Shown here: positions 1 through 36,621 of the stretch, piece after piece
How positions within the stretch are numbered: the stretch's first letter is position 1
Layout of the letters: the number at the start of each line of letters is the position of its first letter
DNA from: an uncultured Chlorobiaceae bacterium
Lineage (GTDB): Bacteria; Bacteroidota; Chlorobiia; Chlorobiales; Chlorobiaceae
Reading direction: 5' to 3'
NCBI GenBank assembly: GCA_903824295.1
Contig: CAIJWE010000122.1
Span: 1-36,621 of the forward strand
DNA length: 36,621 bases
Made by a program: the position numbers and the translations under genes
Notes under the pieces: generated by a model
What the model was told of the DNA's origin: nothing
What the model saw: only the letters and a program-made list of their open reading frames with translations
The model's database searches: none

Positions 1-2
1 AC

Positions 3-1616
3 AAGATCACCTGTGTCCGCATGTATCTGCTGATTGAGTTCTACTGGCAGGAGCGGATCGGGGAGCTGGAGCGTGAGCTGCCCGCGCTTGCCGATGAGCA
101 GGAGGAGATTCAGCGTCAGCGGAAGATTGCCTCGATGCGTCAAACCCTCATGGCGGTTGTGGTGAGCGAGGAGCAGGGGGAGGTGGAGAGGTTCCGCAAG
201 TGGGATCTTGATATTCTGCCCCACCGGCGGCTCATCAAGGAGGGGATGGAGCTGCCGGATTCAATGAAAACGAAGCCCCGGTTCCGGAACATGCAGCGCA
301 TGGCTCTCGAAGACGCCTTCAAGGAGGAGGAGCACCCTTTCCGTGTTGTCTTTGTCTGTGCGATGTGGCTGACCGGTTTTGATGTGCCGTGTCTGGCAAC
401 CATCTATCTCGACAAACCGCTCAAGGCGCATACGCTGATGCAGGCCATTGCGCGGGCCAATCGGGTCAATGCGGGGAAGAATAACGGCCTGATTGTTGAT
501 TATTGTGGTATTCTCCGCCATCTGCGCCATGCGCTGGCTACCTTTGCCGGAGTGGGTGACGATGGGCATGGAGGCGGTGGAGGTGAAAACGATCCGGTAA
601 GACCGGATGAGGAGTTGCTGGCTGATCTTCTTGCAACGATAAGGGTCATTCGCTCTTTCCTTGTCGGGCGCGGCGCCTCTCTTAATGATGTTATCACCAA
701 AAGCGGTTTTGAGCGTAATGCGGCCATTCTTGCAGCCAAGGAGGCGGTTAACGAGAACGATGAGAGCCGCAAGCGTTTTGAGGTGATGTGCCGGGAGCTG
801 TTCAAAAAGTTCAAGGCTTGTATCAATATTGAGGGAATCAATGCAGTTCGGGCCGATTATCATGCCATCACGATGGTTTACAGGAGCCTACAGGAGGATC
901 GCGAGCAGGCCGACATTACCGATATCATCCGGCAGTTCCATCATCTTGTTGATGCGGCTATTGAGGTGATACCCTCACAGCTTTCAGAAGCATCGGAGCC
1001 ATTCGATATCAGCAAAATAGATTTCGAGCGGCTTCGGCGGGAGTTTGAGCGGAGCAGGGTCAAGCGCAGTGCTGTCCAGAACCTCAGTCAGGCGATTGAG
1101 AACAAATTGCGGCGGCTTATGGAACGGAACCCGTTGCGCACTGATTTTCAGCGCCACTATGAGGAGATTGTTAAGGCCTACAACCAAGAGAAAGATCGGC
1201 CTTCAATTGAAAAGAGCTTTGAAGAGCTGGTGCGCCTGGTGCAGGAGCTTGATGAGGAGGAGAGCCGTGCAGTGCGCGAAGGGCTGACGGAGGAGTCGCT
1301 CGCCATTTTTGATTTGCTGAAAAAGGAGGAGCTGACCCCGAAGGAGAGAGGCAGAATCAAGAGTGTGGCTAAGGAGTTGCTTGAAACGCTGAAGGCTGAA
1401 AAGCTCAGGATCGACCACTGGCAGGAGAAGGAGTCTACCCGTGACGCTGTTCGTGCGGAAATCCGGAATTTTCTCTGGAGTGACGATACGGGTTTGCCGG
1501 TAGAGTGTTATACTGAAGCGGAGGTTCAGGAGAGGGCCGAGGAGATTTTCCGCCATGTCTATCGTGCCTACCCCGTCGTTCCTTCGCCTTTCTATGAAAA
1601 AACCGTGGCGGCATAA
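3..1616 (+). CDS. hsdR: Type I restriction endonuclease R subunit, C-terminal part (partial at window edge)
   Basis: HsdR is the translocating, cleaving subunit of a type I restriction complex (R2M2S). The frame is open from base 3 with no stop upstream, so the true start lies outside the window; the ATG at 21 is only an internal Met. The visible part begins in the second RecA-like motor domain. A stretch reading TGFDVPCLATIYLDKPL is followed by QAIARANRV, which is helicase motif VI of superfamily 2. Then comes IVDYCGILRHLRHAL and a long charged helical C-terminus typical of the DUF3387 region that contacts the methylase core. The nuclease and Walker A motifs are upstream and unseen. It belongs to a different HsdR branch from the second copy at 26846, which has an EcoR124-like C-terminus. 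The partner hsdM/hsdS genes are presumably upstream. Confidence 0.9.
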   Translation, partial: KITCVRMYLLIEFYWQERIGELERELPALADEQEEIQRQRKIASMRQTLMAVVVSEEQGEVERFRKWDLDILPHRRLIKEGMELPDSMKTKPRFRNMQRMALEDAFKEEEHPFRVVFVCAMWLTGFDVPCLATIYLDKPLKAHTLMQAIARANRVNAGKNNGLIVDYCGILRHLRHALATFAGVGDDGHGGGGGENDPVRPDEELLADLLATIRVIRSFLVGRGASLNDVITKSGFERNAAILAAKEAVNENDESRKRFEVMCRELFKKFKACINIEGINAVRADYHAITMVYRSLQEDREQADITDIIRQFHHLVDAAIEVIPSQLSEASEPFDISKIDFERLRREFERSRVKRSAVQNLSQAIENKLRRLMERNPLRTDFQRHYEEIVKAYNQEKDRPSIEKSFEELVRLVQELDEEESRAVREGLTEESLAIFDLLKKEELTPKERGRIKSVAKELLETLKAEKLRIDHWQEKESTRDAVRAEIRNFLWSDDTGLPVECYTEAEVQERAEEIFRHVYRAYPVVPSPFYEKTVAA

Positions 1617-1637
1617 TTTTAAACGTTGAGAGAGACG

Positions 1638-2600
1638 ATGATGCAGAAAAAAGAGCTTGGCAAGACGGATATGCAGCTTACACCCATTGGTTTTGGCAGT
1701 TGGGCCATCGGGGGTGCTGGTTGGGCCTACGGGTGGGGTGCGCAGGATGACGGGGATGCTATTGCGGCTATTGAGCGTGCCGTTGAGCTTGGCATCAACT
1801 GGATTGATACGGCAGCGGTCTACGGGCTTGGCCATTCTGAGGAGCTGGTGGGCAAGGCGGTTGCCGGTATGAAGCAGAGGCCCTATATCTTTACCAAGTG
1901 TTCGATGGTCTGGAATGCGGAGCGTCAGGTGAGCTTCAGTCTCAAGGCTGATTCAATTCGGCGCGAGTGCGAAGCGAGTTTGAAACGGTTGCAGGTGGAT
2001 GCGATTGATCTTTACCAGATTCACTGGCCAAATCCTGATACTGACCTTGAAGCGGGGTGGACAGAGATGGCCCGCCTGCAGGAGGAGGGGCTGGTGCGGC
2101 ACATTGGTGTTTCGAATTTCAGTGTTGATCAACTGCGCAGGATTATCCCCATTGCGCCTGTCGCCTCTTTGCAGCCGCCCTACTCAATGTTGCGTCCTGC
2201 TGTGGAAAAAGAGATTCTTCCGTTTTGCCTTGAGCAGAGTATTGGCGTTATTGTCTACTCTCCGATGCTCTCCGGTATGTTGAGCGGGGCTATGAGCCGT
2301 GAACGAGCAGAAAACTTTTCACCGGATGACTGGCGCCGTCAGAACAAGGAGTTTCAGGAGCCGCGTCTCTCATTAAACCTTGAGTTGGTTGAGCTGCTTA
2401 AAAAAATTGGTGCTCCTTATGGTCGTTCTGCCGGGGAGGTTGCCATTGCCTGGACGTTGCGCAATCCCGCTGTGACCGGTGCGATTGTTGGCGGGCGCAA
2501 TGCTGCTCAGGTTGAGGGAATTATCGGGGCAGGGGAGTTCAGGTTGAGTGGTGAGGAGATCGAACGTATCGGGCATTGTCTTGCTGGAATGCCGAAATAG
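1638..2600 (+). CDS. Aldo/keto reductase
   Basis: NAD(P)H-dependent oxidoreductase of the aldo/keto reductase superfamily, a cytoplasmic TIM barrel that reduces aldehydes or ketones; substrate unknown. Counting from the ATG at 1638, the catalytic tetrad is visible: D57 and Y62 (WIDTAAVYG), K87 (IFTKC) and H129 (LYQIHWP). HIGVSNFS and the C-terminal GAIVGGRN cofactor-binding stretch are also present. Length, about 320 residues, is normal. The open frame extends to a TTG at 1626, but a GAGAGAG ribosome-binding sequence at 1628-1634 favours the ATG at 1638 or 1641. It starts about 20 bases after the hsdR stop, so it may be co-transcribed, although the functions look unrelated. Confidence 0.9.
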   Translation: MMQKKELGKTDMQLTPIGFGSWAIGGAGWAYGWGAQDDGDAIAAIERAVELGINWIDTAAVYGLGHSEELVGKAVAGMKQRPYIFTKCSMVWNAERQVSFSLKADSIRRECEASLKRLQVDAIDLYQIHWPNPDTDLEAGWTEMARLQEEGLVRHIGVSNFSVDQLRRIIPIAPVASLQPPYSMLRPAVEKEILPFCLEQSIGVIVYSPMLSGMLSGAMSRERAENFSPDDWRRQNKEFQEPRLSLNLELVELLKKIGAPYGRSAGEVAIAWTLRNPAVTGAIVGGRNAAQVEGIIGAGEFRLSGEEIERIGHCLAGMPK

Positions 2601-2691
2601 CGGGGGGAGTGTGTCGCTGTCGGTGACTTTTCGGGTTCTTCTCTGACTTGTGAAACTTTTAGCAGATCAAGAAACATTAACTTGATGAAAA

Positions 2692-2730
2692 TAATTGTAT
2701 TGCATTACGTTTTAAATCGCGTAAATTGTC
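2692..2730 (+). promoter_or_regulatory. Possible sigma-70-type promoter for mreB
   Basis: The 169-base gap between the reductase and mreB turns AT-rich just before the gene. A TTGCAT at 2700-2705 is followed after 16 bases by TAAATT at 2722-2727, a weak match to -35/-10 boxes. This is only a pattern match; the transcription start is unknown. Confidence 0.25.
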
Positions 2731-2769
2731 AACGCAGTTTTTATTTTTTGTAAATCACAAGAGAGTCAG

Positions 2770-3798
2770 GTGAAAATGAGTTTGTTCAGTAATCTGTACA
2801 GGGATATTGCTATTGATTTCGGAACAACGAATACGTTGATTTTTATCCACGGTTTGGGTATTGTTTTAAATGAGCCGTCAATTGTTGCCCGGGAATTCAA
2901 TACTGGAAAGGTTCTTGCCATAGGGCAGGACGCCCTTATCATGAGCGATAAAATTCATACCGGTATTGTCACCGTTCGACCACTGTTCAATGGTGCAATT
3001 GGTGACTATCAGGCAATGCAGGAGTTGATAAGAGGGCTGATCAACAGGACAAAGACGCGCTTTTCGTATGGCATTAACCGTATGGTTATCAGTATTCCTT
3101 CTGGTATTACTCCTGTTGAAAAAAGGGCTGTGCGTGACTTTGCCCAGCATGTTGGCGCCAGGAAGGTTTATCTGGTAACGAACGCCATGGCTGCGGCCAT
3201 CGGTCTCGGCCTTGAGGTCAGGGAGCCTATGGGCAACATGGTTGTTGATATTGGGGGTGGTACAACGGAAATTGCCGTTATGTCGCTCAGTGGCATAGCT
3301 TCCGGCGAATGTGTGAAGGTTGCTGGAGCGGATATGAACAACTTGATTACCCGCCACCTCCGCGAGGAGTATAATATGGCGGTAGGAGAGCTTACTGTTG
3401 AAAATATCAAGACAACCATTGGCTCGGCCTATAAGCTTGATAAAGAGCTGACCATGGATGTCAGGGGTATATGCCTTGAGTCAGGTCTTCCTGAAGTGAG
3501 AAAGCTCAGCTCCGAAATCATCAGGGAGGTTATTGCCACACCGCTGAACCAGATTGTTACGTCGATTAAAAAAAGTCTTGAGGCTTTGGTTACCAAACCG
3601 GAAATTTCGGTAGACATTTTTGATCGCGGTCTTTTTCTTGTCGGAGGTGGAGCGCTTATCAAGGGTATTGACAAAAAAATCCATGAGGAGACCAATGTTC
3701 CTGTCCATGTCTGTGAAGAGCCTCAGACTATCGTGGTAAGGGGGGCTGGAGAGATTCTTGAAAACCTTGAAAAGTATAAGGGGCTTTATACTACCTGA
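2770..3798 (+). CDS. mreB: MreB-family rod-shape actin homologue
   Basis: Bacterial actin that polymerises under the inner membrane and guides lateral wall synthesis. The N-terminus IDFGTTNTLIF is the phosphate-1 loop of the actin/Hsp70 fold. VDIGGGTTEIAV is phosphate-2, and LVGGGALIKGID is the adenosine motif. Length of 342 residues is normal for MreB. The start could be GTG 2770 or ATG 2776; an AAGAGAG at 2759-2765 serves either. It stands alone here, not with mreC/mreD/mrdA, so it may be a second mreB paralogue. The gene ends in a strong terminator at 3891 that it shares, tail to tail, with the nifA gene. Confidence 0.93.
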   Translation: MKMSLFSNLYRDIAIDFGTTNTLIFIHGLGIVLNEPSIVAREFNTGKVLAIGQDALIMSDKIHTGIVTVRPLFNGAIGDYQAMQELIRGLINRTKTRFSYGINRMVISIPSGITPVEKRAVRDFAQHVGARKVYLVTNAMAAAIGLGLEVREPMGNMVVDIGGGTTEIAVMSLSGIASGECVKVAGADMNNLITRHLREEYNMAVGELTVENIKTTIGSAYKLDKELTMDVRGICLESGLPEVRKLSSEIIREVIATPLNQIVTSIKKSLEALVTKPEISVDIFDRGLFLVGGGALIKGIDKKIHEETNVPVHVCEEPQTIVVRGAGEILENLEKYKGLYTT

Positions 3799-3890
3799 TT
3801 ATGGCATAAAGAGCTGTGGCAAGGAAATGTTTGCCGTTTAGATGATTCGTTTCACTTCGGTAGTTGTTTTTAAGGAGTCCGTCGGTGTGT

Positions 3891-3940
3891 AGAGCGGGAA
3901 GCAAGTGGTCATCACCCTTGCTCCCCGCTCTGCTTGTTTT
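3891..3940 (+). terminator. Strong terminator between convergent mreB and nifA
   Basis: A 15-base arm at 3891-3905 pairs with 3917-3931 with a single G-T wobble, around an 11-base loop. It is followed on the + strand by GCTTGTTTT. It can end mreB transcripts, and the stem may also stop nifA transcripts from the other side, although no clear T-run exists in that direction. Confidence 0.85.
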
Positions 3941-3945
3941 CGGGA

Positions 3946-5580
3946 TCAGGGACGAAATTTCCGGTAGTCAATATCGAATTTTTTTATCCTGAGCCCCATG
4001 ATCCGGTCTGAAAGGCCAAGCTGCACCGCGGCACGCGTCATGTTTCCTTTGGTGCGTTTGAGTGCCTCCATAATCATCTCTTTTTCAATCGCCTCAAGCT
4101 TTTGCTGCAACGATCCGGTATAGGGCGTTCCGCTCGACTCGGCCGTCTGGAGTGTCGGCGGGAGATGGTAGCCGTGGATTACGTTATCTTCGCTTAAAAT
4201 GACCGCCCGCTCAATGCAGTTTTGCAATTCACGGACGTTGCCCGGCCAGTGGTAGCGCACCAGCATGTCGATTGAGGTTGTCGATATTCGCCTGATTCCT
4301 TTCTGGTTTGCGGTATTGTATTTTTCTACAAAATAATCGGCAAGCAGCAAGATGTCGGTCTTGCGTTCGCGAAGCGGGGGAACGGTTATGGGAAAAATGT
4401 TCAACCGATAATAGAGATCTTCGCGGAAGAGTCCGTTGCGTATCAACTCTTCAAGATTGCGATTTGTAGCGGCAATGACCCGAACATCAACTTTGATGGT
4501 TTTGGAGCCTCCCACTCGTTCAAACTCCTTTTCCTGTATGATTCTGAGCAATTTTGCCTGAACGGCCAGGCTGAGTTCGCCAACTTCATCAAGAAAGATG
4601 GTTCCGGTATGGGCAAGCTCAAATCGTCCTTGCCTGGTAGCCGATGCCCCGGTGAAGGCCCCTTTTTCATGCCCGAAAAGCTCACTTTCAACAATGCTTT
4701 CGGGCAATGCCGCGCAGTTGAACTTGATGAACGGGCGGTCGAAGCGTTGACTTTTAAAATGAATGGCGCTCGCTACCAACTCTTTTCCAACCCCGCTCTC
4801 TCCAAGGACAAGGGTGGTTGCATTGGTTTTAGCGATTTTGTCGATCATTTTGTAGAGCGATATCATCGGTTTTGTATTGCCGATGATATTTGCCGGGCGC
4901 TCGGCTTCTGAAATACTCTCTTCGTCGTGCTTTTCTGCTCTGTGAGTTGACCTTAATGGAGGAGTCACTGTGATGGAGCTCTCCTGCGTTTTTTTTTCGC
5001 TCTCTTCGTGTGCAAGCTGTTTGATGCGTACGGCCTGTGAAATCATGGAGGCGATAATTGAGAGCTGGTCAACATAGTGCTGGAGCATCTCTCTCTGCAC
5101 CTCTCCCGCTTTTGCCTTTTTGCCCTGCCCGTTGCTCACTGCTGGCTCCAGTTGGCGGTCGGCGCTCAGGGTACCAATAATTTCCGAGCCAGCCTTGATT
5201 GGAATGCAGATAAAACAGAGGCTCTCTTTTTTTGCCCTGCTTCGTGACCGGGTGCGGTCGAGAAAGAGCGGTTCATCATTGATACAGGGCACAATGACCG
5301 CTTTTCCACTTTTAACCACGTGGCCTATCACACCTTCGCCGATCTGGTAACGACCCCTCTCCTTCTCTTTTTCGGTCAGCCCAAATGATTCGTTGATCAC
5401 AATTTCGCCGCTGTCGCGGTTAAGGATGGTGATCATGCCTCTGAGCATATCCATGTTCTCCGACATGATGAAAAGAACAAGCCGTAACACCTTGTTGATG
5501 TCATCTTCGTGGGTTATTGTCCTGCTGACTTCAGCAAGCAGACTGATACTGCTGTGCTCCTGTTCCTGTGCTATGAGCAT
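3946..5580 (-). CDS. nifA: NifA-type sigma-54-dependent activator (GAF-AAA+-Fis HTH)
   Basis: Enhancer-binding protein that drives sigma-54 RNA polymerase at nitrogen-fixation promoters. From the ATG at 5580 the protein has 544 residues. A GAF sensor spans about residues 13-180 and the AAA+ domain about 232-470. Walker A is GESGVGKE (260-267; Val where Thr is usual), the sigma-54 contact loop GAFTGA lies at 307-312, and Walker B FLDE at 329-332. A Fis-type HTH with AVQLGLSDRIMGLRIKKF lies near 516-535 and resembles NifA rather than NtrC or PspF. The frame extends to 5715 inside nifV, but the start at 5580 lies 19 bases after the nifV stop and is the sensible one. No Cys-rich interdomain linker of the proteobacterial oxygen-sensing kind is visible. 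Confidence 0.88.
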   Translation of the reverse strand: MLIAQEQEHSSISLLAEVSRTITHEDDINKVLRLVLFIMSENMDMLRGMITILNRDSGEIVINESFGLTEKEKERGRYQIGEGVIGHVVKSGKAVIVPCINDEPLFLDRTRSRSRAKKESLCFICIPIKAGSEIIGTLSADRQLEPAVSNGQGKKAKAGEVQREMLQHYVDQLSIIASMISQAVRIKQLAHEESEKKTQESSITVTPPLRSTHRAEKHDEESISEAERPANIIGNTKPMISLYKMIDKIAKTNATTLVLGESGVGKELVASAIHFKSQRFDRPFIKFNCAALPESIVESELFGHEKGAFTGASATRQGRFELAHTGTIFLDEVGELSLAVQAKLLRIIQEKEFERVGGSKTIKVDVRVIAATNRNLEELIRNGLFREDLYYRLNIFPITVPPLRERKTDILLLADYFVEKYNTANQKGIRRISTTSIDMLVRYHWPGNVRELQNCIERAVILSEDNVIHGYHLPPTLQTAESSGTPYTGSLQQKLEAIEKEMIMEALKRTKGNMTRAAVQLGLSDRIMGLRIKKFDIDYRKFRP

Positions 5581-5599
5581 AATGCTTGTCGTCTGATGA

Positions 5600-6760
5600 T
5601 CATTGTTTAGCGAAAAGGTTGCTGTAGTAGATCTCTTCAACTTCTGCTGGCCGTAATGCCCGTTTTTTTTCGCTGGCCGCAGTGCGGACAATGGCAAGCA
5701 GATGGTTTGCTTCATCTCTTGTCATGGTAATTTTCCTGCTCGAAAAAAAATGCTGCAGCGAGGCGCTTCCCGAGTGTTTTCCGATTACCAGTTCACACTT
5801 GTCGCGACCAATCTGGTCGGGGAGAAAGGGCTGGTAGGAGAGAGGATGTTTCAGCAGTGCCGCACAGTGAATACCTGATTCATGCTGGAATGCCGATTTT
5901 CCTACAACCGGCTTCTGATCCTGAATTTTTCTTCCCGCCGCCCTGCTTACCACTGTGCAGAGATGTGAAAGCTTCCTGGTATCAATGCCGGTTTCATATT
6001 TTCCCGAGAGCTTCAGCGCTATGGCAAGCTCTTCAAGTGCGGCATTTCCAGCACGCTCACCAAGCCCTGTAACCGAAACACTGACGGCCTTGCATCCCGC
6101 TTCCAAAGCGATAAAGGCATTGGCGGTTGCCATGCCGAGATCATTATGGGCGTGAAACTCAAGCGCAGTATGACTTGCTGATTGCAGAAAGCTTACCAGT
6201 TCCATTATTGACGTTGGTGTAGCGATGCCGACGGTATCAGCAATTCTAACCCGGTCAGCTCCACACGCTTCGGCATCGAGCATGAACCGTTTCAGCATCT
6301 CAGGCTCTGCCCTTGTTGCATCCTGTGCGCCAACGCTCACAAAATCAAAATAGTGTTTTGCTCTCGGAATGAGCTCCTGCAACTGCTGCTCTACCCAGGC
6401 GTAATCTTTCTCCATAAGCTCAAGGTATAACCGAGAAAGAGGAAAGCTGATATGAACCGCCTCAGTGCCGCAGAGGCATGCATCCTCAATGTCCCGCCAT
6501 TTTGCCCGAGCCCAACTGGTAAGGCGCAGCGGGAGATTTTGAGTGACAATTGTTCTGATGGTGCTCCGCTCGTCGCTGCTGATGGCAGGGTAGCCAATTT
6601 CGAGTTCATCGACTCCGGCGTCAGCAAGCAGTGAGGCAATATCAATTTTTTCCGCACTGCTGAAAACAACGCCAGGAGCCTGTTCGCCATCTCTGAGCGT
6701 TGTATCAATAATCCACGGCCTGATAGCGGAATGCGGCTCTCTCTGGCTCTCTATGTGCAT
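5600..6760 (-). CDS. nifV: Homocitrate synthase
   Basis: Condenses acetyl-CoA with 2-oxoglutarate to homocitrate, the organic ligand of the nitrogenase iron-molybdenum cofactor. It is a DRE-TIM metallolyase: the N-terminal IDTTLRDGEQAPG (about 18-30) gives the metal and catalytic residues, EFHAHNDLG (201-209) supplies the metal-binding His pair, and TGLGERAGN follows at 231-239. Length of 386 residues fits NifV rather than the longer isopropylmalate synthase, which has a C-terminal regulatory domain missing here. The ATG at 6760 has no strong Shine-Dalgarno sequence. It is upstream of and probably co-transcribed with nifA, so cofactor supply and nif activation are linked; nitrogenase structural genes are not in the window. 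Confidence 0.92.
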   Translation of the reverse strand: MHIESQREPHSAIRPWIIDTTLRDGEQAPGVVFSSAEKIDIASLLADAGVDELEIGYPAISSDERSTIRTIVTQNLPLRLTSWARAKWRDIEDACLCGTEAVHISFPLSRLYLELMEKDYAWVEQQLQELIPRAKHYFDFVSVGAQDATRAEPEMLKRFMLDAEACGADRVRIADTVGIATPTSIMELVSFLQSASHTALEFHAHNDLGMATANAFIALEAGCKAVSVSVTGLGERAGNAALEELAIALKLSGKYETGIDTRKLSHLCTVVSRAAGRKIQDQKPVVGKSAFQHESGIHCAALLKHPLSYQPFLPDQIGRDKCELVIGKHSGSASLQHFFSSRKITMTRDEANHLLAIVRTAASEKKRALRPAEVEEIYYSNLFAKQ

Positions 6761-7342
6761 ATTCTGATGATTTTTTCAGTAAACAAGAGATTCTGCCAAG
6801 ATAATTTTTCGACAGTTTGAAATTTAAGCGCTTTAGTCGATCAGCCTAAATAAATAAGGCTGTAATAAAAAAATATAATAAAATTTCAGACATATATGTA
6901 TCGTTGCGTGATTTTTTTATCATAAAATATTGTCATGCGAATGTTCTTTCGGCGTAGTGGGGCGATATGAGGGTGCCTGCTTTCCTGTCAGGAGTTGAGC
7001 AGCTCTATTCGTAAGGCATTTTGAGCGGTATTGCCGTCAGGTCCACAGTATCTCATTCCATCCGTTCAGAACGAACAGTCCGAAGCGCTTCAATTTCGAA
7101 CTCTTCGCCTCCCGAGTTATTGACAGTTCCTGTTGAACAACGCTCTCTTGTGGGTAGGATTGTTGACGATATGATTGCGGTAGAGAAAAATCACAGCATT
7201 GAAAAAAAACCGCGTATCTTGCCTCGCGTCATTGCGTTCTGTTGATGAGCCAGACCCATCGGTGGTTCTGTCCATGCAGGAAAATATGAAGGGTGCCCTT
7301 CTTGCCCTGGGTTATTCAGAGCGAGTTCCTCTTGTTGTGAGG
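6761..7342. other. 582-base gap with no convincing gene; nifV upstream region
   Basis: The first 170 bases are very AT-rich and should hold the nifV promoter. They contain a hairpin CAGCCT/AGGCTG (6842-6847 with 6857-6862) and a 10-base palindrome ACATATATGT (6890-6899). I saw no canonical -24/-12 sigma-54 promoter. From about 6960 the base composition looks more like coding DNA. Short open frames exist (7021-7245, and one ending at 7342 with MQENMKGALLALGYS near its end), but no ribosome-binding site or family supports them. They could be remains of a decayed gene. Confidence 0.5.
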
Positions 7343-8698
7343 TTATTCCGGTAATCCCATCATCCTTCTGGTTTCTTTTGTTGTCGCAAGAGGACGCTGC
7401 ATCTCTTCGGCAATGCGGGCGATTCTTTTGACAAGATTTTCATTGGTGGCAAGAACCTCCTTGCCATAATCGAAATAGAGCGAATCCTCTATTCCTACAC
7501 GAACATGGCCTCCGGCCACAATCGCCGCAACATTCATCGGAAGCTGAAACTGCCCGAGACCAGCCACAGCCCAGAGGGAGTTTTCAGGAAGCGATGCCGT
7601 CATCATTGCAAGGTTTGCAATGGTCGCAGGAGCCGTATTAATATTGCCCAAAAGAAGATTGAAATATTTTATTCCCGAAATGAGATTATTTCGCTCAAGA
7701 TATTTTGCCAGATTGATCATTCCTGTATCAAATACCTCTATTTCAGGTTTGATATTATTCTCTTTCATGGTCAGGGCAAGATGTTCAACAACTTCGATGG
7801 AGTTTATACTCGGGCCGGTATAAAAATTCAGTGAACCAAGTGTGAGGCTCGCCATGTCCGGTTTTGAATCCCCGGTCAAGTGAAGCACCTCGGCACGTTG
7901 CTCAAAACCCTGACCGTTTCTGCCCGATGTCGTGACACAGCAGACCATTCCAGGCCTCTCTTTTCTGATGCCTGAAATAATTTTTTCATACTCTTTTGCA
8001 TGTGAAGTCGGTACACCCTGTTTATCTCTCGCGTGAAGATGAACAACCCTTGCGCCAGCGTCAAAGACCCGGAGAGCATCCTCAATGATTTCATCTGCTT
8101 GGACGGGTACATGAGGATTACTGAATTTTGTCGGCACCATCCCTGTCAGGCAGGCATTGATGATCAATGGGGGATAGGGCGAAAGCGGGTGGGGATCGTT
8201 CAATTCGATATAGGCTTTTCGAGAGGCTTCACGAGCAGGCTTTGAAAGCATATAGGCATCAAGATCCATTTCAAGAGTGCTCCAGTGATCAACATCAGAG
8301 AGGCTGAAATCACATATTTTTTTCAGTACTCCAATTTGGCGGTAACCGTAATGCTTTTTGTACCAGAGAATGGTTTCAGGTCGGTCCGCATTGGTCAAAA
8401 CACTCTTGACTCCCGCTGCGTACATTGCATCAAGTCGCGCATTCTGCAGCGCCTTGCCGATTCCCATACCCGAAAATTCCGGACGGATACCGAGCAGTGT
8501 TGTTTTCCCTTTGCCTTGCGATATCAGTTTATATCCGGCGGCTCCCGCAACATGACCGGAAAGGCGCGCGACAAAAAAACAGGAAAGATCAAGTTCTTCC
8601 ATTTCTGCTGAAGGTACATGATGCATGTTCCAGAGTTCCATGACACTCAGAATTGCGGCGTAATCACCGGGAGAAGCTTTTTCGATCGTATAATTCAT
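7343..8698 (-). CDS. GNAT acetyltransferase fused to BKACE (DUF849, beta-keto acid cleavage enzyme)
   Basis: One 451-residue frame holds two domains. Residues 1 to about 150 form a GNAT N-acetyltransferase, with the acetyl-CoA pyrophosphate loop in FSGMGIGKAL (75-84). Residues about 176-451 are a BKACE/DUF849 TIM barrel: INACLTGMVPTKF at the N-terminus, zinc-binding HLHARD (H220, H222), and GHVRVGIEDS (E404) with GLGQFQLPM just before it. BKACE enzymes, such as 3-keto-5-aminohexanoate cleavage enzyme, transfer part of a beta-keto acid to acetyl-CoA, giving acetoacetate and a new CoA ester. Both halves would use acetyl-CoA. A joint role in breaking down an amino-keto acid is inference. The start ATG at 8698 is followed directly by a complete GNAT fold. 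The gene stands alone. Confidence 0.87.
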   Translation of the reverse strand: MNYTIEKASPGDYAAILSVMELWNMHHVPSAEMEELDLSCFFVARLSGHVAGAAGYKLISQGKGKTTLLGIRPEFSGMGIGKALQNARLDAMYAAGVKSVLTNADRPETILWYKKHYGYRQIGVLKKICDFSLSDVDHWSTLEMDLDAYMLSKPAREASRKAYIELNDPHPLSPYPPLIINACLTGMVPTKFSNPHVPVQADEIIEDALRVFDAGARVVHLHARDKQGVPTSHAKEYEKIISGIRKERPGMVCCVTTSGRNGQGFEQRAEVLHLTGDSKPDMASLTLGSLNFYTGPSINSIEVVEHLALTMKENNIKPEIEVFDTGMINLAKYLERNNLISGIKYFNLLLGNINTAPATIANLAMMTASLPENSLWAVAGLGQFQLPMNVAAIVAGGHVRVGIEDSLYFDYGKEVLATNENLVKRIARIAEEMQRPLATTKETRRMMGLPE

Positions 8699-9003
8699 TG
8701 CCGGATGTCGTTTTTTTACAATATTTTACATGGCATTATCTCCCTTAATATAGTTTTTTTTACATATTTATCAGTGATGCTGAGCGGCGAAGCGTCAAAA
8801 GAGTTTTGTACAAGACTGTTCATCGACAATGCCCTGTCTCGCATAGTGCATGAGGCTCCATGACATTGTTCGGAGCAAGTGAACAACGTTATTCGTCCCA
8901 ATGAGGAAGCTGTTTTGCAGGGTGAATGTCTTATCTTCAGCGTATTGTCAGTTTTTTGATTTCAGTCTAAAGATTCATGCGTTTCCACTGATAGAGGATA
9001 AGT
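8699..9003. other. 305-base divergent intergenic region
   Basis: Lies between the leftward GNAT-BKACE gene and the rightward restriction gene, so it should contain promoters for both. The half next to the fusion gene is AT-rich. AGAGGA at 8993-8998 is the ribosome-binding site for the restriction gene. I see no clear hairpin or operator, and no gene for a controller (C) protein. Confidence 0.5.
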
Positions 9004-9966
9004 ATGCCAGTAAACCTCGACAAGCCAGCTCGCTGGAAAGCCGATATTGCACAATCGGTTGACCTGTATAATGACTGGTTCATGCATTTCGCCCCTGAAG
9101 CTTTTCGCTCAACTCGAATTCAGACGACGAAAGATGTTGAGGCTGCTCTGTGCTCAACTGATAACATGACAAGAATTGATCCAGCAATCATTTGTGAGCA
9201 TCCGGATATTCTTCCAACACTTCGCATGTCTGCGTGTCCACCCCTTGCCGTAGATCGTTTAATAGGTCTTTCTGGTGTCTCACCAAATCTTGTCAAGAGC
9301 CTGGAATTGAAAAAGAGAGTTCCATCCCGAATGAGTCCAGAAGTTCTTGATCGTGAGCTTGGCAGAATAGCCTCTATTCTCGAAAAGATGGCTGATCCCG
9401 ACATTTTTATCTGGTTAGGACGCAAAGATCCGCCTAATGCCATGGAGATTCATCGTGCGGCAATCATTGTTGCAGACCGTCTCTGTGGTTCTGTTACCAA
9501 TCCGATTATTCGCAATGCGCAAGAAAAACGCCAGCTTGCAGCGATAAAATGCTGGCTTGAAGCTCGCGGTTATCGCCATATAGAGAGTGGAGAGGGTGCC
9601 CGTTTTGATTCTATGCCCGCTGGTACCTTCTCTTTCCGCATGAATGTACCAGTAAAACTTGAGGGTGGTCTGAAAAGTGTCAATATTCCTGTAGATGCAA
9701 TCGTTATGCCGAAATCAGCAAAAAAGAATTCACTGCCAGTTTTCTTTGAAGCTAAATCAGCGGGCGATTTTACCAATACGAACAAACGACGAAAGGAAGA
9801 AGCCGCCAAGATGAGCCAGCTTCGGAGCAATTATGGCAATACGGTGCGATTCACCCTTTTTCTTTGCGGCTATTTTAATGCTGGATATCTTGGTTATGAG
9901 GCGGCGGAAGGAATTGATTGGGTTTGGGAGCATCGCATTGATGACTTGGCCCTTTTCGGGATATGA
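9004..9966 (+). CDS. Type II restriction endonuclease, XamI family
   Basis: Cuts unmodified DNA; XamI itself recognises GTCGAC (as SalI does), so that site is the prediction here. The 320-residue protein matches my memory of the XamI family along its length, including LDKPARWKADIAQSVDLYN at the start and GYEAAEGIDWVWEHRIDDL at the end. A PD-(D/E)XK-type catalytic set is visible: D231 in IPVDAIVM, then E249 and K251 in FFEAKSAGDFTNTNKRR. Its stop overlaps the ATG of the methylase by the ATGA overlap at 9963-9966, so the pair is translationally coupled, endonuclease first. Recognition of GTCGAC is inference from the family. Confidence 0.9.
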   Translation: MPVNLDKPARWKADIAQSVDLYNDWFMHFAPEAFRSTRIQTTKDVEAALCSTDNMTRIDPAIICEHPDILPTLRMSACPPLAVDRLIGLSGVSPNLVKSLELKKRVPSRMSPEVLDRELGRIASILEKMADPDIFIWLGRKDPPNAMEIHRAAIIVADRLCGSVTNPIIRNAQEKRQLAAIKCWLEARGYRHIESGEGARFDSMPAGTFSFRMNVPVKLEGGLKSVNIPVDAIVMPKSAKKNSLPVFFEAKSAGDFTNTNKRRKEEAAKMSQLRSNYGNTVRFTLFLCGYFNAGYLGYEAAEGIDWVWEHRIDDLALFGI

Positions 9967-11540
9967 CTATGATCAGGCTACATAATGGATTTGAACAGGT
10001 TCGGCTCAAGCTTCAGGATGAGCTTGATGCCAGAAAAACTCAGGCAGAACGAAACCGTCTTGGCCAATTTGCCACACCGACAGCTCTTGCCCTTGATATC
10101 CTGACCTATGCGGCAACCCTGATGCCTGAAGGAGAGAAGATTCGTTTGCTCGACCCTGCCGTTGGTACGGGATCGTTTTTTTCGGCATTTCAACAGGTAT
10201 TTTCTGAAAAGCAGATTTTGGGAGCCGTTGGTTTTGAAATTGATCCTCATTACGGAGAACCAGCATCACTCCTTTGGAGAGATTCAGATTTTACGATTAA
10301 ACTGGCGGATTTTACGATTGAAGATCCAGATGGGCAATTCAATCTGCTGATCTGCAATCCGCCTTACGTGCGGCATCATCACCTGCAAAATGAGGATAAA
10401 GTGCGGCTTCAGGCTCGTACAGCACAGGCAAGCGGCATGAAACTCAGCGGCCTTGCCGGGCTCTATTGCCATTTTCTCGGGCTCTCACACCCCTGGATGG
10501 CTGACGGCGGAGTTGCAGGGTGGCTCATACCGAGCGAATTCATGGATGTCAATTATGGCAAAGCGATAAAGCGCTACCTGCTTGAAAAGGTAACCCTGCT
10601 GAAAATCCATCGCTTTTGTCCTGATGATGTTCAGTTTACTGATGCACTTGTCTCTTCAGCCGTGGTCTGGTTTAAAAAAGAGCCGCCCCCTAAGAACCAT
10701 AAGGTTACCTTTACATTTGGAGGCTCGCTGCTTGGACCTCAATACGATCGCGAAGTTTCAAGTGACGAACTTGCTCATGAGGCAAAATGGAGCCGCTTTC
10801 CTCTTGCTGATATTCGCATGAAGAGATCGAATCCGGTTATCTCCGACTTTTTTGATATTCGGCGCGGTATTGCCACAGGAGACAATGATTTTTTCATACT
10901 CGATCAGAAAGAGATCATAGCAAAAAATCTTCCGCTGATAGCATTCCGGCCTATACTGCCAGGTCCGCGCTATCTGACAGAGTCCGAAGTGGAGGCTGAC
11001 GCAAGTGGTTTGCCTCTTCTTGAACGGAAGCTTTTTCTTCTCGACACAAAACTTTCTGAAGAGAGAATCAGAGAGGGCTACCCTGCGCTGTTTGCCTATC
11101 TGCAGGAAGGGAGAGAACGAGGAGTTCACGAAGGCTATCTTTGCAGCCACCGTGCGCCGTGGTACTCACAGGAAAACCGGCCATCAGCGCCGATTGTCTG
11201 CACCTATCTCGGGAGGAGCAACACAAAGAGCGGACGTCCTTTTCGCTTTATCCTGAACAACTCTACTGCAACGGTAGCCAATGTTTACCTTGCCATGTAT
11301 CCAAAACCGCAATTGGCCAAAGCCATAGAGCAGGATGCAACAATTCTGCGTCATGCCTGGGAAATGCTCAACCGGATTACTCCCGAGCAGCTTATGGGAG
11401 AGGGTCGGGTTTACGGCGGAGGGCTTCGAAAGCTTGAGCCCGGTGAACTGGCGAACGTTGATGCTTCGGAAATTGCGGAGTTGATTCCCGCGTTTAAGCC
11501 GATATTGTCCGGTGAGCAGTTGGCGTTGTTTGGGGGATAA
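9963..11540 (+). CDS. Type II N6-adenine DNA methyltransferase (partner of the XamI-type enzyme)
   Basis: Protects host DNA from the upstream endonuclease by methylating adenine in the shared site. The class I methyltransferase fold is clear: GQFATPTALALDI precedes the S-adenosylmethionine loop LLDPAVGTGSFF (D64 begins the motif), and the catalytic motif is NPPYVRH (132-138). The C-terminal half (about 290-525) is the target-recognition region, with RRGIATGDNDFF, a hallmark of Eco57I/TaqI-like gamma-class methylases. The start at 9963 overlaps the previous stop; an ATG at 9969 is an alternative. The stop is followed 21 bases later by corA, without a visible terminator. Confidence 0.92.
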   Translation: MTMIRLHNGFEQVRLKLQDELDARKTQAERNRLGQFATPTALALDILTYAATLMPEGEKIRLLDPAVGTGSFFSAFQQVFSEKQILGAVGFEIDPHYGEPASLLWRDSDFTIKLADFTIEDPDGQFNLLICNPPYVRHHHLQNEDKVRLQARTAQASGMKLSGLAGLYCHFLGLSHPWMADGGVAGWLIPSEFMDVNYGKAIKRYLLEKVTLLKIHRFCPDDVQFTDALVSSAVVWFKKEPPPKNHKVTFTFGGSLLGPQYDREVSSDELAHEAKWSRFPLADIRMKRSNPVISDFFDIRRGIATGDNDFFILDQKEIIAKNLPLIAFRPILPGPRYLTESEVEADASGLPLLERKLFLLDTKLSEERIREGYPALFAYLQEGRERGVHEGYLCSHRAPWYSQENRPSAPIVCTYLGRSNTKSGRPFRFILNNSTATVANVYLAMYPKPQLAKAIEQDATILRHAWEMLNRITPEQLMGEGRVYGGGLRKLEPGELANVDASEIAELIPAFKPILSGEQLALFGG

Positions 11541-11561
11541 TATTGTACATCGAAATTAATC

Positions 11562-11648
11562 ATGAAAACCTACACACTCAACGAAGTTCAGGATCAACTT
11601 ATTGGAAAACAGGGCACCCCGGAGCGGGAGAGGTTTGAGTATGACGTT
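11562..11648 (+). pseudogene. HigA-like antitoxin 5' fragment, in frame with corA
   Basis: The 29 codons before the likely corA start begin MKTYTLNEVQDQLIGKQGTP and continue into an ERERFEYDV segment. From memory of the family, this resembles the N-terminus of HigA/XRE antitoxins that begin MKT[YF]TLDE..DKxIGKxGTPxRxxFE. The helix-turn-helix that should follow is missing. It lies between the type II restriction genes and corA, so it may be debris from the insertion of that module. The match is from recall, not a search. Confidence 0.5.
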
Positions 11649-12776
11649 ATGACAGCTAAAAAGAGTATGCGACACAAGGGAAAGGCCGTTCGTGCATCGT
11701 CCAGACCCATGAAAAAGGTTATGCGCAACCTTTCAAGGACGATAGGGCAGCCTGCAGGGTCATTGCTTCATATTGGTGAACAGAAAACAGCCAATTGCAT
11801 CATAACGGTTTTTGGTTACGATGAAGAGCGTGAGTTTCACATGCCGGTGAAGCGTGTTGCTGAATGCGGGGAGTGGAAAGATCAGCAGCGGGTTCTCTGG
11901 ATCAACATTGACGGATTGCATGATGTGTCGGTTATTGAGGAGGCGGGAAAGCTGTTTGGTATTCATCCGCTGACCCTCGAAGATATCCTGCATACGGATC
12001 AACGCTCTAAACTTGAGGATTTTGAGAGCTATCTTTTTCTGGTGCTCAGAACGCTTGAACTTGAAGAGATAACCAACGATGTTGTCGATGAGCAGTTGAG
12101 CATGGTGATCGGCAAAAATTTTGTTCTCACTTTCCAGGAAAAACCGGGAGACATGTTCGATGCGGTAAGGGAGCGGATCAAGAGCCCCGGGACAGGGATA
12201 AGAAAACGGGGGGCAGACTATCTTGCCTACGTCCTCATTGATGCCATTGTTGACAATTATTTTACTGTTCTTGAAGAGCTTGAAGGTCGTATCGAACTGC
12301 TCGATCAGGAGCTTTTCACAACATCCGGCCGCGAAACCTTTGAGGCTATCTATGCCCTGAAAAAAGAGCTTATTCTTTTACGGAAATCGGTAAGGCCGAT
12401 GCGGGAGATCATCAACAGCATCAGCCGGGATCATTACAAAGTTATTGATGATGAAGCAACCTGGCCTTTTTTCCGGGATGTGTACGACAACGTCATTCTT
12501 ATCAACGAAACCATTGAAACCTATCGCGATATCGTTCTCGGTATGTACGACACCTGGCTGGCCATTGTCAACAACCGGATGAACGAAATCATGAAGGTGC
12601 TTACCACAATCGCCACCATTTTCATGCCGCTCTCTTTCCTGGCTGGACTCTATGGTATGAACTTCCGTTATATACCGGGTCTTCAGTGGAAGTGGGGATT
12701 TTTTGCACTGCTTGGATTCATGGGGCTCACTGTTGTCGCCATGATGGTTTATTTCCGCACGAGAAGGTGGTTTTAA
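11562..12776 (+). CDS. corA: CorA magnesium/cobalt transporter, with a HigA-like N-terminal extension
   Basis: Pentameric inner-membrane channel for Mg2+ (also Co2+/Ni2+). The large cytoplasmic domain is followed by two membrane helices at the end; the signature YGMNF (GMN motif) sits between them and the protein ends in positively charged RTRRWF. The open frame gives 404 residues. The first 29 (MKTYTLNEVQDQLIGKQGTP, then ERERFEYDV) are not CorA-like but read like the start of HigA-type antitoxins. The native CorA start is probably the ATG at 11649 (MTAKKSMRHKGK), giving 375 residues. No good ribosome-binding site marks either start. Confidence 0.93.
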   Translation: MKTYTLNEVQDQLIGKQGTPERERFEYDVMTAKKSMRHKGKAVRASSRPMKKVMRNLSRTIGQPAGSLLHIGEQKTANCIITVFGYDEEREFHMPVKRVAECGEWKDQQRVLWINIDGLHDVSVIEEAGKLFGIHPLTLEDILHTDQRSKLEDFESYLFLVLRTLELEEITNDVVDEQLSMVIGKNFVLTFQEKPGDMFDAVRERIKSPGTGIRKRGADYLAYVLIDAIVDNYFTVLEELEGRIELLDQELFTTSGRETFEAIYALKKELILLRKSVRPMREIINSISRDHYKVIDDEATWPFFRDVYDNVILINETIETYRDIVLGMYDTWLAIVNNRMNEIMKVLTTIATIFMPLSFLAGLYGMNFRYIPGLQWKWGFFALLGFMGLTVVAMMVYFRTRRWF

Positions 12777-12784
12777 GGGGAGAG

Positions 12785-12830
12785 TAACCAGCCAGAGAAA
12801 AAGTGCTTGATTCCCGGCTGGTTATTCTGT
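12785..12830 (+). terminator. Hairpin between convergent corA and FISUMP gene
   Basis: A perfect 9-base stem, TAACCAGCC (12785-12793) with GGCTGGTTA (12816-12824), and a 22-base loop. The following T content is modest (TTCTGT). It is placed between two convergent genes and probably serves both. Confidence 0.65.
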
Positions 12831-12850
12831 GCAGGAGGGGTAAACGATTC

Positions 12851-13513
12851 TCAATCTTTGACACACCTCACGGAAAAACCCTGCGTTTTGCTGGTCGATA
12901 TGCGGTATACGGCTGCATAGCTGTTGAACATCTCGCGATACCAGGCGGAAAAGCTGTCATCCTCTGTTGATGTCCAGAAACTGCTGTTGGTGCCGAAAAG
13001 CGAGAAGCTGCCATTGCTGCTGCGGTATCCTGAAGGAATGGCCGTAAATCCAGTGCTGTTGTCGGCGCCGACCAGCGGCTCTTTCCAGAGTACCTCTGAT
13101 TTCAGTTTTCTGCCTGCCGCTTTTTCTCCTCCAAGGGCAGTAACAAGTTCTTCCCATTCGCTGTCTGAGGCAACATGCCAGCCAGCGGGTGCAAGCCCTC
13201 TTGGATCGTTGACGGCAAACCAGTTGTACAGTTTTCCGTAGGTAACGCCGTTTTCGCTTTTGTTTGCGTAATAGCACCAGGCACCTGTGGTGAGCAAGCT
13301 CCACGCCACAGGGTCATCTACCTGTGGTATCGGGTCGCCGTTACGGTAATTGGTGGTGGTAAGGTTTTCAGCCATCCATTGCTGTGTGGCAATTGTGATG
13401 GTTTTAAAAGAATTTGGGCGGGCAGAGAGCTCTTTTGCTGATATAATAAGTGCAAATAGAGCGAAAACCATGAAAATTGCCGCTGCCAAGGGTGTTTTGT
13501 GGCTACTTTTCAT
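12851..13513 (-). CDS. Secreted FISUMP-domain protein
   Basis: A 220-residue protein with an N-terminal signal peptide or anchor (charged KSSHK, then a hydrophobic run to about residue 27). The rest is a Fibrobacter succinogenes major paralogous domain: TIATQQWMAENLTTTNYRNG, then WCYYANKSENGVTYGKLYNW, GLAPAGWHVASDSEWEELV, and the closing GFSVRCVKD. The family is related to formylglycine/C-type-lectin-like folds and is usually secreted or surface bound; function is unknown. The gene stands alone, convergent with corA. Confidence 0.85.
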   Translation of the reverse strand: MKSSHKTPLAAAIFMVFALFALIISAKELSARPNSFKTITIATQQWMAENLTTTNYRNGDPIPQVDDPVAWSLLTTGAWCYYANKSENGVTYGKLYNWFAVNDPRGLAPAGWHVASDSEWEELVTALGGEKAAGRKLKSEVLWKEPLVGADNSTGFTAIPSGYRSSNGSFSLFGTNSSFWTSTEDDSFSAWYREMFNSYAAVYRISTSKTQGFSVRCVKD

Positions 13514-13816
13514 TATGTTAGAATTCTAAAGTTTCATTCAAGACCTTGTCAATTGCGAGACCTTCCCTGAAAAGCGAAATTAACCTATTTTTACGGTAAT
13601 CCCTTCTTTTCGACGAAGCGTTTTTTTCTTTTGTGGCATTTGCAGCATCATGATTTTCAGGCGTGTTCCTCGTTCGCAGTGCTGATTTTTTGCTGAAGTA
13701 TTCTGATGTTATTAACTTCCGAAAGCATGAAAGGGTTTTGTTTGAACAGATTTGGGTACTGCGCAACAGTGCGTGGTTCCATTGAAAACAGAGAGATGGA
13801 ATGCTAACATAAACGA
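13514..13816. other. 303-base divergent intergenic region, no supported gene
   Basis: Separates the leftward FISUMP gene from rightward rnr. It is AT-rich near the FISUMP start. A leftward open frame of 82 codons (13518-13766) exists, but it has a basic, unordered composition and no recognisable family. I take the stretch as promoter DNA. Confidence 0.4.
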
Positions 13817-16198
13817 TTGAATGTAGTGGCGAGAGAACGTTTTAAACGAAAATCAAGACCTTCCGGCAACAAGGGTCACAGGCCTTCTGTGCAGTTTACC
13901 GGAGAGAGGGTTAAGCCGAATGATCATATTCTTATCAACGAGTTTCTTTTCAGGCGTGGAGAAAGTTCTCTTGCGGCTGAAATTGTTACCTTTTTTGCTG
14001 ATCATGACGGTGAGCGATTCAAGTCGGTAGAGCTGGCACAGGCTCTTGGGTATACCGAATCAAAACAGTTGCCCGGTTTCTGGTATGTTTTGCACAAATT
14101 GCAGGAGGATGGAACCGTTGACAAGGACTCCAACCGCTGTTACGGCATCTCGGGCACGGATGCCGCCACCTACGAAGCTCATCTTGAACAGGCCAAGCCC
14201 TTCCCTCTACCCGGCAAGAAGCAGTACACGGTTAAGAGTTATACCGGTCACATTACAACCCATCCCAACGGTTACGGCTTTGTTGATGTTGAAGGGTTCG
14301 ATGATGATATCTTCATCAAGGCCGGTGATATGGGTTTTGCCATTCATGGCGACGAAGTCGAGGTGCTTGTTTCGAAGGTGCCGGATACCTATTCTTCAAA
14401 ATCCACCCCCCATCAGCGCTGTGAAGGCACGGTGCAGAAGGTGATTTCCCGCCGCATCACCACCATTGTCGGTACACTGACCAAGGCTAACCGAAAGTTT
14501 GTCCTCAAGGCTGACGACCGGAAGCTGCTTCCTGAAATTATTGTACCAATCAGAAACGCCCGCAAGGCGGTTGATGGTCAGAAGGTGCTTGTCGGGGAGC
14601 TTGATTTCAGCAAGGAGGGGCAGATTCAGGCCAAGGTACTTGAGATTCTGGGTACTGCTGGTGACTCTGCGGTTGAAGTGAGCGCCATTGCACGAAGCCG
14701 TGGCATTGACGAAACTTTCGACAAGCCGCTACTCGATTTTGCCGCCTCCATTCGAGAGGGGATTACTGAAGAGGATCTCAACGGACGCCTTGACATTCGC
14801 GACAAGGTTGTCTTTACCATTGACCCTGTCGATGCAAAGGATTTTGATGATGCACTCTCGATTGAGATGCTTGATGACGGACAATATAAAATAGGCGTCC
14901 ATATTGCTGATGTATCGCACTATGTGCCTGAAAACTCTCCCCTCGACCGCGAGGCGCTCAAAAGGGCCACCTCGGTCTATTTGGTTGACCGGGTGATTCC
15001 GATGTTGCCCGCACGCCTTTCTGAACAGATATGCAGTCTTAATCCTGGTGTTGACCGGATGGCATTTTCGGTCTTTATGACCATCACGGATGAGGGTGAA
15101 GTGAGCAAGTACGAGTTCCAGAAAACGGTTATTCACTCCAAACGTCGTTTTGCCTACGAAGATGTCGAGGAGATTCTGAAGCAGGGTAAGGGTGATTTTA
15201 TTGATGAGTTGCAGGCGCTTGACCGCATCAGTGTTCTTTTGCGCGAAAAGCGCTTCAAGCACGGCGGACTTGATTTTGAAACTGAAGAGGTGCGTTTCAA
15301 ACTTGGCAGCAAGGGTGAGCCGCTTGAGGTGATGAAGAAAGAGCGTCTCGGCAGCCACCGCCTTATTGAGGAGTTCATGCTGCTTGCCAACCGCAAGGTG
15401 GCCAAATATCTGACCAAGACCTTCAAGGAGAACAAGAAGGCTCCCCATCCGGTTATCTACAGGGTGCATGGCGCTCCCCAGCAGGAAAAGGTGCTCATTC
15501 TTGCAAACTTTGTCAAGAGGCTCGGCTTTGAGCTCAAGCTGAACCGGGGCAAAGAGGGGCCGATTGTTTCAGCATCAGCGCTTCGCCAGCTCTTGCAGCA
15601 GGTGAAGGGATCCAATATTGAGTTTCTGGTCAGTGAACTGGTTTTGCGCTGCATGTCGAAGGCGGTTTACACCGGCGACAATGTGGGCCATTACGGTCTC
15701 GGCTTTGAGCATTACACCCACTTCACCTCGCCCATCAGACGCTATCCCGACCTCATCGTACACCGTATGCTCTTTGAGTATGAGAACCTCCGCAAGAAGC
15801 GCCGGAAAATCTCTGCAACACGCCTCGCTGAACTGACCGACAAGCTCCAGACAGTCTGCCAGATATCCAACGAGCGTGAAAAAAGTGCTGTAGAGGCAGA
15901 GCGGGAGTCGATCAAGCTCAAGCAGGTTGAGTATATGGCCAGCCATGTCGGCAAAGTCTATCCTGGAGTCATTTCAGGCGCGACCGATTATGGCATCTAT
16001 GTGAGAATGGTTGATTTTGCCATTGAGGGGATGGTGCACATGCGCAACCTCACTGATGACTATTATGAATATGACGAGACAACCTACTCACTTGTCGGCA
16101 AGCGTCGCAAGAAGCGGTTGCAGATAGGCCAGCGGGTCAAGGTCAAGGTGAACAGCGTGGATTTACAGCGTCGCACCATTGATCTTGTCATAGAGTAG
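13817..16198 (+). CDS. rnr: Ribonuclease R
   Basis: Processive 3'-5' exoribonuclease that degrades structured RNA and takes part in mRNA, rRNA and tmRNA quality control. The 793 residues show the family order. An N-terminal winged-helix-like region comes first, then two cold-shock domains ([17 protein letters not shown] in the first). The RNB catalytic domain carries the metal-binding Asp cluster [11 protein letters not shown] (D339 onward) and [21 protein letters not shown]-terminal S1 domain begins near residue 710 ([15 protein letters not shown]). The frame opens at TTG 13817; GTG 13826 is a rival start, and neither has a clear ribosome-binding site. A strong terminator follows at once. 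Confidence 0.95.
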
Positions 16199-16220
16199 CG
16201 CGCGGTCGCGGTTTGACTGT

Positions 16221-16260
16221 TCCCCCGGTAGTGCTCCTGCACTCTCGGGGGACTGTTCTT
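16221..16260 (+). terminator. rnr terminator
   Basis: TCCCCCG (16221-16227) pairs with CGGGGGA (16246-16252), enclosing an inner AGTGC/GCACT stem with a TCCT loop, and is followed by CTGTTCTT. It begins 22 bases after the rnr stop and also faces the convergent amidotransferase gene. Confidence 0.8.
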
Positions 16261-16265
16261 GCGGC

Positions 16266-16982
16266 TCAGACAAGGCCGGAAATCCTGAGAAAATTGTAGA
16301 GGAGCTTGAGGCCCGTCGTGTGGTACTCATCCCGGATGTTCTCAAACTGCTCCTTGAGGTTATTTTGATCTATCTTTTTCAGGTCGGCATCATTCTCGCA
16401 CCACTCTGAAAACATGGCATCGGTCAGTTCAAAATGGCACTGCAGCCCGTAACCATTCTTTCCAACCCTTACCGCCTGTATGGGGCACCCTTCGCCTGTA
16501 GCAAGCAGCTCCATCCCTGAGGCAGCAAGTTCTACCGTCTCACCGTGAAGCTGAAAGACCGGAAAGCTCTTGTCAAGTCCATCAAAAAGAGCATCTTTTC
16601 TGCCTGAGGTGGTGAGGTTGATGCGGTAGGGATGACCTTCAGGGTCAACAAATCCAGTCTCTTTTATCGCAGCCTTCATCACTTTTCCTCCACCTGCCTT
16701 GACAAGGCACTGCATCCCAAGGCAGATGCCGAGGAATGGGATCTCTTCATCCAACGCAGCCTCAATACGGCGGAGCTGAAGCAGCATGGAAGAGGTTTCA
16801 TCATTTGCGCTCTGGTACCCGCCAAGCACCACAAGAGCGCTGTATCCCCGTGGATCAGGGAATGTTCCGCCTGCTGAAAGATCTTCCTGGTGCGAGGCAA
16901 TACCGTGCTCGCAGAGCAGGGTTTCAAGAAGTCCCGCCCCTTCCTGGGTCATGTTTTTGACGATCAGTATTTTTCTGCTCAT
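16266..16982 (-). CDS. Class I glutamine amidotransferase (GMP synthase-like subunit)
   Basis: Hydrolyses a glutamine side chain or a related amide. From the ATG at 16982 the triad is visible: C87 in FLGICLGMQ, H183 and E185 in LQCHFELTD. VVLGGYQSAN gives the oxyanion region. At 238 residues it is a stand-alone GATase1 domain, like proteins annotated as GMP synthase glutamine amidotransferase subunit, without a synthase partner nearby. Other members cleave gamma-glutamyl compounds, so the substrate is open. The frame extends to a TTG at 17006, but MSRKILIVKN at 16982 is the normal beginning of the fold. Confidence 0.88.
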   Translation of the reverse strand: MSRKILIVKNMTQEGAGLLETLLCEHGIASHQEDLSAGGTFPDPRGYSALVVLGGYQSANDETSSMLLQLRRIEAALDEEIPFLGICLGMQCLVKAGGGKVMKAAIKETGFVDPEGHPYRINLTTSGRKDALFDGLDKSFPVFQLHGETVELAASGMELLATGEGCPIQAVRVGKNGYGLQCHFELTDAMFSEWCENDADLKKIDQNNLKEQFENIRDEYHTTGLKLLYNFLRISGLV

Positions 16983-17045
16983 GGATTGTTGTTTGATGAT
17001 GCTCAAGAAGCTTTGTTTATCGAAATGGCATGTACTTCTGAAAAT

Positions 17046-17079
17046 ACCCCTTCCTCTAAAATTCAGAATGTGAAGGGGT
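17046..17079. other. Hairpin upstream of the amidotransferase gene
   Basis: ACCCCTTC (17046-17053) pairs perfectly with GAAGGGGT (17072-17079) around an 18-base loop. It lies 60 to 100 bases upstream of the leftward amidotransferase start, so it could be a 5' leader structure or an operator. There is no T-run to make it a terminator. Confidence 0.35.
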
Positions 17080-17140
17080 TCCGCTCAAAATAATCCAATT
17101 TTGAGGTATCAGCATCAACAGCCGGGTAAAATCCGGGAAT

Positions 17141-17168
17141 AAAAAAGCAGGCTGCTACGCCTGCTTTT
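17141..17168 (-). terminator. Terminator of the Spy-like gene
   Basis: A perfect 10-base stem, AAAAGCAGGC (17143-17152) with GCCTGCTTTT (17159-17168), and a 6-base loop. Read on the minus strand it is followed by a run of six Ts. It lies 20 bases past the stop of the leftward LTXXQ protein gene. Confidence 0.85.
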
Positions 17169-17188
17169 GCTGATAGTTGGTATTATTG

Positions 17189-17776
17189 CTATTCAAAGGA
17201 TCTGCCACACTGTTGCCGTAACTCTCTGGCGTCTTGAATTGTCTGAAATTTCTTACGCTGAGCGGGTGTCAGGATCGAAACAAGTTCTGCAAGATGATTG
17301 CTCTTCAGTTGGGCAAGCGATGCATGTTTTTTGCCGATTTTATCGGAAAGCTCATCAATTCTCTTTCGATCTGGAGTTGTTGTAAATGACCTTTCATCAA
17401 GCTCTCGTTGTAATGAAGCAAGCTCTTTCCTTTCTGCAACGACACGGGTAAACTGTTTTTCGCGGAGCTCCTTGACTTGCCCGATCTGACGTTTGCTCAA
17501 TCCAAGTTGTTCCTCTAATCCGTTCATTCTCCCGTAGCACCCTCTTCCTGCTGATGATCGGTTAAAGCAATTTTGCGCATCCGGCCCGAATTCCGAGAAT
17601 CTATTCGGGCGCTCGTGTCGGTAGGTGATTCGATCTTCGATGGGAGCGCTACATGACCTTGTCCAGCGCCCGCCAAACTCATTATCCGGACAGTTACGGT
17701 AATTGGTTGCTGCTGAAGCAATACTCCCAAACCCCAGCAGTGTTGTGGTTAACGCCAGCATTATTGTCTTTTTCAT
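17189..17776 (-). CDS. Periplasmic Spy/CpxP-like (LTXXQ-type) protein
   Basis: A 195-residue exported protein. The first 22 residues (MKKTIMLALTTTLLGFGSIASA) form a classic signal peptide ending in an AXA-type cleavage site. A Cys-containing spacer follows, then a mostly helical, charged region of about residues 85-190 with repeated LGLSKRQIGQVKEL and LTPAQRKKFQ. This is the LTxxQ motif of Spy, CpxP and the heavy-metal-sensing proteins, where it forms a cradle-shaped chaperone or sensor. Role by family: envelope stress or metal protection. No two-component genes sit next to it. Confidence 0.8.
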   Translation of the reverse strand: MKKTIMLALTTTLLGFGSIASAATNYRNCPDNEFGGRWTRSCSAPIEDRITYRHERPNRFSEFGPDAQNCFNRSSAGRGCYGRMNGLEEQLGLSKRQIGQVKELREKQFTRVVAERKELASLQRELDERSFTTTPDRKRIDELSDKIGKKHASLAQLKSNHLAELVSILTPAQRKKFQTIQDARELRQQCGRSFE

Positions 17777-17950
17777 CGTATTATCAGTTTATTCATTAAA
17801 AAATATATGGATGTATGACCATTCCCCATCCTCTCATCCGATATGTCACTGGTTTCGACGGCACATTGGAGAAAAACTTGCGCTTACAAAAAAAAACTTT
17901 TTAAATCGCACATACTTTGATCATGTTTGCCGGTTTAGTAACTATCAGCA

Positions 17951-19171
17951 ATGATCACTTATCAAATAAGCCGTGACAGCATCATGACAGCAAGCCATAA
18001 CGTTGATATCAATCGTCTTAACACATTCGCCGAGAAAATGGTGCAGGAGAAAAAGACAGCCGTCGGGTTCCCTTGCAACCAGAACATCAAACTGGCCGAT
18101 TTCTATCACTGGTATGCTGTTTCAGGACTGGCAGATGTGGCCATGAACAACGTGGGTGATCCGCGCAAGCCGAGCTTGTTTGCCCTGAACACCCATGAAT
18201 TTGAAAATGAAGTCATTGATTTTTTTGCACCGCACTACGGATTTTCACCCGCAGAAGCATGGGGTATCGTCACCAATGGCGGCACCGACGGGAACAATCA
18301 CGGCATCTACTTCGGTGTGCACGTTCTGGGCTCACAGAGCGAAATAAAACCGGTTCTCTATGTTTCAGAGGAAGCGCACTACTCCATCATGAGGCTCTGC
18401 GACCTTCAGGGGTTGGAGATGCGCCAGATACCGACGAACATCAAGGGTGAAATGGAGGTGCCAGCGTTTGAGGTTGCACTCGACCCAAACCGTCCAGCCT
18501 TGATCGTTATCGCGGTTGGCACCACCTTTAAGGGAGCCATCGACAATCAGGATGCGATTGCCGAAGTGCTTGCAAGAAAACAGCCCGTCGCTATCTACCG
18601 TCATGTTGATGCTGCGCTCTTTGGGGGGTACCTGCCGTTTACAGAACATGCCGATCTGGTCAGTCACGCTGCCCGCAATTTTGATTCCATCGCCATCAGT
18701 GGACACAAATTCTTTGGGTTCGACGAACCCCTGGGTCTCTTTCTCACAACAAAGGAGGTTCTGGAGAAGCAAAACCCCTTTCGAGTCTCCTATCTGAACG
18801 CTTCGGTTCCCACAATCACCTGCTCGCGTTCAGCGCTGGCACCACTGAAGTTCTGGTGGCAAATCCACAAGACCGGAGTGGAAGGGTATCGGCGCCAGGC
18901 CGAGTTGATCCTCAAGAACGCGCTCTATCTGAAAGAGCGGCTTGACGAGATCAACTATCCGGCATGGAAGAACGATATTTCGAACACCGTCTATTTTCAG
19001 CGCCCCGGTGAGTGGGTTATGAAAAAGTGGAGCCTTGCCCCTTACGAGGATAATCGCCTTGGTGGAAAGCTTGCGCACGACATCGTCATGCGCCATGAGG
19101 GAATGCACACCATCGACCATTTTGTTGATGATCTTTTGCTCGATCGGAGTGAGGCGGAACCCGGCACCTGA
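17951..19171 (+). CDS. hdc: Pyridoxal-phosphate histidine decarboxylase-like enzyme
   Basis: A group II PLP decarboxylase; the closest family I recognise is bacterial histidine decarboxylase (histidine to histamine and CO2). Numbered from ATG 17951: GFPCNQNIKLADFYHW resembles the substrate-entry region, TNGGTDGNNHGIY (108-120) binds phosphate, H143 in EEAHYS stacks on the cofactor, D220 in YRHVDAAL pairs with the pyridine, and K253 in SGHKFFG carries the aldimine. At 406 residues it is a little longer than typical enzymes of this branch (about 380). A second ATG at 17984 (MTASHNVDINRL) would give 395 residues; neither start has a good ribosome-binding site. No histidine/histamine antiporter lies beside it. 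Confidence 0.82.
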   Translation: MITYQISRDSIMTASHNVDINRLNTFAEKMVQEKKTAVGFPCNQNIKLADFYHWYAVSGLADVAMNNVGDPRKPSLFALNTHEFENEVIDFFAPHYGFSPAEAWGIVTNGGTDGNNHGIYFGVHVLGSQSEIKPVLYVSEEAHYSIMRLCDLQGLEMRQIPTNIKGEMEVPAFEVALDPNRPALIVIAVGTTFKGAIDNQDAIAEVLARKQPVAIYRHVDAALFGGYLPFTEHADLVSHAARNFDSIAISGHKFFGFDEPLGLFLTTKEVLEKQNPFRVSYLNASVPTITCSRSALAPLKFWWQIHKTGVEGYRRQAELILKNALYLKERLDEINYPAWKNDISNTVYFQRPGEWVMKKWSLAPYEDNRLGGKLAHDIVMRHEGMHTIDHFVDDLLLDRSEAEPGT

Positions 19172-19200
19172 TTATGTGCTCCCGTTACAAAAGTTTCCGT

Positions 19201-21543
19201 TTATTGAGTTTTCATGGCAAGTGCCTGATCGACAGAGTCGAGTAAATCCTTGAACGTGAAGGGTTTCGAAAGGAACGTGAGCTTCTGGCCATTCTCCGTG
19301 AGATTTTCGTCTATCCAGTTTGTATATCCCGACATAAGGAGCGTCTTCATATTTGGAGATTCAGCATGCAAACGCTGGCTCAGTTCCATTCCGTTCATTT
19401 TTGGCAACCTGACATCGGTCAGCAGGAGATTGATCCTATACGGGCTTTTGGCAGCAATCTCAATGGCTTTTTCGGCATCCCTGGCTGTCAAAACCTTGAA
19501 ATCATTTATTTCAAGGATGTTTTTGACGAGTTTGAGTATGTCGATATCATCTTCGACAAGAAGTATGGTTTTCTTTTCAGCTTGTTTGAGTCGTTCAGGA
19601 TTTTGAGTCAACCTCGTATTGCGGCTCTCCTCATACTGATGCAACAAGAGGGTGAAGGTTGTCCCTTTACCTTTTTCCGACTTGCAATCAATGTAGCCCT
19701 TATTCTGTTTCACAATTCCGTAGACGGTAGAAAGGCCCAAACCAGTCCCTTTTCCAATCTCTTTGGTTGTAAAAAAGGGCTCGAAAATATGTGGAAGTGT
19801 TTCGATCTCTATACCGCATCCTGTATCCGTTACCGTCAATTTCACATAATGGCCAGGAATTTGACTGATCTTTTCCGTGGCGCATTTCTGTTTTTTTACC
19901 TGCACAATATCGGTTGTTATGGTGATCTTGCCGGTTCCATTGATGGCATCCCGCGCATTGACGCAAAGATTGGTCAGGATTTGATCAATCTGAGAGGGAT
20001 CAATGTTAATGAGTGCCTTATGATGTGCAGGAGACCATTCTATTTCAATGCCTCGGTGAATCAATTGGCCAAGTATTGGAAGCATTTCTTCAATCTCCAT
20101 ATTCAGATTGAGCACCTTTGGGTGTACGGGCTGTTTTCTTGCAAAAGCGAGCAGTTTATGTGTCAGTTCTGCTGACCTGAGGGCAGATTGCTGAATAGTT
20201 TTAATGTATTTGGCTACAGGGAGCGTTTCATTAACTTGATCGATGGCAAGTTCGATATATCCGAGAATTGCGGTAAGATGATTGTTGAAGTCATGTGCGA
20301 TGCCGCCAGCCAGTTGGCCTATGACCTCTAATTTTTGAGCATGCAGAAGCTGTTCCTGAAGTGTTTCCCGCTCTTTTTCGGAGCGCTTGCGCTCGGTTAC
20401 ATCCTCTACGATGCCCAAGACATGGCTCTCATCACAGTTTTGGTCAACATAGAAAACCCCTTTTACCATAATCCATCGAACCTCTCCCAGAGAGGGCTGA
20501 ATCCGGCATTCAAATTCATGGCCTTGACGCTTCTTTATGGAACTTCTTATGAGTGCCTCTATTGCTTCCCGATCCTCTTGCACGATATGATCAAGGAACA
20601 TCTCCAATGTCCATTCCGGCAGAACTTTTTGATAACCAAAAATCCGGGCGTGTTCCAAGGTGCATTGTACAGTAGCATCGTTCAGGTTAAGATCCCAGAC
20701 ACCGATATGACTTTTTTCAAGGGCAAAATTCATGTGCTTCTGAAATTTTGCCAGTTCGGCCTCGGCATGTTTGCGCTCCGTGATATCAACCACAATTCCG
20801 ATATAACGGTCAACCCTTGCGTCATTGTCACGCACAGGGATGCCTCGCACCATCAACCAGTGAACCGAGCCGTCCAGATGATAGACCCGATACTCAATAT
20901 TTATGTCCACTTCCTGTTGTACTGCCGATTCAATCATCTGCGTGGCCGTTTCCCGGTCGTCCGGGTGAACGGTTCTGTTCCATAGTTCTGTTGAGGCGTT
21001 TTCACCATCTCGACTCAATCCATACAGGTTCCAGGTGCCGTTCGACCAGATGTTTTCGCCGGTTTTCAGGTCTGCTTCCCAAATGCCTGTATGTGCGAGT
21101 TCCAATGCGAGGCCGGTCTGTATTTTTTCTTTGGCAGCCTCATCCTCGATATGCAGCTTTTCCGTAATATCCTGAATGATAATAAGCAGATGCGCGACCT
21201 TGCCCTTTGGCGATTTGACTGGGCTGAGGATGATGTTCAAGAGTTGATTACCTCTCCTCTCTTCAAAAACGAAACGCTTTCCAGTGCGAAGCACCTCCGC
21301 GCATCGCTCTTTTCTGAAGAGCACTCCCTCCGTTATCACCAAGTTTGCAATCAGTTCAAAGATATTGCTACCCATGCATTCCGAGGGTTTTTTCCCTAAA
21401 CGTGCTGCAAAGATGTTGTTAATATTGACGACTCTGCCCGTGGAATCTATCAGGCTCACCGCATCAGGAAGCGAATCGAGCAGTGAAAACAAAGAAACAT
21501 CTTCCGCTGCATCGGCAAAAAATGTATCTGATATGGAATGCAT
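19201..21543 (-). CDS. Hybrid sensor histidine kinase with three PAS domains and a receiver
   Basis: A 780-residue soluble two-component kinase with no membrane segment. PAS1 spans about residues 15-130, PAS2 about 145-258 and PAS3 about 270-387; the last two end in the PAC-like VVDITERKHAE and VEDVTERKRSE. The HisKA helix carries H417 in GGIAHDFNNHL. The ATPase has its N box near N525/N529, DTGCGI (573-578) and GKGTGLGLS. A C-terminal receiver has the acidic pair D665-D666, phospho-acceptor D710 (LLLTDVRLPKMNG) and K760 (FLSKPF). The arrangement resembles cytoplasmic hybrid kinases that sense redox or small ligands. No response-regulator gene is adjacent, and it converges with the decarboxylase 29 bases away. 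Confidence 0.92.
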   Translation of the reverse strand: MHSISDTFFADAAEDVSLFSLLDSLPDAVSLIDSTGRVVNINNIFAARLGKKPSECMGSNIFELIANLVITEGVLFRKERCAEVLRTGKRFVFEERRGNQLLNIILSPVKSPKGKVAHLLIIIQDITEKLHIEDEAAKEKIQTGLALELAHTGIWEADLKTGENIWSNGTWNLYGLSRDGENASTELWNRTVHPDDRETATQMIESAVQQEVDINIEYRVYHLDGSVHWLMVRGIPVRDNDARVDRYIGIVVDITERKHAEAELAKFQKHMNFALEKSHIGVWDLNLNDATVQCTLEHARIFGYQKVLPEWTLEMFLDHIVQEDREAIEALIRSSIKKRQGHEFECRIQPSLGEVRWIMVKGVFYVDQNCDESHVLGIVEDVTERKRSEKERETLQEQLLHAQKLEVIGQLAGGIAHDFNNHLTAILGYIELAIDQVNETLPVAKYIKTIQQSALRSAELTHKLLAFARKQPVHPKVLNLNMEIEEMLPILGQLIHRGIEIEWSPAHHKALINIDPSQIDQILTNLCVNARDAINGTGKITITTDIVQVKKQKCATEKISQIPGHYVKLTVTDTGCGIEIETLPHIFEPFFTTKEIGKGTGLGLSTVYGIVKQNKGYIDCKSEKGKGTTFTLLLHQYEESRNTRLTQNPERLKQAEKKTILLVEDDIDILKLVKNILEINDFKVLTARDAEKAIEIAAKSPYRINLLLTDVRLPKMNGMELSQRLHAESPNMKTLLMSGYTNWIDENLTENGQKLTFLSKPFTFKDLLDSVDQALAMKTQ

Positions 21544-21830
21544 TTTGATATGAATTAATGAGTTCCGTTAAGAGTCTTTTTTCGACGGACTGTTGTTCCT
21601 CTTGTCAATTTTTTTAGTTCATCAAGGGAAGATACGTTTTCTGTCGTAAATACGGTGATTGCAGTAAGAATGATCCTCTCCTGTAAAATCGCGCCAAGCT
21701 CCACGTTGTTAGGCAAGGGTAACTTGCGCGCACAATGGTTTTCAGCTCTGACTCTTTTTTGTGATGCCACAAGAAAAATGTGTAACCTCTTTTCCAGTTG
21801 CAAAGAAATGGCTTATAACAGAAGGGACGT

Positions 21831-23042
21831 ATGAAAAAAGAAAAAAGGAACGTCATTGTCATAGGAGGCGGTATTCTCGGTCTCTCAACAGCCCTCAATA
21901 TTCTTCAATCCCGTCCCTCCACCCGCCTGATGCTCATCGAAAAAGAGAGCACGCTTGCTTCGCACCAGACTGGACATAACAGCGGAGTCATCCACTCCGG
22001 TCTCTATTACAAACCGGGCTCTCTTAAAGCAATTAACTGCCGTGAAGGGTACCGGCAATTGCTCAATTTCTGCGAAGAGGAATCGATTCCGCACGAGATA
22101 TGCGGTAAAATCGTTGTGGCAACAAGCAAGGAGGAACTCCCTGGCCTGGAGGAATTGCATCGCAGGGGAGTTGCAAACGGATTGCCGCATCTTCGATTTT
22201 TAGATCCTGACGAAATCCTTGAAAGGGAACCTCATTGCCAGGGTATTCGGGGGCTCTTTGTTCCACAAGCGGGCATTGTCGATTATACCGTGGTAGCTAC
22301 AAAATATGCCGAAAAACTCCTTGCCCTCGGTGGAGAAATTATCCTCGACGAGGAGGTTCTCACGATGCAGCACAAAGGCAATCAGGTAGAGGTTATTGGC
22401 CACTCCCGCACCTGGCAAGCCGACGCCGTGGTCACCTGCGCAGGTCTCCAGTCCGATCGCCTTGCCCGCAAGAGCGAACCAGCACTCCCGCTTCGCATTC
22501 TCCCATTTCGAGGCGAATACTATCAGCTCAAATCCTCAGCCCCCAGGCTGGTCAACCACCTGATTTACCCGGTACCCGATCCCGCATTTCCCTTCCTTGG
22601 AGTTCATTTCACCCGTATGATTGGCGGCGGTGTTGAATGCGGCCCCAACGCCGTTTTTGCCCTTGGCCGCGAAGCCTATAAAAAAACCGATTTCAATATT
22701 CACGACACCTGGGAAGCGCTCAACTGGCCCGGTTTTCGCCAGGTAGCGCGTGCACACTGGCGTACCGCAAGAGGGGAGTACCATCGCTCATTCAGCAAAC
22801 AAGCATTTACCGCCGCATTGCAAAAACTCATTCCGGACATACAGGCAGAGCACCTGGAACCCGGCAGCGCAGGCATTCGTGCACAGGCATGTGACCGCGA
22901 AGGCAAACTGCTCGACGACTTTGACTTCAGGGTCAACCAAAACATCATCCACGTCTGCAATGCCCCATCCCCCGCAGCCACCGCATCACTCGCCATCGGG
23001 CGCATCATCGCCGGCAAAGTGCTCCCTCTGCTAAGGGGATAG
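21831..23042 (+). CDS. lhgO: L-2-hydroxyglutarate oxidase
   Basis: FAD enzyme of the DAO family that oxidises L-2-hydroxyglutarate back to 2-oxoglutarate, normally passing electrons to the membrane quinone pool. The Rossmann motif GGGILGLSTALN begins at about residue 11. HQTGHNSGVIHSGLYYKPGS is the diagnostic LhgO/YgaF stretch, and the C-terminal half has the family's PAPAATASLAIG-like ending (APSPAATASLAIG). Length of 403 is typical. AGAAGGG at 21819-21825 is the ribosome-binding site, 5 bases before the ATG. It is monocistronic here. Confidence 0.92.
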   Translation: MKKEKRNVIVIGGGILGLSTALNILQSRPSTRLMLIEKESTLASHQTGHNSGVIHSGLYYKPGSLKAINCREGYRQLLNFCEEESIPHEICGKIVVATSKEELPGLEELHRRGVANGLPHLRFLDPDEILEREPHCQGIRGLFVPQAGIVDYTVVATKYAEKLLALGGEIILDEEVLTMQHKGNQVEVIGHSRTWQADAVVTCAGLQSDRLARKSEPALPLRILPFRGEYYQLKSSAPRLVNHLIYPVPDPAFPFLGVHFTRMIGGGVECGPNAVFALGREAYKKTDFNIHDTWEALNWPGFRQVARAHWRTARGEYHRSFSKQAFTAALQKLIPDIQAEHLEPGSAGIRAQACDREGKLLDDFDFRVNQNIIHVCNAPSPAATASLAIGRIIAGKVLPLLRG

Positions 23043-23126
23043 CTTGCGGGCACTTCAATTTCTTTTTATTCGACAGGGAAGTCTGTAGAGCCCCTTATTT
23101 CCCAATGTTCTCAGGTACCCTGCCGC

Positions 23127-23578
23127 TCAACCGAGGTCGAACAACAGGAGTTCCAAATCTTTTTCGGCAATAATCTTCAACAGGGCTTCGTCGCTTATGG
23201 CAGCACCGTCACCTTGCCCAAGGCTGAGCCCGTTGACATTGATCGAGCTCTTCACTGGAATGGTTGAATTCGCTGTGGGTGATTCCGGTGCCAGCGCTCA
23301 TCCGCTGAACATCGCCCGGTCTGATTACCGTGCCGTTACCCATGCTGTCCTTGTGTTCAAGAGCCCCATCGATGACATACGAGATGATCTTCATATCGCG
23401 ATGGGGATGGGTTCCGAACCCCTCTCCGGGTTGGACACGATCCTCGTTGATAACCCTAAGCGCCCTGAAGCCCATGTATCGCCGATCGTGATAATCGGAA
23501 AAGGAGAAGGTATGTCGGGGTGTTGAGCCACCCATGGTCAGCGTGCCCCCGTTCAGCAGCTTTTCGAATGTCTAACAT
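23127..23578 (-). pseudogene. Pirin-family (YhaK-like) pseudogene: frameshift plus internal deletion
   Basis: The gene has a good ribosome-binding site (GGGGAGG, 23586-23592 on the minus strand) and an ATG at 23578 giving [18 protein letters not shown]. At a CCCC run near 23530 the frame must shift by one base to continue as [17 protein letters not shown] and [15 protein letters not shown], the metal-binding first cupin of pirins. After ITHSEFN the middle of the family (about 100 residues) is absent. The frame shifts again to the family's C-terminus [19 protein letters not shown]...FDLG, stopping at 23127. Pirins of the YhaK type act as quercetinase or redox-sensing cupins; this copy cannot make a whole protein. 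Confidence 0.8.
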
Positions 23579-23868
23579 TATAATACCTCCCCGATTAAGG
23601 TTGCATGAAGTTTTATCCATAAGGCATATCGATCAACCCAGTTCTGCAGAAAAGGTTTGCTCCCTGAACCGATAGAGCCGTCTTCATTGAAGAGTCCCTC
23701 TCTTGCCTGTATGAACGCTTCAGGCTGTCCAAGCACAGGCACATCCAGACAGGCAAGGATGTTGCGAAGATGCTGCTGTGCCAGAGCCGTACCTGCCGCT
23801 CCGAGTGCAACACCAAGAATGCCGGCAGGCTTGCCTGCCCAGACACTTTCTAATTCGGATTCTAACAG
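23578..23868 (-). pseudogene. C-terminal remnant of an NADPH-dependent FMN reductase
   Basis: A 96-codon open frame between stops at 23869 and 23578 reads LESVWAGKPAGILGVALGAA, then a segment with AQQHLRNIL, LDVPVLGQPEAFIQAR and FLQNWVDRYALWIK. This is the second half of the flavodoxin-like NADPH-dependent FMN reductase (ChrR/SsuE/azoreductase) family. The N-terminal 80 to 90 residues, including the FMN phosphate loop, are missing; an in-frame TAA and unrelated sequence precede it. Its stop overlaps the pirin ATG by one base (TAATG), showing the two were once a coupled operon below yceI. Confidence 0.75.
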
Positions 23869-23934
23869 TTATCGGATCATGCATTCAGCCACCTGCATCG
23901 TTATCTCCTTGACTCCCTCTCCCTGGTACGCCTC

Positions 23935-24537
23935 TTATTTTGGCTGCAACTTGACCAGTTCGACGTCCAGCGAGATGTTGACCTCTTCACCAACAGCCAA
24001 TCCTCCTGTTTCCAAAGCCTGATTCCAGACAAGCCCGAAATCCTTGCGGTTGATTGTTGTGCTTGCCGAAGTTCCGCTTCTTGTACCGCCCCAGGGATCC
24101 TTGCTTTCCTTGGAGAACGGAGCGACGTTAAGAACCACCAATTTGGTAACACCGTGTATCGTCAACTCTCCGGTAACTTTCAATGCCCCTTTGGCCGCTT
24201 TTGCCCATTTTTTTGAAACAAAGGTCAAGGTCGGGTATTTGGCGACATCGAAGAAATCGGCGCTTTTTAAATGTTCATCCCGTTTCTGAACGTTGGTATT
24301 GATGGAAGAGGCATCAATGGTGACATCGACTTTCGATTTGGTAATGTCTTTGTCGTTAACATCAACAATACCGCTATATTTGTTGAAGTTGCCCTTGACG
24401 TGCGACACCATGAGGTGACTGACACTGAATCCAACATTTGAATGATCGGGGTCAATGTTCCATTGGGTCGCTGTAGCAAGTGACGGCAAGAGCATGATTG
24501 CTGCGGTGAGCATTGCCTTGGTAATGTTGTTTTTCAT
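23935..24537 (-). CDS. yceI: YceI-family periplasmic protein
   Basis: A 200-residue lipocalin-like protein that binds isoprenoids or other amphipathic ligands in the periplasm. The signal peptide ends at about residue 23 (LPSLATA), followed by the hallmark WNIDPDHSNVGFSVSHLMVS. Later come KRDEHLKSADFFDVAKYPTL, GELTIHGVTKLVVL and INRKDFGLVWN, all standard YceI blocks. The ATG at 24537 has an AGGAAA ribosome-binding site upstream. It heads the leftward operon whose next two genes, a reductase and a pirin, are broken, so it may be the only member still expressed. Confidence 0.92.
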   Translation of the reverse strand: MKNNITKAMLTAAIMLLPSLATATQWNIDPDHSNVGFSVSHLMVSHVKGNFNKYSGIVDVNDKDITKSKVDVTIDASSINTNVQKRDEHLKSADFFDVAKYPTLTFVSKKWAKAAKGALKVTGELTIHGVTKLVVLNVAPFSKESKDPWGGTRSGTSASTTINRKDFGLVWNQALETGGLAVGEEVNISLDVELVKLQPK

Positions 24538-24862
24538 GTTTGTTTTCCTGTTTTGTCTGTTGTTGTAGAATGATTTAACATTAAGCTATTCATCTAAGAA
24601 GTGAAGGCGCACCTCAACGCCGTAAATCTCTGCAATGATCAGCGAAATTGCCAATTTCCGACGACACTTGCATCGTTTTCTTGCTGATTTTTATTAAATC
24701 AGGGTGATAAGCCGGTGTTATTTTTGTATATCATTACCAGCTAATTATTTAGCTTCTGCATATCAGTCATTTTGAAGTTGTCTGACCTGGAATGGAACTT
24801 TATGCGTTTTCAGAATCAGGCAGATCAGTCTGGACAATGTTGCTCATGTTAAGAGAATCGTT
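24538..24862. other. 325-base divergent intergenic region
   Basis: Contains promoters for leftward yceI and the rightward SGNH gene. It is AT-rich around 24680-24760, with a small perfect hairpin AGCTAA-TTAT-TTAGCT at 24739-24754. No open frame or known RNA motif is convincing. Confidence 0.45.
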
Positions 24863-25828
24863 ATGACTAATGGTGTTCTCAATGCTGTAATTCTTGCTGT
24901 GTTCAGGGTGATTGCCCTTGCTTTGGATGGAGCAATTCTCATACAAAAAGTTGTGTTACGGGTTGCTCGACAAAAAAAACGACAAGTTTTGCGATCTCGA
25001 AATGAGCCTGAATCGATCAACGATTTTGTCAATAAAAATCTTTTGTCACTCCTTACGAAAGAAGAATTTAAGCTTGATAGAGAGAGAAAACAGCGAATGG
25101 GAGTTGACGAACTCGCGTGGGAGCAAAAACTTGAAGAGAACTTGGGGAACTTCTATCTTTTACTCTACAAAAGATCGAAAATCAAAGGAGAAAAAACTTT
25201 ATGGGATTTTGTCGCTCTTGACAAGACACTTCCTACAGTTCTTGTTATTGGTGATTCAATCAGTCAAGGCTATACCGTGACACTACGGAGAGCACTCATG
25301 GGTATCGCAAACGTACTAAGAGCTCCGGAAAACTGCGGGAGTTCAAGGAATGGCAGCAGGAAAATGGATATTTACACCCAAGGGAGAGGGAAAATTGATG
25401 TTATCGTCTTCAATTTTGGAATTCACGACCGAAACTCGTCACCATCAGAGTATAAGACAAGCCTTTCAGAAGTCACAAGAAAAATAATGGCGAAGTGCTC
25501 AAGCGCGATATTCGTCTCGACGACCCCATTCTTTCCATCAATAAGAGAGTCAATGGCGACTGGACACGTTTTTGCTACGTTCAGGAATTGGTATCTGCAT
25601 GGAAGAGGGATGGACGAGGTTCAACTCAATAGCATCGCACGATCCGTGAGTGATAGTTTCGGCGTTCATTTCATAGACATAGCTGGTGAAATGAGGGAAG
25701 ATTTGATTTGCAACAGAAAGCCGAACGATGTCCATTTCCATGAACCTTATTATGCCGTAATCGCTGAACTGATAGCAGAAGAAGTTGGGAAAGTGCTCAC
25801 GAAAGGCCGAACACCAGGATCAACCTGA
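24863..25828 (+). CDS. SGNH/GDSL-type hydrolase, membrane-anchored
   Basis: A 321-residue protein whose C-terminal two-thirds show the SGNH hydrolase blocks: LVIGDSISQGY (block I, Ser132), N157-C-G158-S as a possible block II Gly region, FNFGIHDRN (block III-like, with His where GxND has Asn) and NDVHFHEP (D289, H291, block V). Such enzymes remove acyl or acetyl groups from sugars, lipids or peptidoglycan. The first 35 residues are a hydrophobic helix followed by a basic stretch (RQKKRQVLRSR), suggesting an inner-membrane anchor. Residues 45-115 are not recognised. Its codon use is more AT-rich than its neighbours, suggesting transfer. Exact substrate unknown. Confidence 0.7.
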   Translation: MTNGVLNAVILAVFRVIALALDGAILIQKVVLRVARQKKRQVLRSRNEPESINDFVNKNLLSLLTKEEFKLDRERKQRMGVDELAWEQKLEENLGNFYLLLYKRSKIKGEKTLWDFVALDKTLPTVLVIGDSISQGYTVTLRRALMGIANVLRAPENCGSSRNGSRKMDIYTQGRGKIDVIVFNFGIHDRNSSPSEYKTSLSEVTRKIMAKCSSAIFVSTTPFFPSIRESMATGHVFATFRNWYLHGRGMDEVQLNSIARSVSDSFGVHFIDIAGEMREDLICNRKPNDVHFHEPYYAVIAELIAEEVGKVLTKGRTPGST

Positions 25829-25967
25829 CTCAGGGGACAAGCCCCTTTGCAAGTTTATGTTTTTGTTATTGTGGAGATGCTTCGATTTTGCACATTGCAA
25901 ACCCGGAGATACAAAAAGGTATCGCTGCCATTTATTTGCACCCCCGAGGAACTACTTGGACAAGAAT

Positions 25968-26204
25968 ATGCTGAATGACGAAATCGTCGATGAAGGAAGA
26001 GCTATTCGTGATGCCCATGCCGCCAAATTTGGCTATGACTTGCGGGCTATCTATGATGATCTGAAAAAGTCAGAAGCTGAACATATTGCCGCTGGTCAGC
26101 CATTTATTCCTGCGCCAGAGCATCCGGTGCCCAACTCAGTTCGCCAGCATGAACTCCGTACGACAATCGACGAGATTGTTGCAGATATTGAGGGAGTCAG
26201 ATAA
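25968..26204 (+). CDS. Small hypothetical protein, antitoxin-like
   Basis: A 78-residue acidic helical protein from the ATG at 25968 (MLNDEIVDEGRAIRDAHAAK). The open frame begins earlier, at 25785, but that part is unlike protein. The pattern EIV..xRxIRDxxAAKFGYDLxAIYxDLK is shared by many small proteins coded next to toxin-like genes in cyanobacteria and related genomes, as I recall them. It is followed two bases later by the truncated RhuM gene, so the two were probably one operon. No DNA-binding motif is visible, and its function is not known. Confidence 0.6.
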   Translation: MLNDEIVDEGRAIRDAHAAKFGYDLRAIYDDLKKSEAEHIAAGQPFIPAPEHPVPNSVRQHELRTTIDEIVADIEGVR

Positions 26205-26206
26205 GT

Positions 26207-26512
26207 ATGGAAGATACTGGGCCAAAAAACGAAATCATCATCTATGAGGGCCTCAGCGGCCAGCCCCGTATTGAAGTGCGTGTTGAGAATGAAACGGTGT
26301 GGCTTACTCAGGATAGAATAGCCGAACTGTTTGGCGTCAAACGACCAGCAATCACCAAGCACCTCAAAAATATCTTTGAAACCCGCCACCCCCGTCCCGC
26401 CACCAGCCCCGCTCCCCAACGGACCCGCCGGCAAAAAATGAGGATCCACCTTCACCACCATCACCACTCATACCACCTCCTCCTTAAAATTATAGGAATA
26501 AATGTCAAATAA
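26207..26512 (+). pseudogene. RhuM-family gene, truncated after about 60 codons
   Basis: The frame begins NEIIIYEGLSGQPRIEVRVE and NETVWLTQDRIAELFGVKRP, with AITKHLKNIFE, the conserved N-terminal helix-turn-helix part of RhuM virulence proteins (usually over 300 residues). From about 26385 the match stops and the frame runs into a C-rich, low-complexity stretch (HPRPATSPAP..., a row of His codons) before a stop at 26512. The gene has therefore lost its 3' four-fifths, probably by a rearrangement at 26385. RhuM proteins are often found in restriction-modification islands. Confidence 0.75.
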
Positions 26513-26845
26513 AAGTATACCAAAATCTTTTTATAAATAACAAGAAGTATCCATAAAAAACACGCAAAAAAACGCAGGCAGGGGAGTCCCCACCATAAAA
26601 AAATCAACAGCAAAACCGCTGTAAATCAAAGCCCTTGTTTATATTGACACTCAGTTAACCCTGAGGATAGATTCCGTAGGTGCAGCGAAGATGTAAGCGC
26701 AGCCAACTGTGATTGGTCAACTTTTGCAGAAGGGTGTTAAAGGCAGGGTAGAAAAAAGAAACGCCCCCAACCAGGTTGAAGGCGTCAGGCCGGAGATGCT
26801 CTCTCTGGTGATGCTAATGGTTCAAGTATAAGCATTGTTTCACGC
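26513..26845. other. 333-base non-coding region upstream of hsdR, with several hairpins
   Basis: No open frame. It shows a row of small hairpins: GGGG/CCCC near 26582-26592, ACAGC/GCTGT near 26608-26623, CTCAG/CTGAG at 26650-26665, and a terminator-like one at 26761-26785. It begins just after a possible leftward gene start (ATG at 26471 with AAGGAGGAGG at 26476-26485 on the minus strand), which belongs to no complete gene. The region must contain the promoter for the restriction operon. It looks like a junction of older sequence with the inserted hsd island. Confidence 0.4.
26745..26785 (-). terminator. Leftward terminator-like hairpin without a gene
   Basis: ACGCC...CAACC pairs with GGTTG...GGCGT (26761-26785), with one internal mismatch and a one-base loop. 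Read leftward it is followed by TTTCTTTTTT. No leftward gene ends here in the window; hsdR occupies the upstream side. It may be left over from a gene displaced when the restriction operon came in. Confidence 0.55.
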
Positions 26846-29845
26846 ATGACAACAGAAAACCAGACCGAGCAAGGCCTGATAGACAAGCTTAAAGATCTCA
26901 AATACAGCTACCGCCCCGACATTCGTGACCGGGCCGCGCTCGAAAAAAACTTCCGCGAAAAGTTCGAAGCCCTCAACCGGGTACACCTCACCGACGCCGA
27001 GTTTGCCCGGCTGCTCGACCTGATTGTCACCCCCGACGTTTTCGCCGCCTCTCGTCATCTGCGCGAACGCAACAGCTTCGACCGCGACGACGGTACACCA
27101 CTCTTCTACACTCTGGTCAACATCAGGGAGTGGTGCAAAAACAGCTTCGAGGTCGTCAACCAGCTCCGCATTAACACCAACAACAGCCATCACCGTTACG
27201 ACGTGCTGCTCCTCATCAACGGCGTGCCGGTGGTTCAGATCGAGCTGAAAACCCTCGCCATCAGCCCGCGCCGCGCCATGCAGCAGATCGTCGAGTACAA
27301 AAACGACTCCGGCAATGGCTACACCAAAACCCTGCTCTGCTTTTTGCAGCTCTTCATCGTCAGCAACCGCACCGACACCTGGTACTTCGCCAACAACAAC
27401 AGTCGCCACTTCAGCTTTAACGCCGACGAGCGCTTTCTGCCGCTCTACCAGTTCGCCGGAGAGGACAATAAAAAAATCACCCATCTCGACAGCTTCGCCG
27501 AAAAGTTCCTCGCCAAATGTACCCTCGGCGAAATGATCAGCCGCTACATGGTGCTGGTATCGAGCGAGCAAAAGCTGGTGATGATGCGCCCCTACCAGAT
27601 CTATGCCGTCAAGGCTATCGTGGAGTGCATTCACCAGAACAGCGGCAACGGCTACATCTGGCACACCACCGGTAGCGGCAAAACCCTCACCTCCTTCAAG
27701 GCATCAACCCTGCTCAAGGACAACCCGGATATCGACAAATGCCTCTTCGTCGTAGACCGCAAAGACCTCGACCGGCAGACGCGGGAGGAGTTCAATCGCT
27801 TTCAGGAAAACTGCGTCGAAGAAAACACCAACACCGAAACCCTGGTGCAGCGGCTGCTCTCCGACGACTATGCCAATAAGGTCATTGTCACCACCATCCA
27901 GAAGCTCGGCCTTGCCCTCGATGGCACCAACAAGCGCAACTACAAGGAGCGGCTCGAATTGCTCCGTCACAAGCGCATGGTCTTCATTTTTGACGAATGC
28001 CACCGCTCCCAGTTCGGCGAGAACCACAAAGCCATCAAAGAGTTTTTCCCCAACGCCCAGCTCTTCGGCTTCACCGGCACACCAATTTTCCCGGAAAACG
28101 CCACCTATCAGCAGATTGAAGGGCAGCAGGCCACCTGGAAAACCACGGAAGAGATTTTCCAGCAGCAACTGCACGCCTACACCATTACGCACGCCATCGA
28201 AGACCGCAACGTCCTGCGCTTTCATATTGACTATTACAAGCCCGAAGGCAAAAACACGCCCAAGCCGGGTGAAACGCTGGCCAAAAAAGCCATTGTCGAA
28301 GCCATACTCCAAAAACACCAGACCGCCACCTACGGGCGCAAGTTTAACGCCCTTCTGGCCACCGCCTCCATCAATGACGCTATAGCCTATCATGACCTCT
28401 TCAACACCATGCAGGCAGAGAGAGAAGCCAAAGATGGTAACTTCCAGCCTCTGAACATTGCCTGCGTCTTTTCCCCGCCCGCACAGGCTACTACGGGTGA
28501 TGGCGGGAATCGAAACGAAAAGAATGTGGCCGACATCCGGCAGCTCCAGGAAGATCTGCCTCAGGAAAAGGCCGACAACGAGCAAGCCCCCGACGAAAAA
28601 AAGGCGGCCCTCAAAGCCATCATTGCCGACTACAACGCCCGCTACGGCACCAACCACCGCATCGACGAATTCGACCTCTACTACCAGGACATTCAAAAGC
28701 GCATCAAAGATCAGCAATACCCCAATCAGGACTTGCCGCACGCGCAGAAAATCGACATCGTCATCGTGGTCGACATGCTGCTTACTGGTTTCGACTCCAA
28801 ATTCCTCAACACCCTCTACGTCGACAAAAACCTCAAGTACCACGGGCTCATTCAGGCCTTCTCACGCACCAACCGCATCCTGAACGGCACCAAGCCCTAC
28901 GGCAACATTCTCGACTTTCGCCAGCAGAAGATGGCGGTTGATGCTGCTATCACCCTCTTTTCCGGCGAAAAAGCCGACCGCGCCAAAGAGATCTGGCTGG
29001 TTGACAAAGCGCCGGTTGTTATCGGCAAACTTGAAACCGCCGTGAACAAACTGGGTGAATTCATGCTCTCTCAGGGGCTCGAAAGCGCCCCGCAGGAGGT
29101 GATGAACCTCAAGGGCGACGCCGCACGCGGCCAGTTCATCAACCTCTTCAAAGAGGTGCAGCGCATCAAAACCCAGCTCGACCAATACACCGACCTGACG
29201 CCTGAAAATGCCGCCAGCATCAGCCGGGTCATCCCGACAGAGCAATTGCAAGCCTTCCGTGGTGTCTATCTTGAAACCGCCCAGCGCCTGAAAGAAAAGC
29301 AGAAAAAAGGCAGTGACGCCCCCGAAGCAGAACAACTCGACTTTGAATTTGTGCTCTTTGCCTCAGCCATGATCGATTACGACTACATCATGTCGCTGAT
29401 TACAACATACTCGCAGCAAACACCCGGCAAACAGAAGATGACCCGCACCGAGCTCATCGGCCTCATCGACTCCGAGGCCAACCTTCTTGAGGTGCGCGAA
29501 GATATCGCCGACTATATCGGCACCCTCAAGTCAGGCGAAGGGTTGAAAGAGAGCGACATCCGTCAGGGTTACGAAACCTTCAAGGCCGAAAAGAGCGCTC
29601 AACAACTGGCCGACATTGCCGGTAAACACGGGCTCGAAACCGCAATCCTCCAGGCCTTTGTGGACGCCATCATACAGCGCATGATCTTCGACGGCGAACA
29701 CCTGACCGATCTGCTCGCCCCGCTCGGGCTCAACTGGAAAACGAGAAGGCAAAAAGAGCTTGCGCTGATGGAAGAGCTGATTCCCGTGCTGCACAAACTC
29801 GCACAAGGTCGCGAAATCTCAGGTCTGGAGGCGTATGAGCAATAA
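26846..29845 (+). CDS. hsdR: Type I restriction endonuclease R subunit (EcoR124-like)
   Basis: Motor and nuclease subunit of the second type I system; it translocates DNA and cuts far from the site. The 999 residues have the nuclease set D119 ... E133-x-K135 (RYDVLLLINGVP, VQIELKT). Walker A is HTTGSGKT (273-280), the DEAD-like box is DECH (383-386), FTGTPIF follows, and motif VI is FSRTNRI. The C-terminus (about 830-999) looks like EcoR124_C. The start ATG at 26846 has no visible Shine-Dalgarno sequence. Codons end in C far more than in nearby chromosomal genes. Its last 11 bases overlap the hsdS start. Confidence 0.94.
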   Translation: MTTENQTEQGLIDKLKDLKYSYRPDIRDRAALEKNFREKFEALNRVHLTDAEFARLLDLIVTPDVFAASRHLRERNSFDRDDGTPLFYTLVNIREWCKNSFEVVNQLRINTNNSHHRYDVLLLINGVPVVQIELKTLAISPRRAMQQIVEYKNDSGNGYTKTLLCFLQLFIVSNRTDTWYFANNNSRHFSFNADERFLPLYQFAGEDNKKITHLDSFAEKFLAKCTLGEMISRYMVLVSSEQKLVMMRPYQIYAVKAIVECIHQNSGNGYIWHTTGSGKTLTSFKASTLLKDNPDIDKCLFVVDRKDLDRQTREEFNRFQENCVEENTNTETLVQRLLSDDYANKVIVTTIQKLGLALDGTNKRNYKERLELLRHKRMVFIFDECHRSQFGENHKAIKEFFPNAQLFGFTGTPIFPENATYQQIEGQQATWKTTEEIFQQQLHAYTITHAIEDRNVLRFHIDYYKPEGKNTPKPGETLAKKAIVEAILQKHQTATYGRKFNALLATASINDAIAYHDLFNTMQAEREAKDGNFQPLNIACVFSPPAQATTGDGGNRNEKNVADIRQLQEDLPQEKADNEQAPDEKKAALKAIIADYNARYGTNHRIDEFDLYYQDIQKRIKDQQYPNQDLPHAQKIDIVIVVDMLLTGFDSKFLNTLYVDKNLKYHGLIQAFSRTNRILNGTKPYGNILDFRQQKMAVDAAITLFSGEKADRAKEIWLVDKAPVVIGKLETAVNKLGEFMLSQGLESAPQEVMNLKGDAARGQFINLFKEVQRIKTQLDQYTDLTPENAASISRVIPTEQLQAFRGVYLETAQRLKEKQKKGSDAPEAEQLDFEFVLFASAMIDYDYIMSLITTYSQQTPGKQKMTRTELIGLIDSEANLLEVREDIADYIGTLKSGEGLKESDIRQGYETFKAEKSAQQLADIAGKHGLETAILQAFVDAIIQRMIFDGEHLTDLLAPLGLNWKTRRQKELALMEELIPVLHKLAQGREISGLEAYEQ

Positions 29846-31175
29846 GATGGATGCAACGACTATGACACAAGCAATAAGACGCGAATTGAAGCCCAGGCTA
29901 AGGTTTCCTGAATTTCAGGATGCTGGGGAGTGGGTAGAAATCAAGCTTATAGATGTTACTAATAAAAAAATAAAGTGGAGTTTTATTGGTGGCCCATTTG
30001 GCTCAAATCTTAAGTCATCTGATTACGTTGCTCATGGCATTAGAATAATACAGTTGCAAAACATCGGGGATGCTCAGTTTCATGATGATTACAAAATATT
30101 TACAACAGAACAGAAGGCAGATGAACTTCTAAGCTGCAACATATATCCAGGCGAGATTATTTTATCGAAGATGGGTGATCCTGTAGGTCGAGCATGCTTA
30201 ATACCGAACAAGCATGCAAGATACCTAATGTGTTCAGACGGGATACGACTTGTTATTGATGAGCAACTGTTTAGTAAATATTTTATTTATTCATTGATTA
30301 ACTCTATTTATTTTAGAGAGTTAGTAGAGAAGACGGCTACAGGATCTACCAGAAAAAGGATTGGCCTTGACGATCTAAAAAATCTGCCAATGGTGGTTCC
30401 AAAGTTAAAAGAGCAACAAAAAATCGCCGACTGTCTTTCATCCATCGACGACCTGATCACCGCCCAAACCCAAAAGCTCGCCGCGCTCAAGACCCGCAAA
30501 AAAGGGCTGATGCAGCAACTTTTCCCGGCAGAAGACGAAACCTTGCCCAAGCTGCGCTTTCCCGAATTTCGGGATGCGCCGGAGTGGGATCTAAAACCAC
30601 TTGACAAGATATGTGAAATAAAAGGCGGAAAGAGAATCCCTAAAGGATTTTCACTGACCAATGAAAAAACAGACTACCCTTACGTTAGGGTAAGTGATAT
30701 GTACATGGGAGGAATCGATACATCTTCTGTGTTATATGTCCCAAGCGAGATCGAGAAGCAAATAAGAAATTACAAAATATCAAAAAACGACTTGTTTATA
30801 ACTGTTGCTGGGACAATCGGAATTGTAGGAGAAGTTCCCGAAGAGTTAGATAATGCCAATCTCACTGAAAATGCCAATAAGATTGTATTGAAAAGTATAG
30901 GAAAGAAATATTTGTTGCACTATTTAACAGGAGAGTCTGCACAACAGCTTATATCTTCTTCTGTTACCAATAATGCTCAACCGAAGTTGGCTCTGGAGCG
31001 GATAAGGCTTTTTCCAATACCAGTTCCATCCCCAGAAGAGCAACAAAAAATCGCCGACAGCCTTTCATCCATCGACGAACTGATCATCGCCCAAACGCAA
31101 AAGCTCGACACGCTCAAAACCCATAAAAAAGCACTGATGCAGCAGCTCTTCCCGGCAATTGATAGCAAGGAGTAA
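29835..31175 (+). CDS. hsdS: Type I restriction specificity subunit
   Basis: Recognises the bipartite DNA target and scaffolds the M and R subunits. The 446 residues show the classic two-fold layout: variable TRD1 (about 30-190), a conserved helical repeat (about 193-232), TRD2 (about 250-395) and a second conserved repeat (about 402-441). The repeats read EQQKIADCLSSIDDLITAQT and EQQKIADSLSSIDELIIAQT and both end in LMQQLFPA. The TRDs are AT-rich while the repeats match the GC-rich hsdR/hsdM, so the target domains look exchanged. CTGGAGG at 29824-29830 serves the start, which overlaps hsdR. It is followed directly by the PIN toxin gene rather than hsdM. Confidence 0.93.
   Translation: MSNKMDATTMTQAIRRELKPRLRFPEFQDAGEWVEIKLIDVTNKKIKWSFIGGPFGSNLKSSDYVAHGIRIIQLQNIGDAQFHDDYKIFTTEQKADELLSCNIYPGEIILSKMGDPVGRACLIPNKHARYLMCSDGIRLVIDEQLFSKYFIYSLINSIYFRELVEKTATGSTRKRIGLDDLKNLPMVVPKLKEQQKIADCLSSIDDLITAQTQKLAALKTRKKGLMQQLFPAEDETLPKLRFPEFRDAPEWDLKPLDKICEIKGGKRIPKGFSLTNEKTDYPYVRVSDMYMGGIDTSSVLYVPSEIEKQIRNYKISKNDLFITVAGTIGIVGEVPEELDNANLTENANKIVLKSIGKKYLLHYLTGESAQQLISSSVTNNAQPKLALERIRLFPIPVPSPEEQQKIADSLSSIDELIIAQTQKLDTLKTHKKALMQQLFPAIDSKE
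30411..30530 (+). repeat. hsdS conserved repeat, copy 1 (120 bases)
   Basis: This 120-base stretch encodes the central conserved helix of HsdS. It starts with GAGCAACAAAAAATCGCCGA, as does copy 2 at 31038, and ends in CCGGCA. Its last 75 bases (from 30456) recur downstream at 31807, outside hsdS. Confidence 0.85.
31038..31157 (+). repeat. hsdS conserved repeat, copy 2 (120 bases)
   Basis: Same length and phase as copy 1 and largely identical to it. It forms the C-terminal conserved helix of HsdS. Its wording (CTCGACACGCTCAAAACCCA) is the likely source of the decayed fragment at 32614. Confidence 0.85.
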
Positions 31176-31178
31176 CCA

Positions 31179-31607
31179 ATGAAACTCTATCTTGATAACT
31201 GCGTGTTTAACCGACCTTTTGATACACAATCAAACATCAAGACGTTGCTGGAAACAGAAGCCAAGCTGAACATTCAGGAAAACATCCGACGAGGAAACCA
31301 TGAACTGGTTTGGTCATATATCCTTGATTATGAAAATTTAAAAAACCCTTTTCAGGAAAGACAGGAGCAAATTGCAAAATGGAAGCAGTATGCTAAAATC
31401 GAGATCAAGGCAGAGGATAGTCTCATTCAACGGGCAAAGTCACTTAAGGAATCAGGGTTGAAATCCTTTGATGCTTTGCATATTGCTTGCGCGATTACGG
31501 CAGGAGCAGAGTATTTTTTGACGACAGACAAGGGAATTCTTAAAAAAGCAGCAATCATTCATGATATTCAGATCAAAAACCCTATAGACTTCATCAGAGA
31601 GGTATAA
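31179..31607 (+). CDS. PIN-domain toxin (VapC-like ribonuclease)
   Basis: A 142-residue PIN-domain protein, predicted to be a metal-dependent ribonuclease toxin. The acidic site is visible: D6 in MKLYLDNCVFNRPFD, the Asp of SFDALHIACA and the Asp of TTDKGI, placed as in VapC-like proteins. The ribosome-binding site AAGGAG overlaps the hsdS stop, and the ATG comes three bases after that stop, so it is co-translated with hsdS. The next gene, two bases downstream, is its likely antitoxin. The gene splits the usual hsdS-hsdM order. Confidence 0.85.
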   Translation: MKLYLDNCVFNRPFDTQSNIKTLLETEAKLNIQENIRRGNHELVWSYILDYENLKNPFQERQEQIAKWKQYAKIEIKAEDSLIQRAKSLKESGLKSFDALHIACAITAGAEYFLTTDKGILKKAAIIHDIQIKNPIDFIREV

Positions 31608-31609
31608 AC

Positions 31610-31810
31610 ATGATTACCGACACAGAAATCAGGGTCAAAGGCATTCAAATTCTTGCCCAATATTTGGGTGACATTGAAATGGAGCGTTTTATCGCGTTGA
31701 TTCAACGAGAACCTTTCGACTATACCCAGTGGCGAGAGAGCATGGAGCAAGAGGAGAGCGTTGAAGAGATCAGCCGAAAAGCAATGGCGCACACTAAAAA
31801 TCAGTTATGA
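31610..31810 (+). CDS. Antitoxin partner of the PIN toxin
   Basis: A 66-residue acidic helical protein: VKGIQILAQYLGDIEMERFI followed by REPFDYTQWRESM. This kind of protein is regularly coded directly after (or before) PIN-domain genes of this type, as I recall, and is taken as the antitoxin. No DNA-binding motif is obvious. Its stop overlaps the start of the hsdS-tail mini-frame (ATGA at 31807-31810). Its last 44 bases (31767-31810) are repeated, in altered form, right before hsdM at 34022. Confidence 0.75.
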   Translation: MITDTEIRVKGIQILAQYLGDIEMERFIALIQREPFDYTQWRESMEQEESVEEISRKAMAHTKNQL

Positions 31811-31902
31811 CCGCACAAACCAAAAAGCTCGCCACGCTCAAAACCCATAAAAAAGGGCTGATGCAGCAGCTTTTTCCGGCAATGGAGGAGGTATCAAGCT
31901 AA
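31807..31902 (+). pseudogene. Detached hsdS 3' end as a 31-codon mini-frame
   Basis: The 75 bases 31807-31881 match hsdS 30456-30530 with about nine substitutions. The open frame reads MTAQTKKLATLKTHKKGLMQ and on through QLFPA, the HsdS conserved helix. It starts in an ATGA overlap with the antitoxin and ends in a TAATG overlap with the kinase gene. GGAGGAG at 31885-31891 serves the latter. It may be only a hsdS scar that carries the kinase's translation start, or a made peptide. Confidence 0.8.
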
Positions 31903-32420
31903 TGGACAAAAAAATCATCATTATCGCCGGACCCAATGGCGCAGGAAAAACCTCTTTTGCCCGCACGTTTCTGCCAAAAGAAGCTCAATGCCTGCGCTTC
32001 ATCAATGCCGATCTCATTGCCGCCGGGCTGTCACCCTTTGCCCCTGATGTGGCTGCCATCAAAGCAGGACGGGTAATGTTGGAAGAGATTGCCGCCTGTG
32101 TGCGACGTGAAGAAAGTTTCGCATTTGAAACCACCCTATCCGGACTGGGTTATTTGAGGCATATCCAGCAATGGCGCGCTCATGGCTATTTGGTTAGCAT
32201 CTATTTTCTGGCGTTACCCAATGTCGAAACGGCCATTGCCCGTGTAGCGGAGCGCGTTCGCCAGGGAGGGCATAATATTCCTGAACCAGTAATCCGCCGC
32301 CGTTTTATAGCGGGATTGCGTAACTTTGAGCAACACTACAAAGCCGCAGTAAATGCCTGGGCTAAATACAACAACTCCGGAGAGACACCGGTCTTGTTAG
32401 AATGGGGAGAAAACTTATGA
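31902..32420 (+). CDS. Zeta-toxin-like P-loop kinase
   Basis: A 172-residue ATP-binding protein. Walker A is IIIAGPNGAGKTSFARTF (residues 6-23). FINADLIAAGL matches the zeta-toxin/PezT motif with the catalytic-site Asp, and FETTLSG is the family's substrate-side stretch. R-rich segments later (RVAERVRQGGHNIPEPVIRRR) fit the lid. Zeta toxins phosphorylate UDP-N-acetylglucosamine; related short kinases without a known target are common, so the substrate is open. The start overlaps the hsdS-tail mini-frame and the stop overlaps the next gene (ATGA at 32417). Confidence 0.85.
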   Translation: MDKKIIIIAGPNGAGKTSFARTFLPKEAQCLRFINADLIAAGLSPFAPDVAAIKAGRVMLEEIAACVRREESFAFETTLSGLGYLRHIQQWRAHGYLVSIYFLALPNVETAIARVAERVRQGGHNIPEPVIRRRFIAGLRNFEQHYKAAVNAWAKYNNSGETPVLLEWGENL

Positions 32421-32617
32421 GCTCAAAAGATATTTCCACGGCTAAAGACCCAGCCATGCGCGCTTCAATGGCCGCCATGAAACGAGCCGCCGCATTAGCT
32501 CGTGAAACCGCTATTCAGACGAATACCAATATCGTGATTGTGGAAAATGGAAAAGTGGTGCGGATTTCAGCCGAAGAACTGCGCCGCCAAGCATCCGAGG
32601 AAGCAAAAAAATCATGA
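32417..32617 (+). CDS. Small partner protein of the zeta-like kinase
   Basis: A 66-residue protein from the ATG at 32417 (MSSKDISTAKDPAMRASMAA), with GGGGAGA at 32404-32410 as ribosome-binding site. An earlier ATG at 32402 lies inside the kinase gene. The first half is Ala-rich helix; the second reads NIVIVENGKVVRISAEELRR, a beta hairpin plus helix. Such short proteins accompany zeta-like kinases as putative antitoxins. Its second half is repeated at 32927-33002. Its TGA overlaps an ATG of another hsdS scrap at 32614. Confidence 0.7.
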   Translation: MSSKDISTAKDPAMRASMAAMKRAAALARETAIQTNTNIVIVENGKVVRISAEELRRQASEEAKKS

Positions 32618-32671
32618 CCGAAAAAAATTAAAAGCTCGACACGATCAAGATTCATAAAAAAGCACTGATGC
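32614..32671 (+). pseudogene. Second detached hsdS 3' scrap
   Basis: After ATGACCG comes AAAGCTCGACACGATCAAGA and TCATAAAAAAGCACTGATGC, a close match to hsdS 31098-31139 (copy 2). The frame is broken: the ATG here stops after four codons. As with the copy at 31807, it begins in an ATGA overlap with the antitoxin-like gene before it. Confidence 0.75.
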
Positions 32672-32712
32672 GAGTAGTCGCCATGTACAATGAGCGTTTA
32701 GAGTAAATCACT

Positions 32713-32943
32713 ATGTCAATCAACGACCTTTTGCCCTCCGTAGCCACCCTGTCACATGCCGATAAATTCAGGTTAGTGCAAATTCTTCTCGAACAATTGA
32801 CAAAGGAAGAGGGTTTTTCTGCTCAGCAAACACCAGTAACAGCCGAGACCTTTAACCCGCGCAGTTATTATGGAGTAGCTCATCAATCCCGACAAATGAT
32901 TGACGAGTATATCGCAAGCAGCCGGGACCAGTATCGTGATTGA
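32713..32943 (+). CDS. Small antitoxin-like protein (orphan)
   Basis: A 76-residue protein beginning MSINDLLPSVATLSHADKFR, then LVQILLEQLTKEEG: a helical N-terminus like small antitoxins coded before PIN or RelE toxins. The C-terminal part (YYGVAHQSRQMIDEYI) is not recognised. No toxin gene follows; instead the 3' end overlaps a scrap of another antitoxin (32936). No good ribosome-binding site is seen. It may be an antitoxin that has lost its partner. Confidence 0.6.
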   Translation: MSINDLLPSVATLSHADKFRLVQILLEQLTKEEGFSAQQTPVTAETFNPRSYYGVAHQSRQMIDEYIASSRDQYRD

Positions 32944-33046
32944 GAAAGATGGAAAAGTGGTGCGGATTTCAGTCGTAGAGCTGCGCCGCCAGGCATCCGA
33001 GGCAAAAGAGTCTATCAATCCCGAGCCTTCCAGCGAGGTCTTGTGA
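32936..33046 (+). pseudogene. Duplicate C-terminal half of the kinase-partner gene
   Basis: Bases 32927-33002 match 32525-32600 (76 bases, no gaps, about ten substitutions). The frame from GTG 32936 reads VIEKDGKVVRISVVELRRQA and runs on to a stop at 33046. The N-terminal half and a proper start are missing. It overlaps the last bases of the orphan antitoxin-like gene. Confidence 0.75.
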
Positions 33047-33127
33047 TTCATTGCAGGATACCCATGAGTTCCTATATTAACAGAAAACAGTGGACTCATT
33101 GAAATTCAGTTCAGCAGGGGATACACT

Positions 33128-33994
33128 ATGCTTTTAAAAGATCGTTACATAAACCCCTTTACCGACTTTGGGTTCAAGAAAATCTTCGGCTCTGAGGTCA
33201 ACAAAGATCTGCTGATAGCGTTTCTGAACACGCTCTTGCCTGCTGAAGCGGGGACCGTTTCCGACCTTTCCTTTTTGCCCAATGAGCAGGTAGGGCGGAG
33301 TGAGTACGACCGCAGGGCAATTTTTGACCTTTATTGTGAAAATGAAAAGGGGGAAAAATTTATTGTAGAGATGCAGCGGGCAAAGCAGAACTACTTCAAG
33401 GATCGATCGATATTTTATGCCACCTTTCCTGTTCAACAGCAGGCTCAGAGCGGATCGTGGAATTTCTGCCTGAAGTCGGTCTACATGGTTGGTATTCTTG
33501 ATTTCGTCTTTGATGAGGATAAAGCCGATAATGAGGTCGTTCACCATGAAGTAAAGCTGGTTGACCGTTCAACGGGGGCAGTTTTCTCCGACAAGCTTAC
33601 GTTTATTTACCTCGAACTTCCAAAGTTCACGAAAACGATTGATGAGCTTGTTACTGACTTCGACAAATGGTGCTTCCTTCTTCGCCACCTGCCTGAGCTG
33701 ACTGACCGCCCGGCTTCTCTTCAGGAGAGGGTCTTCCTCAAGGTATTTGAACTGGCAGAAATTGCAAAGTATTCGAGTGTGGAAGCGGCAGCTTATGAAG
33801 AGAGCCTCAAGGTTTATCGTGACCTGAAGAATGTTGTCGATACCGCTTATGATGAGGGCAAGGCAGAGGGGATTGTCGAGGGTAGCCAGCAAAAAGCCAT
33901 GGAAGTTGCAAAAAGGCTTAAAGAGTCAGGTTTAGATATCGAAACGATTTCACGTTGTACTGGTCTGCCGGTTACTCTTGTGGATGGGTTGTAG
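33128..33994 (+). CDS. Rpn/PD-(D/E)XK nuclease-family transposase-like protein
   Basis: A 288-residue protein of the PDDEXK nuclease group often annotated as Rpn family recombination-promoting nuclease or putative transposase. It begins with the family's INPFTDFGFKKIFGSE. The active-site set is D in AIFDLYCEN and E-x-Q in FIVEMQRAKQN. The N-terminal nuclease domain is followed by a helical C-terminus with DEGKAEGIVEG and a small LKESGLDIETISRCTGLP tail. Family members move or reshuffle DNA rather than being classic insertion sequences. I see no terminal inverted repeats around it. It lies between the toxin-antitoxin scraps and hsdM. Confidence 0.85.
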   Translation: MLLKDRYINPFTDFGFKKIFGSEVNKDLLIAFLNTLLPAEAGTVSDLSFLPNEQVGRSEYDRRAIFDLYCENEKGEKFIVEMQRAKQNYFKDRSIFYATFPVQQQAQSGSWNFCLKSVYMVGILDFVFDEDKADNEVVHHEVKLVDRSTGAVFSDKLTFIYLELPKFTKTIDELVTDFDKWCFLLRHLPELTDRPASLQERVFLKVFELAEIAKYSSVEAAAYEESLKVYRDLKNVVDTAYDEGKAEGIVEGSQQKAMEVAKRLKESGLDIETISRCTGLPVTLVDGL

Positions 33995-34021
33995 TCGGGG
34001 TTTGCGCTCCCTCACTTGGAC

Positions 34022-34066
34022 AGATCAGCCAGAATAGCAATGGAGTACACTAAAAATCAGTCATGA
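34022..34066 (+). pseudogene. Second copy of the PIN-antitoxin 3' end, ahead of hsdM
   Basis: Bases 34022-34079 match 31767-31822 with one inserted base and a few substitutions. In frame it reads AMEYTKNQS, against AMAHTKNQL at the end of the antitoxin. Its TGA (34064-34066) overlaps the hsdM ATG exactly as the intact antitoxin overlaps the hsdS scrap, so hsdM was once directly downstream of such an antitoxin gene. Confidence 0.75.
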
Positions 34067-35694
34067 CCGAACAAAACCAGAAACAAATGGGCACTATCCT
34101 CTGGGGTATTGCCGACCAACTGCGCGGAGCCATGAATGCCGACGACTTCCGCGACTACATGCTCTCCTTCCTCTTTCTTCGCTACCTCTCCGACAACTAC
34201 GAGGCAGCAGCAAAAAAAGAGCTCGGCACCGATTTCCCTGATAACCGGGAGCAGCCAGGTACCACGCCGCTGCAACTCTGGTACAACAACAATCCCGGCG
34301 ATAGTGCTGAATTTGAAAAACAGATGCGCCTCAAGGTGCACTATGTCATCCAGCCGCAATACCTCTGGGGCAGCATTGCCGAAATGGCTCGCACGCAGAA
34401 TGGGGAGTTACTCCATACCCTGCAAAAAGCCTTTGATTACATTGAGAACGAATCCTTTGCCAGCACCTTTCAGGGTTTGTTCTCCGAAATCAACCTGAGC
34501 TCGGAAAAACTTGGCAAGCACTATACCGATCGCAACGCCAAACTCTGCACCATCATCACCAAAATTGCCGAGGGGCTGGCAGGCTTTTCAACCGACAGCG
34601 ACACCCTTGGTGATGCCTACGAATACCTGATCGGTCAGTTTGCCGCCGGTTCCGGCAAAAAAGCGGGTGAGTTCTACACCCCGCAGCAGATCTCCAGCAT
34701 TCTCTCAGCCATTGTCACGCTCGACAGTCAGGAGCCAGCCACCGGCAAGAAAAAATATCTGATCAGTGTGCTCGATTTTGCCTGCGGTTCCGGCTCGCTG
34801 CTGCTCAATGTGCGCAAGAAAATGGGGCAGTATGGCATTGGCAAAATCTACGGTCAAGAGTCCAACATCACCACCTACAACCTCGCACGCATGAACATGC
34901 TGCTGCACGGTGTGAAAGATTCCGAGTTTGAAATTTTCCACGGCGATACCCTCCTCAACGACTGGGAGATGCTGCGCGAAGCCAACCCCGCCAAAAAGAA
35001 GCACTTTGATGCGGTGGTGGCCAATCCACCCTTCAGCTACCGCTGGGAACTCACCGACGCCTTGGGCGACGACGTCCGCTTCAAAAACTACGGCCTCGCC
35101 CCCAAATCCGCCGCCGACTTCGCCTTTCTCCTTCACGGCTTCCAATACCTCGCCAAAGAGGGCACTATGGCCATCATCCTCCCTCACGGCGTCCTCTTCC
35201 GTGGCGGTGTAGAAGAGCGCATCCGCACCAAACTGCTCAAAGACGGCCACATCGACACCGTCATCGGCCTCCCCGCCAACCTCTTTTTCTCCACCGGTAT
35301 TCCAGTCTGCATTCTGGTGCTCAAAAAATGCAAGAAGCCCGACGACGTGCTCTTCATCAACGCCAGCGAACACTTCGAAAAAGGTAAACGCCAGAACCGC
35401 CTCCGGCAGGATGATATCGATAAAATTGTTGAAACCTATCAATACCGTAAAGAAGAAGAGCGCTACTCCCGCCGGGTCTCAATGGCCGAAATTGAATCCA
35501 ACGGCTACAACCTCAACATCTCCCGCTACATCAGCACCGCCACAGCAGAAGAAGAGATCGACCTCACGGCACTGCACGCAGATTTACTCAACCTCGAAGA
35601 GCGAATTGTCAACGCCACCAACAAACACAACGAGTTTCTCAAAGAGCTTGGGTTGAATCTTTTACCGATTGGAATTCTTGAACAAGGTATATGA
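34063..35694 (+). CDS. hsdM: Type I DNA methyltransferase M subunit
   Basis: N6-adenine methylase that modifies the host site together with HsdS and forms the core of the restriction complex. An N-terminal helical HsdM_N domain (MGTILWGIADQLRGAMNADD, and FLFLRYLSDNYE) is followed by the methylase fold. FYTPQQISSIL precedes D238-FACGSGSLL (S-adenosylmethionine binding) and the catalytic NPPF lies at 321-324. Length of 543 fits the EcoR124 family, as does its HsdR partner. It overlaps an antitoxin remnant at its start and the next small gene at its stop (ATGA). C-ending codons dominate, as in hsdR. Confidence 0.95.
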   Translation: MTEQNQKQMGTILWGIADQLRGAMNADDFRDYMLSFLFLRYLSDNYEAAAKKELGTDFPDNREQPGTTPLQLWYNNNPGDSAEFEKQMRLKVHYVIQPQYLWGSIAEMARTQNGELLHTLQKAFDYIENESFASTFQGLFSEINLSSEKLGKHYTDRNAKLCTIITKIAEGLAGFSTDSDTLGDAYEYLIGQFAAGSGKKAGEFYTPQQISSILSAIVTLDSQEPATGKKKYLISVLDFACGSGSLLLNVRKKMGQYGIGKIYGQESNITTYNLARMNMLLHGVKDSEFEIFHGDTLLNDWEMLREANPAKKKHFDAVVANPPFSYRWELTDALGDDVRFKNYGLAPKSAADFAFLLHGFQYLAKEGTMAIILPHGVLFRGGVEERIRTKLLKDGHIDTVIGLPANLFFSTGIPVCILVLKKCKKPDDVLFINASEHFEKGKRQNRLRQDDIDKIVETYQYRKEEERYSRRVSMAEIESNGYNLNISRYISTATAEEEIDLTALHADLLNLEERIVNATNKHNEFLKELGLNLLPIGILEQGI

Positions 35695-35882
35695 GGCCCT
35701 TTAACGATAAAGAAATTGAATCACTATGCTTTGGACACCCGGCACCATTTATCTCTGAACCAGCTAAGCAAATTGCGCCATTAGAACTTGTGGCCAACGG
35801 CAGAGTAAAAGTCCTGCAAGCATCCCTGTACACCTCAAAAGCACGTCTTGAACAAGCAAAAACGATGGATGACGTATTTTAA
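35691..35882 (+). CDS. Small hypothetical protein coupled to hsdM
   Basis: A 63-residue frame that begins in an ATGA overlap with hsdM and reads MRPFNDKEIESLCFGHPAPF at the start, then ELVANGRVKVLQASLYTSKARLEQ. I do not recognise a family. The overlap and the lack of any terminator show it belongs to the restriction operon. It could be an accessory factor or an inert remnant. Confidence 0.5.
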   Translation: MRPFNDKEIESLCFGHPAPFISEPAKQIAPLELVANGRVKVLQASLYTSKARLEQAKTMDDVF

Positions 35883-35897
35883 AACCAAGGCGCTTTC

Positions 35898-36621
35898 ATG
35901 TTCAACGATATCCCATATTGGAAAGTAAACAGGGAAGAGCGGTTCTTCTGCTTCTTATTTGCTCATGCCCTTTTGTCGTCGAGAACCATCAGAGTTGGTT
36001 TTGCTGAACTTGCAAAAAGAAAGTGTGATATAGCGCTTGATCCCGATGAACTTGAGGTCTATGTTGAAGTAGCTGCGCTTCGAGATTATTGGTACGACCT
36101 TGGCAATCCTGCCAAGTATTCAGATGAAACCCATGACAAGAGAAGAACTGTTCTGGAGCAAATTTTAAAGATTCGTGAAGTTGATCCGGGAATGCTTGAC
36201 AAACACGACCTCTTCTGGACATCCTCGAATAAAAAGAAGCTCTGGTGCCCGAGCCATTGGGGAATAGAAGAACTGAAAAATGCTGGCATGGAAAAACTTA
36301 AAGAGGTGCGCTGGGCTTTCCACGCCAAGCCGGACATTCTGCTGGTCTCCCCAAAAACAATGCTGGTTATCGAAGCCAAACTCGAATCCGGCGAAGGCCG
36401 AAAAGACAAAACCGGTTATAAACAGTATGAAATTCAGGAGTTGATTGTTGACTTATGGAAGCAACTTATACCAGAATTCCAACAGCGGAAGCTTGCCCAA
36501 GCCAGGCTGGAAGTCAAAGGCACGGGCAATAACACCATCACCTGGGCAGACATTCTCGCAATAATTGCTGATTCCGATATTGACGCTTTCACCCGAAACG
36601 CCCTTGATCAACTCAAAAAGT
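35898..36621 (+). CDS. Predicted PD-(D/E)XK nuclease downstream of hsdM (partial, runs off the end)
   Basis: Open from ATG 35898 to the window end (241 codons, no stop). The N-terminal 135 residues (MFNDIPYWKVNREERFFCFL onward) are mostly helical and not recognised. Then HAKPDILLVSPKTMLVIEAKLESG gives D146, E159 and K161, the PD-(D/E)XK nuclease core. KYNPxx-style follow-up is replaced by GRKDKTGYKQYEIQELIVDL with a conserved-looking Gln-rich helix. It starts 15 bases after the previous stop, in the same direction as hsdM, so it is probably part of the defence island. It may be a type IV-like or accessory nuclease. Confidence 0.72.
   Translation, partial: MFNDIPYWKVNREERFFCFLFAHALLSSRTIRVGFAELAKRKCDIALDPDELEVYVEVAALRDYWYDLGNPAKYSDETHDKRRTVLEQILKIREVDPGMLDKHDLFWTSSNKKKLWCPSHWGIEELKNAGMEKLKEVRWAFHAKPDILLVSPKTMLVIEAKLESGEGRKDKTGYKQYEIQELIVDLWKQLIPEFQQRKLAQARLEVKGTGNNTITWADILAIIADSDIDAFTRNALDQLKK

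Follow-up and report, generated by a model that had tools for sequence, protein, structure and literature searches.

A duplicated antitoxin gene end in a Chlorobiaceae type I restriction-modification operon as a probable mark of cassette recombination between hsdS and hsdM

A type I restriction-modification (R-M) operon of an uncultured Chlorobiaceae bacterium carries the 3' end of a small antitoxin gene twice, once in an intact PIN-antitoxin cassette and once directly in front of hsdM. This repeat is probably the mark of recombination between alleles of a single hypervariable slot in an operon of the order hsdR-hsdS-x-hsdM (R-S-x-M), in which cassettes have been swapped and stacked. The whole stretch of DNA that was analysed, 36,621 nucleotides long, is called the window here. 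An earlier reading based on its sequence only had interpreted the repeat as the two edges of one inserted or duplicated block of about 2.2 kb, at 31823-34021. The following features of the window are used throughout:

26846-29845, + strand: hsdR, type I restriction subunit, 999 aa (Pfam HSDR_N, EcoR124_C and T1R_D3-like; PADLOC REase_I)
29835-31175, + strand: hsdS, specificity subunit, 446 aa (Methylase_S; conserved repeats at 30456-30535 and 31083-31162)
31179-31607, + strand: PIN-domain toxin of cassette 1 (PF01850, E 7.6e-7, 30.2 bits against a cut-off of 23.6)
31610-31810, + strand: intact antitoxin of cassette 1, 66 aa, its TGA overlapping the ATG at 31807
31767-31822, + strand: copy A of the repeat, 56 nt, opening with AGATCAG (31767-31773)
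31807-31902, + strand: scar 1, an hsdM start (ATGACCG) fused in frame to an hsdS 3' tail, 31-aa ORF MTAQTKKLATLKTHKKGLMQQLFPAMEEVSS
31902-32420, + strand: zeta-toxin-like kinase of cassette 2, 172 aa (PF06414, E 6.4e-9)
32402-32617, + strand: partner of the zeta kinase, a putative antitoxin, its TGA overlapping the ATG at 32614
32614-32673, + strand: scar 2, a decayed hsdM-start/hsdS-tail fusion reading MTEKN*KLDTIKIHKKALMR, with an undecayed form in G050
32713-32926, + strand: orfX, antitoxin-like, standing before an intact VapC in G013
32927-33050, + strand: second copy of the zeta-partner 3' end (89% identity), fused to orfX
33128-33994, + strand: rpn, PD-(D/E)XK Rpn-family nuclease/putative transposase, 288 aa (PF12784, E 4.8e-73; TIGR01784 above cut-off)
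33995-34028, + strand: 3' flank of rpn, ending in AGATCAG (34022-34028), from the alignment with G012, G019, G027 and G030
34022-34079, + strand: copy B of the repeat, 58 nt, a relic of the antitoxin 3' end followed by the true hsdM start
34063-35694, + strand: hsdM, type I methyltransferase subunit, 543 aa (N6_Mtase, HsdM_N; TIGR00497 above cut-off)

The three R-M genes all look intact and form one operon, as expected of a type I system. Its order is hsdR, hsdS, PIN, antitoxin, hsdS-tail scrap, zeta kinase, partner, second hsdS-tail scrap, orfX fused to the second partner end, rpn, antitoxin relic and hsdM. The scrap noticed earlier at 31807 is a genuine piece of hsdS, with copies of the hsdS repeat at 30456, 31083, 31807 and 32614. 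A search of solved structures gave no close match for the PIN protein and just a weak one, to a Pnkp1 chain, for the zeta-like kinase. The 66-aa antitoxin, without any family match in Pfam or NCBIfam, accompanies PIN in the window, G030 and G018. The partner, with nothing above cut-off in Pfam, stays with zeta in Chlorobiaceae and in five further loci (L096, L108, L131, L132 and L134). The rpn product is assigned to the Rpn family by scores above cut-off for TIGR01784/PDDEXK_2.

The match between the two copies of the repeat is confirmed, with 51 of 58 aligned columns identical. Instead of the one inserted base reported previously there are two single-base gaps, one inside the antitoxin part and one past ATGACCG. 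Copy B reaches a local score of 40 against 31100-34021, while 200 shuffles of that region peak at 19, and in a search of the bacterium's own genome (G000, 2.85 Mb) the segment 34016-34083 matches 31740-31910 with E = 1.4e-13. Outside the locus, this genome holds no match to the antitoxin end comparable with the pair. Both copies end in ...CAGT(T/C)ATGACCG, with the ATG overlapped by a TGA as the earlier reading had described (at 31807 and at the hsdM ATG at 34063). In copy A this TGA is the stop of the intact antitoxin; copy B is without an antitoxin start and is a relic.

That the antitoxin end once lay directly 5' of hsdM, as had been proposed, is supported by comparison with two relatives. 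In G010, the antitoxin passes into hsdM without a gap, its frame being disturbed. In G018, just an IS intervenes: the element is located within the final antitoxin bases, and the leftover CTAAAAATCAGTC leads into hsdM, giving the order S-PIN-antitoxin, IS, TAAAAATCAGTCATGACC-hsdM. The hsdM side of copy B probably derives from a G010-like antitoxin-hsdM allele, because both have one more base behind AGATCAGCC and read ATGGAG in place of ATGGCG.

The two junctions differ from those expected at 31822 and 34021. On the right, copy B starts at 34022 with exactly AGATCAG. The sequence flanking rpn on its 3' side in G012, G019, G027 and G030 is CTTGGA(C/T)AGATCAG, with about 60 more bases of flank before the antitoxin tail is reached; in the window, the flank switches at AGATCAG straight to the antitoxin end, so that 34022-34028 appears as a 7-bp crossover. 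On the left, 31807-31821 is the fusion of scar 1, in which ATGACCG of the hsdM type is followed by an hsdS tail. This tail corresponds to the true hsdS end found directly 5' of zeta in G014 and G050, and joining a donor S-PIN-antitoxin-M to a recipient S-zeta-...-M at scar 1 gives the left junction that is observed. Only some 7 bases of scar 1 are of the hsdM type, and one substitution in the hsdS tail, ATC to ATG, could imitate them. The same scar is present in G030, and its stop overlaps the zeta ATG. Microhomology of the hsdM start with the hsdS repeat was considered as strong statistical proof and dropped, since 50 of 500 shuffles reach the same level of similarity; with the C-terminal hsdS repeat, the hsdM start does not fall on the best diagonal.

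Among the genus mates searched, 15 have an hsdM of the window's kind, as do further members of the phylum; the antitoxin and its end fragments are found mainly within the genus. For comparison, hsdS-hsdM intervals were fetched from relatives and the pieces of the window were mapped onto them. Their make-up differs in nearly every genome compared:

G014: S-zeta-partner-M
G013: S-orfX-VapC-partner-M
G043: S-DUF559-like-orfX-partner-M
G010: S-orfX-partner/antitoxin-M
G018: S-PIN-antitoxin-IS-hsdM fragment-DUF1016-like-M
G050: S-zeta-partner-scar-orfX remnant-antitoxin-hsdM fragment-M
G030: S-PIN-antitoxin-scar-zeta-partner-rpn-tail-hsdM fragment-M
G051: S-orfX/partner-hsdM fragment-rpn-tail-M
G019: S-DUF559-like-orfX/partner-rpn-tail-M
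G027: zeta-partner-rpn-tail-M
G056: rpn-tail twice, then M

The DUF559-like, DUF1016-like and IS labels in these genus mates were read from translations; scores for DUF559 and DUF1016 themselves come from homologous slots elsewhere. Compared with orfX-VapC-zeta partner of G013, G051 shows a deletion between 13-bp repeats, joined at ATACCAATATCGT. The resulting orfX/partner-end fusion of G051 is like the one at 32927-33050 in the window.

Fusions of an hsdM start to an hsdS tail (M'/S') also occur beyond the window. The chimera between cassettes in G050 reads MTEQNQK|LDTLKTHK, in frame, and in G018 and G030 an M'/S' chimera with in-frame internal losses lies 5' of a DUF1016-like gene. Further chimeras, likewise placed between cassettes, were read in a Lentisphaerae MAG (L092, MTESHQKQMGNTLWN|TAQTQKLEALKVHKKGLMQQLFPAP) and a Magnetococcales MAG (L106, MTEQDQKQLGKTLWAIADQLHGAMNADDFR|MFKTHKKGLMQQLFPALDETSA). 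Counting G018/G030/G050 once and grouping scar 2 with G050, all five independent chimeras are in frame, for which the chance is (1/3)^5, about 0.004, five being a small sample. Remnants of one kind alone were found in six loci, namely an hsdM start 5' of a RhuM gene in L122 and G200, an hsdS tail 5' of a later cassette in L126, L140 and L199, and an M' or S' remnant in L073. In the junctions read, the remnant frame usually closes with a TGA over the next ATG. A plasmid search with two scar peptides returned hsdM starts or hsdS tails only and no complete chimera, a search for scars across the phylum yielded one addition, G200, with M' alone, and no further complete chimera, and among viral contigs ten hsdM loci yielded one S' remnant of interest (L199). 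The in-frame chimeras suggest that each cassette may once have lain between an hsdS and an hsdM of its own, in the slot occupied in other bacteria by the anticodon nuclease PrrC.

The repeat, its junctions, the chimeras, the alternative arrangements in relatives and the one loss between 13-bp repeats can be combined into a proposed course of events. In related R-S-x-M operons, x is usually a single suicide gene, most often PrrC, with its stop over the hsdM ATG; in this genus, x is a variable assortment of toxin-antitoxin cassettes, namely PIN-antitoxin, zeta kinase-partner, orfX-VapC, DUF559, DUF1016 and rpn. Copy B would be the 3' end of an antitoxin formerly located directly 5' of hsdM, and AGATCAG (7 bp) the point at which it became linked to an allele carrying rpn. 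Copy A would belong to an intact PIN-antitoxin cassette from an S-PIN-antitoxin-M allele. An in-register fusion between the hsdM start of this allele and the hsdS end of an S-zeta allele presumably placed a second cassette upstream and left the in-frame M'/S' scar. Such exchanges may proceed by short-homology recombination of alleles, in which one long stretch of homology in hsdS or hsdM is combined with a short joint (3 to 13 bases), either as homology-facilitated illegitimate recombination (PMC6382021) or as tandem duplication followed by deletion. Translational coupling, with ribosomes passing between genes through ATGA overlaps, might keep the scars in frame. By analogy, the cassettes are proposed to be suicide modules, and they would serve as fall-back modules of the R-M system.

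A variant of the recombination of slot alleles dispenses with incoming DNA and attributes the scars to deletions inside once longer tandem S-x-M repeats. A deletion from one hsdM into the next hsdS would leave M' followed by S', and G013 and G051 document loss between 13-bp repeats within the slot. However, none of the loci read contains two whole S-x-M units in tandem, and this version is possible but rather doubtful.

It is unlikely that the Rpn nuclease/transposase itself moved the block, or entered an antitoxin 5' of hsdM and left its tail behind. The idea draws on the annotation of the Rpn family as recombination-promoting nuclease/putative transposase and on the position of rpn, which borders the antitoxin relic in the window and in seven other genomes. 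It was rejected because rpn copies elsewhere have the gene in common and not the downstream flank; moreover, transposon-type flanking repeats are absent and the same scars occur in arrays without rpn (G050, G018, L092 and L106).

Quite improbable, too, is the model of the sequence-only reading, in which PIN-antitoxin-hsdM is ancestral and 31823-34021 came to lie inside it as a single insertion or duplication that copied the antitoxin end. This segment does sit between both copies, and G010 provides the adjacency that the model starts from. Yet the segment is a composite of an M/S chimera, the zeta kinase pair, a second chimera, an orfX/zeta-partner hybrid, rpn and the rpn flank, and these parts occur separately and in other combinations in relatives. 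Its left junction is the hsdS-tail chimera, and no empty site corresponding to 31822/34021, as a single transposon-type insertion would have, was found among the relatives compared. The join rpn-antitoxin tail-hsdM is common to G012, G019, G027, G030, G051 and G056 and decayed in G003. Since the tail between rpn and hsdM starts at about antitoxin position 108-120 in all seven genomes, the join is old and shared; these breakpoints were used for the history of the tail in place of a tree, for which the tail is too short to be useful. In G019 and G051, with a complete hsdS-hsdM interval and no intact antitoxin, the antitoxin end occurs once, beside rpn-hsdM, a pattern that the sequence-only reading had itself named as contradicting it. 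In addition, the intact antitoxin 3' end of the window is 98, 95 and 93% identical at the nucleotide level to the copies in G030, G050 and G010, while the two copies of the window are just 83% alike, a divergence that alone is not decisive because a relic may decay faster than a working gene. From the shared join, the intervals of G019 and G051 and these identities it follows that the intact cassette and the tail have separate histories in the operon, and the case against a single block is carried by the shared breakpoint and by the two genomes without an intact copy. A duplicated gene end need not mark the limits of a single inserted block. An assembly artefact is hardly credible: most Chlorobiaceae relatives are draft MAGs in many contigs and some junctions could be assembly errors, yet the same junctions recur in separate genomes that have diverged from one another, and unrelated phyla carry chimeras too.

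Outside Chlorobiaceae, hsdS and hsdM are at least 100 bases apart in 60 of 62 loci (median 1120), and in 37 of the 62 an open frame from upstream overlaps the ATGA of hsdM. The 78 slot ORFs include AAA_13 (27), RhuM (10), YhcG/DUF1016 (YhcG, 9), zeta (3) and PIN (2), as well as Fic and DUF559; the one AAA member examined is PrrC (E 1.4e-134). An E. coli IncC plasmid has R-S-anticodon nuclease-M with the same 4-base overlap. Recombination of slot alleles may extend further, and we tentatively put forward as a serious possibility that R-S-x-M loci of several phyla are cassette-stacking loci, in which suicide modules of the PrrC slot are exchanged and accumulated via hsdM starts and hsdS tails, and in-frame HsdM-N/HsdS-C micro-ORFs are left behind and maintained by selection for translational coupling. 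If so, each new cassette would remain expressed together with the R-M system and answerable to it, and suicide defence modules would have a marked and readable docking site beside hsdM, with scars that record the order of module acquisition. The content between hsdS and hsdM would then offer a simple route to new fall-back defence genes and a way to test the stacking of defence genes without a dedicated integrase.

The slot itself is known, and the cassette stack with its scars appears new, as no description was found in the open-access papers that were searched. PrrC is kept silent by its R-M enzyme and released by a phage anti-restriction peptide (PMC2610378, PMC3874165). EcoprrI/PrrC, a type IC R-M system with an embedded anticodon nuclease, is similar in that its hsd operon, of type I as well, includes a suicide gene, and PrrC of R-S-x-M relatives occupies exactly this slot with an ATGA overlap onto hsdM (PMC2610378, PMC3874165). 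As PrrC does, the effectors of the window adjoin hsdM inside the operon; unlike EcoprrI, its slot is without an ABC-ATPase anticodon nuclease and contains PIN, zeta and Rpn genes, several in a row, with small partners of their own. In Campylobacter jejuni, variable genes lie between hsdR and hsdS (rlo) and between hsdS and hsdM, the latter named mlo (Miller 2005, as cited in PMC5183652). The likeness is one of ORF position between hsdS and hsdM, whereas the genes of the window are recognisable toxin-antitoxin cassettes parted by hsdM/hsdS remnants. With VapBC/PIN modules the window shares a PIN-domain toxin and a small neighbour gene, but here the toxin gene comes first and the antitoxin falls outside the families of the libraries used. 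The kinase has the Zeta_toxin domain and Walker A motif (GPNGAGKTS) of PezT-like zeta toxins, although it is short (172 aa) and its partner is no recognised epsilon/PezA protein. Homology-facilitated illegitimate recombination combines one homologous arm with joints of 3-10 bp (PMC6382021), comparable to AGATCAG and ACCG in the window; it is known from laboratory transformation, whereas in the window the junctions point to it.

Several further observations were made in these loci. In the unrelated bacteria of L203 (G200), L122 and L106, an hsdM-start remnant is followed by RhuM in the hsdS-hsdM slot, and RhuM of L106 is the PADLOC candidate PDC-S05. L160 (G056:C63, 7894-9958) contains two successive units of rpn and antitoxin tail with an ATPase-like gene fragment between them. 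In L150 (G018:C173, 1392-2707), the IS interrupting the last bases of the antitoxin has CTAA on both sides and a transposase frame in pieces. The DUF559-like genes of the slot in L148, L151 and L157 are flanked by short recurring sequences encoding ...PPLEGWQAKPDGVV..., and together with them look like a small mobile unit. L242 (G003:C4, 6842-9235) is a collapsed operon, in which the hsdR start is joined to zeta, rpn and the antitoxin tail are retained and hsdM is cut down to its two ends. Finally, a frame 3' of hsdM in the window, at 35898-36621, runs off its end and has a weak match to NERD (nuclease-related).
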